A stretch of DNA of 64,000 nucleotides from Pontibacter qinzhouensis (lineage in GTDB: Bacteria; Bacteroidota; Bacteroidia; Cytophagales; Hymenobacteraceae): contig NZ_VRTY01000022.1 of the NCBI RefSeq assembly GCF_008017455.1, forward strand, positions 1 to 64,000. The letters are read 5' to 3'. Position numbers and translations under genes: made by a program. How positions within the stretch are numbered: the first letter of the stretch is position 1; every line of letters starts with the position of its first letter. Of the stretch, positions 1 through 64,000 are shown in pieces. The notes under the pieces were generated by a model. It had not been told where the DNA came from. It worked only from the letters and a program-made list of their open reading frames with translations, and made no database searches.

Positions 1-113
1 GGGGCCGGGTGAGCGACGGGGTGTACTTCTACGAGGCCGAGGTGGAGTTCTTCACCCTGGACCCCGCCCGCGAGAGAGTCCGCTACAAAGGGTGGGTTGA
101 AATCGTCAGGTAA
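1..113 (+). CDS. 3' end of a large surface protein with a CHU_C (gliding-motility-associated) C-terminal domain, partial
   Basis: An open frame enters from the left edge (codons in phase with position 3) and stops at TAA 111-113. The last 36 residues include DGVYFYEAEVEF and end KGWVEIVR. This matches the usual ending of the CHU_C / gliding-motility-associated C-terminal domain, where DGVYFY and YKGWV.ILR are typical. In this phylum such domains direct large secreted adhesins to the type IX secretion system. Only the tail is visible, so the body of the protein is unknown. The codons are much more GC-rich than the DNA that follows. A strong hairpin terminator lies 19 bp after the stop. Confidence 0.7.
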   Translation, partial: GRVSDGVYFYEAEVEFFTLDPARERVRYKGWVEIVR

Positions 114-132
114 TAGAAATAATAAATAAGGC

Positions 133-194
133 AAAGCCTTCCGGCGACTTCTCTGCAACCATTTAAAGTTGCAGAGAAGTCGCCGGAAGGCTTT
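133..194 (+). terminator. Rho-independent terminator with perfect 27-bp stem
   Basis: Perfect inverted repeat: arms 133-159 and 168-194 with an 8-nt loop, flanked by A and T runs. It ends the partial surface-protein gene on its left. Confidence 0.85.
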
Positions 195-330
195 TATACT
201 TTAGCTTGTAAAGTAATGTGCTAATTGAAGCAGGTTTTGCTGTATGCAAAGTGAGTTTACGTTAAAAGATCCTGAAGCTTTTTGATAGTATAAAATTAGT
301 CTCCAACCCTGCAGAGGTTTTTATTTCTTA

Positions 331-676
331 CTGATGTTACACACATTCAAGAATTTGGCACCTTTAAGTTAGTTCTAATACATTTGGTAACAGCTATATC
401 CGGTGCCTTTAAGTCTGCATGTTCCATTGTTTTGCTCCAGTACCTCAAGGCTGGGGAAGGGGCCCTATATTAGTGGGGCCTCGTTCTTGGGCATCGCGCT
501 GCTGCATCTTTCCAGCCCGCAAGCGGGCTGCCGCTCCCGCGGCACCGGAAACCTGCAAAGGCGCTCAACCCAAGAACCGGTGTTAAGTGTTATGAGCCTC
601 AGCTACACCGCCAGCAAAATAAATTGTTGCGCTAGAGATACAATTAAACGGCTAGGGTATTAGCGCGTAACAGCAG
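331..676 (+). mobile_element. MITE-like element, family A, copy 1
   Basis: Begins CTGATGTTACACAC and ends GCGCGTAACAGCAG, a degenerate version of the terminal inverted repeat CTGATGTTACGCAC seen in four other elements here. The interior (about 371-585) is similar to 37690-37910 (opposite strand) and 56690-56885, including a GC-rich block with AAGCGGGCTGCCGCTCCCGC and CAAAGGCGCTCAACCCAAGAA. The flanks are AT-rich without a clean target duplication, so this looks like an older copy. An 86-codon open frame inside it is not considered a gene. Confidence 0.65.
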
Positions 677-755
677 TTACTTATTTTGATAAGTTTAACA
701 ACGTTCACGCCAATTGTTCAAAAAGAAAAATAATCGCTGCTATATACATTAATCG

Positions 756-812
756 ACCCTTGGCAGGTTTTTCTTGAAAATCCTTCTGAAGGGCATTTTT
801 ATTAGCAAAATT
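756..812 (-). repeat. 57-bp interspersed repeat, copy 1
   Basis: Reverse-strand copy running from ACCCTTGGC at 756 through CTTCTGAAGGGC to ATTAGCAAAATT at 812. It carries all three conserved blocks of the family: the AATTATTC end, the CCTTC/GAAGG core and the CCAAGGGT end. Confidence 0.75.
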
Positions 813-950
813 CGACTATCTGTTATGTTAACTGAAACCTATATAGACCTATTCCATCAGACAGAAAATCAAGTGCTGGAGTCGTGTATCAGCTTTAGGT
901 AATACCTATTATTTATAAGAGCTTAAGGGCTAACGCTACTGGCAAAAAGT

Positions 951-1007
951 AATTATTTGAATGAAATTGACCTTCAGAAGATTTTCCAACAAAAAACGCT
1001 CAAGGGT
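951..1007 (+). repeat. 57-bp interspersed repeat, copy 2
   Basis: Forward copy: AATTATTTGAATGAAA, then CCTTCAGAAG, then a CAAGGGT end. Together with copy 1 it fills most of the DNA between MITE-A copy 1 and fabD. Apart from these repeats, 677-1236 shows nothing recognisable except the fabD leader. Confidence 0.7.
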
Positions 1008-1236
1008 GTGGCTGGTATTTCTAATTTCCTGCTCCATGAGATTCTTATCCATTCTCATTACAAAACTATTTATAGCAGCTTAAATTGGTAATTAAAATAT
1101 GTTGCTTTAAGTTTACTTCTGCATTGTTGCAATGGCAGGAGTGGATGGATACCTAATTAAGAACAGCTTCAGCTTTGTACACAATTGAAATGAACAATAT
1201 CTGTAAAATATATCATCAACGATAAGCATATATTAC

Positions 1237-2115
1237 ATGAAGGCATACGTATTCCCGGGGCAGGGTTCTCAGTTTGTGGGTATGGGCAAAGACCTGTACG
1301 AGCAGCACCCGGAGGCAAAAGCATTGTTTGATAAGGCCAATGAAATTCTGGGCTTTAACATTACAGCAATCATGTTCAGCGGTACAGACGAGGAACTGAA
1401 GCAAACCAACGTAACCCAACCGGCAATTTTTCTGCACTCGGTAGCACAGGCAGCCGTAGCCAAAAATTTTGCCCCTGATATGGTAGCTGGCCACTCTTTA
1501 GGCGAGTTCTCTGCATTGGTTGCCAGCAGGGTGCTGAGCTTTGAAGATGGTTTGCGTCTTGTTTCGAAAAGAGCACAGGCTATGCAGGCAGCCTGCGAGG
1601 CAAACCCATCTACTATGGCAGCCATTCTGGGCCTCGACGATGCCAAAGTTGAAGAGGTTTGTGCCGCCATAGAGGGCGAAGTGGTAGTAGCGGCAAATTA
1701 TAATTGCCCCGGCCAGCTGGTTATTTCCGGTTCAAACAAAGGCATCGAGATTGCCTGCGAAAAAATGAAAGAAGCCGGCGCCAAGCGTGCTTTGCCGTTA
1801 CCGGTAGGTGGTGCCTTTCATTCTCCGCTCATGAAACCTGCCGAAGAAGAACTTGCCAAAGCCATTGAGGAAACTACCTTCAGCCAGGGGATTTGTCCTA
1901 TTTACCAAAACGTAGATGCAAAACCGCATACCGACCCGGCCGAAATTAAACAAAACCTGATTAAGCAATTAACCGCACCTGTTCGCTGGACCCAGTCGGT
2001 GCAGCAGATGCTGGCCGATGGCGCCACCCATTTTGTAGAGTGTGGCCCCGGCAAAGTGCTGCAGGGGCTCGTAAAGAAAATCGATCGTGCCGCAGAAGTT
2101 AGTTCTGTGGAATAA
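1237..2115 (+). CDS. fabD: Malonyl-CoA:ACP transacylase (FabD)
   Basis: 292 residues, a normal length for FabD. It moves the malonyl group from CoA to acyl carrier protein for fatty-acid elongation in the cytoplasm. Visible signatures are GQGSQ at 8-12 near the N-terminus, the nucleophile elbow GHSLGE with Ser87, Arg112 in the position that binds the malonyl carboxylate, and the partner His195 in GAFHSPLM. The ATG at 1237 gives the canonical start MKAYVFPGQGSQ. It is monocistronic here and ends at a hairpin. Identification is by family knowledge and is close to certain. Confidence 0.96.
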   Translation: MKAYVFPGQGSQFVGMGKDLYEQHPEAKALFDKANEILGFNITAIMFSGTDEELKQTNVTQPAIFLHSVAQAAVAKNFAPDMVAGHSLGEFSALVASRVLSFEDGLRLVSKRAQAMQAACEANPSTMAAILGLDDAKVEEVCAAIEGEVVVAANYNCPGQLVISGSNKGIEIACEKMKEAGAKRALPLPVGGAFHSPLMKPAEEELAKAIEETTFSQGICPIYQNVDAKPHTDPAEIKQNLIKQLTAPVRWTQSVQQMLADGATHFVECGPGKVLQGLVKKIDRAAEVSSVE

Positions 2116-2131
2116 AATAACAGGTTTCATG

Positions 2132-2170
2132 AAAAAAGGTCTGCTTCAGTTTATAAGGCGGACCTTTTTT
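2132..2170 (+). terminator. Terminator after fabD
   Basis: The arms AAAAAAGGTC and GACCTTTTTT surround a short loop and lie 17 bp after the fabD stop. The A/T-rich arms would work in both directions, so it may also end the lipoprotein gene that converges from the right. Confidence 0.8.
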
Positions 2171-2216
2171 GTTTTCTGTTTGCGTGCTTATAGGTGTGAT
2201 TATGAGTTTTTTTCTT

Positions 2217-2840
2217 TCAGATTATTAACCAACCTTCTTTAAGGAATGTAAGCTTTGCATTCTGAATAAAGGTTATCAAATCAGTTTGTTTTGTTGCGTT
2301 GTTATTAGTCAATTCAAAAAGATAAACATTAGGATTGGCTGATTTAGGTAGGCTTAACCAAAACCTAAACCGTTTTACTTTTGGTGTGCTACTTAAAAAC
2401 AAAAGTTCTTCTAAATTCGTAATTGTCGCATTATCTCCTCTACTTACCTCATAAAAATACCTCTCGGAAACACTCAATAAATTCAATTCTTGTTGTGATT
2501 TTCTTGGTTCTTTTGAATAACCACTTATTAGCTGAGGGTAAATAATGCCACTCTCAAAAATCAATTTTAAGGTATCATTAACCCCATAAATATCAAAGGT
2601 TTTATCATCATACGCTAAAGTGTTTTCACCAATTTTTATTACTTCGGCAGTATAAATCTTATGTGATTGCTTTTTATATTCTTTTTTAAAAAACTCTTGC
2701 GCCCAATAATCTTCTCGTTCTCCTTGATTTTGAGAAGGTAGTCTAAATTTATTTTTTCCAGTTGTGACGGTTTCTTTTTGATTCAGTGAATTACATCCAA
2801 CAGATAAAATCAATAAAAATATTTTAATTAAGTGTTTCAT
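2217..2840 (-). CDS. Hypothetical lipoprotein, AT-rich
   Basis: 207 residues. The N-terminus MKHLIKIFLLILSVGC is a type II signal peptide with a lipobox ending at Cys16, so the protein should be a membrane-anchored lipoprotein. No known domain was recognised in the rest, which is hydrophilic and Lys/Asn-rich. Base composition is clearly more AT-rich than its neighbours, which suggests recent acquisition. Only 46 bp separate its start from an IS element inserted upstream. The native promoter may therefore have been displaced, and transcription may now come from the transposase gene, which reads in the same direction. Confidence 0.65.
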   Translation of the reverse strand: MKHLIKIFLLILSVGCNSLNQKETVTTGKNKFRLPSQNQGEREDYWAQEFFKKEYKKQSHKIYTAEVIKIGENTLAYDDKTFDIYGVNDTLKLIFESGIIYPQLISGYSKEPRKSQQELNLLSVSERYFYEVSRGDNATITNLEELLFLSSTPKVKRFRFWLSLPKSANPNVYLFELTNNNATKQTDLITFIQNAKLTFLKEGWLII

Positions 2841-2886
2841 AAACTCATTTTAGAATACCTCACAACTACCGAATAAGCCCAATATC

Positions 2887-4092
2887 TACTCTACCCAACC
2901 AAAATTTGGGTGTTTTGGTAGTGGTGGATTTGGCGATTAATCCATCGGATAAATATTTCAATCGTCTTGTGCCATTTTCGCGCTTTCATTTTGAGCATTT
3001 CTCTTACTTTATCAAGTCCTTTGCGGAAAAAGCTGTTGGCTTTGTAGCCATGGTTTTTCACCTTTATCTTCTTTACCCTGGCATCCTGATAGATGCCCAT
3101 ACTCACACATAATCCATACGCAATAGAAACCATCGCCATCAGCTTCTTTAGTTTTTCCAGGTCCTTGAGATGAGTGCTCTCCAGGTCAAAGCCCCTGCTC
3201 TTAAAAGCCTGAAAACAAGCCTCTATCGTCCAGCGGCGGCGATAGACAGTGCCCAGATGCTTTGCCTCCATCGTGCCAAAGAGGTAAAGCAAATCGCCAT
3301 CAGCTGTGCGCTTGAGAGACACATTCCCCCACACTCCATCCACCAGGCAGTCGGGCAGGCACAGAGCTGTACTTTTTGCCAACTCCTCTGCCTTCTGCAG
3401 GCGCCCGTCGAGCCGTTCCATCACATGATGCCTTGGCATTCTGACACAGAATCCAATCCCGCTCTCTTTGAGGTGCTTGAGCCATTTATGGCCTATAAAC
3501 TCCCGGTCAGCCACCAGCAGCCCAATTCGCTTGCCCAGCAACCTAAGGCACTTGTCCACCACATCAATGCGGTCTTGGGTGCAGGAGTTGCCACTTTTGT
3601 TATCCAACAGGGACCAGTAAAGCGGCACCTGTATCTTGCCCTGGCTGGCCAGCACCATCAGGATGTTGACTTGGCACTTGCCGAAGTCCCATTCGGTGCG
3701 GTCAATGCTCAGGCGTACTTTGCCTTTGCGGGGTAGGAACAGGCATAGCAGCATAGCCACCTGCTCATAATTGAGCTTGGCCTGGCGGAAAAAGTCCTGG
3801 ATGCGCACCTCATTGCACTCCTTTTTGGCTTTATCGTTAAGATGCTCCGCCACCTCGCAAAACTGTACCTTCCGGCTTTTAATGAGTCCCAGCACAAAGC
3901 TGAAGATGAATTTCTTACGGGCAAGGTTGCTGACTAACTCTACTTTATCAAATATTTCTTTAATTTTGGTACTGAAGAATTTCTTCATCACAGGAAAGCG
4001 AATTTTTAGGTTTGGTCACCACAAAGTTCGGCTTTCCTGTACTTTTTTTAAACCCCGCAATCTCAAACATCATTTTTTAGTTGGGTAGAGTA
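2887..4092 (-). mobile_element. Complete IS4-family insertion sequence, 1206 bp
   Basis: Both ends carry the inverted repeat TACTCTACCCAACYAAAA (2887-2904 and the complement of 4075-4092). The nonamer CCCAATATC occurs directly outside both ends (2878-2886 and 4093-4101), a clean 9-bp target duplication. It contains one transposase gene. Perfect duplications and an uninterrupted transposase frame point to a recent, possibly still active, insertion. The target lay between a lipoprotein gene and a DnaQ-like exonuclease gene. Confidence 0.92.
2891..3991 (-). CDS. IS4-family DDE transposase
   Basis: 366 residues. The catalytic triad can be read: the first Asp in LSIDRTEWDFG, the second in LLVADREFIG, and the Glu in the family signature YRRRWTIEACFQAFK. 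This signature follows the IS4 pattern Y-(2)-R-(3)-E-(6)-K. The protein should cut and paste the element through its 18-bp inverted repeats. The stop codon lies inside the left repeat, as is common in compact insertion sequences. The frame has no interruption, so the enzyme is probably functional. Confidence 0.92.
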   Translation of the reverse strand: MMKKFFSTKIKEIFDKVELVSNLARKKFIFSFVLGLIKSRKVQFCEVAEHLNDKAKKECNEVRIQDFFRQAKLNYEQVAMLLCLFLPRKGKVRLSIDRTEWDFGKCQVNILMVLASQGKIQVPLYWSLLDNKSGNSCTQDRIDVVDKCLRLLGKRIGLLVADREFIGHKWLKHLKESGIGFCVRMPRHHVMERLDGRLQKAEELAKSTALCLPDCLVDGVWGNVSLKRTADGDLLYLFGTMEAKHLGTVYRRRWTIEACFQAFKSRGFDLESTHLKDLEKLKKLMAMVSIAYGLCVSMGIYQDARVKKIKVKNHGYKANSFFRKGLDKVREMLKMKARKWHKTIEIFIRWINRQIHHYQNTQILVG

Positions 4093-4131
4093 CCCAATAT
4101 CCACTATATCTGCATTGCTTTTCACTATAAA

Positions 4132-4611
4132 CTACCCCTTACTCCTTAAGTGCATCATATACAGCCGGGCGCAGGCCATGGCATCGCTGAGGGCATCGTG
4201 GTGGTTTAGCTGGATGTTGTGCTGCCGGCACAAATCGGCGAGGCTTTTTTTGTAGAGTTTGTAGGTGCATTGAGGTTCGTACTCCGGCTGCTCAACCTTG
4301 TAATAATCGAGGGTGTGGCGGAGGCAGCTGAAATCGAAAGCGCCGTTATGGGCCACCACCGTCTGGTTTTGGATGTAAGGCTTCATCTGCTGCCAAACGG
4401 AAGCAAAAGTGGGAGAGTGGCAGGTATGGGAAGCGGAGATACCATGGATTTCGGTATTCCTGTAAAAATAAAAATTGTTGGGAGGGCAAACCAACTGGTT
4501 TACCTGGGCCGTTACTTTCCCATTCTCTACGCGCACAAGGCCTACCTGGCAGATACTGTAGCGCTTGCCTTGCGCCGTTTCAAAATCGATGGCTGTAAAA
4601 GTGTGACTCAT
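4132..4611 (-). CDS. DnaQ-like 3'-5' exonuclease (DEDDh)
   Basis: 159 residues, about the size of a free-standing exonuclease domain. The DEDDh residues are visible: Asp9 and Glu11 in AIDFETA, Asp93 in HNGAFDFSCL, and His138 with Asp143 in NHHDALSDA. The family includes the DNA polymerase III epsilon proofreading subunit, RNase T and oligoribonuclease. This short version lacks any extra domain that would link it to the polymerase, so a repair or RNA-processing role is equally possible. Its upstream DNA (4612-4930) contains two copies of the 57-bp repeat and a TAGAT-rich tract rather than an obvious promoter. Confidence 0.85.
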   Translation of the reverse strand: MSHTFTAIDFETAQGKRYSICQVGLVRVENGKVTAQVNQLVCPPNNFYFYRNTEIHGISASHTCHSPTFASVWQQMKPYIQNQTVVAHNGAFDFSCLRHTLDYYKVEQPEYEPQCTYKLYKKSLADLCRQHNIQLNHHDALSDAMACARLYMMHLRSKG

Positions 4612-4660
4612 ATTTTTTATATCAGGAGCAAAACCAACGGTGCACTCCTTTTAGTGGGTA

Positions 4661-4700
4661 AATTATTCTAATGAAAATTGCCTTCCAGAGGCTTTGGGTA
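4661..4700 (+). repeat. 57-bp interspersed repeat, copy 3 (partial)
   Basis: AATTATTCTAATGAAA, then CCTTCCAGAGGCTTT. The CCAAGGGT end is missing and is replaced by TAGAT-type sequence (about 4704-4735). Confidence 0.65.
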
Positions 4701-4874
4701 GCATCTTAGATACCAGATGCTAGATTTCAGACTTTGGTTTAACGGCCCCTTCTCAAGAATTTTCAGGACGAATATATGGATAGGGTTTCAGATGATTTCA
4801 TGCTAATTTCCTCAGCCGCATTTTCAGCTCTCCAAAATTCCAAAGCAACAATCAGTAATCAACAACTAACAACT

Positions 4875-4931
4875 AATTATTCTAATAAAAATGGCCTTCA
4901 GAAGGTTTTTTGCCTGAATTGTGCCAAGGGT
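4875..4931 (+). repeat. 57-bp interspersed repeat, copy 4, abutting the folK stop
   Basis: AATTATTCTAATAAAA, then GGCCTTCAGAAGG, a T run and GCCAAGGGT. The last base overlaps the complement of the folK stop codon (4931-4933), so the CCAAGGGT end faces the gene's 3' end. Confidence 0.75.
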
Positions 4932-5416
4932 TACGCTTCATACAGATTAACCTCCAACTCATCTTTGCAGGAAGCCAGTAGCGATTGCGAGGTCTGATCC
5001 AGTACCGGATGAACCAGGTCGGGAGCAATTTCAGCCAGGGGCAGCAACGTGAACCGGCGCATGTGCAACTGTGGGTGCGGTATGGTAAGGCGCTGCGTTT
5101 GTAGCACCAGATCCTCGTAAAACAGAATGTCGATGTCGATCACACGGGCTCCCCAATGTTCGATGCGCTCCCGGCCAAGCTCCCGTTCTATGGCATGAAT
5201 AACCTGTAGCACCTGCTCTGGCTGTAACATGGTCTGGAGCACCAGCACCTGGTTCAGAAAAGCAGGTTGGTCGGTTTTGCCCCAGGCGGCCGTTTCATAA
5301 AGGCTGGAGCTGCTGGTAATCTCCCCGATTCTCTTCGCCAGACGTTCCCGCGCCTGTTCCAGATAGATAGCACGGTTCCCCAGGTTTCCTCCCAGCAAGA
5401 GGTATAACTTAGGCAT
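4931..5416 (-). CDS. folK: 2-amino-4-hydroxy-6-hydroxymethyldihydropteridine pyrophosphokinase (HPPK)
   Basis: 161 residues, the normal HPPK length. It transfers pyrophosphate from ATP to hydroxymethyl-dihydropterin in folate synthesis. The sequence shows GGNLGN at 9-14, the signature RVIDIDIL around Asp94 and Asp96 (Mg-binding aspartates), and IPHPQLHMRRF at 112-122 for substrate contacts. Its start overlaps the stop of the upstream hydrolase gene by 8 bp, so the two are co-transcribed. The stop codon directly abuts a copy of the 57-bp repeat. Confidence 0.95.
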   Translation of the reverse strand: MPKLYLLLGGNLGNRAIYLEQARERLAKRIGEITSSSSLYETAAWGKTDQPAFLNQVLVLQTMLQPEQVLQVIHAIERELGRERIEHWGARVIDIDILFYEDLVLQTQRLTIPHPQLHMRRFTLLPLAEIAPDLVHPVLDQTSQSLLASCKDELEVNLYEA

Positions 5417-6302
5417 GGTTCCTGAAAAATTGGATAGTAAGGTCAGCGGCTTTTTGGGCAGCTACGGGCAGCTGCGGCTCAGGGTAAGGGTGCCGGCCAC
5501 CATATGAGTGGTCGGTGTCGGGGAGCAGGTGCAGGGTGGCATCCGGTTTCCAGGTTTTCAGGTCGTGGGCCATTTGTACGGGCAGCGTTTCGTCTTCTTC
5601 GCCATGTAAGATCAGCAGTGGCTGCTGCAACTGCTGCACCAGTTTAGGCAAATGCAGGCGGTGCAGGTTAGCCTGGTAGTTTTCTACGAGCTGGTAGTAG
5701 AGCGGCATCTGAACACCGGTGCGGGCATTGGCTATCCATTGCACACCCTCCTGTTGCCATTGCGCCATTACCTCCGGCGACCAGCGCATGTTAAAATCGC
5801 TTACTGCCGACCAGGTAGCCAACCCTTTCACACGAGCGTCTTCGGCAGCTTTTGCCAGTACGGCACCGCCACCTCTGCTATGGCCTATCAGGAAAATATT
5901 ATCGGGGTTTAGCTCCTGCTCTGGAAGCACACCGGCTGCAGGTGCTGTTAGCTCGTTTAGCAGCGTATCTAAATCGTCGAGCTCGATGCAGAAATTGTTC
6001 TTGCCGAAAGCCTCCAGGTCGTGTACATCGGAGCAGTTGGCTACGCTGGTGCCATTGTGCGAGAGGTTTAACTTAATGAAGAAAAATCCGTGACAGGCAA
6101 AGTAATCGGCAAGCAGGTTAAAATGGCCCCAGTCTTTAAACCCTTTGAAGCCGTGCACAAAAACAACCACAGGCTTTGGCTGTTGCGTAGGTTGGTAGCG
6201 GGCATCGGCGGTAAAGGGCCGCTGGTGTGGCGGCTGCAGCACGAAATCTATTTTTTTTATGTCAGGCATCTGCTTTGCTATTGTTGGGTTAATATTATTC
6301 AT
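5409..6302 (-). CDS. Alpha/beta-hydrolase (dienelactone-hydrolase-like)
   Basis: 297 residues. The fold is indicated by VVVFVHGFKGFKDWG (oxyanion-hole strand, 45-59), the nucleophile elbow GHSRGG with Ser142, an acid in GEEDETLP (Asp237) and His265 in PDTDHSYGG. This is a complete Ser-Asp-His triad. There is no signal peptide, so it should be cytoplasmic. The substrate is unknown. It is translationally coupled to folK downstream, but no folate-linked hydrolase of this type is known to me, so the pairing gives no firm clue. Confidence 0.8.
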   Translation of the reverse strand: MNNINPTIAKQMPDIKKIDFVLQPPHQRPFTADARYQPTQQPKPVVVFVHGFKGFKDWGHFNLLADYFACHGFFFIKLNLSHNGTSVANCSDVHDLEAFGKNNFCIELDDLDTLLNELTAPAAGVLPEQELNPDNIFLIGHSRGGGAVLAKAAEDARVKGLATWSAVSDFNMRWSPEVMAQWQQEGVQWIANARTGVQMPLYYQLVENYQANLHRLHLPKLVQQLQQPLLILHGEEDETLPVQMAHDLKTWKPDATLHLLPDTDHSYGGRHPYPEPQLPVAAQKAADLTIQFFRNHA

Positions 6303-6328
6303 TTATTACCCCATTTGCAAAGGCATCG

Positions 6329-6360
6329 TTTGGAAACCATAGTTAAGCATAGTAATATTG
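6329..6360 (+). promoter_or_regulatory. Bacteroidota-type promoter for the polyprenyl synthase gene
   Basis: TTTG at 6329-6332, a 20-nt spacer, then TAATATTG at 6353-6360, one mismatch from TAnnTTTG. The start codon is at 6371, which implies a very short leader. Confidence 0.55.
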
Positions 6361-6370
6361 TGCAGCCAAA

Positions 6371-7348
6371 ATGAGCATCAGCCTAGACGAAATACAAGCG
6401 CCCATAGCGCAGGAAATGCAGCTTTTCGAAAAGAAGTTCAGGACTTCCATGAAGTCTAACGTCCTTCTTTTAGATAAGATCATGAGCTATATCGTAAAGC
6501 GCAAAGGCAAGCAGATGCGCCCGATGTTCGTTTTCTTTTCGGCCAACCTCTTTACCCAGGGCATAACAGAAGCTACTTACCGTGGCGCTGCGCTAATAGA
6601 ACTGTTGCACACAGCTACCCTCGTTCACGACGATGTGGTGGACGATGCCAACTACCGCCGCGGCTTTTTCTCAGTAAATGCTCTCTGGAAAAACAAAATA
6701 GCCGTGCTCGTAGGCGATTACCTGCTCTCGAAGGGCCTGCTACTTTCGCTGCACAACAACGACTTTGAGCTGCTGAAAATAGTGTCGAATGCGGTGCGCG
6801 AGATGAGCGAAGGAGAGCTGCTGCAGATAGAGAAAGCCCGCCGCCTCGATATTAACGAAGAAGTTTATTTTGACATCATCCGCCAAAAAACGGCTTCACT
6901 TATTGCCTCCTGCTGCGCCGTAGGGGCTGCCTCGGCCGGTGCTACGGTAGAGGAGATAGAAAAAGCGCGTTTGTTCGGCGAAAAAGTAGGCATCGCCTTC
7001 CAGATTAAAGACGACCTTTTCGATTATGGTACCGCAGAAATCGGTAAGCCGGTTGGTATCGATATCAAGGAAAAGAAAATGACTCTGCCGCTTATACACG
7101 CCCTGCGTGAGGCCGATTGGCTGACCAAACGCAAGGTTATCTACAACGTAAAAAACAACAACGGCGACAGCAAGCGGGTACAGCAGGTCATCAGTTTTGT
7201 AAAAGAATCGGGTGGTATTAATTATACTATCGAACAAATGAACAAGTACCATCTGGAGGCTCTCGCTATTCTCCACACTTTTCCACCATCTCCGTCACGC
7301 ACTTCTCTGGAGCAGCTCATGGCCTTCACCATTGCCAGAGAAAAGTAA
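6371..7348 (+). CDS. Trans-polyprenyl diphosphate synthase (IspB / menaquinone side-chain type)
   Basis: 325 residues. Both aspartate-rich motifs are present: HDDVVDD at 86-92 (first) and KDDLFDYG at 213-220 (second). GKQMRP at 46-51 binds pyrophosphate. The enzyme condenses isopentenyl diphosphate onto an allylic primer to make a long prenyl chain, in this phylum most likely for menaquinone. It is divergent from the hydrolase-folK pair, with 68 bp between them. The chain length of the product cannot be read from sequence with confidence. Confidence 0.9.
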   Translation: MSISLDEIQAPIAQEMQLFEKKFRTSMKSNVLLLDKIMSYIVKRKGKQMRPMFVFFSANLFTQGITEATYRGAALIELLHTATLVHDDVVDDANYRRGFFSVNALWKNKIAVLVGDYLLSKGLLLSLHNNDFELLKIVSNAVREMSEGELLQIEKARRLDINEEVYFDIIRQKTASLIASCCAVGAASAGATVEEIEKARLFGEKVGIAFQIKDDLFDYGTAEIGKPVGIDIKEKKMTLPLIHALREADWLTKRKVIYNVKNNNGDSKRVQQVISFVKESGGINYTIEQMNKYHLEALAILHTFPPSPSRTSLEQLMAFTIAREK

Positions 7349-7427
7349 GATTTTTAGGGTTTTAAGGCACAAAGTTTAAAGTTAGAAAGGTAAGAGTAGC
7401 CATGGCTATTGTATAGTCAATTGTTTT

Positions 7428-7484
7428 GCCCTTGGCTAATTTCGCCGTTAAAAGCTTTGGAAGGCCTTTTTCATTAGAATAATT
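7428..7484 (-). repeat. 57-bp interspersed repeat, copy 5
   Basis: GCCCTTGGC at the left, CTTTGGAAGGCC core, CATTAGAATAATT at the right. It lies 79 bp after the polyprenyl synthase stop with the CCAAGGG end facing that gene. Confidence 0.75.
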
Positions 7485-7543
7485 GCTGATTGTTAGTTGT
7501 TGATTGTTACATTATAAGTGCCTTTAATGGCAGTAGCTATTCC

Positions 7544-7590
7544 GGAAGAGACGCTCGCAGGTCTGAAAGACGCTGCGAGGTCTTTGGAGC
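7544..7590. repeat. CTCGCAG hairpin repeat, copy 1
   Basis: Inverted arms CTCGCAGGTCT and AGACGCTGCGAG form a stem. Similar hairpins lie near 51811 and 56469. The function is unknown. Confidence 0.55.
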
Positions 7591-7643
7591 GACCGCTTTA
7601 GGTGGCACTTTCCGCTTTATTTAATTTCGGAAACCTCTATAAC

Positions 7644-7679
7644 AGCAGAAGCCGCAACCTTGAGGCTGCGGCTTCTGCT
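7644..7679. terminator. Bidirectional terminator
   Basis: A 13-bp perfect stem, AGCAGAAGCCGCA at 7644-7656 with its complement at 7667-7679. It lies between the converging polyprenyl synthase and TlpA-like genes. Confidence 0.8.
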
Positions 7680-7716
7680 TAATGTATATAAAAATACTGA
7701 AAGCGCATGAGGTGTT

Positions 7717-8979
7717 CTACCCCTCCGCCAGCAGCTTATCAATGGTATTGTTAAAATCCGTCACCCATTCTTCGTAGTACGCACCGGTGCCGGGGCCTGA
7801 GAATCCGGTATGGATCTTACGGACCTTTCCTTTTCTATCTACAATAATGGTGGTCGGGAACGACATAACATGGTTTAGTGCTGGCAATGCTTCTGCTGCG
7901 GCCTTGTTATCGGCTGGGCCAGCCACTAAAAGTTCGTAACCAATATTAAGGCGCTCTTTCATTTTGAGAAGCCTGGCAGCTGCTTTCTCAAACTCAGGGC
8001 TGCGTTCAAAACCTAAACCGATCACCTCAAAGCCTCTTTTCTGGTTTTCTTTATGGAAGGGTGCCAAATATTGGGTTTCGTCCATACAGTTAGGGCACCA
8101 GGTTCCCAGTAGCTGCACCACCACTACCTTGTTTTTGTACTTCGGGTCAGAGAGCGACACGTTTTTTCCCTCGAGGTTCGGGAAGGAGAAAGCCAGCTGG
8201 TCGTATCCGGGTTTCAGGAAGGTGAGGGAGTCGGCATGGGTAAGGGCGGCGTTCTCGTTGCGGGTGGCGGTCCAGGTTCTGTAGCCGGTTATGCCCGAAA
8301 AGAACTCGCCTTTCACGCTGTTGGCATCAGCGGGAACAGCTGTAAACAAATACACATGGTTGCCATCGAAAGCAGATAGCGCCAGTTTGTCGCCTGCCAC
8401 TTCGCCTGCCAGGTAGCGGTAATCGCCGGTTTCGGTTAAAAATGTGCCGGTTAAGCTGTTCTGGTCCTGCTCAAAAACACCTACAGCATTGGTGGTTTTG
8501 CCGGTAGTGTCGGCAAAAGTTACTTCCCATTTGCCCGCATAGTTGTAGGTGGCAGGAGCGGGGTTTTCGGAGAATCGGTAGTTTTGACCACGGCTAGCCG
8601 TAAACGGAATACCATAGTAGGAGGGAGTATCGTGTTTTACCAGCCGCCCAGCCATTTTGTCGCCTTCTACTTTGGCAATAAGATCGGCATCAAAAATGTG
8701 CAGCCCTATTCTGATCGAGTCGCCTTGCTGCGCTATGTCATCCAGCAGAATGCGTTCTTCCCCGTTTATCAGGTACAACACAGGTTTCCCTTCCATTTCA
8801 GAGGCCTCCAGCAGGAAAGGAATTTGCTGCCCTTGTGTTACTAAAACAGCGCGCCAGGTACCTGCCGCTATGGTTGTGGCATCTGAAGTGGATGAAGAAC
8901 AGGATGTTAAAACCTGCGCCAGGGCTACTCCTAAAAACAAAAAGAGCCTGATAGGGGTATTATTATACAAGAATTTCAT
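7717..8979 (-). CDS. TlpA/ResA-like thioredoxin-fold lipoprotein
   Basis: 420 residues from the ATG at 8979. An in-frame TTG five codons earlier is less likely because it lies within promoter-like sequence. The N-terminus is a lipoprotein signal with lipobox VLTSC. The middle (about 40-255) is a beta-rich region without a recognised name. The C-terminal part is a TlpA-type thioredoxin domain with the redox pair WCPNC at about 294-298 and a cis-Pro loop, SFPTTIIVD. It should act in the periplasm as a disulfide reductase, for example in cytochrome c maturation or protein repair. No partner gene is adjacent. Confidence 0.85.
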   Translation of the reverse strand: MKFLYNNTPIRLFLFLGVALAQVLTSCSSSTSDATTIAAGTWRAVLVTQGQQIPFLLEASEMEGKPVLYLINGEERILLDDIAQQGDSIRIGLHIFDADLIAKVEGDKMAGRLVKHDTPSYYGIPFTASRGQNYRFSENPAPATYNYAGKWEVTFADTTGKTTNAVGVFEQDQNSLTGTFLTETGDYRYLAGEVAGDKLALSAFDGNHVYLFTAVPADANSVKGEFFSGITGYRTWTATRNENAALTHADSLTFLKPGYDQLAFSFPNLEGKNVSLSDPKYKNKVVVVQLLGTWCPNCMDETQYLAPFHKENQKRGFEVIGLGFERSPEFEKAAARLLKMKERLNIGYELLVAGPADNKAAAEALPALNHVMSFPTTIIVDRKGKVRKIHTGFSGPGTGAYYEEWVTDFNNTIDKLLAEG

Positions 8980-9072
8980 GAGGCAAAAGTACAATGCAGA
9001 TTTCTTAAAAGCTATAATGGTTCTAAATAGCAGTAATGCTATCGCTAAAGTGTATATTAGTAAGTACTAATG

Positions 9073-9104
9073 TTGCTCAAAATGTAAGGTATTTTGTACC
9101 TTTG
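9073..9104 (+). promoter_or_regulatory. Bacteroidota-type promoter of the aconitase gene
   Basis: TTG at 9073-9075, a 21-nt spacer, then a perfect TACCTTTG at 9097-9104, which matches the TAnnTTTG consensus. It lies 48 bp before the aconitase start codon. Confidence 0.75.
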
Positions 9105-9152
9105 TGGAATTATCAGTAAAGCATTTAAAACAATAACAATAATAGCAAAACT

Positions 9153-11432
9153 ATGGCATTTGATTTAGAAATGATCAAGGCAGTTTATGCCGGCATGGCC
9201 GAGCGGATTACTGCTGCCCGTAACGCAGTAGGCCGTCCGCTTACCCTGACTGAAAAAATCTTGTATGCACACCTTTTCCAGGGCAATGCATCGCAGGGTT
9301 TTGAGCGTGGCAAGTCTTACGTTGATTTCGCTCCGGACAGAGTGGCAATGCAGGATGCTACGGCACAAATGGCCTTGCTTCAGTTCATGCAAGCAGGAAA
9401 GCCAACGGTAGCAGTTCCGTCTACTGTACACTGCGACCACTTAATTCAGGCAAGAGTAGGCGCAGACCAGGACTTACAGGATGCCTATGATGAAAACAAA
9501 GAAGTTTACGATTTCCTGGCCTCTGTATCGAACAAATACGGCATCGGCTTCTGGAAACCAGGTGCTGGTATTATTCACCAGGTAGTGTTGGAGAACTATG
9601 CCTTTCCGGGTGGTATGATGATCGGTACCGACTCTCACACGCCAAATGCCGGTGGTTTGGGTATGGTAGCGATTGGTGTTGGTGGTGCTGATGCCGTAGA
9701 CGTAATGGCCGGTATGGCCTGGGAGCTGAAGTTTCCGAAAGTAATCGGTGTAAAACTGACCGGCAAACTGAGCGGCTGGACTTCTCCGAAAGACGTTATA
9801 CTTAAAGTAGCCGGCATCCTGACCGTAAAAGGCGGTACTGGTGCTATAGTTGAATATTTCGGCGAAGGTGCCGAGTCTATGTCTTGTACTGGTAAAGGCA
9901 CTATCTGTAACATGGGTGCAGAAATTGGTGCTACCACCTCTGTTTTTGCGTACGACAACAGCATGCGTGCTTACCTGAACGGAACGAAGCGCGAAGAAGT
10001 AGTAGAGCTGGCTGACGAGGTTGCAGAGCACCTGCGTGCCGACGACGAAGTTTACGCTGACCCTGCTTCTTTCTACGATCAACTGATCGAAATCGACCTG
10101 TCTAAGCTGGAGCCGCACGTAAATGGTCCGTTTACGCCGGATGCTGCCTGGCCAATATCGCAGTTTGCTGCTGTTGTAAAAGAGCACAACTGGCCAACTA
10201 AACTCGAAGTAGGTCTGATCGGATCGTGCACCAACTCTTCTTACGAAGACATGACCCGTTCTGCATCTATCGCATCACAGGCTATTGAGAAAAAACTTGT
10301 TGCTAAAGCAGAGTTCACCATCACGCCAGGTTCAGAACTGGTACGTTACACCACTGCCCGCGATGGTTTATTAGATACATTCGCGCAAATGGGTGGTGTG
10401 GTACTGGCCAATGCCTGTGGTCCGTGCATCGGGCAGTGGGCACGTCATACCGACGATCCTACCCGTAAAAACTCTATCATTACGTCGTTTAACCGTAACT
10501 TTGCCAAGCGTAACGATGGTAACCCGAACACACACGCGTTTGTGGCGTCACCAGAAATTGTAACTGCTTTTGCTATTGCCGGCGACCTTACGTTCAACCC
10601 GCTTACTGATACACTCATCAACGAAGATGGTGTAGCTGTGAGACTAGATGAGCCACAAGGTATTGACATGCCTGTAAACGGTTTTGCAGTAGAAGATGCC
10701 GGCTACATAGCTCCTGCTGAAGACGGTAGCACTGTGCAGGTGGCAGTAGATCCTAAGTCTGATCGTCTGCAACTGCTCGAAGGCTTTAAGCCATGGGAAG
10801 GCACAGACCTGAAAGGCCTGAAGCTGCTCATTAAAGCACAGGGTAAGTGTACCACCGACCATATTTCAATGGCTGGTCCTTGGTTAAAATACCGTGGTCA
10901 CCTCGACAACATTTCTAATAACATGCTGATCGGTGCCATCAACGCGTTTAACGGAGATGCCAACAACGTACTCAGCGACATGACCCGTGGCTACGATACT
11001 GTTCCTGCTACTGCCCGTAACTACAAAGCAGCTGGTATTGGTACCGTGGTAGTAGGCGATGAGAACTACGGAGAAGGATCTTCGCGTGAGCACGCGGCCA
11101 TGGAGCCACGCCACTTGGGTGTTAGAGCTGTTCTGGTAAAATCGTTTGCCCGTATTCACGAAACCAACCTGAAGAAACAAGGCATGCTGGCCTTAACGTT
11201 CGCTAACAAAGAAGATTACGATCTGATTGAAGAGAACGACACGATCGATATCCTGGGTCTGGAGAACTTTACGCCAGGTGAGCCGCTGAAAGTGGTGCTG
11301 CACCATGCCGATGGTTCAATGGATTCTTTCCAGGTTAACCATACGTATAACGAAGGACAGATTGCCTGGTTTAGAGCCGGTTCTGCCCTGAACCTGATTC
11401 GCCTGCAACAAAAGCAGGAAGCACAGGCTTAA
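9153..11432 (+). CDS. acn: Aconitate hydratase (mitochondrial-type)
   Basis: 759 residues, the length of the mitochondrial-type aconitase that is common in Bacteroidota. It interconverts citrate and isocitrate in the TCA cycle. The three 4Fe-4S ligands are Cys359 in GSCTNSS and Cys422 and Cys425 in ACGPCIGQW. Substrate motifs [11 protein letters not shown] (158-168) and [10 protein letters not shown] (near 650) are intact. It has its own promoter and terminator and so is a single-gene unit. I keep the neutral symbol because numbering of aconitases differs among groups. Confidence 0.95.
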
Positions 11433-11452
11433 TTGCTTAGTTGCTAGTTATA

Positions 11453-11485
11453 AAAGAAGGCCTTGCTGCAAAGCAAGGCCTTCTT
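11453..11485. terminator. Terminator between aconitase and thioesterase
   Basis: Stem of AAAGAAGGCCTTGCT and its exact complement around a GCAA-type loop. It is symmetric, so it can end both converging genes. Confidence 0.88.
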
Positions 11486-11501
11486 TGTTTTTAAACGGTG
11501 G

Positions 11502-11921
11502 CTAAAGAACCGAAATAGGTACCCGGGCTTCGTCAATTGCCACAAAAGTGAATTTGCCGGACACAGCTAAATGCCGCTCCTCGCGGTACATTTCCTCTAC
11601 ATAGATATCCGCCTTTACATCAATACTGGTTGTCCCTATTTTAATAATGGTGCCAGATACCTCGATAATGGTACCAGCCGGAATCGGTATTTTAAAATCT
11701 ATCTGGCTTGTAGAAACGGTAACAAGACGTTTACGGCAGAAACGCGTGGCTGCAATAAAGGCTACCTCATCCATCAGCTGCATGGCTACACCTCCGAACA
11801 GGGTATCATAATGGTTGGTGTCGTTTGGGAAAACTGCCTTGAAAACGCTGGTCTGGGAAAAGGATATTTTTCGTTGTACTTCTAAAGGTAGATGGCTAAA
11901 GTTGTTGTCGAGTTCTTGCAT
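11502..11921 (-). CDS. Hotdog-fold acyl-CoA thioesterase (YciA/BACH-like)
   Basis: 139 residues. The segment THYDTLFGGVAMQLMDEVAFIAA, with Asn/His and Asp in the expected places, is the hallmark helix and catalytic region of acyl-CoA thioesterases of the YciA/BACH type. The following strand ends DFKIPIPAGTIIEV. These enzymes hydrolyse acyl-CoA to free acid and CoA in the cytoplasm. Substrate length is not predictable. The gene stands alone and converges with aconitase. Its upstream DNA (11922-12480) holds one 57-bp repeat and no other gene. Confidence 0.85.
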   Translation of the reverse strand: MQELDNNFSHLPLEVQRKISFSQTSVFKAVFPNDTNHYDTLFGGVAMQLMDEVAFIAATRFCRKRLVTVSTSQIDFKIPIPAGTIIEVSGTIIKIGTTSIDVKADIYVEEMYREERHLAVSGKFTFVAIDEARVPISVL

Positions 11922-12073
11922 AGTAGCTGGTTTTAAAAATGCAAAGCTACGGTTTTATAAAGATCCGAACATTACTTCCCCTGAAATAGAACCTTTACTT
12001 GAGCTAAATCTCAGGATAATATTACCTATAACTACACTTTCAAAGGCTCCTGCAGAGGTATTTTATTCCGCAT

Positions 12074-12130
12074 ACCCTTGAATCATTTTTGGCGAAAATC
12101 CTTCTGGAGGCCATTTTCATTAGCAGAATT
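12074..12130 (-). repeat. 57-bp interspersed repeat, copy 6
   Basis: ACCCTTGAATC at the left, CTTCTGGAGGCC core, CATTAGCAGAATT at the right. It lies in the 560-bp gap between the divergent thioesterase and aldehyde dehydrogenase genes. Nothing else in 11922-12480 was recognised. Confidence 0.75.
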
Positions 12131-12480
12131 TGATTGCTGATTGTTGAAAGGTTAAATGGCTTCATTGTTAAATTATTTATTTAAGAATAGAGCAACTAAA
12201 ACCTCACTGCTTCGGAGAAAGCAGTAGCAGCTGCTCACTGAACTTGAGCACATATTGGAGCGACAGGAGTAACAGCAGGAAAAAATCAGGTTTATAGAAA
12301 TCCTGTTGCCAATTGTTACCTGTAAACCTTAAACAGTGTGATGCGATAGTGAAGGATAATAATTCTGAAGTTTGGGCCTTGGAACCTTTATTGTTCCTCT
12401 TTCATGCTAACGCGCATTAGTTTAATTCGTATATTTCCTTGACGCCACTGTCATATCCTCATCCAATAAATACAAACACC

Positions 12481-14145
12481 ATGGTTCTGGACTTAGTAGA
12501 TAAACATCAGGAAACACTTCAGGCAGCGGTGCAGGCACTGCACAAAAGAACATTTTTCGCTCATTTCCCCGAAAATCCGTCTCCCGATACGTATGGAGAC
12601 ACAGTAGATAAAGAGGCACAAACCAGCTTTAAAGAGCGGCTGCATACGCGATTTGAGGAGTTGCTGCAACCGGAGGCAGATGATTGGGTAGGGCAGGAGG
12701 AGTCGCCGTACGAGCAGCAGCCACTTGGTATTACTTACCCGTTTTTCGAACCCGAAACACTTGTTGCGCAAGCTGAAAACGCTTTTCATGTTTGGCGCAA
12801 GGTTGAACCAGCCATGCGTGCTTTTATTCTGATTGAGTCGCTGGAGCGCTTGCGGGAGCGGTTTTTCGAAATTGCCTACGCCACTATGCATACCACTGGC
12901 CAGGCCTTTTTAATGTCGTTTCAGGCTTCAGGGCCGCATGCCGCCGACAGAGCCCTGGAAGCAGTGGCGGCTGGGTACGAGGAGCTTACCAGGTTTCCGG
13001 AGTCTGCGGAGTGGGAGAAGCCGATGGGTAAGTACAACCTGAAGCTACAGAAATCGTGGGTAGCGGTGCCAAAAGGTATAGCCCTGGTAATTGGCTGCTC
13101 CACCTTTCCGACCTGGAACACTGTGCCCGGATTATATGCCAGCCTGGTAACAGGTAACCCCGTTCTTGTAAAGCCACACCCCAAAGCCGTGCTCCCGATT
13201 GCGCTGGTGGTAGCCCAGATTCAGAAAGTGCTGCAAGAAAACGGTCTTGATCCGGCAATTTGCCAGCTTGCTGTTGATGCAGAAAACAGACTGATTACCA
13301 AAGAACTGGCCGAGCATCGAAAAATTAAACTAATAGACTATACAGGCAGTACAGAGTTTGGGAATTACCTGGAGCAACTTCCCGGCAAGACCACGTTTAC
13401 GGAGAAAGCCGGTGTAAATTCAGTTATTCTGGATTCGGTAGAGGATCTGGGAAAGGTTGTGCAGAACCTGGCTTTTTCAGTAAGCCTTTATTCAGGGCAA
13501 ATGTGCACCGCCCCACAGAACTTTTTTATACCGGAAGCTGGCATAACAGCTGGCGACGAACAAATACCTTACGAGGAGGTGGTGCAAAAACTCTCCGAAG
13601 CTGTTTCGGGTCTCGTCAACAACCCGAAGGCTGCACCGCATGTGTTAGGAGCCATCCAGAATCAGGCTACCACCGATCGTGTGAAGGCGGCCAAAGGCAA
13701 AGTGGTGCTCAATACCTGCGACTTCAGTAATACGCAGTTTGCCAATGCCCGCACCTGCTCACCGGTCATTTTAGAAGCCGATGCCACCGACAAGGAGAGT
13801 TACAGCCGCGAACTTTTCGGCCCGATTATGTTGGTCATCAAAACAAAAGACACTGCCCAATCTGTAGAGCTGGCTCAGGAACTGGCGCTGTCGCATGGTG
13901 CGATCTCCTGCGGTGCCTACACCACCAACCCGCAAGTGAAGGAACAGATAAAAGATGCCATGAGTCTGGCCGGAACTCCAGTAAGCTTTAACTTAACGGG
14001 CGGTATTTACCTGAATCAGAACGCAAGCTTCTCCGATTTTCATGTTACAGGTGGTAACCCGGCAGGTAATGCCTCCTTTACAAACCCCGAATTCGTAATC
14101 AAGCGGTTTACCTGGGTTGGTTTCAGGGAGCCGGTAAGTGCTTAA
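12481..14145 (+). CDS. PaaN-type aldehyde dehydrogenase
   Basis: 554 residues from the ATG at 12481; an upstream TTG extension looks unlikely. The fold is that of NAD(P)-dependent aldehyde dehydrogenases, with catalytic Cys342 in YSGQMCTAPQNFF. The usual ELGGKNP stretch is replaced by EKAGVNSVIL. Length and sequence resemble the phenylacetic-acid-degradation PaaN (type 2) proteins, which oxidise the ring-opened semialdehyde or related aldehydes. No other paa gene is in the window, so a phenylacetate role is not supported by context. A generic aldehyde detoxification role is equally possible. Confidence 0.75.
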   Translation: MVLDLVDKHQETLQAAVQALHKRTFFAHFPENPSPDTYGDTVDKEAQTSFKERLHTRFEELLQPEADDWVGQEESPYEQQPLGITYPFFEPETLVAQAENAFHVWRKVEPAMRAFILIESLERLRERFFEIAYATMHTTGQAFLMSFQASGPHAADRALEAVAAGYEELTRFPESAEWEKPMGKYNLKLQKSWVAVPKGIALVIGCSTFPTWNTVPGLYASLVTGNPVLVKPHPKAVLPIALVVAQIQKVLQENGLDPAICQLAVDAENRLITKELAEHRKIKLIDYTGSTEFGNYLEQLPGKTTFTEKAGVNSVILDSVEDLGKVVQNLAFSVSLYSGQMCTAPQNFFIPEAGITAGDEQIPYEEVVQKLSEAVSGLVNNPKAAPHVLGAIQNQATTDRVKAAKGKVVLNTCDFSNTQFANARTCSPVILEADATDKESYSRELFGPIMLVIKTKDTAQSVELAQELALSHGAISCGAYTTNPQVKEQIKDAMSLAGTPVSFNLTGGIYLNQNASFSDFHVTGGNPAGNASFTNPEFVIKRFTWVGFREPVSA

Positions 14146-14313
14146 ATAGATTGTCAGGAATTTCTGAAGGTTCGAAAGGCCATAAAATAAAAAGTTCTGC
14201 TGTACTTTTTGCCTATTTAATACGCTGACAGGAGCTTGTGGGGGAGAGGTACCAGAAACTATTTCAGGTTGCCAAAATCTGAGCCTGCCTAAAGTTAGCT
14301 GCAGCCAAAAGCA

Positions 14314-14370
14314 AATTATGCTAATGAAAAGGGCCTCCAAAAGGTTTTTAGTTAATAAATCGCCAAGGGT
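14314..14370 (+). repeat. 57-bp interspersed repeat, copy 7
   Basis: AATTATGCTAATGAAA, GGCCTCCAAAAGG, T run, then GCCAAGGGT at 14363-14370. The rest of 14146-14554 shows no gene. Confidence 0.75.
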
Positions 14371-14554
14371 ACACCTGCCGATTTGTTCTAAAGGTACTTG
14401 CCACCCGGACAGAAAAGGAGCACCAGAGTAGGCAGCATAGGTCCTGAGGTCACAGAATTATGGAAGCAAACAGCTCTGTTGCCTATAGTCGCAGAAATAC
14501 CTTTTGGTAAAAACAAAAACAAGGGCGGATGCCTTAATTGAAGTAGCGTGTGCT

Positions 14555-14602
14555 AACACAAACACAAAGGCCCGGCAGTAACCGGGCCTTTGTGTTTGTG
14601 TT
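14555..14602. terminator. Strong terminator with 21-bp perfect stem
   Basis: Arms 14555-14575 and 14582-14602 are exact complements around a 6-nt loop. It ends the small coiled-coil gene, whose stop codon overlaps the right arm. Confidence 0.88.
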
Positions 14603-14901
14603 TATTTCATAAAGCCTTCGATGTCGTTCCTGAGTTTATCTATACCCGCACGCAAATCCTGCCACTTGTCGAGGTGGTCGGTCGAGGTGTCGTCGAGCTT
14701 CTGTTTCATTAGCTCCCGCTTTGCTTCCAGGGCAGCAATATGCTCGTGGTACGTATGGTTAGAATCGGCAGTGGTAGCATGAGCCCGCCCTCGCAGTACT
14801 TTAATTTTTCCATCAAGTTCTTCTAAACTTTTCTGGATATCTTCCTTGCTCAGGTTAGCTGGTGCACGCATGTTCTCAGGTTTCATATTATAAGTATCCA
14901 T
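14602..14901 (-). CDS. Small coiled-coil protein (sll1863-like), function unknown
   Basis: 99 residues, highly charged and predicted almost wholly helical, with heptad-like spacing in ELDGKIKVLRGR and HIAALEAKRELMKQKL. There is no signal peptide or membrane segment. It resembles the small coiled-coil proteins described as sll1863-type stress proteins, but the match is from general appearance only. It has its own strong terminator. A second in-frame Met at residue 6 could be the real start. Confidence 0.6.
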   Translation of the reverse strand: MDTYNMKPENMRAPANLSKEDIQKSLEELDGKIKVLRGRAHATTADSNHTYHEHIAALEAKRELMKQKLDDTSTDHLDKWQDLRAGIDKLRNDIEGFMK

Positions 14902-15320
14902 ATTCGTTGATTAACTGTTCCAGATAAATGCATTTGTTTTCTAAATACTCTGAATTTCCGGAAAAGGATTTATAAAAAGCCAATAGAAGCAGGTAACAAA
15001 CGGTAAACAACTGTTTTTCAGAAAAAGACAACAAATAAAATGTAGCTAATAGACTCTGTATTAAACTTCCTGAATAAGCTGTTGCAGCAGCTTATATAAG
15101 CTACTCAAGACTACGGCTTTTTGCAAGGTGATTTAAATTTAAATAAGTTGTGGCCTGGTATAGATGGCGTCATAACTTTCCGGAATTCGAAATTGCAAAA
15201 CTTCGAGACGCAGGATGCAGGACTTTTCTTAATCATATTATTAAAATTGAAAAAACAAAGCTCTGAAATCCGAAAGGTTTTGTCGCAGTCTATAATAAGT
15301 TGGTAGCTTTAATTTAATAA

Positions 15321-15511
15321 CTGATGTTACGCACTAGTATACTACAGAAGAAAAAAGTCCCCCTTTGAAGGGGGTAGGGGGATGTTAAGCTTACTAGCAA
15401 AAACGTGGGCAATGAACTTGATGCTTCTGCAATTTGAAAATAATTGATCACATGTGTAAGTCATCCCCCAACCCCCTTCAAAGGGGCAATACTCAGTATG
15501 CGTAACATCAG
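15321..15511 (+). mobile_element. MITE-like element, family B, copy 1
   Basis: 191 bp bounded by CTGATGTTACGCA and its inverse TGCGTAACATCAG. The 7-mer TTAATAA flanks both ends (15314-15320 and 15512-15518), a target duplication. Inside the ends lie further inverted arms, CCCCCTTTGAAGGGGG and its partner near 15466-15486. The interior is nearly identical to 56988-57177. No protein gene is inside. The rest of 14902-15776 shows no supported gene. Confidence 0.85.
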
Positions 15512-15776
15512 TTAATAAATAATAACTTAATCTAGTTTTTAGTAGTAATAGAAACATTCGTTAATTTCGGGTGTTTACTGTAAAATTCTTATTTTGGATG
15601 ATTAAAGTTTGCTGTTGATAAACCCGTTTTTAAATGCGAACTTTGCCACTTAAGCAATCCTATTTCTTACGTACTCAACATATTCTTATTAACTGCTCTC
15701 AGGAGGAGTAGTGGTTCTAGGAAAGAGAGAAATTGAATTTTGATTGTTTTCATAATTTTCGAACACACATTTTTGG

Positions 15777-16211
15777 ATGACTGCTTCACAACCTACTCTC
15801 GATCTGGTTTTATTAGTTGATGACGACGATACTACAAATTACCTGAACAAACGCCTGATAACTGAAATGCAGGTAGCCAAGGAAGTAATGGTTTTAAAAA
15901 ATGGTAAAGAGGCCATTGAGTACCTGAGCGAAGCTTGTGACGGAAATGTAGTAGAAGGCAAGCGCTGCCCTGACCTTATTTTTCTGGATATTAAAATGCC
16001 GGTTATGGACGGCTTTACCTTTCTGGAAGAATACCAGCGTAGAGGCCTGGACACAAGTAACCATGTCATTATCATGATGCTAACTTCTTCTGCCAGCTTT
16101 TATGATCTGGAGCGGATAAAAAATTACAAGCGGGTAAAGAAGCATTATTCCAAGGCGCTTACTAAGCACGATGTGAAGGAAATTATGTCGGAGTTCTTTC
16201 TAAAAAAGTAA
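15777..16211 (+). CDS. Single-domain (CheY/Rcp1-like) response regulator
   Basis: 144 residues forming one receiver domain and no output domain. Acidic pocket residues 15-18 (VDDDD), phospho-acceptor Asp71 in FLDIKMPVMDG, Thr103 in MLTSS and Lys126 in HYSKA are all present. The length and an insert around SEACDGNVVEGKRC resemble Rcp1-type regulators that serve phytochrome or PAS kinases. It converges with the stressosome operon, whose last gene encodes a histidine kinase, so that kinase is the natural candidate partner. The partnership is inferred from position only. Confidence 0.9.
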   Translation: MTASQPTLDLVLLVDDDDTTNYLNKRLITEMQVAKEVMVLKNGKEAIEYLSEACDGNVVEGKRCPDLIFLDIKMPVMDGFTFLEEYQRRGLDTSNHVIIMMLTSSASFYDLERIKNYKRVKKHYSKALTKHDVKEIMSEFFLKK

Positions 16212-16273
16212 ATAGAAGTTATTTCTGCCACCAGGCTTCATAGTTCCATGTAGCCTGGTTCCGATAGGCTATA

Positions 16274-17623
16274 TTACTGTGCTTTTGTTATCCTAACCAG
16301 TTCATTGGCAGGCCAGGTAAATACGAATCGTGCCCCTCGCCCTGCAGATTCTACCCACACATCGCCTCCTTTGCCTTTTACTATTTTGCGCACAATGGCA
16401 AGCCCAATGCCAGTGCTTATATGATGTGCGTTTGCAGTTTCGTACATCTCAAATATTTTGTTTTGCGATTCTGGGGCTATGCCTGGTCCGTTGTCTTCAA
16501 CAGCAAATTCGATTAAACTTCCTTTCAGTACATATTGAATCAGTACACGTGGCTGCTCCAGGTGGTCGTGGTATTTAAGGGCATTGCTGATGAGGTTACT
16601 GAAGACCTGGTGCAAAAAAATTCTTTCGGTTACTAAAACAGGAAGCTCCCCCGGAATCTGCACAACAGAACTATTGCTGATGCCTAACAGATTTACCACA
16701 TCGTGCAGCAGCTCGCTAACATCGGTGGTTGCTTTTACCATGTTTTGCCGGCCGGCCAGCGAGTAAGACAGAATACTGGTAATAAAGTTATCCATCTTGC
16801 TAGTCTGGAAATGTAGCATTTTAAACATTTCTTGTGCATCGTCCAGCTTTTGTGAGTGCAGGCAATCTTCGAGCGCACTAGCCAGGCCCTTAATGTTCTG
16901 GAGCGGTGCCCGCAGGTCATGCGATACAGTGTGGGCAAAAGCATCGAGCTCGTCGTTTATTTTGTGTAGCAGTTTGTTCTGGTTTTCGCGCTCCTGCAGC
17001 AGCTCCTGTATGTCGTTGTTGTATTGTTGCAGCTGCTCGTTCAGGTGCCTGATTTCTTTTAGCTGGTGTTGGCTTACCTCGTTGCGCTCGCGCAGGTTGT
17101 CCAGCACATCGAGCAGTTGCATGTTCTGTTTCTTTATTTCGGCATAAGGCGACACCTGTTCCTGGTTCAGTTCAAAAATCCAGGTCTCTGCGGTGGCTTT
17201 AGAAACGTGCTGCGTATTGTGAGGCAGGCGTTGGCGCAGCGTTACCTGCGTACCTCTCTCGAATTGGCTTTCTATATGAAAATAGTCTACCAGCTTGCGT
17301 GAGTTCTGGAGGCCGGTTCCCTTGCCGGCTACAGTGGTTTCGGTGTTTTTGAGCAAACTCTCCACGTTGCCAATGCCACGGCCTCTATCCGAAATAACAG
17401 CTTCCAGGTATTTATGGCCGGTTTCCTCTGCAAGCCCGAATTTGATTTGGCCGTTGCCAACATGCTCAATTACATTACGGCAAATTTCTGAAACAGCTGT
17501 AGAGAATTTGGTGCGGCTGCCCATCGAAATGCCCAGGCGCTCAGAAAGCTGTCGTGCTCTGTTATAGGCGAGCACCACGTCGAGCTCGTTATTTATATTT
17601 ATTTTGATGATGTTCCTGGTCAT
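16274..17623 (-). CDS. Fusion of RsbT-like ATPase and histidine kinase
   Basis: 449 residues with two GHKL ATPase modules. The N-terminal one (about 1-135) resembles anti-sigma/RsbT kinases, with Asn50 in SEICRN, Asp79 in SDRGRGIG and a GKGTGL lid. A coiled coil follows (about 165-225). Then come HisKA with His235 in TVSHDLRAPL, and HATPase_c with EDNGPGI and GIGLAIVRKI. It is the last gene of the stressosome operon, 5 bp after the phosphatase gene. In some Bacteroidota stressosome operons the output is proposed to be a two-component system rather than sigma B; this protein fits that idea. There are no membrane segments. Confidence 0.88.
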   Translation of the reverse strand: MTRNIIKININNELDVVLAYNRARQLSERLGISMGSRTKFSTAVSEICRNVIEHVGNGQIKFGLAEETGHKYLEAVISDRGRGIGNVESLLKNTETTVAGKGTGLQNSRKLVDYFHIESQFERGTQVTLRQRLPHNTQHVSKATAETWIFELNQEQVSPYAEIKKQNMQLLDVLDNLRERNEVSQHQLKEIRHLNEQLQQYNNDIQELLQERENQNKLLHKINDELDAFAHTVSHDLRAPLQNIKGLASALEDCLHSQKLDDAQEMFKMLHFQTSKMDNFITSILSYSLAGRQNMVKATTDVSELLHDVVNLLGISNSSVVQIPGELPVLVTERIFLHQVFSNLISNALKYHDHLEQPRVLIQYVLKGSLIEFAVEDNGPGIAPESQNKIFEMYETANAHHISTGIGLAIVRKIVKGKGGDVWVESAGRGARFVFTWPANELVRITKAQ

Positions 17624-17628
17624 AGAAT

Positions 17629-18663
17629 TTATGCTTTAGAACGAGCCACCAGCACCAGTGTATCGTCGGTCTGACGACAAAAATCCCGGTATAACAAAGC
17701 AGCTATAATGCTTGCGTCGCGCCGGTGCAGATTTGTGTATTTGCTAATGTCCCAGCGCGATTTAAGCCCATCGGAGTGCAGTACCAGCAACTTCGAGTTA
17801 TTCCAGGTGTCAATTTGTGTGCTAAAGCTAGATGGTACATTGTGCCCTAATATACCGTTATAGGCCATAATATTCCGGCTCAAAGCATTTGTTAAGTAAG
17901 GTCCTTCAACCGAAAATATTTTGCCTGCTATGTTACCTACTCCGCAGAAAGAAATTTGCTTTTTGCCGAGGCTGATGTGCGCGACAGTACCAACCGAACC
18001 ACGTGTTCTGCGGATGCTACCGTGTATGTGACGCAGTACTGCAGCAGGATCCTGGCTGGGCTGACTCAAAAAAGCGTTTGCAGCCTCTGTGCTTGCCTCC
18101 TGTGCATTTGGCCCGTGCCCCAAACCATCTAAAGCAATCAGGTAGCAGTCGTTGCCTCGCTCCAACATGGCGTAATTGTCGCCACAGGCAAACTCTCCGG
18201 GTTTCGGTACCATAACTGCTGCTACCTCATACCGGCTTTTAGGCATAGGAGAAGGCTTGTAATGTCCTTTAAACATCCTCGAGAGCAGAATGGTACCTGC
18301 CCCCAGTTGTGAAAAAATGTCGAACTCATGAGACTGCCGTTTTATGGCGCCAAGTCCTTCGCCAGCAGTGCCAACAGAGGAGTAGCCGTCTTCCATGGTA
18401 CGAATGGCATCTGCCATGCCGGGGCCATTGTCGAGGCAAATGATCTCAATCCCTGTCTTGTCTAGTTGCTTAATTAAAATCTCGCCTCCCTGGGTGGTAT
18501 GCTTCTGCAGGTTAGATACCATTTCGGAAACAACAATATTTACTCTGCCTACCTCGGCAGGAGAGAATCCATAACTTTCGGCTATACGGGTTATGTCGCG
18601 TTTAACAATGTTGGCATAGGTTCTGTCGGGCAACAGAAAACTTTGGTGGTGTTTAACGTCCAT
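17629..18663 (-). CDS. RsbT-like ATPase fused to PP2C-type (RsbX/SpoIIE) phosphatase
   Basis: 344 residues. The N-terminal part (about 1-130) is a GHKL anti-sigma-type ATPase with Asn51 in SEMVSN, LDNGPG at 77-82 and GEGLGA. The C-terminal part (about 145-344) is a PPM phosphatase with GDNYAM at 161-166, DGLGHG at 179-184, an SDGL metal motif and a DDTLVLV ending. In Bacillus, RsbX resets the stressosome by dephosphorylating RsbS and RsbR. Here the phosphatase is combined with an ATPase, so kinase and phosphatase functions may sit in one chain. Its start overlaps the rsbT stop by 11 bp. Confidence 0.85.
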   Translation of the reverse strand: MDVKHHQSFLLPDRTYANIVKRDITRIAESYGFSPAEVGRVNIVVSEMVSNLQKHTTQGGEILIKQLDKTGIEIICLDNGPGMADAIRTMEDGYSSVGTAGEGLGAIKRQSHEFDIFSQLGAGTILLSRMFKGHYKPSPMPKSRYEVAAVMVPKPGEFACGDNYAMLERGNDCYLIALDGLGHGPNAQEASTEAANAFLSQPSQDPAAVLRHIHGSIRRTRGSVGTVAHISLGKKQISFCGVGNIAGKIFSVEGPYLTNALSRNIMAYNGILGHNVPSSFSTQIDTWNNSKLLVLHSDGLKSRWDISKYTNLHRRDASIIAALLYRDFCRQTDDTLVLVARSKA

Positions 18664-19066
18664 TTTTCCAGTGTGTAACTGTAACAGTGGTGCCTTCGCC
18701 TACTACACTACTAATGGCAAATTCGTTTACCAGCCGGCGCGTACCAGGCAGCCCCAGACCCAGGCTTCGGCCGGTAGAGAACCCATCTTGCATCGCCTGC
18801 TGAATATCGGCTATACCCGGCCCTTTATCTGTAAAGGTTAACCGAACTCCGGACTGACCGGCCTTGCTAATGAGTTCGAGGGTTACTTTACCACCGTTGG
18901 CGTACTTGAGCATGTTACGCACCAGTTCGCTCGCAGCTGTAATCAGTTTGGTTTGGTTTACCAGGCTCATGCCTATTTTAGTGGCAAGTTCCTTTACACG
19001 ATTCCGGAAGGGGACAACGTCCTGTTCCCGCACGATTTCCATCGTGTCTTTGGTCATCGTAATCAT
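18653..19066 (-). CDS. rsbT: Stressosome switch kinase RsbT
   Basis: 137 residues, the usual RsbT size. It is a GHKL serine kinase that phosphorylates RsbS and RsbR and is released from the stressosome after stress. Asn51 in SELVRN, Asp80 with GPGI, and the SLGLGL lid at 101-106 are intact. The start overlaps the rsbS stop in an ATGA junction, indicating translational coupling. Its usual Bacillus target RsbU is absent from the window, and the downstream ATPase-kinase fusion proteins may take that role. Confidence 0.9.
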   Translation of the reverse strand: MITMTKDTMEIVREQDVVPFRNRVKELATKIGMSLVNQTKLITAASELVRNMLKYANGGKVTLELISKAGQSGVRLTFTDKGPGIADIQQAMQDGFSTGRSLGLGLPGTRRLVNEFAISSVVGEGTTVTVTHWKNGR

Positions 19067-19476
19067 TCCGGATCCTGTTCAGCGGCCTCCTCTTCTTCCT
19101 CTTGGTTTTGGTCGAGTAGAACATCGGTCTTTTTGTAGAGCAGGTCCATGCCTCGCTCTACGTTAAGTGCCGTGTGCACACCTTGTAAGGTAAGGCCAAG
19201 TTCTACAAGCGTAATGGCAACGGCAGGCTGCATGCCCACCACTACTGTTTCAGCATCCATGATGCGCGACATAGAAGCAATATTGCCTAAAATGCGCCCC
19301 ATAAATGAGTCTACGATGGTAACGGCTGAAATATCAATTAATACGCCTCTGGCCCCGGTTTTACTGACCATGGTAATGAGGTCGTTTTCGAGGTTAAGCG
19401 CAAGTCTGTCGTAGAGGTCTACCTGTATGGTCACTAACAGGAAAGGCCCCATTTTTAATATCGGGATTCTCTCCAT
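19063..19476 (-). CDS. rsbS: Stressosome scaffold protein RsbS (STAS domain)
   Basis: 137 residues made of one STAS domain plus an acidic tail of repeated Glu at the C-terminus. Ser57 in TIVDSFMGR sits where Bacillus RsbS carries the phosphorylated Ser59. The protein should form the core of the 1.8-MDa stressosome with RsbR and hold RsbT. It starts 4 bp after the rsbR stop. The acidic tail is longer than I expect for RsbS; its role is unknown. Confidence 0.92.
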   Translation of the reverse strand: MERIPILKMGPFLLVTIQVDLYDRLALNLENDLITMVSKTGARGVLIDISAVTIVDSFMGRILGNIASMSRIMDAETVVVGMQPAVAITLVELGLTLQGVHTALNVERGMDLLYKKTDVLLDQNQEEEEEAAEQDPE

Positions 19477-19480
19477 TGTG

Positions 19481-20359
19481 TTACCTTAGCAGTTTAGTCA
19501 CACTTGTCTGCCCTGTTTTTCTTACCTGCAGGTTCAGCATTTCGAACGCAATTTGCAGAGCGCTTGCCAGCGTAGACTTAGTGCGAATGTTGGATAAATC
19601 GATTCCCAGGTGCACAATGGTCTGGGCAATTTCAGCGCGTATGCCGCTAATAATACATTCGGCTCCCATCAGACGGGTGGCGCTAACAGTTTTAATCAGG
19701 TGCTGCGCTACGAGTGAGTCTACGGCCGGAACACCTGAAATATCCAGAATGGCAATGCTGCTGCCCGTGTTCACGATTTCCTGCAGCAGGTTCTCCATTA
19801 CGATCTGGGTGCGGGAACTGTCGAGGGTGCCTATAATGGGCAAAGCCAGAATGCCGTCCCACACCCTGATAACAGGTGTTGAGATCTCATTAAGCTCATC
19901 GGTCTGTCTTAAAATAACTTCTTCCCGGCCTTTCAGGTACGTTTCGAAAGTTGCAATGCTCAGGTTATCGAGCAGCTTGTTAATTAAAATAACCTCTTTG
20001 TAGAGTAGTGCCGGATCGTTTAAGTGCTCTTGCTCCAGCACATCTGTCAGTGCTTGTTTCAGACTAAGTACATACAGGTTTGTCTCGCGAGGAGAAAAGC
20101 CCTGTCGTGCGCGGGTTATAGATATATCGCCAAGTGTATCGAGCGTTTGCTCATACTCCGGGCTGTAGATGTTTTCGAAATTACCATGCGAAACAGCTTT
20201 GAGTAAGCCATCGAGTAACTCTTCAGATTGCTTGTTAAGTTCTTCGTTCGATATAAGATCATCTCTTAATGTATCGTCCGCTAACTGATTTTCCATCCAG
20301 TTAACCAGGATGTCTTGTTTTTTTCTGAGTAGCAGTCTTGCAGTTGTGTTGGTGTCCAT
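19481..20359 (-). CDS. rsbR: Stressosome sensor protein RsbR (RsbRD-type N-domain plus STAS)
   Basis: 292 residues and the first gene of the operon. The N-terminal half (1-150) is helical and resembles the RsbRD_N sensor domain (ending FETYLKGREEVILRQ) rather than a non-heme globin. The C-terminal half (about 165-285) is a STAS domain with Ser215 in PAVDSLVAQ, aligned with phospho-Thr171 of Bacillus RsbRA, and Thr247 in EIAQTIVHLG, aligned with Thr205. The Thr-to-Ser change keeps the site phosphorylatable. What it senses is unknown. Confidence 0.9.
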   Translation of the reverse strand: MDTNTTARLLLRKKQDILVNWMENQLADDTLRDDLISNEELNKQSEELLDGLLKAVSHGNFENIYSPEYEQTLDTLGDISITRARQGFSPRETNLYVLSLKQALTDVLEQEHLNDPALLYKEVILINKLLDNLSIATFETYLKGREEVILRQTDELNEISTPVIRVWDGILALPIIGTLDSSRTQIVMENLLQEIVNTGSSIAILDISGVPAVDSLVAQHLIKTVSATRLMGAECIISGIRAEIAQTIVHLGIDLSNIRTKSTLASALQIAFEMLNLQVRKTGQTSVTKLLR

Positions 20360-20393
20360 ATAGTGGCCTGGAAAGTTGAAATTTTTCGGTAAT

Positions 20394-20401
20394 CAAAGAT
20401 A
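20394..20401 (-). promoter_or_regulatory. Possible -7 element of the stressosome operon
   Basis: On the minus strand this reads TATCTTTG, a perfect TAnnTTTG, 35 bp before the rsbR start. No clear TTG was seen 20 nt upstream, so support is partial. Confidence 0.4.
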
Positions 20402-20640
20402 GGCTAATAATCATTTACTACCTATAGATTCCCCTTTCTTGATGGTTTAAAGTCTGTTTTTTCCGGTTTACGCGTTAAATGAGCTTAATCTGAAACTAAG
20501 CGTTGGTTTACGGGCTGTGCCTGCTTATGGTTTAGAGCCACACACCGGCAACAGGTGAATTACCCAAACAGATAGCTAAAACAGGCGTATACCCAAAGGA
20601 TCGTAATTTTACCGGGCATTGCTCTTAATAAAGTTTGAGT

Positions 20641-21192
20641 ATGATAAAAATCAGGTCTTTTGTTTGGACGCTGCTAGCCATTGGCCTTATGCTGGTAGCG
20701 GCAGGTTGCTCGCCTGTGAGGGTGGTAAAAACAGAGGCAGCCGACAATTTCAGGTTAGCCCAGTATCAAACGTTTAATTTTTACGAGATGGAAGCTTCTG
20801 GTAATGCCCTGGCAGCTTACAGGCAGCAGATGACCTTTATACAGGAGGAGATGACACGTGCACTCGAACAACGCGGGCTGCGACAGGTAGATCAGGACCC
20901 CGACCTGCGTATTAACCTGGGTGTGGTGGTGCAGGAAGAAGTGCAGACCCGCGAAACGAACCTCCTGACCGATCCGCCAACTTACTTCGGGCAACGCCGC
21001 TACACCTGGCGCAGCGAAGAAGTGGAAGTAGGAAGATATAATGAAGGTACTCTTTCGGTAGACCTGGTAAACAACAGTAGAAACGAACTGGTTTGGCAAG
21101 GAATAGCCGAGGCTGTAGTGCCAAAAAATGCAGCCACTCTCCGCGAACGCATTACGAAAGGTGTTCAGAAACTGGTAAAAAGGATACCCTGA
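20641..21192 (+). CDS. DUF4136-type lipoprotein
   Basis: 183 residues from the ATG at 20641; a TTG two codons earlier is possible. The N-terminus is a lipoprotein signal with lipobox VAAGC at about Cys24. The rest resembles DUF4136 proteins, with FRLAQYQTFNFYE near the start of the mature chain and a WQG.A motif before the C-terminal LRERITKGVQKLV helix. The function of the family is unknown. It is monocistronic and is followed after 20 bp by a 57-bp repeat that may act as terminator. Confidence 0.8.
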   Translation: MIKIRSFVWTLLAIGLMLVAAGCSPVRVVKTEAADNFRLAQYQTFNFYEMEASGNALAAYRQQMTFIQEEMTRALEQRGLRQVDQDPDLRINLGVVVQEEVQTRETNLLTDPPTYFGQRRYTWRSEEVEVGRYNEGTLSVDLVNNSRNELVWQGIAEAVVPKNAATLRERITKGVQKLVKRIP

Positions 21193-21212
21193 AGTTAGGT
21201 TAAGTATAGGTT

Positions 21213-21269
21213 ACCCTTGAGCTGTTTTGCCCAAAAATGCTTCGGAAGGCTTATTTCATTTGAATAATT
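21213..21269 (-). repeat. 57-bp interspersed repeat, copy 8
   Basis: ACCCTTGAGC at the left, CTTCGGAAGGC core and TTTGAATAATT at the right. It begins 20 bp after a stop codon with the CCAAGGGT end facing the gene. Confidence 0.75.
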
Positions 21270-21289
21270 GAGTTTTGAAGTAGCTGCTT

Positions 21290-22024
21290 TTATTCGTTTT
21301 TCTCCAGGCCCACAACCCAACCTATAATAATGAGAGCGGGGTGGGTGAGGTGATGCTCCTGAATTAATTGCGGCAAGTCCTGCACCTGCCCGGTAACCGA
21401 CTTTTTATGTGGCAACGAAGCATGCTGCACCACAGCCACCGGAATGTTCCCGTTTCCTGCGTCTCTATAAGTTTCTGCTATCTCAACGGCTTTTTTCATA
21501 CCCATATAAATAACCACTGTAGCATTGCTCTGCATGGCAAGGCGCAGGTCGTTAGAGAGAGAACCGTCTTTTTTTGTGCCGGTAATGGCCCAGATGCCTT
21601 CGCTCACCGCCCGGTGCGTAAGAGGAATGTCTTCCAGGCCGCTGGCCTGCATGCTGGTAACGCCAGGTATATAATAAGTGGCTATACCATGCTGCCTGGC
21701 GAATAGTACCTCTTCAAAGCCTCTCCCAAAAATGTAAGGGTCTCCACCTTTCAGCCGCACGACTGTACCTTTGCTAAGCGCCTTCTCTTGAATCAGTTCA
21801 TGAATCTTCTCTTGCGGGGTGTAGGAGCCATAGGGGTGCTTACCCACATAAATCTTTTCGCATTCGTCGCGTGTAATGTCCAGCAATTCTTTGTTAGCCA
21901 GGTTGTCGTATAGCACCACATCTGCCCGTTGCAGGACCTTGTATGCTTTCACGGTTATCAACTCAGGATCTCCGGGGCCTGCCCCCACTACATAAAGCTC
22001 AGGTGTTTTTGTGCTGCCAGACAT
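21290..22024 (-). CDS. cobA: Uroporphyrinogen-III C-methyltransferase (SUMT)
   Basis: 244 residues, a single SAM-methyltransferase domain without the CysG dehydrogenase/ferrochelatase part. Signatures are VVGAGPGDPELIT at 12-24 and VRLKGGDPYIFGRG in the middle. It adds two methyl groups to uroporphyrinogen III to give precorrin-2, the entry to siroheme. Siroheme is the cofactor of the nirB product encoded divergently next door, which explains the position. The precorrin-2 dehydrogenase/ferrochelatase needed to finish siroheme is not in the window. Confidence 0.93.
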   Translation of the reverse strand: MSGSTKTPELYVVGAGPGDPELITVKAYKVLQRADVVLYDNLANKELLDITRDECEKIYVGKHPYGSYTPQEKIHELIQEKALSKGTVVRLKGGDPYIFGRGFEEVLFARQHGIATYYIPGVTSMQASGLEDIPLTHRAVSEGIWAITGTKKDGSLSNDLRLAMQSNATVVIYMGMKKAVEIAETYRDAGNGNIPVAVVQHASLPHKKSVTGQVQDLPQLIQEHHLTHPALIIIGWVVGLEKNE

Positions 22025-23002
22025 GTTCTATATAACGAATATGGTTTTAAAAAAGGGTTATCAAGTTTCAATATTATAACCTTTAGCCGGTTTTTCTGCA
22101 AATACTGAAATAGTTTTTTAGCTGAAGCTGCTACGCTTCCTATTATAGTATCGTGTGTTTATGTGTTTTCCAGTTAAGAAAGCTCCATTCATTTCCGTTT
22201 TTGCTCCCATCATCACTTGTCCTGTTGGTATGGTTGACTTTAACAATCAAAATTTTTAGGATACTTATTTTATAGATAAGAGATTTCTATTTATGTCTCC
22301 CCATACTATACCTTATTCCCAAAGAAATAAAGTGTATTGATCTAACCCCCCCCCTAAAAATGCCATGTCCCAGCGTAAAATATTTTTTGGTCTTAACTCC
22401 TAAGAAATTCTTCATTACTCTTGAGTCTGTTGTTCTTCAAAATTTGAGGTACTGGCAATAACAGGCTATGTTTTTAGCAATAGCCATAAAATAATAACTC
22501 CTTTTTCTTGAATTGCACCCATATTTTAAAGCCAAGGCCTGAAAAAAGAGGTATATATTATTAGTTATAAAAATATGTAATTTGAAAAATTGCCATTACC
22601 CCCTGTTTAAATTGAGTATAATTACTTAAAATACCTAAAAATTTATTGAACCCCCTATTGTTTTTCAAGGTATAATGATTAATTTTAACACATATTCCAG
22701 AAAGGGGGATGTAAATAATTAAGTATTGTAATTGTTTTACTTACTCCTGTTAGCTTAGAATTGTTTAATATTATGCTTGTTAAAAGGATGAATAGAGCTT
22801 TTTTGGATGAATTTAAGATAATAACAAGTAATAGTTTTAAGGTTTATAATCTTGTTAATTATAAGCTTTAAGTGTTGAAAAAAATATATTTAAACCCATT
22901 GATGCTTTAAAAAATTGAATTGACTTAAATAGTGTCAGTGTCTTGCTCAATAATTTAAAAGCAACTACTTCAACGAAGCCATAACTCTTAACATTACATC
23001 AT
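22025..23002. other. Long AT-rich intergenic region upstream of nirB
   Basis: 978 bp without a credible gene between divergent cobA and nirB. It is strikingly AT-rich. It is punctuated by C-tracts: near 22347-22357, 22598-22603 (ACCCCCT), 22650-22656 (ACCCCCT) and an inverted one, AAAGGGGG, at about 22701-22708. Some resemble the NarL-type heptamer TACYYMT only loosely. It probably holds the control region of the nitrate island. No riboswitch or hairpin of known class was recognised. Confidence 0.5.
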
Positions 23003-25507
23003 ATGTCACAGCATTCTTTCCCCACGGTAGTAGTCATCGGAAATGGCATGGTCGGTTATAAGTTTTGCGAAAAACTTATGGCCAAGTCAAAAGCCTTTCA
23101 TGTCGTTGTTTTTGGTGAAGAACCCCGCCGCGCATACGACAGAGTGCACCTGAGTGAATTCTTTAATGGTATGTCAGCCGAAGACCTGTCTATGTCGCCG
23201 GAAGATTGGTACCGGAACCACGACATCACGCTGCACCTGGGCGACCCGGTTACAGAGATCAACCGCCTCGAAAAGACGATTCATTCTTCCAGAGGTCTTG
23301 TGCAGCCATACGATTACCTGGTGCTGGCTACTGGATCAGGTGCTTTTGTGCCGAACATACCCGGAGTGGAGAAAGATGGTGTGTTTGTGTACCGAACAAT
23401 TGAGGACCTGGAGCTGATTCAGCAGTATGCGCACACCTGCCGCAAAGGTGCTGTAATGGGTGGCGGGCTTTTGGGTCTGGAAGCTGCCAAGGCACTGATC
23501 GATTTAGGAATAGAAGAAACACATGTCATAGAATTTGCCCCGCGCCTGATGCCCCGCCAGGTAGATTCGGCAGGAAGCAAAACTTTGCAGACGAAACTGG
23601 AAGCACTGGGGCTGCAGATGCACCTGAGCAAAAGCACCACCAACATAGCCGGCAACGGAAAAATTACTGCACTCGAATTTGCTGACGAAACGGTGCTGGA
23701 AGTAGATATGCTGGTGATCTCAGCAGGTATTCGTCCGCGCGATGAACTGGCCAAACTGGCTGGCCTCGAAGTAGGGTTGCGTGGCGGTATTGTAGTAAAT
23801 GAGAAAATGCAGACCAGCGACAGCAGCATCTTCGCCATTGGTGAGTGCGCGCTGCACGAAGGCATGATCTACGGTTTGGTAGCGCCTGGTTACGAAATGG
23901 CAGAAGTAGTGGCAACCCAGATTAGTGGCGGCGACAAAGGCTTCTATGGTTTCGACATGAGCACCAAACTGAAACTGATTGGCATAGACGTAGCCAGCTT
24001 CGGCGATCCGTTTGTGGCAGAGCCAGATGGCCGCTCTATTGTGTTTGAAGATGCGAACAAAGGCGTTTACAAGCGCATCAACATCAGCAACGACGGCAAG
24101 TACCTGCTGGGCGGAGTGCTCGTTGGCGACGCTGATGCCTACAACATGCTCCTGCAGACGGTTAACAACAAACTGGTGCTGCCTCCAAACCCCGAAGACC
24201 TGATTTTGGGAGCCAGGGGAGGAGAAGCAAGCACAGGAGCTGGTGTGATGAGCCTGCCAGACGATGCCCTGATCTGCTCTTGTGAAGCCGTAACCAAAGG
24301 AGATATCTGTTCTGCTGTAAACGAGCAGGGAATTACCTCCGTGGATGGTATGAAGAAATGCAACAAAGCCGGCACTGGTTGCGGTGGTTGCGTGCCGCTC
24401 GTAAAGGACCTGATCACCGGTACGATGAAGGAAAACGGCCAGTACATCAAAAATGTGGTGTGCGAGCATTTCGATCATTCGCGCCAGGAGCTGTTCGACC
24501 TCATGAAGATTAACAACATCCGCACCTACGACGAAGCCTTAGATACCTTTGGCAAAGGCGATGGTTGCGAAGTGTGCAAACCGGTAGTGGCCAGCGTACT
24601 TGCCAGCCTCTGGAACGATGTGATCGTGAAGCAGCACACCATCCAGGATAGCAACGACCGCTACCTCGCCAACATCCAGAAAGGCGGTACTTACTCGGTT
24701 GTTCCACGCATACCGGGAGGCGAAATAACACCAGATAAACTAATCGTGATCGGGCAGGTTGCCAAAGATTACGGGCTCTATACCAAGATAACCGGAGGCC
24801 AGCGCATCGACCTTTTCGGGGCGCACGTAAGCGACCTGCCAGAGATATGGGAGAAGCTGATAGAGGCAGGTTTCGAGAGCGGACACGCCTATGGCAAAGC
24901 CCTCAGAACAGTAAAAAGCTGCGTAGGCAGCACCTGGTGCCGCTTCGGCTTGCACGACAGCGTGTCGTTTGCCATCGAGGTAGAAGATCGCTACAAGGGC
25001 ATACGCGCTCCGCACAAGCTTAAAGGCGGCGTAAGTGGCTGTATAAGAGAATGTGCTGAGGCACAATCGAAAGACTTTGGCATTATAGCCACCGAGAAAG
25101 GCTGGAACCTGTTTGTGTGCGGAAACGGTGGCTCCAAGCCACAGCACGCCCTGCTGCTGGCCACCGATGTAGACAAAGAAACCTGTGTCAAGTACCTCGA
25201 CCGGTTCCTGATGTTCTACATTAAAACAGCCGATCCGCTTACCCGAACCGCCACCTGGCTCAACAAAATGGAAGGCGGCATCAGCTACCTCAAAAACGTG
25301 ATCATCAACGACAGTCTCGGCATAAACGAGCAGCTGGAAGAGGAAATGCAGGCACTTATCAACAATTACCACTGCGAATGGAAAGAAGTGGTGGAGAACC
25401 CGGACCTGAGAAAGCAGTTCAACCATTTTGTAAACGCGCCGGAAGAGAAAGACCCTTATGTGCAGTTCGACACTATGCGCGAGCAGGTAAAAGCCAAGGA
25501 GTGGTAA
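23003..25507 (+). CDS. nirB: NAD(P)H-dependent nitrite reductase, large subunit
   Basis: 834 residues, close to the usual NirB size. It reduces nitrite to ammonium in the cytoplasm with six electrons from NAD(P)H. Domains in order: FAD/NAD-binding reductase (about 1-400) with VVVIGNGMVGYKF; a BFD-type [2Fe-2S] domain with Cys425, Cys427, Cys460 and Cys463; a second BFD-like stretch (about 490-540, GDGCEVCKP); a ferredoxin-like half domain; and the siroheme/4Fe-4S domain with Cys640, Cys646, Cys680 and Cys684 in the C-x5-C/C-x3-C pattern. It stands 391 bp ahead of nirD, an unusual gap. Confidence 0.96.
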   Translation: MSQHSFPTVVVIGNGMVGYKFCEKLMAKSKAFHVVVFGEEPRRAYDRVHLSEFFNGMSAEDLSMSPEDWYRNHDITLHLGDPVTEINRLEKTIHSSRGLVQPYDYLVLATGSGAFVPNIPGVEKDGVFVYRTIEDLELIQQYAHTCRKGAVMGGGLLGLEAAKALIDLGIEETHVIEFAPRLMPRQVDSAGSKTLQTKLEALGLQMHLSKSTTNIAGNGKITALEFADETVLEVDMLVISAGIRPRDELAKLAGLEVGLRGGIVVNEKMQTSDSSIFAIGECALHEGMIYGLVAPGYEMAEVVATQISGGDKGFYGFDMSTKLKLIGIDVASFGDPFVAEPDGRSIVFEDANKGVYKRINISNDGKYLLGGVLVGDADAYNMLLQTVNNKLVLPPNPEDLILGARGGEASTGAGVMSLPDDALICSCEAVTKGDICSAVNEQGITSVDGMKKCNKAGTGCGGCVPLVKDLITGTMKENGQYIKNVVCEHFDHSRQELFDLMKINNIRTYDEALDTFGKGDGCEVCKPVVASVLASLWNDVIVKQHTIQDSNDRYLANIQKGGTYSVVPRIPGGEITPDKLIVIGQVAKDYGLYTKITGGQRIDLFGAHVSDLPEIWEKLIEAGFESGHAYGKALRTVKSCVGSTWCRFGLHDSVSFAIEVEDRYKGIRAPHKLKGGVSGCIRECAEAQSKDFGIIATEKGWNLFVCGNGGSKPQHALLLATDVDKETCVKYLDRFLMFYIKTADPLTRTATWLNKMEGGISYLKNVIINDSLGINEQLEEEMQALINNYHCEWKEVVENPDLRKQFNHFVNAPEEKDPYVQFDTMREQVKAKEW

Positions 25508-25517
25508 GGCCTTCTCT

Positions 25518-25574
25518 ACCCTTGACTTAAATCCTTTAAAAAGCCCTCGGAAGGCCATTTTAATTAGAAGAATT
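25518..25574 (-). repeat. 57-bp interspersed repeat, copy 9
   Basis: ACCCTTGAC at the left, CTCGGAAGGCC core, TTAGAAGAATT at the right. It starts 11 bp after the nirB stop with the CCAAGGGT end facing the gene, inside the nirB-nirD gap. Confidence 0.75.
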
Positions 25575-25652
25575 TAGTTGGTGATTGTTTGTTGTTGATT
25601 GTTAAATGGCTGCATGGTTAATTTGAAAGCTGCCAAACATGCCTTCGCTGTT

Positions 25653-25717
25653 GCGAGCTTGTAGCTTGTACTTTCATACCACCTGAAGAGAAATTGCAGT
25701 ACGAGCTACAAGCTCGC
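25653..25717. repeat. 20-bp-stem hairpin between nirB and nirD
   Basis: Arms 25653-25672 and 25698-25717 match except for one base, around a 25-nt loop. No T run follows, so it may be an mRNA processing or stability hairpin rather than a terminator. Confidence 0.6.
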
Positions 25718-25898
25718 ACCAGCGGTGATACCCGCCAACAGTTGCTACGGCTCTCATTTATTTTTTATTCACTCAATCAATCATTCAAAATGTAAAAATA
25801 GATGAGGGTAAAACAAATCAGCGAACAGCTGCTGCTCCATCCGCTGGTTAAATACCATTCATTCAAACATTCATTCAAAAATTCAAAACTCAGAAATC

Positions 25899-26255
25899 AT
25901 GGAAATTCAAGTTGCAGAAGCCGTAAAATGGGTAATGGTTTGTAAAACAGAAGATGTGCCGCAAAACGGTGGTGCCTGTGTGAAATACAAAGACGAGCAA
26001 ATTGCGATTTATAACTTTGCCCGCCGTGGCGAGTGGTATGCTACGCAGAACCTGTGCCCGCACAAGCAGCAAATGGTGCTGTCGCGTGGCATGATCGGGA
26101 GCACCGGCGATACCTGCGAGCCAAAAGTAGCCTGCCCGTTCCATAAAAAAGCCTTTTCACTTATCTCAGGAGAATGCCTTTCCGGTGAAGAGTATCAGCT
26201 CAAAACTTACCCGGTAAAAGTTGAGGCAGGCATGGTGTACCTCGGAATAGAATAA
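25899..26255 (+). CDS. nirD: Nitrite reductase small subunit (Rieske-type)
   Basis: 118 residues. It carries the Rieske cluster pattern Cys53-Pro-His55 (NLCPHK) and Cys79-Pro-Phe-His82 (ACPFHKK). NirD partners NirB in assimilatory nitrite reduction. The ATG at 25899 gives a natural start MEIQVAEAV. It is separated from nirB by repeats but still reads in the same direction and is followed 63 bp later by moaCB. Confidence 0.93.
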   Translation: MEIQVAEAVKWVMVCKTEDVPQNGGACVKYKDEQIAIYNFARRGEWYATQNLCPHKQQMVLSRGMIGSTGDTCEPKVACPFHKKAFSLISGECLSGEEYQLKTYPVKVEAGMVYLGIE

Positions 26256-26318
26256 CTTTTTGTTGTTTTATCCGGAAAAAGCAGATTATTTGAGCTTTCA
26301 ACATTTAAATAAATCTGC

Positions 26319-27269
26319 ATGCGCGATATCACTCACAAACAAATTACCCTACGCACAGCCCGGGCTGTAGCCGTTATTTTTTGCACCCCCGAAACCATTG
26401 AAACCATTAAATGCGACCAGCTCCCCAAAGGGAACCTGTTCGATGTAGCCAGAGCCGCTGGCTTTTTAGGTGCCAAAGCTACTCCGCAACTCCTGCCGCA
26501 TTGCCACCCCGTTGGCATAGATGGTTTGCAGATAGAGTTTGAGTTTCTGGAGCAGGAACAGCACGAAGGACAATTTCCGGAAGCTGTTTTCCAGCGTTCC
26601 GGCATCGTTATAACCGGTGAGGCCAAGTCGATTGGGCGCACCGGCATAGAGATGGAAATGCTTACAGCGGTATCGGTGGCAGCTTTGGAGATTTATGACA
26701 TGCTGAAGCCGGTAGACACGCAGCTGGAAATCGGTCACATTAAACTACTGGAAAAGAAAGGCGGCAAAAGCGATCGCAAAAAGTTCTTTTCTACGCCACC
26801 AACCTGTGCTGTGCTTGTCTGCTCCGACTCTACCGCCGCCGGCACCCGCGAAGACGGAAGTGGCAAGCTGATAAAGCAGATGCTGGAAGAGGTAAAAGCC
26901 AATGTGAAGCACTACACGATTCTGCCCGACGACCGGGAGCAGATACAGCAGCAAATAAAAGCCTGGGTGGCTGAAGATGTACATTTCATCTTTACCACTG
27001 GTGGCACCGGCCTCGGCCCGCGAGATAACACCGTGGCAGCCGTGGAAGAAATATTGGAACGCGAAGCAGCAGGCATCGCAGAAGCCATGCGGGCTCACGG
27101 GCAGCTCCGTACACCGCTCGCCATGATGAGCAGAGGCGTAGCCGGAGCCATAGGAGAAACGCTGATCGTAACGCTGCCAGGCAGCTCCAACGGCGCCAGA
27201 GAGTCTTTAGAAGCCATTTTGCCAGCCGTGTTCCATGCCCGCAAAATGATGAAAGGGGGCGGACACTAA
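26319..27269 (+). CDS. moaCB: Bifunctional MoaC/MoaB molybdenum-cofactor protein
   Basis: 316 residues combining two Moco enzymes. Residues 1 to about 155 are MoaC (cyclic pyranopterin monophosphate synthase), with LLPHCHPVGIDG and the Glu-rich EMEMLTAVSVAALEIYDM stretch. Residues about 160-316 are a MoaB/MogA domain with TTGGTGLGPRDN, which adenylates molybdopterin. Fused MoaCB proteins are known in several bacteria. The stop overlaps the moeA start (TAATG), so moeA is translationally coupled. Confidence 0.92.
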   Translation: MRDITHKQITLRTARAVAVIFCTPETIETIKCDQLPKGNLFDVARAAGFLGAKATPQLLPHCHPVGIDGLQIEFEFLEQEQHEGQFPEAVFQRSGIVITGEAKSIGRTGIEMEMLTAVSVAALEIYDMLKPVDTQLEIGHIKLLEKKGGKSDRKKFFSTPPTCAVLVCSDSTAAGTREDGSGKLIKQMLEEVKANVKHYTILPDDREQIQQQIKAWVAEDVHFIFTTGGTGLGPRDNTVAAVEEILEREAAGIAEAMRAHGQLRTPLAMMSRGVAGAIGETLIVTLPGSSNGARESLEAILPAVFHARKMMKGGGH

Positions 27270-28498
27270 TGGCGCAGCAGACAGGCAAAGCACCTGCGCT
27301 TATGGCCATAGCCGAGGCGCAGCAACTGGTAAAGACCTATGCAAAATCGTTTGGGCAGGAGCAGGTGGCACTCGATGAGGCAGACGGAAGAGTATTGGCA
27401 GCAGCTATACGAGCCGATCGTGATTACCCGCCTTTTAACCGCTCGGCTGTAGACGGTTATGCCATTCGAACGGCAGATTGGGAGCAAGGTCAGCGAAACT
27501 ACCCGGTGCAGGAAACTATTTTTGCGGGGCAGGCCCACCAGCAGGAGTTGCAGCCCGGTTTCGCCTACAAAATAATGACAGGAGCTGCCGTGCCGACCTC
27601 GGCCAACGCAGTTTTCCGGCGAGAAGATACCACCGAAGGAAAAGGTGCTGTAGAAATTAAAGTCGATACGGTTACCGCCTTTCAAAACATAGCCCGGCAG
27701 GGAGAAGATGTGCAACAGGAGGAAGTACTGGTGCCAGCGCCAATACTGGTAAACCCTTCTGTCATCAATTCGCTTGCAGCCGTGGGGCAGGCACAGGTGC
27801 TGGTAGAAAAGCTGCCACGCATCGCCCTTTTTACAACAGGAGATGAGGTAAAACCAGTTGATGCAGCTGTCTCACCTATTCAGATCAGGAACAGTAACAG
27901 GCACCTGCTGGAGGCGCTGCTCCGGAAATGGAAGCTGAAGCCGGATGTATACCAGCATATTCCGGATACGAAGGAGGCCCTGCACCAGGCAATACAGGAA
28001 GCACTGCAACATGATATGATTATTATGAGTGGCGGAGTATCAGCCGGAGACGCCGATTATGTGCCACAGGTGCTGCAGGAACTAGGCATAGAAAAACTGT
28101 TTCATAAACTAGCGATCAGGCCCGGTAAGCCGGTTTTCTGCGGAAAGCTTCCGAACGGAGGTATTGTGTTCGCGCTGCCCGGAAACCCGTTTTCCTGTCT
28201 CGTAACCTTTACCCTGCTAATTGAGCACTACCTCTACCACTGTTTCGGCTTTGAGGGCGGGCCAGTATACAACTACAAACTGCAGCAGCAACGCACTAAA
28301 AAGCACCAGCTGGCGGAGTTTTTCACGGTTAAAATAAATAAAGACACCACTACCCTGCAGCCGCTCCAGGTCAACGGCTCCGGCGACATCCGGGCCGGGC
28401 TTATGGCACATGGCCTGGGTGTTCATCCGGCAGAGCAGCAGGTACTCGAGCAAGGGCAAACAATAGAATTTATATCCTTCAGCAATAGCCTGATGTAA
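27269..28498 (+). CDS. moeA: Molybdopterin molybdotransferase MoeA
   Basis: 409 residues, normal length. It inserts molybdate into adenylated molybdopterin. Visible motifs: PPFNRSAVDGYAIR at about 53-66, MSGGVSAGDADYVP in the MogA-like domain and LPGNPFSCLVTF near residue 300. It starts one base inside the moaCB stop codon. The product acts directly after the MoaB half of the preceding protein. Confidence 0.94.
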   Translation: MAQQTGKAPALMAIAEAQQLVKTYAKSFGQEQVALDEADGRVLAAAIRADRDYPPFNRSAVDGYAIRTADWEQGQRNYPVQETIFAGQAHQQELQPGFAYKIMTGAAVPTSANAVFRREDTTEGKGAVEIKVDTVTAFQNIARQGEDVQQEEVLVPAPILVNPSVINSLAAVGQAQVLVEKLPRIALFTTGDEVKPVDAAVSPIQIRNSNRHLLEALLRKWKLKPDVYQHIPDTKEALHQAIQEALQHDMIIMSGGVSAGDADYVPQVLQELGIEKLFHKLAIRPGKPVFCGKLPNGGIVFALPGNPFSCLVTFTLLIEHYLYHCFGFEGGPVYNYKLQQQRTKKHQLAEFFTVKINKDTTTLQPLQVNGSGDIRAGLMAHGLGVHPAEQQVLEQGQTIEFISFSNSLM

Positions 28499-28655
28499 GC
28501 AGAGGTTGCCACAAGCAGCCCGCGCCTTCAGTGCTGCTTGTGGCCAAGGATAAAAGATAAAGAAAAAAAGAAAACGGTAGTGCGAGCTGCAAATTCTCAC
28601 TAGCATACATATCCCAATATCTAATATCTACCATCTAATATCTAACATCTTTAAC

Positions 28656-30020
28656 ATGAAGGCATCAAACGGAAAAGCAACCTCCATTAAGTTATTAAGC
28701 CTGAAGTCCATTCAGATGCGTACCTTCCACTTGTCGTGGCTGGCGTTTTTTCTCTGTTTTTTTGGCTGGTTTGGTATTGCCCCACTTATGGCAGTAGTCC
28801 GCGAAGAGCTCGATCTGACCAAAGATCAGATTGGCAACATCATCATTTCTTCAGTGGCCATTACTATTGTTGCCCGTTTGGTTATTGGTTGGCTGTGCGA
28901 TAAAATCGGGCCGCGCATCAGCTACACGGCACTACTTATTTTGGGAGCTTTTCCGGTTATGTTGATCGGGTTCAGTAATAGCTACGAATCATTCCTGATC
29001 TTTAGATTAGCGATTGGCGTAATTGGAGCTTCTTTCGTGATTACACAATACCACACCACGGTTATGTTTGCGCCCAATGTAGTCGGTACTGCCAATGCCA
29101 CAACTGCCGGTTGGGGTAACCTGGGTGGGGGCGTTACCCAAATGGTGATGCCGCTTATTTTTGCAGGTTTTGTAGGGCTTGGCTTTTTAGATTCGCAAGC
29201 CTGGCGTTATGCCATGGTCGTGCCTGGAGTAGCCATGATCATTTGCGGCATTCTGTACTACCACTTCACCAAAGACTCTCCGGCCGGCAACATTTCTGAA
29301 CTCTCGGATGTAGCTGCAGCCAAAAAGAAAAAAGATACCGTTTCGTTCTGGAAAGCCGCTGCCGATTACCGTGTGTGGGTGCTGTTTGTACTCTACGGTG
29401 CCTGCTTCGGCATAGAGCTGACCATCAACAACATCGCCGCCATCTACTACCACGATTTCTTTGAACTGGATTTAGGAACAGCCGGATTAATTGCAGGTTT
29501 GTTTGGATTGATGAACATATTTGCCCGTACGCTGGGTGGTTTCTTCGGCGATAAAGCCGGGATCCGCTATGGCCTTTCTGGCAGGGTTTGGTTTCTGGGA
29601 GCAGTTATTTTGCTTGAAGGCCTGGCACTGGTAGCATTTTCGAGCATGACGATATTGCCAATTTCTATTATCGTGATGATCGTGTTCAGCCTTTTTGTGC
29701 AGATGGCAGAAGGCGCTACGTTCTCGGTGGTTCCGTTCATCAACAAAAACGCCATGGGTGCTGTGTCGGGTATAGTAGGTGCCGGTGGTAATGCCGGTGC
29801 GGTGGCAGCAGGTTTCCTGTTTAAAGTAGATAACATGTCGTACCCCGAAGCGCTGTACATTATTGGTCTGGTAGTGGCTGGCACTTCGGTACTTGCCCTG
29901 CTGATTCGGTTCTCACCCGCCATGGAAAAAGAAGCCAAACAGGAAATTCACCAGCTGCTGGCAGAGAAAAATGGCCAGGCCATTCCAGCCGCAGCCTACG
30001 AACTCGAAGAAGCAAGATAA
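28656..30020 (+). CDS. narK: Nitrate/nitrite transporter (NNP family MFS)
   Basis: 454 residues with about 12 membrane segments. FHLSWLAFFLCFFGWFGIAPLM in the first segment and the glycine-rich nitrate signatures GWGNLGGGV (first half) and GAGGNAGAVAAG (second half) identify a NarK/NrtP-type carrier. It brings nitrate into the cell for the nitrate reductase encoded next. The ATG at 28656 gives a 20-residue cytoplasmic lead before MRTFHLSW; a later Met is possible. Whether it is proton symport or nitrate/nitrite exchange cannot be told from sequence. Confidence 0.93.
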   Translation: MKASNGKATSIKLLSLKSIQMRTFHLSWLAFFLCFFGWFGIAPLMAVVREELDLTKDQIGNIIISSVAITIVARLVIGWLCDKIGPRISYTALLILGAFPVMLIGFSNSYESFLIFRLAIGVIGASFVITQYHTTVMFAPNVVGTANATTAGWGNLGGGVTQMVMPLIFAGFVGLGFLDSQAWRYAMVVPGVAMIICGILYYHFTKDSPAGNISELSDVAAAKKKKDTVSFWKAAADYRVWVLFVLYGACFGIELTINNIAAIYYHDFFELDLGTAGLIAGLFGLMNIFARTLGGFFGDKAGIRYGLSGRVWFLGAVILLEGLALVAFSSMTILPISIIVMIVFSLFVQMAEGATFSVVPFINKNAMGAVSGIVGAGGNAGAVAAGFLFKVDNMSYPEALYIIGLVVAGTSVLALLIRFSPAMEKEAKQEIHQLLAEKNGQAIPAAAYELEEAR

Positions 30021-30068
30021 GCAGTATGCATAGATCTCTCAGCGTCTGAAGTATCGGCCATATACAGT

Positions 30069-30125
30069 AATTTTATTAATGAAAATGGCCTTCCAAAGCT
30101 TTTTTGCCAGTTTTCTGCCAAGGGT
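30069..30125 (+). repeat. 57-bp interspersed repeat, copy 10 (first of a tandem pair)
   Basis: AATTTTATTAATGAAA, GGCCTTCCAAAGC, T run, GCCAAGGGT. Together with copy 11 it is part of a 97-bp direct tandem duplication. Confidence 0.8.
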
Positions 30126-30165
30126 GTTAAGAGAAGCAACTGTAAAGCTCACACCAGCGAAGGAG

Positions 30166-30222
30166 AATTTTTCTAATGATAATGGCCTTCCAAAGCTTTT
30201 TTACCCGATTTCTGCCAAGGGT
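30166..30222 (+). repeat. 57-bp interspersed repeat, copy 11 (second of a tandem pair)
   Basis: Repeats copy 10 at a 97-bp offset. The matching tail GAAGCAACTGTAAA follows both copies (30131-30145 and 30229-30243), so more than the 57-bp core was duplicated. Confidence 0.8.
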
Positions 30223-30329
30223 ATTAAAGGAAGCAACTGTAAAACCTAGCAGCGTGTGCCCTTCCTGAAAACAAGGCGCGTGTTATTTCAACCCAACTAT
30301 AGATTAGCTAAAACCAAGGTTCAGACAAA

Positions 30330-33300
30330 ATGACGACCGAACAACATAAGGATAAATTTGCCAGTACCTGCTGCTACTGTGGTGTTGGTTGTGGCGTAAC
30401 GGTTTCGAAAGAGAAAAACGGAACAGTTACCGTAGAAGGAGATGCAGCCTATCCGGTGAACAAAGGCATGTTGTGCAGCAAAGGCCTGAACCTTCAGTAC
30501 ACCGTTAACGATAAAAGCGACCGCCTGTTTTACCCACAAATGCGCTACAGCAAGAGTATGCCCATGCAGCGCGTCAGTTGGGACGAGGCTTTGCAGCGTA
30601 CCGCAGCCGTATTCAAAACGTTCATCCAGAAATATGGTCCTGAATCGGTTGCGTTCTATGTCTCCGGGCAGTGCCTGACGGAAGAGTATTACGTAGTGAA
30701 CAAGCTGATAAAAGGCTTTATCGGCAGCAACAACATCGACACTAACTCCAGGCTTTGCATGAGCAGTGCCGTGGCAGGCTACAAAATGGCTTTAGGCGAA
30801 GACAGCGTTCCGGTTAGTTACGACGACATTGAACTGGCCGATTGCTTTTATGTGACCGGAGCCAACCCCGCCTGGTGCCACCCTATTCTGTGGCGTAGAG
30901 TAGAGGCGCATAAAGCAGCAAACCCGGGCGTAAAGATTATTGTCGTGGACCCGCGCGTTACCGATAGCGCTGCCATTGCAGACCTGCACCTGCAGCTGAA
31001 CCCGGGCACCGACGTTATCCTGAATCATGCCATTGGCCGCGTGCTCATCGAGAACGGAGACATTGACCTCGACTTTATTCAGAACCATGCCGAAGGTTTT
31101 GAGGCATATAAAGAGGTGGTATTTGAACGCACCGTGGCAGAAGCAGCAGAACTTTGTGGCGTGCGCGAAGAAGATATCAGGTTGGCTGCAACCTATATAG
31201 GTGGCGCAAAAGGCTTTATTTCGATGTGGACAATGGGCCTGAACCAAAGTGCTGTGGGCGTAGACAAGAACCTGAGCCTGCTCAACCTGAACCTGATTAC
31301 AGGCCAGATCGGCAAACCAGGTGCCGGACCGTTTTCGCTTACCGGGCAGCCTAATGCTATGGGCGGCCGTGAGGTAGGAGGCCTGTCGAACCTGCTGGCA
31401 GCGCACCGCAACCTGAACAACCCGCTGCACCGCGAGGAGGTGCAGAAGTTCTGGGGCGGCACCACGATCTCAGAAAAACCCGGCCTGACAGCCACCGAAA
31501 TGTTTGAAGCCTTAAACAACGGTAGCCTCAAAGCCATCTGGGTAATCTGTACCAATCCGCTCACCAGCTTACCGAACGTGCGGCTGGCAGAGGAAGGCAT
31601 GAAAAAAGCGAAGTTCGTGGTGGTGCAGGATATCAGCGATAAGCCTGAAACCATTCGATATGCCGATGTGGTACTACCAGCTGCTGCCTGGGCCGAAAAA
31701 GAAGGCACCATGACCAACTCCGAGCGCCGCATCAGCCATTTAGCCAAGGTGGTGGATGCTCCCGGAGAGGCCTTGCCAGATGCAGAGATCATCTGTCGCT
31801 TTGCGCAAAAAATGGGTTTCCGTGGTTTCGATTTTAAAAACGCTTCTGAAATTTACCAGGAGCACGCGCAGCTAACAGCCGGAACAAACATCGATATTAC
31901 AGGCCTGAACTACGAAGTGCTGCAGCAAAAGCGGAGCGTGCAGTGGCCATACACCACAGGTGAGACAGGAGAGGGCACTGCCCGCCTTTTTACCGATAAG
32001 ACATTTTACACGCCTTCTACCAAAGCTGTTATTCACCCGGTTCCGGTTGCTTTCAGAAGTGAAATGCCGGATAATGATTTTCCGCTCATATTAACCACTG
32101 GCCGCATCCGCGACCAATGGCACACCATGAGCAAAACTGGGAAAGTGAACAAGCTCAAAAAGCACATTTCTCAGGCTTACCTCGAAATTCACCCCACCGA
32201 TGCTGACCTGCTCAAAATAGGAGAAGGTGATGTGGTGGTGGTAGCCTCCAGAAGAGGAGACGTACGGGTTAAGGCTAAACTATCAGCTAACATAAAACGT
32301 GGTGTTGTGTTTCTGCCGATGCACTGGGGCAAGATTCTGGGTAACGATCTGAACCGTGCCAACAATGTGACGAACGATGCACTCGACCCGATTTCTAAAG
32401 AGCCGGACTTTAAGTTCTGCGCCGTGCGGGTGGAGAAATACAAAAAACCTTTCCAGCGCATTGTGGTGGTAGGTGCCGGGGCAGGAGCCTTTGGTTTTGT
32501 AAAATCATACCGCGAAATAAACCCGGACGACGAGATTACGATTTTCAGCAAAGAAGATTTTCCGTTCTACAACCGCGTGATGCTGCCCGACTACATTAGC
32601 GGCCAACAGCAGTGGGAGCAGCTCGTGAAAATGAAAGACGCCGAAGAGCCAGCTTACAACATAAAACTGCTGCGTGGGGTGAGTGTGGAGAAAGTGAACC
32701 GCGAAGAAAAATACGTGATCGACTCCAGGGGCAACCGCAAAGATTACGACGTGTTGCTGATGGCCACAGGTAGTCGTGCTGCCGTACCGAAGCAGGTGCC
32801 AACTTTGCCGGGCATTTTTACCATGCGCAGCCGCACTGATGCCGATAATTTCAAAAATCATGTGCCAAAAGATGGCCATGTGGTGATCGTTGGCGGCGGT
32901 TTGCTGGGGCTGGAGATGGCGGCATCGATGCGGGAGATTGGCGTTAAGATTACCATTATTCAGCGCGTTTCCCGCTTCCTCGACCGCCAGCTGGACCCAC
33001 TTGGTAGCCAGCTGCTGCACGAGGAGATGGAGGACCAGGGCTGCGATATTTACTACAACGATGAGGTGCAGCTTTACTACGGCCGCTCCAAACTGACCGG
33101 CGTCGGCCTGAAAAGTGGTCGCCGCATAGACTGCGATGCCATGATCATTGCCATCGGTACGGTGCCAAACCTGGAGCTTGCCCGCGACTGCGGCCTCGAC
33201 TGCAAGCGCGGTGTGCTGGTAAACGAGCGCCTGCAGACCAACGACCCGGACATTTTTGCCATCGGTGAAATTGCTGAGTTCGAAGGAGTACTTTACGGCA

Positions 33301-33854
33301 TTACGGCAGCAGCTGAGCAGCAGGCAGAGGTAGTGGCCCATTACCTGAACGGCGATATTGCCAGCCACTACACTGGTAGCACCTTCATGAACATCATCAA
33401 AATCCACGGTTTCGACCTCTGCAGCATCGGCTTACCGGAGTGCCCCAGCGATGATTATGAGGAAATTGTGTTCATCGACAAGGCGAAGCGCTACTACAAG
33501 AAATGCATCATTCACCAGGACCGTTTGGTAGGAACTATTCTGATTGGTGACAAGAGCGAATTCCAGGAGTTCCGGGAGCTGATCTCGAACAAGATAGAGC
33601 TGAGCGATAAGCGTCTTCAATTGCTCCGCAGCGGTAGCAAAGCCGAACCAGTGCTGGGCAAGCTGGTGTGCAGCTGCAACAACGTGGGTTCCGACAACAT
33701 CCGGAACAAGATAGCAGCAGGCTGTACCGATTTTAAAGAACTCTGCGCTACCACCGGTGCCGGCACAGGCTGCGGCTCCTGCCGACCCGAAGTAAAAGCC
33801 ATACTGGACGAGCAACTGAAACTGGAGGTACTAGAAAGCCAGGTGCTGGTGTAG
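30330..33854 (+). CDS. nasA: Assimilatory nitrate reductase fused to NAD(P)H-dependent FAD reductase and BFD domain
   Basis: 1174 residues, far longer than a plain NasA/NarB (about 700-740). N-terminal 4Fe-4S ligands are Cys14, Cys17, Cys21 and Cys49 (C-x2-C-x3-C-x27-C). The molybdopterin oxidoreductase body runs to about 560 and the dinucleotide-binding domain to about 700. From 710 a second enzyme begins: FAD/NAD(P) reductase with IVVVGAGAGAFGF and VIVGGGLLGLE, like the first part of NirB. It ends in a BFD [2Fe-2S] domain with Cys1114, Cys1116, Cys1148 and Cys1151. In Bacillus these are separate proteins (NasC and NasB). The fusion should take electrons from NAD(P)H directly. Confidence 0.93.
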   Translation: MTTEQHKDKFASTCCYCGVGCGVTVSKEKNGTVTVEGDAAYPVNKGMLCSKGLNLQYTVNDKSDRLFYPQMRYSKSMPMQRVSWDEALQRTAAVFKTFIQKYGPESVAFYVSGQCLTEEYYVVNKLIKGFIGSNNIDTNSRLCMSSAVAGYKMALGEDSVPVSYDDIELADCFYVTGANPAWCHPILWRRVEAHKAANPGVKIIVVDPRVTDSAAIADLHLQLNPGTDVILNHAIGRVLIENGDIDLDFIQNHAEGFEAYKEVVFERTVAEAAELCGVREEDIRLAATYIGGAKGFISMWTMGLNQSAVGVDKNLSLLNLNLITGQIGKPGAGPFSLTGQPNAMGGREVGGLSNLLAAHRNLNNPLHREEVQKFWGGTTISEKPGLTATEMFEALNNGSLKAIWVICTNPLTSLPNVRLAEEGMKKAKFVVVQDISDKPETIRYADVVLPAAAWAEKEGTMTNSERRISHLAKVVDAPGEALPDAEIICRFAQKMGFRGFDFKNASEIYQEHAQLTAGTNIDITGLNYEVLQQKRSVQWPYTTGETGEGTARLFTDKTFYTPSTKAVIHPVPVAFRSEMPDNDFPLILTTGRIRDQWHTMSKTGKVNKLKKHISQAYLEIHPTDADLLKIGEGDVVVVASRRGDVRVKAKLSANIKRGVVFLPMHWGKILGNDLNRANNVTNDALDPISKEPDFKFCAVRVEKYKKPFQRIVVVGAGAGAFGFVKSYREINPDDEITIFSKEDFPFYNRVMLPDYISGQQQWEQLVKMKDAEEPAYNIKLLRGVSVEKVNREEKYVIDSRGNRKDYDVLLMATGSRAAVPKQVPTLPGIFTMRSRTDADNFKNHVPKDGHVVIVGGGLLGLEMAASMREIGVKITIIQRVSRFLDRQLDPLGSQLLHEEMEDQGCDIYYNDEVQLYYGRSKLTGVGLKSGRRIDCDAMIIAIGTVPNLELARDCGLDCKRGVLVNERLQTNDPDIFAIGEIAEFEGVLYGITAAAEQQAEVVAHYLNGDIASHYTGSTFMNIIKIHGFDLCSIGLPECPSDDYEEIVFIDKAKRYYKKCIIHQDRLVGTILIGDKSEFQEFRELISNKIELSDKRLQLLRSGSKAEPVLGKLVCSCNNVGSDNIRNKIAAGCTDFKELCATTGAGTGCGSCRPEVKAILDEQLKLEVLESQVLV

Positions 33855-33989
33855 AAGAAACTGAAATTGTCTGAATAACGGATCAACAGGATTACCCTGA
33901 TTTCACGAATTATTGATTGGATTTATTTTTATCTGTAAAATCCTATAATCAAAGTAATCCATGATTCAGGCTAAAAACTCATTCTTAAA

Positions 33990-35483
33990 ATGAAATTACA
34001 TACCATCAAAATAAACCTCCCAGGCGGAATAGTTTCTGCCGGAGATCTTTATGAAGTGCTGTCAGCTGCTGAAAAGGCGGGAGTGGAGGATGTGCGGTTT
34101 GGGAACAGGCAGCAGTTGTTTTTTCATGTGGCCGATGACAGGCTACCAGTGCTGAAGCAGGACTTGTTTCTGGCAGACATCATGTTTGAGCTGAATGCAG
34201 ATGCGCACCCGAATATTATAAGTTCCTACGCCATAGAAGAAGTTATTTACCACCCCGACTGGCTGCGCGAAGGCGTGTATAAAGACATTCTGGACCTGTT
34301 CGATTACCGGCCACAGCTCAAGATAAACCTGGTGGATAACGACCAAACCTTTTTCCCGTTTTTTACCGGCAACCTCAACTTTATCGCCTCCGACACCAGC
34401 AACTACTGGTACCTATACATCCGTTTTCCGAAAACGAATGTTATTTACCAGTGGCCAACGCTCGTTTATTCCGAAGACATTGCCGACCTGAGCAGTGCTA
34501 TAGAGCGCACCATTTTTGCCAGCCCGGAGCTATTTTATGACCAGCCGGCCATAGATGGAAACCTGTTGCACAGCATGGTAAATGCTGTAGGTGATTTTGT
34601 AATTCAGCCCATTACCAAGGCGCTTAAACTTCCGGAGTTTACGCTCTCTTACTACGAAGGCTTTAACCGCTACGGGAGCAACAAACTGTGGCTCGGCATT
34701 TACCGCCGCGATGAGCTGTTTAAAGTTGCCTTCCTGAAAGACCTCTGCAAAGTGTGCATGAAAACGCGGGTAGGGCAGCTGTACACCACCCCCTGGAAAT
34801 CGGTGATTGTGAAAGGAATAGATGCTGCCGACCGAAACCTGTGGGATGCCGTGCTCTGTAAATACCGCATAAACGTGCGCCACGCCTCCAACGAGCTGAA
34901 CTGGCAGGTAGAGGACCAGTGTGCCTATGGCCTGGAGCTGAAAAACGAGCTGGTGCGCAAGCTGAACGAGGAGGATGTGCGTACCTTTAAGCTTTGCTTT
35001 GCCATTAAAACCCAACCAAAAACAGGCTTGTTTGGCTCTATCATCATCCGGACGCAACAGGATATTACCGAGGGAGTTGTGCTGGCCGATGAGCGGTTTG
35101 AGATTCTTTATACCCGCGATTTCAACCCGAACTCAAAGGATTTTATCTGTTTCAGGAAAGATGTGCAGAGGCATGAACTTAGTACTTACATTATTGAGTT
35201 GTGTAACTATTACTATGAGCTGCAAAGCGAGCCAGATTTAATGGCAAACGCGGTTTACCTGGAAAATGAAGTGACTACAGAAGCAGCAGAACCTGTAAAA
35301 CCTAAGGTTTACCAATGCCGTAACTGCTATACCATTTATGACGAAATGTATGGCGATGCCGTAAATGATATAGCCGCAGGAACTCCGTTCGAAGCCCTGA
35401 GTACATATACTTGCCCGACCTGCGATGCGCCTAAAGAAGATTTTAAAGCAATAGAAACACCACAACCTGTGCCTACTGAATGA
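33990..35483 (+). CDS. Sulfite/nitrite-reductase-like protein fused to C-terminal rubredoxin
   Basis: 497 residues. The N-terminus has a ferredoxin-like half-domain pattern of siroheme sulfite/nitrite reductases (LPGGIVSAGDLYEVL, then VEDVRFGNRQQLFFHV), and TPWKSVIVKGI echoes the second repeat. The C-x5-C/C-x3-C ligands of siroheme and 4Fe-4S were not found, so this part may not bind them. Residues 443-478 form a rubredoxin with Cys443, Cys446, Cys475 and Cys478. The stop overlaps the next start (ATGA). It lies between nasA and moaA, so a role in electron supply or assembly for nitrate or nitrite reduction is inferred. The exact function is unknown. Confidence 0.75.
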   Translation: MKLHTIKINLPGGIVSAGDLYEVLSAAEKAGVEDVRFGNRQQLFFHVADDRLPVLKQDLFLADIMFELNADAHPNIISSYAIEEVIYHPDWLREGVYKDILDLFDYRPQLKINLVDNDQTFFPFFTGNLNFIASDTSNYWYLYIRFPKTNVIYQWPTLVYSEDIADLSSAIERTIFASPELFYDQPAIDGNLLHSMVNAVGDFVIQPITKALKLPEFTLSYYEGFNRYGSNKLWLGIYRRDELFKVAFLKDLCKVCMKTRVGQLYTTPWKSVIVKGIDAADRNLWDAVLCKYRINVRHASNELNWQVEDQCAYGLELKNELVRKLNEEDVRTFKLCFAIKTQPKTGLFGSIIIRTQQDITEGVVLADERFEILYTRDFNPNSKDFICFRKDVQRHELSTYIIELCNYYYELQSEPDLMANAVYLENEVTTEAAEPVKPKVYQCRNCYTIYDEMYGDAVNDIAAGTPFEALSTYTCPTCDAPKEDFKAIETPQPVPTE

Positions 35484-36217
35484 ATTATGACCTGCTGATT
35501 GCCACTTCGTTACTTATTGTTGGTTTCCTGTATGCCTCGGTAGGGCATGGTGGTGCAAGTGGTTACCTGGCAGTTCTATCTATTTTTGCGGTGCCTGTAG
35601 TAGTCTATAAACCTATGATCTTGGTGCTGAATATGTTAGTGGCAGGCATCGGTTTTTATCAATTCTACAGAGCTGGCTATTTTAAATGGAAGTTGCTCTG
35701 GCCCTTTCTCATTACCTCCATTCCGCTTGCTTTTATAGGCTCACGTGTAAGCTTGCCCGAGGGTAACTTTAACCTGCTGCTTGGCCTGGCGCTACTGCTA
35801 CCTGTTATCAGGTTATTAGGTTTTGGCCCTAAAGAGAAGCAGGAGCAGCGGGAACTGAACCTGACAACTGCCCTGCTGTGGGGTATCGTTATCGGGTTTT
35901 TATCGGGCTTGCTGAACATTGGCGGTGGAATCTTTTTGAGTCCTTTATTGGTTCTATTGGCATGGGCAAATGCCAAACAAGCCGCTGCTGTATCGAGTCT
36001 GTTTATTTTCTTTAACTCGCTGGCGGGGCTGTTAGGGAGCTCCTTTACAACCTATACTATCAGCAATTCTGCGTATATTTGGTTTGCTGCAGCTTTGGTG
36101 GGAGGCACGGCAGGCGCTTATTTTGGCAGCCAGCGGTTTGCACAGACCACGGTGCGTTACCTGCTAACGGCTGTTTTAGGCATTGCCTCGGTTAAACTTA
36201 TATTTTTTATGCAATAA
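35480..36217 (+). CDS. TauE/SafE-family permease
   Basis: 245 residues with about 7-8 hydrophobic segments. VGFLYASVGHGGASGYLA at the start and the second-half echo GFLSGLLNIGGGIFLSPLL form the family's internal repeat. Members export or import sulfur-containing anions or other small anions. It overlaps both neighbours by a few bases, so it belongs to the same operon as nitrate reduction and moaA. In this context sulfite, nitrite or molybdate are all conceivable substrates; none can be assigned. Confidence 0.85.
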   Translation: MNYDLLIATSLLIVGFLYASVGHGGASGYLAVLSIFAVPVVVYKPMILVLNMLVAGIGFYQFYRAGYFKWKLLWPFLITSIPLAFIGSRVSLPEGNFNLLLGLALLLPVIRLLGFGPKEKQEQRELNLTTALLWGIVIGFLSGLLNIGGGIFLSPLLVLLAWANAKQAAAVSSLFIFFNSLAGLLGSSFTTYTISNSAYIWFAAALVGGTAGAYFGSQRFAQTTVRYLLTAVLGIASVKLIFFMQ

Positions 36218-37164
36218 TGGAGTTGAACGACAGATACAACCGGACCTTTAAAACCTTGCGGGTGAGCTTACTGAGCACCTGTAATTTAGGGTGCGTGTAC
36301 TGTACCATGGGCGACCCCACCATTAATGTAGATAAAAAACCTCAGACACCGGCTTCTGTTTTTCTGCAGCAAATAGAGCAGCTCCACAAGCAGCTAAACC
36401 TCGATACCATCCGCTTTACCGGCGGGGAGCCTTTGCTGTACCGGGAACTGGCAGAAGTAATTGCCGGTGCAAAACAAATCGGCATTCCGAACATTAAAAT
36501 AACGACCAATGCTTTTCTGCTAGACCGTGTGGCGCCTTTGCTGAAAGAAGCAGGGCTACAGTCGGTTAACGTGTCGCTGGATGCGGTGGAGGAGGAGGTG
36601 TTCTTTAAAATGACGAAGCGCCAGCAGGTACATCGTGTGCTCAAAGGCATTGAAACGGCCCTTGCCTGCGGGCTGGAGGTGAAGCTGAACGCCGTAATCC
36701 TGAAAGGTATGAACGACTGCCAGGTGCTGCCACTGTTGCGCTATGCGTTCGATAAAGATATTGCGATACGGTTTCTGGAAGTAATGGCCATGGGGCACCT
36801 GCACCAGCACGCTGCGGAGTACCTGTACTCGCAAAACGATATACTGGCGGCCATCGATACAGAATATGAGTTCTTTAAACTGCTCCGTAAGCCCGGTGCT
36901 ACTGCCAATTACTGGCAGACGCTGGAGGGAAAAACATTCGGCATTGTTGCGAACGAGAGCGACCCCTTCTGCCAGGACTGCAACCGCCTTCGCCTTGATG
37001 CCCAGGGCAACATCTACGGCTGCCTGAGCAGCAACCACCCGGTTTCGATAAGCGATGTGCAGGAAGAGCAGGTGCTGCAAAGCAAACTGCAACAAGCCAT
37101 GTGGCAAAAACAGGACCTGAAGTTTACCGGCAGCGACCTGAGCATGCTTCAGATAGGAGGCTAA
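36217..37164 (+). CDS. moaA: GTP 3',8-cyclase (MoaA)
   Basis: 315 residues. It is a radical-SAM enzyme starting molybdenum-cofactor synthesis. The N-terminal cluster is Cys22-x3-Cys26-x2-Cys29 (STCNLGCVYC), TGGEPLLY follows, and the C-terminal cluster is Cys252-x2-Cys255-x13-Cys269. The last residues are Gly-Gly, the conserved C-terminal motif that reaches the active site. It starts at the last base of the preceding stop codon (TAATG). Confidence 0.95.
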   Translation: MELNDRYNRTFKTLRVSLLSTCNLGCVYCTMGDPTINVDKKPQTPASVFLQQIEQLHKQLNLDTIRFTGGEPLLYRELAEVIAGAKQIGIPNIKITTNAFLLDRVAPLLKEAGLQSVNVSLDAVEEEVFFKMTKRQQVHRVLKGIETALACGLEVKLNAVILKGMNDCQVLPLLRYAFDKDIAIRFLEVMAMGHLHQHAAEYLYSQNDILAAIDTEYEFFKLLRKPGATANYWQTLEGKTFGIVANESDPFCQDCNRLRLDAQGNIYGCLSSNHPVSISDVQEEQVLQSKLQQAMWQKQDLKFTGSDLSMLQIGG

Positions 37165-37358
37165 AGTTTAGATGTTCGATATTAGATGCTAGATTTTAGA
37201 TTTTGAAATGGGTAGTTTGCCCGAGACTACCGAGGGAACTATGAAGTACATGACGTTACAAATTAGATTCTTCAATAAGCTCAGAATGACAAAAACACGA
37301 ATAACAGGTCTTTTGAAATTTGTATTCCTCTAAAGATTATCACACAAAACAGTAGAAC

Positions 37359-37592
37359 ATGAAAGTACAGGTATTTGCAGCGCTGAAAGATTATTTCGAT
37401 AAAGAGTTTGAGGTGGCAGGAAACGTGCAGGATGTGAAGGCGCTGAAACAGCACTTATTGGAGCTGAACGGTGCGGCCGGAAACATGCTGAAGATTTGCC
37501 GTTTTGCCGTTGGTGATGAATTTGTAGATCCAAGTTTTCAGTTGAAAGAGAATGATACTGTTTGTGTAATTCCACCGAGCAGTGGGGGATGA
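37359..37592 (+). CDS. moaD: Molybdopterin synthase sulfur carrier subunit (MoaD)
   Basis: 77 residues, beta-grasp type, ending PPSSGG. The C-terminal Gly-Gly is the site that receives sulfur as a thiocarboxylate. It works with MoaE. MoeB, which activates it, is not encoded in the window. A 194-bp gap with TAGAT-rich sequence separates it from moaA, and a MITE-like element separates it from moaE. Confidence 0.93.
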   Translation: MKVQVFAALKDYFDKEFEVAGNVQDVKALKQHLLELNGAAGNMLKICRFAVGDEFVDPSFQLKENDTVCVIPPSSGG

Positions 37593-37616
37593 GAGTTTAG
37601 TTAACCTTGTAAATAA

Positions 37617-37940
37617 CTGATGTTTCGCACTAAGGATATTTAGTTAAATTTTATAATCCCAACAAATTGCAGTCGCTGGCGCTTTAGCCTCAACTAAGAG
37701 CATAAATTTCCAGTTCTTGGGTTGAGCGCCTTTGCAGGTTTCCGGTGCCGCAGGCAGCCTGAGCGCGAGCGAAGGCAGGAAAGATGCAGCAGCGCGATGC
37801 CCGAGAACGGGGCCTCGCGGCCTTGAGCGCTAAGACTTCTACAATGAAAAATGAAAGCCTAAGGGCACCGGATGAAACTGTTACCAAATGTATTAGAACC
37901 AAATTAAAGGTTTCAAATACCAGAAGGTGCGTAACATCAG
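37617..37940 (-). mobile_element. MITE-like element, family A, copy 2, between moaD and moaE
   Basis: 324 bp bounded by CTGATGTTTCGCAC and GTGCGTAACATCAG, with a perfect 7-bp target duplication TAAATAA at 37610-37616 and 37941-37947. The interior matches copies 1 and 3 on the opposite strand. It splits a Moco operon and supplies an open frame that runs in phase into moaE, which can mislead start prediction. Confidence 0.85.
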
Positions 37941-37999
37941 TAAATAAATCAAAATATCGTTCATCATTTATTCCCTCTGATCTAACCTCTCCAAATCTT

Positions 38000-38473
38000 A
38001 TGACCCACCTCTCCGATACTCCCCTTGATGTAGTTGGCCTTTTGGCCGCTGCGCACCATCCCAAAGCAGGGGCAATTGTGCTGTTTAGTGGCGAAGTGCG
38101 CGATAACAACCTCGGCAGAGAAGTAGCCTACCTCGATTATGAGGCGCATGAGTCGATGGCGGCGAAGATGATGGCAGCAATTATAGAGGAGGCGAAGCAG
38201 AAGTGGCCGCTGAATATTGCTGTGGCGCAGCATCGTACCGGTAAGGTTGCTGTAGGAGAATCGGCGGTGGTGGTGATAACGGCTTCTCCGCACCGTAGCG
38301 AGGCCTATGCAGCCAACCGTTATATTATAGACCGGGTAAAGCATGAGGTACCGATCTGGAAGTGCGAGTACTTTACCGATGGCACCAAAAAGTGGGGCGG
38401 TAACTGCAACTGCCACGACGTAACAGGCAATGCCAACAAGCACGTATACGAGTTCGATGAACTTCAAAAATAA
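38000..38473 (+). CDS. moaE: Molybdopterin synthase catalytic subunit (MoaE)
   Basis: 157 residues from the ATG at 38000 (MTHLSDTPLDV). The frame is open 72 codons further upstream, but that part is MITE-A sequence and should be excluded. Family residues: GAIVLFSGEVRDNN, the DYEAHE motif, AQHRTGKVAVGE, ASPHRSEAYAANRYIID and KHEVPIWKCEYF with the catalytic lysine. It converts cPMP to molybdopterin with two MoaD thiocarboxylates. Confidence 0.94.
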   Translation: MTHLSDTPLDVVGLLAAAHHPKAGAIVLFSGEVRDNNLGREVAYLDYEAHESMAAKMMAAIIEEAKQKWPLNIAVAQHRTGKVAVGESAVVVITASPHRSEAYAANRYIIDRVKHEVPIWKCEYFTDGTKKWGGNCNCHDVTGNANKHVYEFDELQK

Positions 38474-38599
38474 GCCGTTTAGACGCGGTCAAACTAAAAA
38501 TTAGAAATTCAATAGTAGAAATTGAGCTTGTAAAGCTAACTATCAGCAAAATTGGCAGCCTTAATTACTTCGAAGTAAATGTGACTGGTGCTCTACCAA

Positions 38600-38722
38600 T
38601 TTTATTTTTAGAATAATATTCCTCTTTAAAAGAGCTTCAAATTTATTAGAGCTTCAAACCAGCCAGAGGCCGCGGAATAATCGTTACGAGCGAGGACGCT
38701 CGCGCCAGCATAATTTTTAATT
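38600..38722 (-). repeat. Interspersed repeat family C, copy 1
   Basis: About 120 bp that matches 47498-47615 on the other strand, with the common core GGCGCGAGCGTCC, then ACGATTATTCCGCGGCCTCT and TTTGAAGCTCTT. No coding potential. Its edges are uncertain by some tens of bases. Confidence 0.65.
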
Positions 38723-38750
38723 TCTAATTTTTAATTTGGCGAAGCCCATC

Positions 38751-39029
38751 ATGAAACCAGTTATCACGATAGAATACTGCCCGAAATGCGGCTGGATGCT
38801 ACGGGCCGCCTACATGGCCCAGGAACTGCTAACGACCTTCAGCGACGACCTGCAGGGCGTACTGCTGCAGCCAAGCGAAGTAAGCGGGCGTTATACCATC
38901 CGGGTAAACGACGAAGAGCTTTTCGACCGGAAAGAAGCTGGCCGTTTCCCGGAAATAAAAGAGCTGAAGCAACTGGTCCGCGACAAGGTAAGTCCTGAAA
39001 AAAGCCTGGGCCACTCCGATAAAAAATAA
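38751..39029 (+). CDS. SelT/SelW/SelH-family (Rdx) protein with CxxC
   Basis: 92 residues from the ATG at 38751; a TTG start five codons earlier would add MAKPI. ITIEYCPKCGWMLRA holds the thioredoxin-like CxxC motif that in animal SelW is CxxU. VSGRYTIRVNDEELFDRKEAGRFPEIKELKQLV is the typical second half. These proteins are small redox proteins of unclear role. Being placed 13 bp before mobA in the Moco/nitrate operon suggests a redox or assembly role there, which is an inference. Confidence 0.85.
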   Translation: MKPVITIEYCPKCGWMLRAAYMAQELLTTFSDDLQGVLLQPSEVSGRYTIRVNDEELFDRKEAGRFPEIKELKQLVRDKVSPEKSLGHSDKK

Positions 39030-39042
39030 ACCTGATTTAGGT

Positions 39043-39612
39043 ATGAAAAACCTGCTGGGCATAGTAATGTGTGGTGGCCAAAGCAGCCGTATGGGCTCCG
39101 ACAAAGGCCTGCTAAAAACGGGCGATAATGTCTGGGCCAAAGTTGTAGCCAACAAGCTTCAGGAGTTGGAACTGCAGGTTGTGGTATCGGTTAACCAAGG
39201 GCAGGTAGCCAATTATTCGAATCATTTTACCCTTCCGGAGCTACTTGTCGATAAAAGTTGTCAAGGGGTAGAAGGGCCATTAAGAGGGCTGCTGAGCGTG
39301 CACCAGCAGTACTCTACGCACGACCTGTTGCTCATTGCCTGCGACATGATCGATATGGAGACTGTTACGCTGCAGCAACTGGTAAAGGTGTATGAGCAGG
39401 AGCCTGGCTTTGATTTCTATGTGTACCAGCAGGGGCAGTTTGCAGAGCCTTTCGGTGCTATTTACACGGCGGCAGGTTTGGCGGCCGTTATGCAGCAGCT
39501 GGAGGCAGGGCAACTCCTAAAAAACAGCATGCGTTATGTGCTGGATGGAGGAAGAACCAAACGCATGCCGCTGCTGCACCAGAAAAGTTTTAAAAATTAT
39601 AACACCCTTTAA
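39043..39612 (+). CDS. mobA: Molybdenum cofactor guanylyltransferase (MobA)
   Basis: 189 residues. The nucleotide-binding loop GIVMCGGQSSRMGSDKG at 6-22 is classic for MobA. DLLLIACDMIDM holds the metal-binding Asp. It attaches GMP to Moco, making the bis-MGD form that NasA-type reductases need. This matches the fused nitrate reductase of the same island. It is the last gene of the operon. Confidence 0.92.
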   Translation: MKNLLGIVMCGGQSSRMGSDKGLLKTGDNVWAKVVANKLQELELQVVVSVNQGQVANYSNHFTLPELLVDKSCQGVEGPLRGLLSVHQQYSTHDLLLIACDMIDMETVTLQQLVKVYEQEPGFDFYVYQQGQFAEPFGAIYTAAGLAAVMQQLEAGQLLKNSMRYVLDGGRTKRMPLLHQKSFKNYNTL

Positions 39613-39615
39613 AAA

Positions 39616-39718
39616 GGACTTAAGACACAGGACACAGGACGAAGGACTTTTAACTTCTGACGTGATGCTGATTCACCAAAAAAATCCTGTGTCTTGTGTC
39701 CTGCGTCCTGCGTCTTTT
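39616..39718. terminator. Long imperfect hairpin after mobA
   Basis: Left-side tracts such as GACACAGGACACAGGAC face right-side complements ATCCTGTGTCTTGTGTCCTG, ending in a T run at 39715-39720. It separates mobA from the converging cytochrome gene. Confidence 0.65.
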
Positions 39719-40165
39719 TTAATTTCTTAGCGAAAGTATATACTTAGCCATTTCGGCTGCATCTGCTTTGCTCACGTTGGGGTGGGGCGACATTGGTACC
39801 TGGCCCCAAACACCGGCTCCGCCTTCTATTATTTTACCCGCCAGGTAGTTTACATTTTTATCGGTAAACTCATATTTCTGAGCTACTTCTACATAAGCAG
39901 GTCCTACTACCTTTGTCTTTTCCTGGTGGCACGCCATGCAGTCCGATTGCGAGATCAGCTTGGCACCTTTCTCATAATTGCCATCGGCCAGGGCTGTTGC
40001 GGCAGCTCCTGCGGGCGCTTCGGTTTCGGGTGCCGAGGTGTTGGTGCTTACCGCGGCTGTCGTGTCGCGATCTTGCCTGTCGTAGTGTTCAGCATACTCT
40101 GAAGATGAATTGTTGCAGGAGGCCAAAAAGGCACAGCAAGAAAGAATTAGAAGTGATTTCTTCAT
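39719..40165 (-). CDS. Lipid-anchored cytochrome c (class I)
   Basis: 148 residues from the ATG at 40165; a TTG ten codons earlier is less likely. The lipobox FLASC is at the end of the signal peptide, then a Thr/Ala-rich linker, then one heme c domain with CMACH and the axial Met in GQVPMSPHP. The domain ends AKYILSL, typical for cytochrome c551/c552. It should carry electrons at the outer face of the membrane. No oxidase gene is adjacent. Confidence 0.88.
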   Translation of the reverse strand: MKKSLLILSCCAFLASCNNSSSEYAEHYDRQDRDTTAAVSTNTSAPETEAPAGAAATALADGNYEKGAKLISQSDCMACHQEKTKVVGPAYVEVAQKYEFTDKNVNYLAGKIIEGGAGVWGQVPMSPHPNVSKADAAEMAKYILSLRN

Positions 40166-40308
40166 ACTATTTATTTTTAATTTATTGATCTTCAAGTAAC
40201 AGCAGGTTATAAACCACCAGTAGGTGCGCCTCGGTTTGCCTGGGGCTACCGGTTATTTCAAATCGGGTAAAAGGCACTGCTCCGGTAGTTGCCGGAATAT
40301 ATAAATTA

Positions 40309-40340
40309 TTTGATTAAAAACTTGTCTGCACATAATTTTT
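40309..40340 (+). promoter_or_regulatory. Possible promoter of the Anbu operon
   Basis: TTTG at 40309-40312, a 20-nt spacer, then TAATTTTT at 40333-40340, one base from TAnnTTTG. It lies 55 bp before the start codon. Confidence 0.45.
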
Positions 40341-40395
40341 CTCAATCTCAGATTAAACAGGTAATTTATGCCCTCATCTAATCTGTATCCTGTTT

Positions 40396-41142
40396 ATGAC
40401 TTACTGTTTAGGAATAAAAGTAAAGGAAGGCCTGATCGCACTGGCTGATACGCGTATTACGGCAGGCACCAGTACTACTACCAAAAAGAAAACCTACATC
40501 GCCCAAAAAGATAATTATTCACTCTTCATTATGACAAGCGGGCTCCGGTCTGTAAGAGACAAAGCCGTGCACTATTTTCAGGAACTGGTGGAGGAAGGTG
40601 TGGTGTATAACAAACTCTACAAAGCTGTAAATGCCTTTGGCGAACAGATAAAGCGTGTAGCCGAAGAGGACAGGGCCGCACTGGAGCGTGCCGGCCTAAA
40701 GTTTAACCTTAACAGCATTGTAGGAGGCCAACTGAAAGACGACAAAGAGCACAAGCTTTTTCTGCTGTATTCTGAAGGTAACTGGGTGGAATTGGATGAA
40801 GGTTCGCCGTACGTTATAATCGGTAACTCGGGGCAGGGTAAAGCTATTCTAAACCGGGTGCTGAACGACACTACCACCATGAAGCAGGCTCTGAAAGCCG
40901 GGTTTCTATCGTTCGACTCGACAAGGGTGAGCAACAACGATGTGGAATTCCCGATCGATGTTATCCTTTATAAAAAAGATTCGTTTCAGTTGGTGGAGCA
41001 CCGCTACGAGAAAAAAGATTTAGAGCATATAGCCGAACTGTGGGCGCAGAAACTGACAGATGCCTTGGAGGATATACCGGAAGACTGGATGGAGGAAGCC
41101 TTTAATGATAAACCAAGAACGAACTCAACTATTATTTCTTAA
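40396..41142 (+). CDS. Anbu-type proteasome homologue (20S-proteasome-like peptidase)
   Basis: 248 residues starting Met-Thr, so removal of Met exposes a catalytic N-terminal Thr. Asp17 counted from that Thr (LIALADTRIT) and a lysine cluster at 29-31 fit the proteasome active site, and TSGLRSVRDKAV and IVGGQL are family features. Anbu proteins form open helical assemblies rather than barrels. The gene for a transglutaminase-like protein follows after 5 bp, the usual Anbu partner. The ATP-grasp and alpha-E partners often found with Anbu are not next to it. Substrate unknown. Confidence 0.88.
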   Translation: MTYCLGIKVKEGLIALADTRITAGTSTTTKKKTYIAQKDNYSLFIMTSGLRSVRDKAVHYFQELVEEGVVYNKLYKAVNAFGEQIKRVAEEDRAALERAGLKFNLNSIVGGQLKDDKEHKLFLLYSEGNWVELDEGSPYVIIGNSGQGKAILNRVLNDTTTMKQALKAGFLSFDSTRVSNNDVEFPIDVILYKKDSFQLVEHRYEKKDLEHIAELWAQKLTDALEDIPEDWMEEAFNDKPRTNSTIIS

Positions 41143-41147
41143 CCCCT

Positions 41148-41996
41148 ATGAAATTTAAGGTCCATTGTGAGCTGGAATACCAGGTGTACCAGCCGAGCAC
41201 CTTTATTTTTAACATACATGCGCTCCGTACTGCCACCCAAACGGTGCTGGAGGAAGTGCTGGAAGTGGACCCATACATCAGATTTGAAGAGTTTACATCG
41301 GTGCACAGCACCAACCGCTTTGTGCGGATGGAGGTAAAGGAGCCGATGATGTTTAAGATTGCCTACAAAGCAGTAGTAGATCCGGCTTATACCATTATCG
41401 ACCACGACTCTGCACTGGCGCCTGTGCCGGTGGTGCAGTTAGATGGCGATGTTATTCCGTATCTGTTTCCGAGCCGCTATTGCCAGTCAGATAAGCTGCA
41501 GCGTTTTGCCTACAGCAAATTCGGCAAAATAGAAAATGCCTTTGAGCAGGTGCTCACCATTACCGAATGGATTCATAAAAACGTGGAATATTTGAGTGGC
41601 AGCACAAACTCGCAGACTTCCGCCTTCGATACCATAACCGAACTGGCCGGCGTTTGCCGCGATTTTGCTCATCTGGGAATTGCCTTGTGCCGTGCGCTCT
41701 CTATTCCGGCGCGTTATTTTACCGGTTACTCTTATAAACTGTTTCCACCCGATTTTCATGCCTGTTTTGAGGCCTACATTGGCGGCCGCTGGATTATTTT
41801 TGATGCAACCAAACTGGCACCCTTAAACGGCCTCATTAAAATTGCCAACGGCCGCGACGCAGCCGATGCCGCAGTAGCCAGCACGTTTGGTAATGTTGCC
41901 TGCACCTCCATAAAGGTGGGGGCAGAGACAGCCGATCCTGAATTCGAGCCGTTTATGTACGAGAAATCAACACTGAAAGGCTTGTCTTACGAGTAA
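41148..41996 (+). CDS. Transglutaminase-like cysteine protease of the Anbu operon
   Basis: 282 residues. The N-terminal region (about 1-140) is a beta-rich domain that usually precedes this family's catalytic core. The triad is visible: Cys in ELAGVCRDFAHLG, His in DFHACFEAYIGGRW and Asp in IFDATKLAP. It is in the same operon as Anbu, 5 bp apart. The likely role is peptide or amide-bond hydrolysis or cross-linking coupled to Anbu, which is not established. A 57-bp repeat follows 15 bp after the stop. Confidence 0.87.
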   Translation: MKFKVHCELEYQVYQPSTFIFNIHALRTATQTVLEEVLEVDPYIRFEEFTSVHSTNRFVRMEVKEPMMFKIAYKAVVDPAYTIIDHDSALAPVPVVQLDGDVIPYLFPSRYCQSDKLQRFAYSKFGKIENAFEQVLTITEWIHKNVEYLSGSTNSQTSAFDTITELAGVCRDFAHLGIALCRALSIPARYFTGYSYKLFPPDFHACFEAYIGGRWIIFDATKLAPLNGLIKIANGRDAADAAVASTFGNVACTSIKVGAETADPEFEPFMYEKSTLKGLSYE

Positions 41997-42010
41997 GCTG
42001 CTCCCTGTTA

Positions 42011-42068
42011 ACCCTTGGCCTTCCGGATGCAGTTTTGCCTTCGGAAGGCCTTTTTTATTAGCATAATT
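42011..42068 (-). repeat. 57-bp interspersed repeat, copy 12
   Basis: ACCCTTGGCC, then a perfectly palindromic core GCCTTCGGAAGGC, a T run and ATTAGCATAATT. It begins 15 bp after the transglutaminase stop. Here the core looks exactly like an intrinsic terminator. Confidence 0.8.
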
Positions 42069-42258
42069 AGTATGGTGCGGCAGCAAGTATAAGATATGCA
42101 CCTGATAGTTTTAGTTTCTTCAACTGCTTAAACCATGAAAAAGTAAATAGGGTGCAACAAAAGTTGTAACAGCAGCAGGATGTGTTCTACTTTATCTGCC
42201 TGTTTTTTAATTCAGATGCTGCTATAAAAAAGGTGGCTTTTCTGGAGGCTGTAAAACG

Positions 42259-42297
42259 ACAAAGCCTGCCAATCAGACACGATTGACAGGCTTTGTT
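42259..42297 (-). terminator. Terminator after the tRNA pair
   Basis: Arms ACAAAGCCTGCCAATC and GATTGACAGGCTTTGT pair with a single mismatch around a 6-nt loop. It lies just downstream of the minus-strand tRNA-Pro. Confidence 0.75.
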
Positions 42298-42304
42298 GTT
42301 ATAG

Positions 42305-42378
42305 TCGGAGTGGCAGGATTTGAACCTGCGACCTCCAGCACCCCATGCTGGCGCGATACCAGGCTACGCTACACCCCG
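42305..42378 (-). tRNA. tRNA-Pro (anticodon GGG)
   Basis: On the minus strand the acceptor CGGGGTG pairs with CACTCCG (one G-U). The anticodon stem CCAGC/GCTGG closes a 7-nt loop ATGGGGT, giving anticodon GGG. The T-arm contains GGTTCAAATCC. CCA is not encoded. Confidence 0.92.
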
Positions 42379-42423
42379 ATCGAAAGTAAAAGCCCTACAT
42401 TGCTGTAAGGCTTTTAAATTCTG

Positions 42424-42497
42424 TGCACTCGAGAGGATTCGAACCCCTAACCCTCGGAGCCGAAATCCGATATTCTATCCAGTTGAACTACGAGTGC
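42424..42497 (-). tRNA. tRNA-Arg (anticodon TCG)
   Basis: Acceptor GCACTCG pairs with CGAGTGC. The anticodon stem TCGGA/TCCGA closes loop TTTCGGC, giving TCG. The T-arm has GGTTCGAATCC. It is 45 bp upstream of tRNA-Pro on the same strand, so the two are probably co-transcribed. Confidence 0.92.
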
Positions 42498-42614
42498 ATT
42501 AGTGAGTGCAAAAATAGAAACTAAGTTGATAAAACGAAATTTCTTGATGAAAATAAAATCAGAATAATATGCTGAAAAGTAATCTACGGATCATCTGGTT
42601 CTGTAACAGCATAA

Positions 42615-42671
42615 ACCCTAGACGGTTAAAGGCGCGTTTTGCTTTTGAAGGTCATTTTAATTAGAATAATT
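42615..42671 (-). repeat. 57-bp interspersed repeat, copy 13
   Basis: ACCCTAGAC at the left, CTTTTGAAGGTC core, AATTAGAATAATT at the right. It is a more diverged copy. Confidence 0.65.
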
Positions 42672-42739
42672 TGCTTTACCGGGAGCAGAAGCCGGCAAGG
42701 CTGCTGAAGTAGCCTGAGCAGCTCAGGCTACAGCCGTTT

Positions 42740-43045
42740 CTATAAAGCCTTGTTTCCGCTTATGTACCTGATTATCTGAACTATTCCGGTGTCGAGGAGC
42801 GAGTAGTACACGTGTTTTCCTTCGCGCTGGGTCTGCAAAACGCCTTTGTCGCGCATGTTAATGAGGTGGTGCGAGAGCAGAGACTGTTCAATTTTTAGGG
42901 CCTCCTGCAATTCGCTAACCGATAGGCGCTGCTTTTGCTCTAACAAGTCTATAATGCTTATCCGTACCGGGTGCGCCACGCACTTAAGTACGTAGGCTGC
43001 TCGCTCTAGCCGCTTCTGATCAACCCTTACTTTTATTGTAGACAT
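42740..43045 (-). CDS. ArsR-family transcriptional regulator
   Basis: 101 residues from the ATG at 43045 (MSTIKVRVD); a longer frame through a TTG start would run across the operator-like palindrome and is less likely. Winged-helix DNA-binding features: KCVAHPVRISIIDLLEQ, SVSELQEAL, EQSLLSHHLINMRDKGVL and REGKHVYYSL. There are no clear cysteine metal sites (the CVC pattern of ArsR/SmtB is missing), so metal sensing is doubtful. No co-transcribed target gene is present, so its regulon lies elsewhere. Confidence 0.88.
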   Translation of the reverse strand: MSTIKVRVDQKRLERAAYVLKCVAHPVRISIIDLLEQKQRLSVSELQEALKIEQSLLSHHLINMRDKGVLQTQREGKHVYYSLLDTGIVQIIRYISGNKAL

Positions 43046-43072
43046 ACATGGGGTATCTGTAATAGTTATGTA

Positions 43073-43086
43073 TGAACATGTGTTCA
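43073..43086 (-). promoter_or_regulatory. Palindromic operator candidate of the ArsR gene
   Basis: TGAACA-TG-TGTTCA, an inverted repeat with a 2-nt centre, 28 bp before the ArsR-type start codon. Such sites are common autoregulatory operators of this family. Confidence 0.5.
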
Positions 43087-43181
43087 AGTGTTGTTTTCTA
43101 CTAACTATTACAAATTATGTTTCTCAGAAGTTCCTGTAGCTACATTTTATACTACTACTTGTTAGCCTGTTGTTAAAACCA

Positions 43182-43213
43182 AAACAGCTGTCTCATAAAA
43201 GAAACAGCTGTTC
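43182..43213. repeat. CAGCTG hairpin downstream of the catalase gene
   Basis: Arms AAACAGCTG and CAGCTGTTT-like sequence around a short loop, about 130 bp after the catalase stop. It may be a weak terminator. Confidence 0.4.
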
Positions 43214-43344
43214 GGTCACCATCAACAAACTAAACAGGAAAAATCGGTGGTATTGCCGCTCTGCTTTTGCTCTGGAGGAAGCAGGCTCTACATAACTATA
43301 CCAGCTTCAGCAAAAAGCGGAATTACAAAAAGCTGACTCTTACA

Positions 43345-44850
43345 TTAGTTGGCATGCATGGCCTGGGAGGAGTAGCTGCTTATATCTATGCCCAGGCCCT
43401 GTGCAATTCCCAGTCCAAGACCAATGTCGGCACGGAAGAAGTGACAGAGCTGGCGGTTAATGATCTCCATTCGTTTCGGACCGTCTATGCCCTGCATGGC
43501 GGCTACAATGTTGCTTATCGTATTCTTTTTCTCTTCCGGAGAGAGCAGCCGGAACAGGTCACCAGGTTGGGTGTAGTGGTCGTTTTCGCCTTCGGCGTTG
43601 CGGTCGAACCAATCTGCGGTTACGTTGCCTAAGTTTTGCGCGGGCTCTTTGTAGGCTTCATCGGCTTTTATATGGTCGAAGCTGTTCGGGAAATAGTTTG
43701 GGTGGCTGCCGCCGTTGCCATCTACACGCATTTGTCCGTCGCGCTGGTAGTTGTTGGTAGCAAAGGGGCATCTGTTCACCGGAATCTGCTCGTAATTGGC
43801 ACCTAGCCTGTAGCGTTGCGCATCGGGGTAGGAGAGTATGCGGCCCTGCAGCATTTTATCTGGCGAAAACCCGATGCCATCTACAATATGCGCCGGAGCA
43901 AAGGCCGCCTGCTCTACATGGGCAAAATAGTTATCGGGTGTCTCGTTCAGTTCCAGCACGCCAACATCCAGCAGCGGAAAATCTTTTTGCGACCATACTT
44001 TTGTGAGGTCGAAAGGGTTCCACTTGTAGGTGGCAGCCTCCGCTTCTGTCATAATCTGCACCTTTACCGCCCACTTCGGAAAATCACCGCACTCAATGGC
44101 ATCGTAGAGGTCGCGCTGAGCCTGGTCTGGGTCAAGGCCTTTCATTTCGGTGGCGGCGGCATCGGTAAAATTCTGGATGCCTTGCATGGTCTTGAAATGG
44201 AACTTCACAAAATGGCGCTCATTCTCCTTGTTTATAAACGAAAACGTGTGGCTGCCGAAACCGTGCATGTGGCGGTAGGAGAGTGGCGTACCCCGGTCCG
44301 TCATCAGAATCAGGACCTGGTGCAGGCTTTCGGGGTTCAGCGACCAGAAATCCCACATCATAGTAGCGCTTTTGCGGTTGGTGTGCGGGTTGCGTTTCTG
44401 GGTATGAATAAAGTCCGGGAATTTTTTCGGGTCTTTTATAAAGAAAACAGGCGTATTATTCCCTACCAGGTCCCAATTGCCATCTTCGGTATAAAATTTC
44501 AGGGCAAAGCCACGTGGGTCGCGTTCGCTGTCGGCACTGCCTTTTTCGCCGCCTACCGTAGAGAAACGCAGAAAGACCCGGGTTTCTTTGCCTGGTTGGC
44601 TGAAAACTTTGGCGCGGGTGTAGCGGGTAATGTCGTGTGTAACGGTAAAAGTGCCGTAAGCGCCACTGCCTTTGGCATGCACCACACGCTCCGGTATGCG
44701 TTCGCGGTTAAAGTGCGCCAGCTTCTCGTGTAATATATAATCTTCCAGCAATACCGGCCCACGCGGTCCGGCTGTCAGGCTGTTCTCGTGCTCAAAGTAT
44801 GGTCTGCCGGAGGCAGTGGTCAGTCGGGTAGTTTTTTCTGTTTCGCTCAT
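43345..44850 (-). CDS. katA: Monofunctional heme catalase (clade 3, small subunit)
   Basis: 501 residues, the small-subunit catalase size. It converts hydrogen peroxide to water and oxygen in the cytoplasm. Distal heme residues His58 (RVVHAKGSGAYG) and Asn131 (VGNNTPVFF) are intact, and the proximal Tyr lies in RILSYPDAQRYRLG. The gene is monocistronic with its own Bacteroidota-type promoter. Peroxide regulation is likely, but no clear OxyR or PerR box was confirmed. Confidence 0.96.
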   Translation of the reverse strand: MSETEKTTRLTTASGRPYFEHENSLTAGPRGPVLLEDYILHEKLAHFNRERIPERVVHAKGSGAYGTFTVTHDITRYTRAKVFSQPGKETRVFLRFSTVGGEKGSADSERDPRGFALKFYTEDGNWDLVGNNTPVFFIKDPKKFPDFIHTQKRNPHTNRKSATMMWDFWSLNPESLHQVLILMTDRGTPLSYRHMHGFGSHTFSFINKENERHFVKFHFKTMQGIQNFTDAAATEMKGLDPDQAQRDLYDAIECGDFPKWAVKVQIMTEAEAATYKWNPFDLTKVWSQKDFPLLDVGVLELNETPDNYFAHVEQAAFAPAHIVDGIGFSPDKMLQGRILSYPDAQRYRLGANYEQIPVNRCPFATNNYQRDGQMRVDGNGGSHPNYFPNSFDHIKADEAYKEPAQNLGNVTADWFDRNAEGENDHYTQPGDLFRLLSPEEKKNTISNIVAAMQGIDGPKRMEIINRQLCHFFRADIGLGLGIAQGLGIDISSYSSQAMHAN

Positions 44851-44885
44851 GGCTATAGGTTGTGCTTTTAATCAGGTTGATGATT

Positions 44886-44917
44886 CAAAAGTATAGCTTC
44901 CTGAAATATAGATCAAA
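44886..44917 (-). promoter_or_regulatory. Bacteroidota-type promoter of katA
   Basis: On the minus strand: TTTG at 44917-44914, exactly 20 nt, then TACTTTTG at 44893-44886, a perfect TAnnTTTG. It is 36 bp before the catalase start. Confidence 0.75.
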
Positions 44918-45059
44918 TCAATTAAAATTATAAAAGTATAGTTTATTTCTATTTAAGCTTGTTCGGTCACTTTTATCTTTTTGGCAAAAGCTTTATGTTA
45001 GTTAATTACTTACAGGTGTTAGAAAAATTAGGCGAATTCAGGTAAAACCTATACCTTTA

Positions 45060-45073
45060 TGCAAACGTTTGCA
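45060..45073 (+). promoter_or_regulatory. LacI-type operator upstream of the uxu genes
   Basis: A perfect 14-bp palindrome, TGCAAACGTTTGCA, with the central CG typical of LacI/GalR operators. It directly follows TACCTTTA at 45052-45059, a near-consensus -7 element, so a bound repressor would cover the transcription start. No regulator gene is nearby. Confidence 0.65.
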
Positions 45074-45217
45074 GGTTATAGTGTTTTCTGTTTTGTCGTA
45101 ACAAGCAGAGCAGCTATAAATGCGAACCAGACAATACCTGGTTTACAGTTTGCGATGCCAGTGCCTGCTACCTTAACCTGATTATGCTTACCTAAACACC
45201 TTATTTTTGATAACTAT

Positions 45218-46039
45218 ATGGCTGGAACAGAATTATTTTCATTAAAAGATAAAGTTATTGTAATAACCGGAGCAACAGGCGTACTCGGCGAGGCATTCTG
45301 CATGGCGGTGGCCAAGGCCGGTGCGAAGGTGGCCGTGCTGGGCCGGAACAAGGAGCGGGCAGAGGAGCGGGTAGAAGCCATAGAGGCAGCAGGAGGAGAG
45401 GCCATAGCTGTTTTAGGCGATGTGCTGGATGAGCAGCAGATGCTGGATGCCCGTGAGCACATCCTGACCACCTGGGGCACCATAGATGGCCTGGTAAACG
45501 CGGCCGGAGGTAACATGCCGGGTGCCACAGTATCACCTAACCAGAACCTGTTTGACATTAATATAAATGATACCCGGCGCGCTGTTGACCTGAACCTGTT
45601 CGGCACCATTATTCCTACCAATGTATTCGGGCGTGTAATGGCCGACAAAGGACATGGGTCTATTGTTAATATATCGTCGTTGGCGGCGCAACGGCCGCTG
45701 ACACGGGTAATGGGCTATACCCTGGCTAAGTCGGCTGTGGAGGGTTATACCAAGTGGATGGCCGTAGAAATGGGGCTGCGCTATGGTGGAGGCATACGCG
45801 TAAATGCTATTGCGCCCGGAGTGTTTCTTACCGAACAAAACCACAGCCTGCTCATGAACGATGACGAAAGCTTTACCGAGAGGGCAGAGCAGTTTATCGC
45901 CAACACCCCGTTCAGGCGTTTCGGCGTGCCCGATGAGCTGGCCGGTACCCTCATTTACCTCCTGAGCGATGCCTCCGGCTTTGTAACCGGCGAAACCATA
46001 CTCGTAGATGGTGGCTTTAACGCCTACAGTGGCGTGTAA
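45218..46039 (+). CDS. SDR-family D-mannonate oxidoreductase (fructuronate reductase)
   Basis: 273 residues, short-chain dehydrogenase fold: the NAD loop GATGVLGE near residue 18, NAAGG, catalytic Ser in NISSLAAQ and YTLAK with Tyr and Lys. The insertion PNQNLFDININDTRRAVDLNLFG is typical of the SDR type that replaces classical UxuB in many Bacteroidota. It interconverts D-fructuronate and D-mannonate in glucuronate breakdown. The following uxuA strongly supports this assignment. Confidence 0.82.
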   Translation: MAGTELFSLKDKVIVITGATGVLGEAFCMAVAKAGAKVAVLGRNKERAEERVEAIEAAGGEAIAVLGDVLDEQQMLDAREHILTTWGTIDGLVNAAGGNMPGATVSPNQNLFDININDTRRAVDLNLFGTIIPTNVFGRVMADKGHGSIVNISSLAAQRPLTRVMGYTLAKSAVEGYTKWMAVEMGLRYGGGIRVNAIAPGVFLTEQNHSLLMNDDESFTERAEQFIANTPFRRFGVPDELAGTLIYLLSDASGFVTGETILVDGGFNAYSGV

Positions 46040-46048
46040 AAAGATGTT

Positions 46049-46105
46049 GCCCTTGACACTAAATTGCTCTAAATGCTTTTGAAGGCCAATTCTATTAGAA
46101 TAATT
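46049..46105 (-). repeat. 57-bp interspersed repeat, copy 14
   Basis: GCCCTTGAC at the left, CTTTTGAAGGCC core, TATTAGAATAATT at the right. It starts 9 bp after the SDR stop codon with the CCAAGGG end facing the gene. Confidence 0.78.
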
Positions 46106-46312
46106 CGATTGCAGGTTGTTGCTTGATGATTGTTAAATTGTTGATGTGGAAAAGTTCTGAATGAGTGATTAAGTGGATGAGAGAGTATAAATCTCTTATC
46201 TCTATTTTAGATATCTATATGCCAACATCTGGCATCTAATAACTTCAATGAGCTGAGCATGTAGTGAGCAGGCGAAGCTGAAATAGTGATTCAACCCAAA
46301 AACATAAAATAT

Positions 46313-47485
46313 ATGTCGTTATTACAAAGCTGGAGATGGTACGGGCCAAACGACCCGGTTTCTTTGCAGGATATTAAGCAGGCAGGAGCTACTGGTATTG
46401 TAACTGCCCTGCACCACATCCCGAACGGACAGGTGTGGACGGTAGCGGAAATACAAAAGCGGAAAGAGGCTATTGAGCAGGAAGGCCTTATCTGGAGCGT
46501 AGTAGAGAGTGTGCCAGTGCATGAGTCTATTAAAACTCAGAAAGCAGGTTTTGAAACCTACATCGAGCACTACAAGCAATCTATACGGAACCTGGCAGCA
46601 TGCGGCATCCGCATTGTAACCTACAATTTTATGCCCGTGCTCGACTGGACCCGCACCGACCTGAGCTACACCGTAGAAGATGGATCCAAGGCGCTTCGGT
46701 TCGAGAAAGCTGCTTTTGTTGCCTTCGATGTGCTGATGCTGCAACGAAAGGGAGCCGAAAAGGATTATACGCAGCAGGAACTCGAGAAGGCCCAGCAACG
46801 CTTTAACAGCATGAGCGACGAAGAAAAGCTGTTGCTGCAGCGCAACATCATCGCAGGTTTGCCAGGCAGCGAAGAAAGTTTTACGCTGGAGCAGTTCCAG
46901 CAGGCATTAGATACTTACAAAGGCATAGATGCCGCCAGGCTTCGCCAGCACCTGATCTATTTCCTGCAGCAGGTGGTGCCGATAGCCGACGAGGCAGGTG
47001 TGCAACTGGTCATTCACCCCGACGACCCACCGTACGCTATCCTGGGGCTGCCGCGCGTGGTTAGCACTGCCGCCGACGTAGAGGCTCTGGTAGAAGCGGT
47101 TCCCTCGCTCAACAACGGCCTTTGTTTCTGCACCGGCTCCTTTGGTGTGCGTGCCGACAACGACCTGCCAGCCATTGTGCGGCAGTTCGGCGACAGAATA
47201 AACTTTATTCACCTGCGCAGCACCCAGCGCGACGAAGATGGTAATTTTTATGAAGCCAACCACCTGGAAGGCGACGTAGATATGTTTGCCGTAATGAAAG
47301 AGCTGGTACTACTGCAGCAACAGCGCAATATCAGCATACCGATGCGCCCCGACCATGGCCACCAGATGCTCGACGACCTGCACAAAAAGACCAACCCCGG
47401 CTACTCTGCTATTGGCAGGCTGCGCGGACTGGCAGAATTGCGCGGCCTCGAAATGGGTATTGAACGGTCTTTAGCCAAAGCCTAG
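46313..47485 (+). CDS. uxuA: Mannonate dehydratase
   Basis: 390 residues from the ATG at 46313, which gives the family's normal N-terminus ([15 protein letters not shown]); an upstream GTG extension is unlikely. It removes water from D-mannonate to give 2-keto-3-deoxygluconate. Features: [35 protein letters not shown] and MRPDHGHQM (metal-binding His/Asp). It follows the SDR gene by 273 bp that include a 57-bp repeat. The two steps are consecutive in glucuronate catabolism. Confidence 0.95.
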
Positions 47486-47497
47486 TGCTTCGCCATA

Positions 47498-47615
47498 TTA
47501 AAAATTATGATGGCGCGAGCGTCCTTGCTCTTGACGATTATTCCGCGGCCTCTGGCCGCTTTGAAGCTCTTTTACAGGGGCACATAATTCAAAAAATAAA
47601 TTGGAGGAGCACTAA
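47498..47615 (+). repeat. Interspersed repeat family C, copy 2
   Basis: Near-match in inverse orientation to 38600-38722, sharing ACGATTATTCCGCGGCCTCT and TTTGAAGCTCTTTTA. It lies 13 bp after uxuA. Confidence 0.65.
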
Positions 47616-47649
47616 ATTATAGAAATTAGAAATTACACTGAAGTTGCAC

Positions 47650-47704
47650 TTGCTGGTTTCTCGTTAAGATTTACCTGTCTTAGCTGTGAAACCAGCAACT
47701 TTTT
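47650..47704 (+). terminator. Probable terminator of the uxu operon
   Basis: TTGCTGGTTTC at 47650-47660 pairs exactly with GAAACCAGCAA at 47688-47698, and a T run follows. The loop is long (27 nt). Confidence 0.6.
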
Positions 47705-47781
47705 TGAGCAGAGCCTACAGGGGCTTCTTTATTAGCGTTCCTGAATTTCTACTATCAACTTTAGTTCTGGAGAACCAGTCT

Positions 47782-47838
47782 GATTATTTAAATGAAAATG
47801 GCCTTCAGAAGGTTTTTCATTGTTTTTGATCCAAGGGT
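47782..47838 (+). repeat. 57-bp interspersed repeat, copy 15
   Basis: GATTATTTAAATGAAA, GGCCTTCAGAAGG, T run, CCAAGGGT. It sits 87 bp upstream of the small lipoprotein gene. Confidence 0.75.
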
Positions 47839-47924
47839 TATAGATGCAAAAGCTACTATGCAACCACCAGGTTATACTGTGGGTCTTACAGGAAAAGAGC
47901 ATCATGTTATATTATTATTCGCCA

Positions 47925-48239
47925 ATGAAAAAGCTTTTTCTAACCTTAGCTCCTTTTCTGTTGCTCTCCTGTAAAAACACTGATGCAGATGATGCTGCAC
48001 CGATTATGGGCTGCTTTTCTGATGAAGTAATAGAGGAGGTGCGTCAGGTGGAAGGGCATGTTGAAATAGTGGGGAATACCTATGTGATCGAAACAGAAAG
48101 TAGGCGCTATTATCCTTGCGACTTCCCTTCAACTTTAACTATTCAGGGTAAACAAGTTGTTTTCGATGCGAGTCTTTTTGCGATACCACCACACTTCCGC
48201 CTGGTTGGGCAACCAATCCGTATCACCAGAATATATTAA
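47925..48239 (+). CDS. Small lipoprotein, function unknown
   Basis: 104 residues from the ATG at 47925 (MKKLFLTLAPFLLLSC), a type II signal with Cys16. A longer upstream frame would cross a 57-bp repeat. The mature part holds Cys in MGCFSDEV and YYPCDFP, then a beta-rich end. The size and the ending QVVFDASLFAIPP...VGQPIRITRI suggest a small secreted beta protein. No family was recognised. The DNA after it (48240-48791) shows no gene and becomes very AT-rich toward pntAA. Confidence 0.65.
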   Translation: MKKLFLTLAPFLLLSCKNTDADDAAPIMGCFSDEVIEEVRQVEGHVEIVGNTYVIETESRRYYPCDFPSTLTIQGKQVVFDASLFAIPPHFRLVGQPIRITRIY

Positions 48240-48791
48240 ATACAACCATCCTTCAGCTATGCCTTCTGTACTGCGGCTGCAGATGACAACCCAATTTACC
48301 GGGCTTTACTGTACTGTTTTTACAAGTGAGAAAAGTCGCGCATCGTGTGGCGTGCCACATGTGTCGTTTTTCTATAAGAGATGCAAATTCGAGATCTGAA
48401 GAGGTAAGACGCAAGCCAAGCTATTGGAGATAACAACTATTAGCTGAAAAAACAGTGCCTTCCTCCAACAATCAAAATCTTCCGCAACTGCCTCTGCTGT
48501 CGCAAACTAGCACTTGTTCAAAGGCAGTTTTAACAGATTAGCCCCAATTATAGCCTGTTTTTACTATATTTTGCAAAAAATATGGTGGTAGGGTTTTTAT
48601 ATTGATAATTTCTTTCTAATTTTTGCCACTTTTTACAAATTTTCAAAAGGTATTGCAAAAATGATGAATATCATGAAAGCTACCCTTAGTTAATGTTTTA
48701 TTTGATCCCGACCCTGTCTAATTTAATGGAGAAACTGCTCTGGTAGTAACTGAATAATTTAAATTACTGATGACATTTTAAAAATTTAGCC

Positions 48792-49925
48792 TTGAAATTA
48801 GCCATTCTTAAAGAGAGCAAAGTACCTGAAAGGAGAGTCGCTCTCACCCCAGATGTGGTAAAGTCGCTTAGCAAAGCTGGTTTTACCTGTGGCATTGAAA
48901 GCGGAGCCGGTGTAGAATCTGGTTTTTACGACAATGTATACGAAGATGCCGGTGCCATTATATTTCCGGATAAAACGCCCATGCTGCAAGACGCAGACGT
49001 GCTGCTGAAGGTAAACGCCCCCACACCAGAGGAGCTGCAACTGATGCGCGACGGAAGCGCCTTTATTTCTTTTCTGTATGCGTACACGGTGCCGGAGTTA
49101 CTGAGTATTTGTGTGCAGAAGAAAATTTCAGCCTTTGCCATGGATGCCGTGCCACGCATTTCGCGTGCCCAGAAAATGGATGCCCTCAGCTCGCAGGCCA
49201 ACCTCGGTGGCTATAAAGCCGTGCTGCTCGGAGCAAACGCCCTGGGCAAGATTTTCCCGCTCATGATGACAGCCGCTGGTACCATCACACCTGCCCGTGT
49301 ACTCATTTTTGGTGCTGGTGTGGCTGGCCTGCAGGCCATTGCCACGGCCAAGCGCCTTGGTGCTGTGGTAGAGGTAACCGATGTTCGTCCCGAAACAAAG
49401 GAGCAGGTTGAGTCGCTGGGAGGCCGTTTTCTGGAGGTGCAGGCCGAAGGTGTGCAAACAGAAGGAGGCTACGCCAAAGAAGTATCGGCAGAATATCTTC
49501 AGAAACAGAAGCAACTCATTACCAAACACATTGCCGATGCGGATATTGTTATTACCACCGCCCTTGTAATTGGTAAAAAAGCACCGGTGCTGGTAACGGC
49601 GCAGATGGTGGAGAGCATGAAACCAGGCTCTGTGATTGTGGATATGGCCGTTGAGTCGGGTGGTAACTGCGAGCTCAGCGAGTTCAACAGAACAGTTGTG
49701 AAACATGGCGTTACTATTATCGGAGAGTCTAACCTGCCGGCGATGGTACCTGTTAATGCCTCTGAGTTATACGCTAAAAATGCCAGCACGCTGTTGCTGC
49801 ACCTGGCCAACAAAGATGGCTTTAAATGGGAGCTTGAAGAAGAAGTGACCAAAGGATCGCTTATCACTCACCAGGGAGAGCTGGTACATCAATTCACGAA
49901 AGAAATTTTAGCTAAAAAAGTATGA
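48792..49925 (+). CDS. pntAA: NAD(P) transhydrogenase subunit alpha, soluble part (PntAA)
   Basis: 377 residues, the NAD-binding dI component. The start appears to be TTG, since MKLAILKESKVPERRVALTP is the natural N-terminus and no in-frame ATG is near. Features: RVALTPD, GAGVAGLQAIATAKRLGAVVEVTDVRP (Rossmann fold) and SVIVDMAVESGGNCE. It overlaps the next start in an ATGA junction. With PntAB and PntB it forms the proton-translocating enzyme that makes NADPH from NADH, useful for an organism with reductive nitrate assimilation. Confidence 0.94.
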   Translation: MKLAILKESKVPERRVALTPDVVKSLSKAGFTCGIESGAGVESGFYDNVYEDAGAIIFPDKTPMLQDADVLLKVNAPTPEELQLMRDGSAFISFLYAYTVPELLSICVQKKISAFAMDAVPRISRAQKMDALSSQANLGGYKAVLLGANALGKIFPLMMTAAGTITPARVLIFGAGVAGLQAIATAKRLGAVVEVTDVRPETKEQVESLGGRFLEVQAEGVQTEGGYAKEVSAEYLQKQKQLITKHIADADIVITTALVIGKKAPVLVTAQMVESMKPGSVIVDMAVESGGNCELSEFNRTVVKHGVTIIGESNLPAMVPVNASELYAKNASTLLLHLANKDGFKWELEEEVTKGSLITHQGELVHQFTKEILAKKV

Positions 49926-50212
49926 ATGCAGAAACGCTATTAGTATTGCTCTACGTGCTGGTGCTGGCCAGTTTCGTAGGCTTCGAACTTATCTCTAAAG
50001 TTCCTCCAACTTTGCATACTCCGCTTATGTCGGGTTCGAATGCTATTTCGGGTATTACCATTGTAGGTGCCATTGTGGCTGCCGGTCCGCAGGACTGGTC
50101 GATGAGCAAAGGCCTGGGCATTGTGGCTTTGCTGCTGGCAACGCTCAATGTGGTTGGTGGCTACGTTGTAACCGACCGTATGCTCCAGATGTTCAAGAAA
50201 AAGAAAAAATAA
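49922..50212 (+). CDS. pntAB: NAD(P) transhydrogenase subunit alpha, membrane part (PntAB)
   Basis: 96 residues with three hydrophobic segments, corresponding to the C-terminal membrane half of Escherichia coli PntA. FVGFELISKVPPTLHTPLMSGSNAISGITIVGAI is the family signature. A split alpha subunit is common in this phylum. It starts within the pntAA stop, and pntB begins 3 bp after its end. Confidence 0.93.
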   Translation: MNAETLLVLLYVLVLASFVGFELISKVPPTLHTPLMSGSNAISGITIVGAIVAAGPQDWSMSKGLGIVALLLATLNVVGGYVVTDRMLQMFKKKKK

Positions 50213-50215
50213 GGC

Positions 50216-51622
50216 ATGTTAGAGAAAGATTTACTTATACGAATTGCCTATCTAGTAGCATCTGTACTATTTATAATAGGTATTAAAATGCTTGGCAAAA
50301 CATCTACAGCGCGTCAGGGCAACAGCCTGTCTGCGGTAGCCATGCTTATTGCCATTCTGGCAACGCTCCTCGATAGCCAGGTGCTTAGCCTGACCGAGAT
50401 TTTTGTGACCATTCTGATTGGTTCTGCTATTGGCGCTGTGATTGCACGCCGCGTAGAGATGACCTCTATGCCGGAAATGGTGGCTATTTTCAATGGCTTT
50501 GGTGGTGCGGCCTCTGTGCTGGTTGCTGCTTCGGCTTACTGGGCTCTTGCTCATACCGCTGGAGTTAGTATGGATGCGGTTGTGTCTGTAACTGTTGTGA
50601 TCAGTATCATCATTGGTGCTGTAACGCTTACTGGTTCATTGGTTGCCTTCGGCAAACTGAAAGGCATTATTAACGGACGCTCGGTGACCTTTGGTGGCCA
50701 GCACGCATTAAATGCTATTTTGTTTCTATCGACCATTGCGTTGTCGGTAATGGTGGTACTAGAGCCTAACGAGGAAATTTACATGCTCGGCGTTATTGTT
50801 ATTGCGCTGCTGCTGGGTATTCTGACAGTTATTCCGATTGGCGGTGCCGATATGCCGGTGGTTATATCATTGCTGAACTCCTATTCTGGTATTGCGGCCG
50901 CTGCTACAGGTTTCGTACTCAACAACCAGGTGCTGATTATTGCAGGTGCATTGGTAGGTGCTTCCGGCATCATCCTGACGCAGATCATGTGTAAGGCCAT
51001 GAACCGCTCGCTCACTAACGTATTGCTCGGTGGTTTCGGGCAGACAAAAGCCGGTGCTACCTCTGAGAGCGGCGAAGAAATAGTAGTGAAAGAAGTAGGC
51101 GTGGAAGAAACGGCAATGCTCTTCGATTCTGCTTCGTCCGTAATTATTGTGCCGGGTTATGGTATGGCCGTGGCGCAGGCGCAGCACGTGGTACGCGAAC
51201 TCACCGACCTGCTCGAGAAGAGAGGTACTTCAGTTAAGTTTGCCATTCATCCGGTGGCCGGTCGTATGCCGGGCCACATGAACGTACTGCTGGCCGAGGC
51301 CAATATTCCGTACGACAAACTGGTGGAGATGGACCACATTAACGATGAGTTTGCCAACACTGACATTGCGCTTATTATTGGCGCGAACGACGTGGTAAAC
51401 CCTGCAGCACGTACGAACCCGGGTAGTCCTATTTTCGGGATGCCGGTACTGAACGCCGACAAAGCCAGGACCGTAATTGTGTGCAAGCGAAGCATGAATG
51501 CCGGTTATGCCGGTATCGAGAACGAGTTATTCGGCTACCCGAATTGCCTGATGCTATTTGGTGATGCGAAATCTTCTATGGCAAAAGTGGTAAGCGAGCT
51601 AAAAGAATCGGTTACGGCTTAA
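50216..51622 (+). CDS. pntB: NAD(P) transhydrogenase subunit beta (PntB)
   Basis: 468 residues. The N-terminal half has about nine membrane segments, including MTSMPEMVAIFNGFGG. The C-terminal dIII binds NADP, with VPGYGMAVAQAQHVV, FAIHPVAGRMPGHMNVLLAEA and GANDVVNPAA. This completes the three-gene pnt operon. A terminator lies 145 bp downstream. Confidence 0.96.
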   Translation: MLEKDLLIRIAYLVASVLFIIGIKMLGKTSTARQGNSLSAVAMLIAILATLLDSQVLSLTEIFVTILIGSAIGAVIARRVEMTSMPEMVAIFNGFGGAASVLVAASAYWALAHTAGVSMDAVVSVTVVISIIIGAVTLTGSLVAFGKLKGIINGRSVTFGGQHALNAILFLSTIALSVMVVLEPNEEIYMLGVIVIALLLGILTVIPIGGADMPVVISLLNSYSGIAAAATGFVLNNQVLIIAGALVGASGIILTQIMCKAMNRSLTNVLLGGFGQTKAGATSESGEEIVVKEVGVEETAMLFDSASSVIIVPGYGMAVAQAQHVVRELTDLLEKRGTSVKFAIHPVAGRMPGHMNVLLAEANIPYDKLVEMDHINDEFANTDIALIIGANDVVNPAARTNPGSPIFGMPVLNADKARTVIVCKRSMNAGYAGIENELFGYPNCLMLFGDAKSSMAKVVSELKESVTA

Positions 51623-51766
51623 GGAGCTTCGCCAAATTCAGAATCAGAAATATTGAAAAATCTGCTTTAATGGCCCTTACAGAAGTATTTCCATCAGTTT
51701 TTCATGTGGAAGTTGCTGATTTGTTTTGGCAGCTATACTAAGTACAGCAGCTTACCTTTAATTTAT

Positions 51767-51809
51767 AGCGGGAGCACTACCGGGTTCAGGTATTGCTCCC
51801 GCTTTTTTA
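51767..51809 (+). terminator. Terminator of the pnt operon
   Basis: AGCGGGAGCA and TGCTCCCGCT form a 10-bp stem followed by a six-T run. Confidence 0.82.
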
Positions 51810-51810
51810 T

Positions 51811-51848
51811 GACCTCACAGCGTCTACAAGACCTGTGAGCGTGTCATG
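51811..51848. repeat. CTCACAG hairpin repeat, copy 2
   Basis: Arms CTCACAG and CTGTGAG with inner CGTCT/AGAC pairing. It resembles the hairpins at 7544 and 56469. Confidence 0.5.
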
Positions 51849-51908
51849 GATAGCAGCTAATAATGAATTATTTGAATTGTTTTGCTAGGTTGCTTGCGCC
51901 TTCGGCTA

Positions 51909-51946
51909 AATTATTCAAATGAAATTGGCCATTCGAAGGCAAAAAA
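51909..51946 (+). repeat. 57-bp interspersed repeat, copy 16 (partial)
   Basis: AATTATTCAAATGAAA, GGCCATTCGAAGGC. The CCAAGGGT end is replaced by a TAGAT-rich tract (51946-51990). Confidence 0.65.
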
Positions 51947-52081
51947 GATATTAGATGCTAGATTATAGATGTTAGACCTTTAATTAGTTAAAAAGTGAAG
52001 AGTTAAGAGTTTTCATTCACTCATCTTCAAATCTCCAGAACAACCATCCAGCCATTTAACAATTTACAATCAGCAGCCAGT

Positions 52082-52120
52082 AATTATTCAAATGAAAAGT
52101 GCCTTCCTGAGACTTTGCTG
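52082..52120 (+). repeat. 57-bp interspersed repeat, copy 17 (partial)
   Basis: AATTATTCAAATGAAA, GCCTTCCTGAGAC. The CCAAGGGT end is missing. With copy 16 it makes up much of the gap 51849-52170. Confidence 0.6.
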
Positions 52121-52173
52121 CTTCTGGTTCATCTATCCAGTTATCACCCTGGAAAATAGATTTTCTCACATAA

Positions 52174-52204
52174 TTGATAATTATCACTTTACCCCATACC
52201 TTTG
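52174..52204 (+). promoter_or_regulatory. Promoter with embedded palindromic operator, metal-uptake cluster
   Basis: TTG at 52174-52176, a 20-nt spacer, then a perfect TACCTTTG at 52197-52204. The 12-bp palindrome TGATAATTATCA (52175-52186) overlaps the upstream element, the expected place for a repressor. It resembles half-sites of Fur-type boxes, but the exact regulator is not determined. Confidence 0.65.
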
Positions 52205-52296
52205 ATCATTCTTGATCTATAAGAGTAGACGCAATTTGGGAATATGGATATCAGTAATAAAAATTCTTTGTATTCGGTATTCCTGACGTAAAATAC

Positions 52297-52674
52297 GTGA
52301 ATAGAATTTTTATTATATCGCTACTGGCCATCATGGTGCTGCAAACCTTCAGCAAGGTGTTGCTCATCGTGGATTACCAGGCCAACAAAGCGTATATAAT
52401 GGAGTTCCTCTGCATTAACCGCGACAAGCCTGAACTGGCGTGCGAGGGCAAATGCCACCTTTCAGAGCAGCTTAAAAAACAAGATGATGCCGAAAAGCAA
52501 GGTGGTGCTCAGAACGTTGCAAAAGAAGTTCAGCTAAACCTGATCTGCCAGCACACCTTTTCCTTCGATTTCCGCATATTTTTACCCTCTCAGCCTGCTG
52601 TGGCCGTTTTCGATGCTGGCAGCGTTGTCAGGCCATCCTTCGATTTTTTCCATCCACCACAAGGCATAGTATAA
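52297..52674 (+). CDS. Small membrane-anchored Cys-containing protein, function unknown
   Basis: 125 residues from a GTG start. The N-terminal hydrophobic stretch (about 3-27) can be an anchor or signal. The mature part begins with the pattern CINRDKPELACEGKCHL and a charged QLKKQDDAEKQ, then a hydrophobic C-terminal half with QPAVAVFDAG. Proteins with C.N.DKP..C.GKCHL occur ahead of TonB receptors in other Bacteroidota, as far as I can recall. Three spaced Cys residues and the neighbours suggest metal handling, an inference. Confidence 0.65.
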   Translation: MNRIFIISLLAIMVLQTFSKVLLIVDYQANKAYIMEFLCINRDKPELACEGKCHLSEQLKKQDDAEKQGGAQNVAKEVQLNLICQHTFSFDFRIFLPSQPAVAVFDAGSVVRPSFDFFHPPQGIV

Positions 52675-52778
52675 GCTTTCCTTTGCAGACACCTCTGTGT
52701 TTGCGCCTGTTACAGTTGCCCGGCCTCATGCTGCAGGGTAATTTATTGGCTTTGGTTTAACTTATTCTATACTTTTTT

Positions 52779-55070
52779 ATGAAACGGATGCTTTGCCTTC
52801 TCGTGTGCCTGCTGGTGCACGGGGCCACGGTGTATGCACAGTCTGGCATCAGCGGCCAGGTGTTGGATGCACAGACAAAGGAGCCTCTTTCAGGGGTTTC
52901 CATACATGTAAAACAAGCCCTCAGCGGCACACAAACAAACCCAGATGGCAGCTTTAGTCTGGCAGCGGCGACACCAACAGATACTGTCGTTTATTTTTTT
53001 GTTGGTTATAAACAAAAGGCTGTGGCCGTTGCCAATCATCAGCGGCTTGTGTTGCTGCAACCAAGTTCAAACCTGTTGCACCAGGTGGTGGTGTCGGCCA
53101 GCAGAGAAGCGCAGGTACGCACCGATGCACCTGTCGCCATCAGTGCCATTTCGAAGGAGGTGCTACTTGAGACGAAGCCCACTTCTCTGGAGCAGGTGCT
53201 GAACAAGGTCAGTGGGGTTTACATGGTGAACCTGGGCAACGAGCAGCATACCATGGCTATCCGGCAGCCTATCGGCTACAAAAGCCTGTTTCTGTACCTC
53301 GAAGATGGTATTCCTATTAGAACAGGGGGTAATTTTAACCACAACGCCCTCATCGAAATAAACATGGCCTCCCTTAAAACCATTGAGGTAATACGCGGGC
53401 CTGCTTCGTCGCTTTATGGTAGCGAGGCCATAGGAGGGGCCATTAACTTTATAACACAGGCACCATCGCAGGTTTTTACAGCCAGGTTGCAGGCCGAAGC
53501 CAGCGACAGAGGCTACAGGAGGACCGATTTCAGTGTATCGAATACAATAGGTAAGCTGGGAATATACGTGGCAGGTTATTATGCAACGCAGCGGAACGGC
53601 ATTATCGAGCACAGCGATTTTGATAAACTGGCGCTCACCCTCCGCACCGACTATGCCCTCAGCGACAGAACCAAACTAGTAAGCACTGCCAGTCTGATCG
53701 ACTATGAGACAGAACAAACCGGAGGTCTCGACTCCAAGCGTTTCTATGCCAAAGAGTACAGCAGCCTGCACACGTTTACTTACCGAAAAGTAAATGCCTT
53801 CAGGCTCAGAAGTACCCTGGAGCACGATTGGGACCAAACAAACAGCACACGCGTTACGGCATTTTATAGAAATAACAGCATTGGGCAGAATCCCTTTTAC
53901 GCCATCAGGAACAACGCCGCTAACCCATTAATAGCGAAGGGCGAGATAAACGAAGATGCCTTTCAGAGTTTTGGTTTGCTGGCCCAGCACCGGAAATCCT
54001 TCTCTTTCCTGAATGCGCAATTAATTGGAGGCTTAAGCGCCGACTATAGTCCTGCAGCTTACGTGGCAGAGGAGATCGCCATAGACCGGGATGATGCCGG
54101 GAAGTATATACAATACGCCAAATCAGATGTGTTATTAACCAATTATGAGGCGCAGCTACTAAACACGGCGGCTTATGCCCAGTTTGAGCTGAACCCGGTA
54201 AACAGGCTAAAGGCTTTGGCTGCTATCCGGTACGACCGGCTTGATTTTGACTTTAACAACCACCTGGAGCCAGGGGCTTTTTCTGGTGCACCAGATGAGC
54301 GAAACGGCTTTAATAGTCTGACACCCAAGCTGGGGCTGACCTATGATCTTGGCAAAGGCATGGGCCTGTATGGGAATTACAGTGCCGGGTTTACGCCGCC
54401 ACAGATCTCGGAGCTTTACCGTGGGGTGCAGGTGCCCACTCTGAAGCCAGCCAGCTACTACAACCACGAAGCCGGCGGCTGGATCAGTTTTGCCCAGGCA
54501 ACCGGCTACCTCGACCTAAGTGTGTACCAGCTCGATGGCCAAAACGAAATTGTATCGGTGAGGCTGGACGATGGTTCCTATGAAAATCAGAATGCCGGGA
54601 AAACCCGCCACCGTGGCGTAGAATACACGCTGCGTTACCAGCCAGCAGAAGCGATTGCCTTTCGGTTTAGTGGTACCAACGCCCGGCATACGTACCTCGA
54701 TTTTGTAGAGCGCGGCATAGATTTCAGTGGAAAAGAAATGGCCACAGCGCCACGCTTCATCAGCAATACGGAGCTTACTTACAAACCAGCCTTTGTTAGC
54801 GGCCTGCGCATGAGCCTCGAATGGCAGCACCTGGGCAAATATTTCCTGGACCCTGCCAATACCGAGCGTTACAGCGGCTACGATCTGCTGAATGCCCGCC
54901 TGGGCTACAGCATCAGTGGGTTTGAAGTATGGATAAACATGCTGAACCTCACAAACCAACTCTACGCCACTACCGCCGATAAATATGCCTATGGCCATAG
55001 CTACCGCCAGGGTAGCCCCAGAACCACACACATCGGTATTGCCTATAACTTCAGTGCAAAGGCTAATTAA
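52779..55070 (+). CDS. TonB-dependent outer-membrane receptor
   Basis: 763 residues. A signal peptide ends near VYAQSG, then a carboxypeptidase-regulatory-like domain (about 24-95), a plug domain with LEQVLNKVSGVYMVN and VIRGPASSLYGSEAIGGAINFIT, and a beta barrel ending in HIGIAYNF. The ligand is unknown. It is too short for a SusC protein and has no SusD partner, so a metal complex, siderophore or cobalamin is more likely than a glycan. It is flanked by two Cys-rich proteins and preceded by an operator-bearing promoter. Confidence 0.9.
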   Translation: MKRMLCLLVCLLVHGATVYAQSGISGQVLDAQTKEPLSGVSIHVKQALSGTQTNPDGSFSLAAATPTDTVVYFFVGYKQKAVAVANHQRLVLLQPSSNLLHQVVVSASREAQVRTDAPVAISAISKEVLLETKPTSLEQVLNKVSGVYMVNLGNEQHTMAIRQPIGYKSLFLYLEDGIPIRTGGNFNHNALIEINMASLKTIEVIRGPASSLYGSEAIGGAINFITQAPSQVFTARLQAEASDRGYRRTDFSVSNTIGKLGIYVAGYYATQRNGIIEHSDFDKLALTLRTDYALSDRTKLVSTASLIDYETEQTGGLDSKRFYAKEYSSLHTFTYRKVNAFRLRSTLEHDWDQTNSTRVTAFYRNNSIGQNPFYAIRNNAANPLIAKGEINEDAFQSFGLLAQHRKSFSFLNAQLIGGLSADYSPAAYVAEEIAIDRDDAGKYIQYAKSDVLLTNYEAQLLNTAAYAQFELNPVNRLKALAAIRYDRLDFDFNNHLEPGAFSGAPDERNGFNSLTPKLGLTYDLGKGMGLYGNYSAGFTPPQISELYRGVQVPTLKPASYYNHEAGGWISFAQATGYLDLSVYQLDGQNEIVSVRLDDGSYENQNAGKTRHRGVEYTLRYQPAEAIAFRFSGTNARHTYLDFVERGIDFSGKEMATAPRFISNTELTYKPAFVSGLRMSLEWQHLGKYFLDPANTERYSGYDLLNARLGYSISGFEVWINMLNLTNQLYATTADKYAYGHSYRQGSPRTTHIGIAYNFSAKAN

Positions 55071-55090
55071 TTTTAAACAGTTACAGCAAA

Positions 55091-56353
55091 ATGAGCAAAG
55101 GCATAACCTATTCATTTCATAGTATTACTTACATATTTTTAGGATTGGTGCTTCTTTTGTCAGGCTGCCAAACCTCAGCTACAGATGCTGTTACTGCGCC
55201 AACTCCATTCCGGATTTCTGAAGCTGGACTGGCAGCATCGTGCCCCTTCTTGACGAAGGACCAGCAAGGCCGTGTGGTGCTGAGCTGGGTACAGGCAAGC
55301 GATTCGCTGGGTAATTACCTGCTAACCTATGCCGTGTCAGAAGACGGTGATGAAACTTTTGGAACGCCTCGCCCCATACCTACTACTAAAGGAGTTTATC
55401 CTCATGATGAAAATCTGTCGAAAATCCTGTTCCGGCAGAATGGTGACATAATAGCTATGTTTGCCGTGAGCAACCCCAGGGAACAGAACAGCTATGCCGG
55501 TTTGGTGTATTATACCCAGTCGTTTGACAAGGGCCGCACCTGGACGGAGCCAAGGCAGCTGGCAACCAATACGCAGGAAAGCATAGATGAGCGCTATTTC
55601 GATATGGAGTTATTGCCAGACGGTGAAGTAGCCGCTATCTGGCTCGACTCGCGGAAGGAGGACCAGGCGCATGGTTCTTCGCTTTACTTTGCCCGCACCA
55701 AAGGCCGTGAAGGGTTTGTGGGGGAGAAAGTGATCGACTCAGACCTCTGCCAATGCTGCCGCACCGACCTCTACCTCGACGAGGAGGGGAGACTGCACGT
55801 GGCTTACCGGGGAATTCTGAACCGGCAAATCCGCGATATGATGTACATGGTGTCAGCAGACGGAGGAAATAGCTTTTCGGAACCGGAACGCATCAGCGAA
55901 GACAACTGGCTGATTGATGGCTGCCCGCACACTGGTCCGGCTATGGCTGCTACAGCGGGCGGTATGCACTTTGCCTGGTTTACGATGGGTGGTGGCCACG
56001 GTGTTTATTATGCCCGGAAAGCCAATGATAAACCATTTACAAAACGGGAGGTCGTAAGCCAGGCACCGGCAGCGCGACATCCGCAAATGGCTGCACTCTC
56101 AGGCGGTAACCTAGCCATTGTTTGGGATGAACAGGCGGCCCGGCAGACAGCACCTAACCACCAGGTGGGCCTGCAGCTGCGAAATGGCAACGGCGATTTT
56201 TTGCACGCCAAACCTATCACACCAGATACTTTGAACGCTGTTTACCCGGTTATCTCACCTCTCAGCGAAAACAGGTTGCTAGTGGCTTATACTGTTAAAG
56301 GTACTGGCGCTACAGAGGTGTGGTGCCAGGTAATTTCAGCGGAGGCCAGGTAG
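55091..56353 (+). CDS. BNR/sialidase-fold lipoprotein with a CxCC motif
   Basis: 420 residues. The start carries a lipobox, LLLSGC. The fold is indicated by repeated Asp-box-like motifs: SEDGDETFG, SFDKGRTWTE and SADGGNSFSE. Sialidase active-site arginines are not evident. The segment DLCQCCRTDLYLDEEGRLHVAYRG and DGCPHTGPAM contribute four clustered Cys and a His, which look more like a metal site than a glycosidase. It starts 21 bp after the TonB receptor, so it is probably a surface partner of the receptor. The function is unproven. Confidence 0.75.
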   Translation: MSKGITYSFHSITYIFLGLVLLLSGCQTSATDAVTAPTPFRISEAGLAASCPFLTKDQQGRVVLSWVQASDSLGNYLLTYAVSEDGDETFGTPRPIPTTKGVYPHDENLSKILFRQNGDIIAMFAVSNPREQNSYAGLVYYTQSFDKGRTWTEPRQLATNTQESIDERYFDMELLPDGEVAAIWLDSRKEDQAHGSSLYFARTKGREGFVGEKVIDSDLCQCCRTDLYLDEEGRLHVAYRGILNRQIRDMMYMVSADGGNSFSEPERISEDNWLIDGCPHTGPAMAATAGGMHFAWFTMGGGHGVYYARKANDKPFTKREVVSQAPAARHPQMAALSGGNLAIVWDEQAARQTAPNHQVGLQLRNGNGDFLHAKPITPDTLNAVYPVISPLSENRLLVAYTVKGTGATEVWCQVISAEAR

Positions 56354-56468
56354 CGTAATTCGAAATTTAATTTTAGGGGAGGTGCCAAATTATTTCCTAA
56401 AGCTTCGGACTAATGCGCCAGCAAAATACTACTATTCCCAGAGCAGGTAAAACGAACGCCTTTACAAG

Positions 56469-56512
56469 TAATATCAGACCTCGCAACGTTTTACAGACCT
56501 GCGAGCGTCTTG
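56469..56512. repeat. CTCGCA hairpin repeat, copy 3
   Basis: CTCGCAACG and CTGCGAG arms, similar to the hairpins at 7544 and 51811. Confidence 0.5.
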
Positions 56513-56653
56513 CTACTAAGCTAATCATCACCTAATCAAGACCCTGCTTACCTAGAAGCCCAAAAACTGTAACTTATGCAACTGTTACTAAAAGTTTCAA
56601 GAACATCTTGAAGGAGGCTTCTAATTAGCAGAAGGGCTACATCAATTATTCAA

Positions 56654-56978
56654 ATGATGTTACGCACCTTCAGGTAAGTAGCAGCTTTAAGTTGGTTCTA
56701 ATACATATGGTAACAGTTTCATTCGGTGCCCTTAGCCCTGCATGTTCCATTGTTTTGCTCCGAGCGCTCAAGGCCGCGGGGCCTCGTTCTTGGGTTGAGC
56801 GCCTTTGCATCTTTCCTGCCCGCAAGCGGGCTGCCGCTCCCGCGGCACCGGAAACCTGCAAAGGCGCTCAACCCAAGAACTGGGATTAAGGGCTACGAGC
56901 ATCTGCTACTGAAACAGCAGCTATAATTAAAGGGGCAGGAAATACAAATTTTATTCAATATACTGAGTGCGTAACTTC
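56654..56978 (+). mobile_element. MITE-like element, family A, copy 3
   Basis: 325 bp, ends ATGATGTTACGCACC and GAGTGCGTAACTTC. AATTATTCA occurs just outside the left side (56644-56652) and directly outside the right end (56979-56987). Within it, GTTCTTGGGTTGAGCGCCTTTGCA and CAAAGGCGCTCAACCCAAGAA form long internal arms near 56788 and 56858. Open frames inside are not taken as genes. Confidence 0.8.
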
Positions 56979-56987
56979 AATTATTCA

Positions 56988-57177
56988 CTGATGTTACGCA
57001 CTATTATACTACAGAAGAAAATGTCCCCCTTTGAAGGGGGTAGGGGGATGTTAAACTTACTAGCAAAAACGTGGGCAATGAACTTGATGCTTCTGCAATT
57101 TGAAAATAATTGATCACATGTGTAAATCATCCCCCAACCCCCTTCAAAGGGGGACAATACTCAGTATGCGTAACTTC
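56988..57177 (+). mobile_element. MITE-like element, family B, copy 2
   Basis: 190 bp, nearly identical to 15321-15511. Ends CTGATGTTACGCAC and ATGCGTAACTTC. It is flanked by AATTATTCA at 56979-56987 and 57178-57186. It is adjacent to MITE-A copy 3 and to a 57-bp repeat. Confidence 0.85.
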
Positions 57178-57234
57178 AATTATTCAAATGAAAATGGCCT
57201 CCAGAAGCAATTACATGAAAAAAGTGTCAAGGGT
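57178..57234 (+). repeat. 57-bp interspersed repeat, copy 18, entered by MITEs
   Basis: AATTATTCAAATGAAA, GGCCTCCAGAAGC, then GTCAAGGGT. The first nine bases are also the duplicated target of the two MITE-like elements to the left, so this repeat was the insertion site. Confidence 0.75.
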
Positions 57235-57312
57235 CTTTTTGGGTAAAGTTGCCTACCATTTACCTATCGGGAGCAGTTGGGGCAGAAAAAGTGCTCAGCA
57301 TAGCATAAGCGC

Positions 57313-58296
57313 TTATACATACGACACATCGGCAGGCGAAAAGGAAACAAATACCTCGGAGCCTGGCTGGTGGTGCGGGTCTGTAGTTTTGGAAGTAACA
57401 ACTGTACCTGCCACCTGTAGCTGCACCTCGTAATGGCTGCCAAAGTAATTAACCTGCTGTACAGTAGCTGCCACGCCCTCCGCAGCATCTGCTGACAAAA
57501 GAATATTTTCGGGGCGGATCAGCAGGTTTTTGCCGTTCAGGCTGATGCCAGTTGCAGTGGCCACTGCTTTTGCAGCTGCTCCTTGCAGCAGGTTGTAATT
57601 TCCGAAGAGGGCGGCGGTGTATTCGTTTACAGGTTGTTTATAAATCTGCTCGGGGGTGCCTCGCTGAATGATTTGCCCGGCCTGCAGCACCAGAATCTGG
57701 TCGGCCCACGAAAGCGTGTCGTGTGGGTCGTGCGAGATGAGGATACAGGTGATGTCGAGCTTTTCGCCGATGTCGTGGATGATGGATTTGAGGATTTTTT
57801 TGTGGGCGCCATCCAGGTTAGAAAAAGGCTCGTCGAGGAGCAGGAGCTTTGGCCGTTTTATCAGCAGCCTCGCCAGTGCAATGCGCTGGCGTTCCCCACC
57901 CGAAAGCTGGTTTGTCTGTCGCTTGGCCAGGTGACTTATCCGGCAGAGGTCGTAGAGTTCAGCTGCCTCTTCGGAAGAGAGCTTGTTGGCGTATTTCAGA
58001 ATTTGCTCCACCCGTAAAAACTGCGGCAACTCGAATTGCTGCGACAGGTAAAAGATATGCGGATGGCCCGGAACCAGCTTTTCGACAGGTCCGATTACTT
58101 TTCTGCTTTCAAAAAAAACCTCGCCGGCGCTTGGCTCTGTAAGCCCGGCAATTATCTGCAGCAAAGTGCTTTTGCCAGAGCCTGTCTCACCTGCAATGGC
58201 AATTTTCTGAAACTCCTCCTGCGAAAAGCTGACATCTTGTAGCGCCGCATTTTCATTTTCAAGCAGACTGACTCCTGCTACATTTAAAAAACTCAT
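57313..58296 (-). CDS. ABC-transporter ATP-binding protein, orphan
   Basis: 327 residues. Walker A GETGSGKST at 36-44, signature LSGGERQRIALARLL, Walker B LLLLDEPFSNLD and the switch His in ISHDPHDTL. The C-terminal part (about 240-327) looks like a TOBE regulatory domain, as in importers of the molybdate/iron/polyamine type. No permease or binding-protein gene is adjacent. An iron or molybdate importer ATPase is possible but not shown. Its upstream DNA (58297-58617) holds only AT-rich sequence. Confidence 0.85.
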   Translation of the reverse strand: MSFLNVAGVSLLENENAALQDVSFSQEEFQKIAIAGETGSGKSTLLQIIAGLTEPSAGEVFFESRKVIGPVEKLVPGHPHIFYLSQQFELPQFLRVEQILKYANKLSSEEAAELYDLCRISHLAKRQTNQLSGGERQRIALARLLIKRPKLLLLDEPFSNLDGAHKKILKSIIHDIGEKLDITCILISHDPHDTLSWADQILVLQAGQIIQRGTPEQIYKQPVNEYTAALFGNYNLLQGAAAKAVATATGISLNGKNLLIRPENILLSADAAEGVAATVQQVNYFGSHYEVQLQVAGTVVTSKTTDPHHQPGSEVFVSFSPADVSYV

Positions 58297-58617
58297 AGTA
58301 GATGTTAAGTAGCTTTACCTCCGCTATTAGCTGAACGAAATTTGCCAGCCACTGCCCCTGTGGTTGCCACAACCACCTGGCCCAGGAGTAAAAAAGCCGA
58401 AGTAAATACTCCTAAAGAAACAGATAAGATTTTAAACCATCAAACCTTTAGCTAACAAGAAGAAGAATGAGTACTTATGCTGGTATCTAAATCAGTATTT
58501 TTGTAACAATAAATATAAATTAATTACGTATATTTACATTACCTATGCAGCTCCTTCAGCAGAAGGATTATCGGTTTTGGCACCAACCTTTCCTACATCT
58601 GACAAGAAAATAATTGT

Positions 58618-60072
58618 TTGTTAACAAGTATTAATGTGCAAGTACACACATATACCCTAAGCAAGCTTAGTGGTGAAACTGTAGAGCTGACAGAGAAAGA
58701 TATCGTGCAATTGGGCAGTTGCCTCCGCGGTGAGCTTATCTCTCCTAAATCACCCTCCTATCATGAACTCCGGGCTATTTGGAATGGTATGATTAACCGG
58801 TTTCCGGGGCTAATAGTGCGCTGTGCTGGTGTAGCAGATGTAAAGCATGCCGTTGATTTTGCGCGAAAGCACGACTTGCTGATTTCTGTTCGGGGTGGTG
58901 GCCATAACATTGCTGGCAGCTGCCTGACCGATGGCGGCCTGATGATCGACTTATCGCAGATGCGTGGTGTGCGTGTAGATCCGGTAACCAAAACGGCGCG
59001 CGTAGAGCCTGGCTGCACCCTTGCCGACTTCGACCACGAAGCTCAGGCTTTTGAACTGGCAACACCCGTAGGCATAAACTCGACCACAGGCATTGCCGGC
59101 CTAACACTTGGCGGAGGCTTTGGGTGGCTTAGCCGGAAATATGGCATGACAGTAGACAATTTGCTTTCGGCCGATGTCGTAACCGCCGATGGAAATCTGC
59201 TAACCGTGAGCCAAGACAGTCATGCAGATTTGTTCTGGGCCTTGCGGGGCGGGGGCGGAAATTTTGGCATCATTACCTCCTTTAAATTTCAGTTGCACCA
59301 GGTGGGGCCTCAGGTGCTGTCGGGCTTGGTGGTTTACCCATACCAGCATGCCCGGCAGGTGCTGCAGTTTTACCGGGAGTTTTCGGCCACATTGCCAGAC
59401 GAAGCAGTTGTTTGGGCAGTAATGCGGAAGGCACCGCCTTTACCATTTCTGGCGGAGGAATGGCATGGCAAGGAAGTGGTTATTCTGGCTGTCTTTTATG
59501 AAGGTGATGTAAGCGTAGGTAAAGTTGTTCTGGACCCGATTCGTGCCTTCGGTAACTCCATTGCCGATGTGGTGGGCCCACATGTGTATACCAGCTGGCA
59601 GCAGGCATTCGATCCTTTGCTAACATCGGGTGCCCGCAACTACTGGAAGTCGCATAACTTGAGTGAACTTAGCGATGAGGTGCTGGACCTGCTGATAACA
59701 CGTGCCGGTAACTTGCCAACTCCTCAAACCGAAATATTTGTAGCCCAGGTTGGTGGCCAGATCAGCCGCATCGGCAACGATGAAACAGCTTACGCCAACC
59801 GCGATGCCAAGTATATAGTAAATGTGCACACCCGTTGGGATACTGCCCCTGAAGATGAGCAAAACGTGCAATGGACACGCTCATTTTTTAATGAGCTGGC
59901 GCCATTTGCAACTGGTGGCGTGTACGTCAACTTTATGGCCCAAGACGAAGAAACCAGGATTCAGGCAGCTTATGGTTTGAATCTGGAGCGGCTTTCAGAA
60001 ATAAAAAGCAAGTACGACAGGCACAACATGTTCAGGTCTAACCAGAACATACTACCGACTGCTTTTGCATAA
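58618..60072 (+). CDS. FAD-dependent oxidase/dehydrogenase, berberine-bridge type
   Basis: 484 residues from TTG at 58618; GTG at 58636 is a fair alternative since no ATG is close. A PCMH-type FAD-binding domain (about 60-240) contains SVRGGGHNIAG, with the His that usually carries covalent FAD. The site where double-covalent members have Cys reads NSTTGIAGLTLGGGFGWL, without Cys, so a single bond is expected. A BBE C-terminal segment ends NMFRSNQNI. Such enzymes oxidise sugars, alcohols or aromatic alkaloids; the substrate is unknown. A 57-bp repeat follows 48 bp after the stop. Confidence 0.85.
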   Translation: MLTSINVQVHTYTLSKLSGETVELTEKDIVQLGSCLRGELISPKSPSYHELRAIWNGMINRFPGLIVRCAGVADVKHAVDFARKHDLLISVRGGGHNIAGSCLTDGGLMIDLSQMRGVRVDPVTKTARVEPGCTLADFDHEAQAFELATPVGINSTTGIAGLTLGGGFGWLSRKYGMTVDNLLSADVVTADGNLLTVSQDSHADLFWALRGGGGNFGIITSFKFQLHQVGPQVLSGLVVYPYQHARQVLQFYREFSATLPDEAVVWAVMRKAPPLPFLAEEWHGKEVVILAVFYEGDVSVGKVVLDPIRAFGNSIADVVGPHVYTSWQQAFDPLLTSGARNYWKSHNLSELSDEVLDLLITRAGNLPTPQTEIFVAQVGGQISRIGNDETAYANRDAKYIVNVHTRWDTAPEDEQNVQWTRSFFNELAPFATGGVYVNFMAQDEETRIQAAYGLNLERLSEIKSKYDRHNMFRSNQNILPTAFA

Positions 60073-60120
60073 ATCTAAAAGTCTCTTTTACACCTGAACT
60101 ACCACTTAGCCTACAAACTT

Positions 60121-60177
60121 ACCCTTGGATAAAAAAGCTGTTTTTTTCTTCTGGAGGCCATTTTCATTTGAAAAATT
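60121..60177 (-). repeat. 57-bp interspersed repeat, copy 19
   Basis: ACCCTTGG at the left, CTTCTGGAGGCC core, CATTTGAAAAATT at the right. The CCAAGGGT end faces the FAD oxidase stop codon. Confidence 0.75.
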
Positions 60178-60534
60178 AAGCAAGATTTAGGAAGGGAGGT
60201 CTTTCTGTAGAATAAAAGTAACACTGCCTTTGAGACTTCGTTGATGATTCCTAATTCCTGATTCGCAACTTCTTTTCATGGCATCAGAAGTTCAGGATTT
60301 TGGAAGATAGGGGAGAAGTAATTTGCCGCCATGTTCATTTGCTTCTGATGATTAACAAGAAATAAAATGTGTTTTGCGAAGCTTAGTGTGTGATCGATGA
60401 TAACCATGGCTGTTGATTGTCGTCGCTTAGCTAAAAAAGCTTGTAGATACTCTGATATAGGTCGGTGGCAGCAACAGCTATGGAGTTCTTTCCGGTTATG
60501 CCGCTCCTGGATTTTTACTGGAATACCCTCATTA

Positions 60535-60592
60535 AATTATTCAAATGAAAATGACCTTCCAAAGTCATTTTAGCAATTTAGCCTCCAAGGGT
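60535..60592 (+). repeat. 57-bp interspersed repeat, copy 20
   Basis: AATTATTCAAATGAAA, GACCTTCCAAAGTC, T-rich part, CTCCAAGGGT. Apart from copies 19 and 20 I saw nothing recognisable in the 1-kb gap 60073-61084. Confidence 0.75.
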
Positions 60593-61084
60593 TAGTAGCC
60601 TTTTGGTAAAACAGCGAAGGCTAGGCTGTTAGTGTAGAGGCAACGCTCCGCATTAATATTGCTTGGAAGCGCCTTTATTTTCAGCTAAAACAAGAGCAGG
60701 TAAACCTTTTTGTAACTTATCTGTAAAATAAACCTCCTGATTTTTAAGGGCCTGGCATGTAGTTGCAACTATTCTGTTACTGTTTTGCGCTCAATGCCGT
60801 ACATCGGGTTTCAGACTTGCTCTAACTTGTTTGTAAATCTCCCGTTGCATTAGTAGCTAAGCATTTTATGTCCTCCCGAAGCAATGCATCCATTAAGCGA
60901 AAAATAAATTGGTTTGTTGCTGGTTTTCCAGCCTGTGCTTTGGAGCATAAAATGTTCTTTTGTTCATCAAATAATCGTTACTTTCCAAAATCTTGTTTCG
61001 TGTAGTTTCAGACATTTAAATAAGCAGGAAGAGCCTTTGACGAAGAAGGTGGTGCAGAGCTCATCCTATACATTAACAGTAACT

Positions 61085-63034
61085 ATGGAATCTAACCTTA
61101 CACCAGAAGTATTAGCCTCTCAGCCTGCCACTTCAACAGAAGATTATTATCGTTTGTTGGTGAATCAGATAACTGATTATGCTATTTTTTTACTTGACGT
61201 AACCGGCTGCGTTGCCACCTGGAATGCCGGCGCGAAAGAAATAAAGCAGTACTCAGAAGAGGAAATAATAGGGAAGCATTTTTCTGTTTTCTACACCTCC
61301 GAAGCCAAAGCCGAAGACTACCCGGGCATGGAACTGCGAGAGGCTAGAGCAAACGGAAGGTTTGAGGACGAAGGCTGGCGTGTGTGCAAAGATGGCACTG
61401 TATTCTGGGCAAACGTGATCATTACAGCTATTTACAATAGCCACAACGACTTAATCGGTTTTTCTAAAGTTACCCGCGACCTCTCCGCAAGAAAGAAGGC
61501 AGAAGATGAGCTGTATCTGGCCCTGGAGGAGCTGAAAGTTAGTGAGCAAAGGTTTCGTCTCCTGATAGAAGGAGTAACAGATTATGCCATTTTCATGCTC
61601 GACCCTGCCGGTAACATAGCCACCTGGAACGAAGGTGCCAGGCGCATGAAAGGGTATGAAAGTTATGAGATTTTAGGTAAGTACTTTTCTAAGTTCTATA
61701 GCCCGGAGGCCATTGAAGAAGGCTTTCCGGAGTATGAGCTGAAGGAGGCGAAGCGTAAAGGGCGCTTTGAGGATGAAGGCTGGCGTTACCGAAAAGATGG
61801 TTCTGTGTTTTGGGCCAACACCATTTTAACGGCTATGTACAATGCCAAAAATGAGCTCATCGGTTTCTCTAAAATAACCCGGGACCTGACCGAAAAACGG
61901 AAGCTGGAGCAGCAGCTTTTCAGCACCAACGAAGATCTGAAGGAGAGTGAGGAAAAAACCAAATTGCTCATTAACAGTGTGCAAGACTATGCCATCATTA
62001 TGCTGAACCCCGATGGCGTAATCTTGAGCTGGAACACGGGTGCAGAACGCATTAAAGGCTACACTGCCTCAGAGATAATAGGCAGGCACTTCTCTATTTT
62101 CTACGGCCAGGATGCCATACAATCCGGGTTTCCGCAGTTCGAGCTGAACAAGGCAATTGAAAATGGACACTTCGAAGACGAAGGCTGGAGAAAACGTAAA
62201 GATGGTACGGCTTTTTGGGCAAACGTCGTTATTTCTCCAATATACAATTCGCACAACCGCTTGCTGGGCTACGCAAAAGTAACCCGCGACCTGACCGAGC
62301 GCCGCCGCAACGAAGAACTTACGCAAAAAAACAAAGAGCTCATCCGGATAAACAACGAACTCGACAACTTTGTTTATGCCGCCTCGCACGACCTAAAATC
62401 ACCGATCGTAAACCTGGAAGGCCTGCTAACCGCGCTGCAGGAAGATATGGGGCCACAGAAAGAGGCGCATGAGGAGGTGCTCACCATGATGTCGGACTCT
62501 ATTGTGACGCTTAAAAAAGTAATAGCCGATTTAGCCGACATCATTAAACTGCAGCAGGATAAAGAGCGGCCGGTGTGTGTTGATCTGGCAGAACTTGTAG
62601 TGGAGGTAAAAGCGAACATGCGCGAACTTATTTCCAGTAGCAAGGCAGAAATAACGCTGCAACTGCAGGGTTTCGACAGCCTCAAGTACTCCCGCAAAAA
62701 CCTGCGGAGCATCTTATTTAACCTCCTCTCCAATGCCATAAAATACGCAGACCCGAAGAGAGCGCCCAAAGTCAGCGTCAGCACCTCTATAGCAGCTACC
62801 GGCGACTATGTTATCTCCGTTGCCGACAACGGTTTAGGAATAGCCAACCACCAGGTCGATAAAATTTTCTCGATGTTTAAACGGGCCCACGACCACGTGG
62901 AGGGCTCGGGTATAGGCTTATACCTGGTTAAAAAAATACTCAGTAACTCAGGCGACAAAATAAACGTGACGAGCGAAGAAGGCCGGGGCTCTGTTTTTAC
63001 AGTTACTTTCAGAAAAGAAGACCAGCAGTCTTAA
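61085..63034 (+). CDS. Soluble histidine kinase with three tandem PAS domains
   Basis: 649 residues from the ATG at 61085; the open frame continues 57 codons upstream with unlikely content. Three PAS-PAC units begin near residues 28, 166 and 301 with almost the same wording (DYAIFLLD, DYAIFMLD, DYAIIMLN; each followed by GRFEDEGWR or a close variant, DGT/DGS, FWAN and TRDL). HisKA has His435 in AASHDLKSP, then HATPase_c with NLLSNAIKYAD, ADNGLGI and GSGIGLYLVKKI. There are no membrane segments. No cognate regulator is adjacent. The next gene, with a nitrate-sensing-type domain, lies 195 bp downstream. Confidence 0.9.
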   Translation: MESNLTPEVLASQPATSTEDYYRLLVNQITDYAIFLLDVTGCVATWNAGAKEIKQYSEEEIIGKHFSVFYTSEAKAEDYPGMELREARANGRFEDEGWRVCKDGTVFWANVIITAIYNSHNDLIGFSKVTRDLSARKKAEDELYLALEELKVSEQRFRLLIEGVTDYAIFMLDPAGNIATWNEGARRMKGYESYEILGKYFSKFYSPEAIEEGFPEYELKEAKRKGRFEDEGWRYRKDGSVFWANTILTAMYNAKNELIGFSKITRDLTEKRKLEQQLFSTNEDLKESEEKTKLLINSVQDYAIIMLNPDGVILSWNTGAERIKGYTASEIIGRHFSIFYGQDAIQSGFPQFELNKAIENGHFEDEGWRKRKDGTAFWANVVISPIYNSHNRLLGYAKVTRDLTERRRNEELTQKNKELIRINNELDNFVYAASHDLKSPIVNLEGLLTALQEDMGPQKEAHEEVLTMMSDSIVTLKKVIADLADIIKLQQDKERPVCVDLAELVVEVKANMRELISSSKAEITLQLQGFDSLKYSRKNLRSILFNLLSNAIKYADPKRAPKVSVSTSIAATGDYVISVADNGLGIANHQVDKIFSMFKRAHDHVEGSGIGLYLVKKILSNSGDKINVTSEEGRGSVFTVTFRKEDQQS

Positions 63035-63229
63035 AGCATTTCAGCCACAGCTTGCTGGCGCCAGCCGCTTTACATTATACTGATTTTAGGTTATAGTAAA
63101 AGTTAAATTGGTGCCTAAAAGCGTAAAAATAGTTGGATTGTATGCAAATAGGAGAACATTTAGAACGTGTTTTAGTATTTTGCAACCTTAAGATCCAAGA
63201 AGTCGCTTTAGCTTTTACTAACCGATTAC

Positions 63230-64000
63230 ATGAACGTTATTAAAAACCTTAAAATCAGGGATAAGCTGCTGCTGTTGCTGTCGCTATTGCTTTTTCCGCT
63301 TGTTTACTTTGTATTTAATGCGGTGCAGCTGGAGATAGAGGAGAATAACCGCCTGAACAACGAAGCTGTCCAGCTTGCAGAGTCTGAAAAATTATCGAAC
63401 GTTATACACGAATTTCAGCGGGAGCGGGCTCGTATGATTGCATCGGTAGGTGGAAATGAAGATTATCTGCTAGCAGCCAAAACACAGCGCACAGTTACCG
63501 ATGCAGCCGAACGTGACCTGAAGCAATTTCTGGAGAAGACAGGCCGATCGTTTTCGGATATCTCGCTGTTGCATTCTCTGCAGGAGTACCGCAACGATGT
63601 AGATAAAGATAAACTGGATGTACCAAAATTCAGGAGTTATTCAGAAGACCTTATTTATGCTTTTTTGGGCCGCATAGATTCTAATGCCAACGGAGTAGGC
63701 GATGAAGACTTAAGTCAGGAGATGCTGAGTTTAAGAAGTCTAATAGAAGCTAAGATTCAGCTGGCGCGCATGCGTAGCCTGCTGATGAAGGTAATGCAGG
63801 AAGGGGTTTTTGATTTTGAAGATTATGCAGAAATGCGTTCGCATAAAAGGTTCTACGAGCGTGCCTTAGTCGATTTCGATCGGTTCGCCAGTTCCAATAC
63901 CTCTGCTGAGGTAGCTTCCGTTTTGTCGTCAGACAACTACCGGCAAATTGCCCTGATGTTACAGCGCATCGACCGTGACCCTGGAACCTCTTTCGATCCT
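63230..64000 (+). CDS. Membrane sensor with a nitrate/nitrite-sensing (NIT) domain, N-terminal part
   Basis: 257 codons open to the right edge, so the gene is cut. After MNVIKNLKIRDKLLL a membrane segment (about 14-34) leads into an extracytoplasmic helical region. The motif VIHEFQRERARMIASVGG followed by AAKTQRTVTDAAERDLKQFL matches the typical start of NIT domains, in which QxERG and QR..TD motifs recur. NIT domains are fused to chemoreceptors, histidine kinases or guanylate cyclases. The effector part lies beyond the window. It is a candidate nitrate sensor for an organism with a nitrate island. Confidence 0.7.
   Translation, partial: MNVIKNLKIRDKLLLLLSLLLFPLVYFVFNAVQLEIEENNRLNNEAVQLAESEKLSNVIHEFQRERARMIASVGGNEDYLLAAKTQRTVTDAAERDLKQFLEKTGRSFSDISLLHSLQEYRNDVDKDKLDVPKFRSYSEDLIYAFLGRIDSNANGVGDEDLSQEMLSLRSLIEAKIQLARMRSLLMKVMQEGVFDFEDYAEMRSHKRFYERALVDFDRFASSNTSAEVASVLSSDNYRQIALMLQRIDRDPGTSFDP

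Follow-up and report, generated by a model that had tools for sequence, protein, structure and literature searches.

A rubredoxin-fused protein of predicted sulfite/nitrite-reductase fold, lacking the cofactor cysteines, accompanies fused NasA and NirB in Bacteroidota

Assimilatory nitrate reduction is usually described in terms of NasC/NasB/NasG or NarB/NirA parts. The nitrate island of Pontibacter qinzhouensis holds, besides its reductases, a gene whose product joins a sulfite/nitrite-reductase-fold (S/NiR) domain to a C-terminal rubredoxin, which raises the question of what a reductase-like scaffold devoid of its cofactor ligands does beside a one-electron carrier. We use the label SiR-Rd for this open reading frame (ORF) and its homologues, and "the window" for the whole stretch of 64,000 nucleotides analyzed. 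Our findings indicate that SiR-Rd is a real, conserved protein and a third kind of component, which tracks fused NasA and NirB in every sampled genome possessing both; no description of the family was found in the open-access literature searched. The features of the window are as follows:

21290-22024, reverse strand: CobA/SUMT, siroheme precursor methyltransferase (TIGR01469, above cut-off)
23003-25507, forward strand: NirB, NADH nitrite reductase large subunit (NCBIfam NirB model, above cut-off)
25899-26255, forward strand: NirD, Rieske-type small subunit (TIGR02378 above cut-off; Rieske_2)
26319-28498, forward strand: Mo cofactor genes, a moaC-MoCF fusion and moeA (Pfam)
28656-30020, forward strand: NarK-like MFS nitrate/nitrite transporter (TIGR00886, 303.6 bits, slightly below the cut-off of 311.7)
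30330-33854, forward strand: fused NasA, with a Mo catalytic half and a NirB-like FAD / rubredoxin-reductase-C / BFD [2Fe-2S] half (Pfam, NCBIfam)
33990-35483, forward strand: SiR-Rd ORF, 497 aa, ATG start
33990-35243, forward strand: predicted cofactor-less S/NiR-fold domain, SiR-Rd residues 1-418 (AlphaFold2 model, VIA-align, Pfam)
34095-34115, forward strand: RFGNRQQ motif, SiR-Rd residues 36-42, aligned with the siroheme-loop TNRQ of SiRHP (R40 = R117, Q41 = Q118)
35235-35300, forward strand: disordered linker, SiR-Rd residues 416-437 (pLDDT below 50)
35301-35459, forward strand: rubredoxin domain, SiR-Rd residues 438-490, ligands Cys443, 446, 475 and 478 (Pfam, E 1.3e-13)
35480-36217, forward strand: TauE/SafE permease (Pfam TauE, E 3.3e-31), overlapping the SiR-Rd stop codon
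36217-39612, forward strand: moaA, moaE and a mobA-like gene for Mo cofactor (Pfam; moaA below the TIGR02666 cut-off, the mobA-like gene below that of TIGR02665)

At positions 26319-27269, moaC is joined to a molybdopterin-binding (MogA/MoaB-like) domain.

The structure of SiR-Rd was modeled with AlphaFold2 from a 28-row alignment (mean pLDDT 86.7, pTM 0.78); a single-sequence model reached a pLDDT of 35.5 and was left out of the analysis. When compared by VIA-align, model residues 4-419 match SiRHP (4g39) with a Z of 28.4 over 390 residues at an rmsd of 3.3, and a complete two-repeat S/NiR fold, not one half of it, is therefore predicted for residues 1-418. Matches to nitrite reductases are weaker (NirA 1zj8, Z 24.4; 3b0g, Z 24.8), and identity in the structural alignments of this domain is about 11-14%. 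Pfam detects only two families in SiR-Rd at E up to 1, namely NIR_SIR_ferr at residues 3-59 (E 7.3e-11) and Rubredoxin at residues 441-485. Profile-profile comparisons gave probabilities of 15.5% with CysI-type proteins, 22.7% with NirA, 47.2% with the larger siroheme reductase of Bacteroidota, and 2.1% with NirB; all four are weak, so that none of these families is singled out as the source of the scaffold.

Although SiR-Rd is by its predicted fold a member of the S/NiR family, it does not carry the defining cofactor site. The motif C-x(3-7)-C ... C-x3-C, representing the ligands of the siroheme/[4Fe-4S] centre, occurs in 0/28 aligned SiR-Rd sequences, whereas the same search is positive in 30/30 siroheme reductases (7/7 CysI-type, 5/5 NirB, 5/5 NirA, and 13/13 further Bacteroidota sequences). 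Similarly, PF01077, the Pfam NIR_SIR 4Fe-4S family, was not found in SiR-Rd at E up to 1; the NirB of the window matches it at 9.6e-21. An ordinary siroheme reductase is ruled out by the absence of the cysteine motif. Other positions of the scaffold are invariant in the alignment: R40, Q41, N75, D116, Q119, and N130, with R40, Q41, N75, and G38 present in 28/28 rows. In the alignment to the CysI-type profile, R40, Q41, and N75 correspond to R117, Q118, and N154 of SiRHP, which we take to be siroheme-loop residues; the matching of SiR-Rd to SiRHP residues relies on the CysI-type and larger-siroheme-reductase profile alignments, which agree where they overlap. A separate CxxC pair, residues 253 and 256 (window positions 34746-34757), sits on a helix within the second half domain, a long way along the chain from the lost cofactor cysteines; of 28 rows, 27 have the first of these two residues and 26 the second.

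The C-terminal domain is a rubredoxin by Pfam profile, predicted fold, and cysteine pattern. SiR-Rd scores 51.2 bits against PF00301 (cut-off 23), model residues 438-490 match solved rubredoxins with a Z of about 9, and in a profile search of solved structures rubredoxins are found among the best 60 of 67 matches. The four cysteine ligands are kept in 27/27 aligned rows having the domain. Ordinary rubredoxins carry a glycine after each CxxC; in SiR-Rd, a glycine directly follows the first CxxC in 0/27 rows and the second in 3/27, and the domain falls below the cut-off of the NCBIfam RubredRD model. The tether that joins it to the scaffold, measured from the equivalent of residue 413 to the first rubredoxin cysteine, spans 23 to 30 residues across the 27 rows. 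In two homologues, L018 (genome G046) and L138 (G698), the loop between the cysteine pairs is much shortened and all four cysteines are kept.

These results bear directly on the initial annotation, which had described a half-domain resembling siroheme reductases, without the four cysteines for siroheme and 4Fe-4S, attached to a complete rubredoxin, and had proposed structure prediction and comparison with NirA and CysI. The likeness to siroheme reductases stands, as do the loss of the ligands and the intact rubredoxin, and the comparison did recover a sulfite-reductase fold; the model extends what was thought to be half a domain to the whole two-repeat fold. Its broader picture, in which a nitrate island encodes a cofactor-less reductase scaffold attached to a one-electron carrier, is borne out by fold, conservation, and genomic context.

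The same annotation had placed weight on translational coupling to the TauE permease and moaA and had suggested the conservation of neighbors as a check. In the window, the SiR-Rd stop and tauE start do overlap (ATGA, 35480-35483), as do the tauE stop and moaA start at 36217. Elsewhere this arrangement is rare: tauE lies directly downstream of SiR-Rd in 3/39 other loci and moaA within 40 bases downstream in 4/39, so that neither is retained as a functional partner. The neighbor that is conserved lies on the other side. Fused nasA is found upstream, on the same strand and within 1 kb, in 37/39 other SiR-Rd loci, at distances from -157 bases (with the start codon unsure) to 954 bases and with several overlaps of 4-11 bases. 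No ORF of at least 80 aa intervenes in 34 of these 37 loci, and one does in the remaining three. The two loci without upstream nasA belong to G055, where NasA is encoded on another contig, and to G334. In G040 and G046, nirB lies elsewhere and SiR-Rd stays with nasA.

Long SiR-Rd matches were found in 44 genomes, distributed over three overlapping samples: 12/59 relatives, 16/295 genomes of the class, and 29/395 of the phylum. The relatives and class samples together contribute 26 distinct genomes and the phylum sample 18 more; matches to the rubredoxin only were excluded (8/24 in the class sample, 59/88 in the phylum sample, and 9/13 plasmid records). A scan of named contigs yielded seven loci in Pontibacter, Botryobacter, and Rufibacter, the closest of them in P. 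beigongshangensis at 85% identity. Full-length relatives with intact reading frames extend down to 29% identity, which rules out a chance fusion or a frameshift artefact. The gene is also carried by plasmids: the full-length form occurs in 4/13 matching plasmid records, from Hymenobacter volaticus, Spirosoma oryzicola, and two Persicobacter, and the two annotated RefSeq records among the plasmids name it only "rubredoxin." In the island of the H. volaticus plasmid, nirB is present as two overlapping ORFs (L167:6003-8506) and is therefore perhaps split or affected by a sequencing error.

The strongest regularity is the company that SiR-Rd keeps. Of the 44 SiR-Rd genomes, 43 also encode fused NasA, a nitrate reductase joined to an NADH/FAD module, together with NirB. 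Among the relatives, SiR-Rd, fused NasA, and NirB occur in the identical 12/59 genomes; in the class sample, fused NasA and NirB share the identical 15/295 genomes, all with SiR-Rd, the sixteenth SiR-Rd genome being the exception, G334. In the phylum sample, NasA is matched along both of its halves in 33 genomes, of which 28 have SiR-Rd and five do not, so 28/29 SiR-Rd genomes there have the fused enzyme; eight further genomes, matched over the Mo half of NasA only, have no SiR-Rd. Full-length NirB was found in all 18 new SiR-Rd genomes of this sample, in which NirB was searched in 31 chosen genomes, and when NasA and NirB were used as queries in the class and phylum samples, the first two or three candidates per genome were scored. 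In G334, fused NasA and NirB were not found, and its SiR-Rd copy (L054:63-1556), which ends before the rubredoxin, looks like a remnant; as this copy sits at a contig start, the losses may partly be due to assembly.

The five genomes of the phylum sample with fused NasA and no SiR-Rd (G534, G388, G356, G475, and G498; L170-L174) also have no NirB: the NirB search found in them a match to the FAD half only, within their own NasA. A lax profile search detected no SiR-Rd in any of the five, the trace in G356 being a match to the first half domain (E 0.013) in a 685-aa frame. Their islands encode NirA instead; three of these proteins pass the NCBIfam NirA cut-off, and the other two share 63-64% identity with the first. 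A flavodoxin and a flavin reductase lie beside NirA in two of the five loci, these being the two scanned with Pfam, and no such ORF pair lies between NirA and NasA in G498. The NasA proteins of these genomes likewise contain NirB-type FAD modules, as seen in the three of the five that were scanned.

In a quick NasA tree that includes some long rows, a single branch with a support of 96 separates the 43 NasA proteins of SiR-Rd genomes from the five others, so SiR-Rd was probably gained once. The position of all 43 on one side of this branch also makes the comparison of NasA plus NirB with NasA plus NirA close to a single contrast. Among the genomes sampled, no loss of SiR-Rd was seen where NasA and NirB were retained. 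We further compared distances in 23 genomes; 25 possess three of the genes, and the two of these that lack the control gene were dropped. Distances in the SiR domain correlate with those of the NasA FAD half (r 0.90), the NasA Mo half (0.87), and NirB (0.79), and once a third siroheme reductase is controlled for, the partial r values are 0.70, 0.66, and 0.49-0.54, respectively. The rubredoxin, a short domain, displays no NasA preference (partial r 0.11-0.13 with NasA versus 0.14-0.19 with NirB). The scaffold evolves about twice as fast as NasA, with a mean distance of 1.10 versus 0.42 and 0.56.

Taken together, these observations suggest that SiR-Rd probably assists the nitrate reductase by docking on it and relaying electrons. 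More specifically, we propose, tentatively and with somewhat less than even confidence, that it is an accessory subunit of NADH-dependent nitrate/nitrite assimilation in Bacteroidota. Residues 1-418 would be a pseudoenzyme that has lost the siroheme-[4Fe-4S] centre and serves as a docking scaffold on fused NasA, and the rubredoxin on its flexible linker would trade electrons one at a time with the NirB-like FAD modules that NasA and NirB both possess. The reduction of nitrate and that of nitrite would then use NADH in a coordinated way, and a build-up of nitrite would be avoided. The NADH/FAD modules of both NasA and NirB contain a rubredoxin-reductase C-terminal domain (Pfam, NCBIfam), of which a rubredoxin tethered by 23-30 residues could be the natural electron partner. 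A precedent for such a role is found in Paracoccus, where, according to PMC4724949 and PMC6618116, the ferredoxin NasG takes up electrons at the NADH site of NasB and delivers them to NasC as well as to NasB, an electron sharing considered there to avoid nitrite accumulation.

The co-occurrence with NasA plus NirB, the absence from the five NirA-type systems, and the closer congruence with NasA favor this adaptor role without proving it, and the absence of SiR-Rd where NirA, fed by other carriers, performs the second step fits it as well. Several points count against it. The island also encodes NirD, a Rieske protein that corresponds to NasG, so a NasG-like role may be taken already; NasA contains a complete NADH-FAD-[2Fe-2S]-[4Fe-4S]-Mo chain itself; the tie with NirB appears, from the sequences compared, to rest on one origin; the distances of the rubredoxin itself show no preference for NasA; and similar FAD modules are also present in NasA proteins unaccompanied by SiR-Rd. 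A more detailed version is somewhat unlikely as a whole: SiR-Rd, a reductase retained after loss of its cofactor, would be the hub of a nitrate-to-ammonium complex, binding NasA and NirB together, its tethered rubredoxin with unusual metal knuckles sharing electrons between the two NADH-flavin modules, and it would have arisen once with the NirB-side NasA and been kept in each such lineage sampled.

The initial annotation had left the choice between an electron-transfer adaptor and an assembly factor; the former is favored here by the three lines of evidence just named, and the latter is its main rival, although we regard it as rather unlikely. As a maturation factor, or chaperone, the scaffold would hold immature NasA during insertion of [4Fe-4S] or Mo cofactor, with the rubredoxin as a redox or metal-handling part. 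SiR-Rd does adjoin nasA amid Mo cofactor genes, and NasC of Paracoccus requires the chaperone NarJ, as stated in PMC6618116. The NarJ/TorD family (PF02613) was not found in 25/25 SiR-Rd genomes examined (the control was positive in 5/14 known genomes), so that SiR-Rd could take on this task. Yet PF02613 is also absent from three of the five fused-NasA genomes without SiR-Rd, and NasA maturation is therefore possible without either. Moreover, a maturation role leaves unexplained why SiR-Rd tracks NirB rather than NirA, and a tethered electron carrier is not obviously needed by such a factor.

Two further explanations, both less likely than a maturation factor, draw on what remains of the active site. 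In the first, which we consider improbable, a vestigial site keeps part of the anion-binding pocket and either takes nitrite over from NasA and delivers it to NirB or acts as a nitrite sensor. Of the SiRHP residues R83, R153, K215, and K217, presumably the four basic anion-binding residues, two have basic counterparts by weak profile alignment: K7, aligned with R83, is K or R in 25 of the 27 rows having a residue there, and K111, aligned with K217, is K in 25/28 and R in one. Basic character is not kept at the other two, as R153 matches P74 (P in 21/28) and K215 matches Q109 (Q, K, R, or T). Thirteen of the 24 invariant scaffold residues fall in five loops equivalent to cofactor-contact loops, against 3.1 expected, with the loops chosen after the data had been seen; such a scaffold would nevertheless leave the rubredoxin without a role. 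Least probable of all, and very unlikely in our view, is that SiR-Rd is an active or tetrapyrrole-binding enzyme in which siroheme or sirohydrochlorin, bound without the canonical cysteines, is reduced via the rubredoxin, or that it carries siroheme to NirB. The invariance of R40, Q41, and N75 and the siroheme-pathway methyltransferase within the island would agree with tetrapyrrole binding, whereas the absence of the axial and cluster cysteines in 28/28 sequences and the adherence of SiR-Rd to nasA rather than nirB in G040 and G046 argue against it.

Compared with known systems, SiR-Rd shares with SiRHP/CysI and NirA the predicted fold of residues 1-418 and the RQ motif of the first ferredoxin-like half domain, and differs from them in the missing cofactor cysteines and the added rubredoxin; since the match begins at SiRHP residue 80, the N-terminal stretch of SiRHP is missing from SiR-Rd. 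With rubredoxins, including rubredoxin tails such as that of the flavorubredoxin NorV, it has in common the four cysteines in two CxxC pairs, the Pfam Rubredoxin family, and matches to flavorubredoxin chains, but it mostly lacks the post-CxxC glycines, and its partner domain appears to be a reductase pseudoenzyme. The likeness to NasG of the Paracoccus NasABGHC system lies in the proposed role only, that of a one-electron carrier between a NirB-type NADH site and the nitrate reductase, and the pairing of SiR-Rd with both reductases in all but one genome agrees with it; NasG, however, is a separate ferredoxin, and the SiR-Rd island has its own Rieske NirD besides. The parallel with NarJ, described in PMC6618116 as a maturation protein of NasC, likewise concerns only the role put forward in the chaperone explanation, that of a helper specific to an assimilatory nitrate reductase of the Mo type, and SiR-Rd does not match PF02613 at E up to 1.

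If the adaptor role is correct, SiR-Rd would illustrate how a reductase turned into an electron-transfer scaffold and would offer a gene for probing how bacteria avoid nitrite accumulation. Additionally, 23 of the 26 genomes scanned encode another, second siroheme reductase (L095-L117), about 700-750 aa long, in which the cysteine motif is complete and a C-terminal stretch extends past the reductase domains; the one member scanned against NCBIfam falls below the NirA, CysI, and Sir cut-offs.
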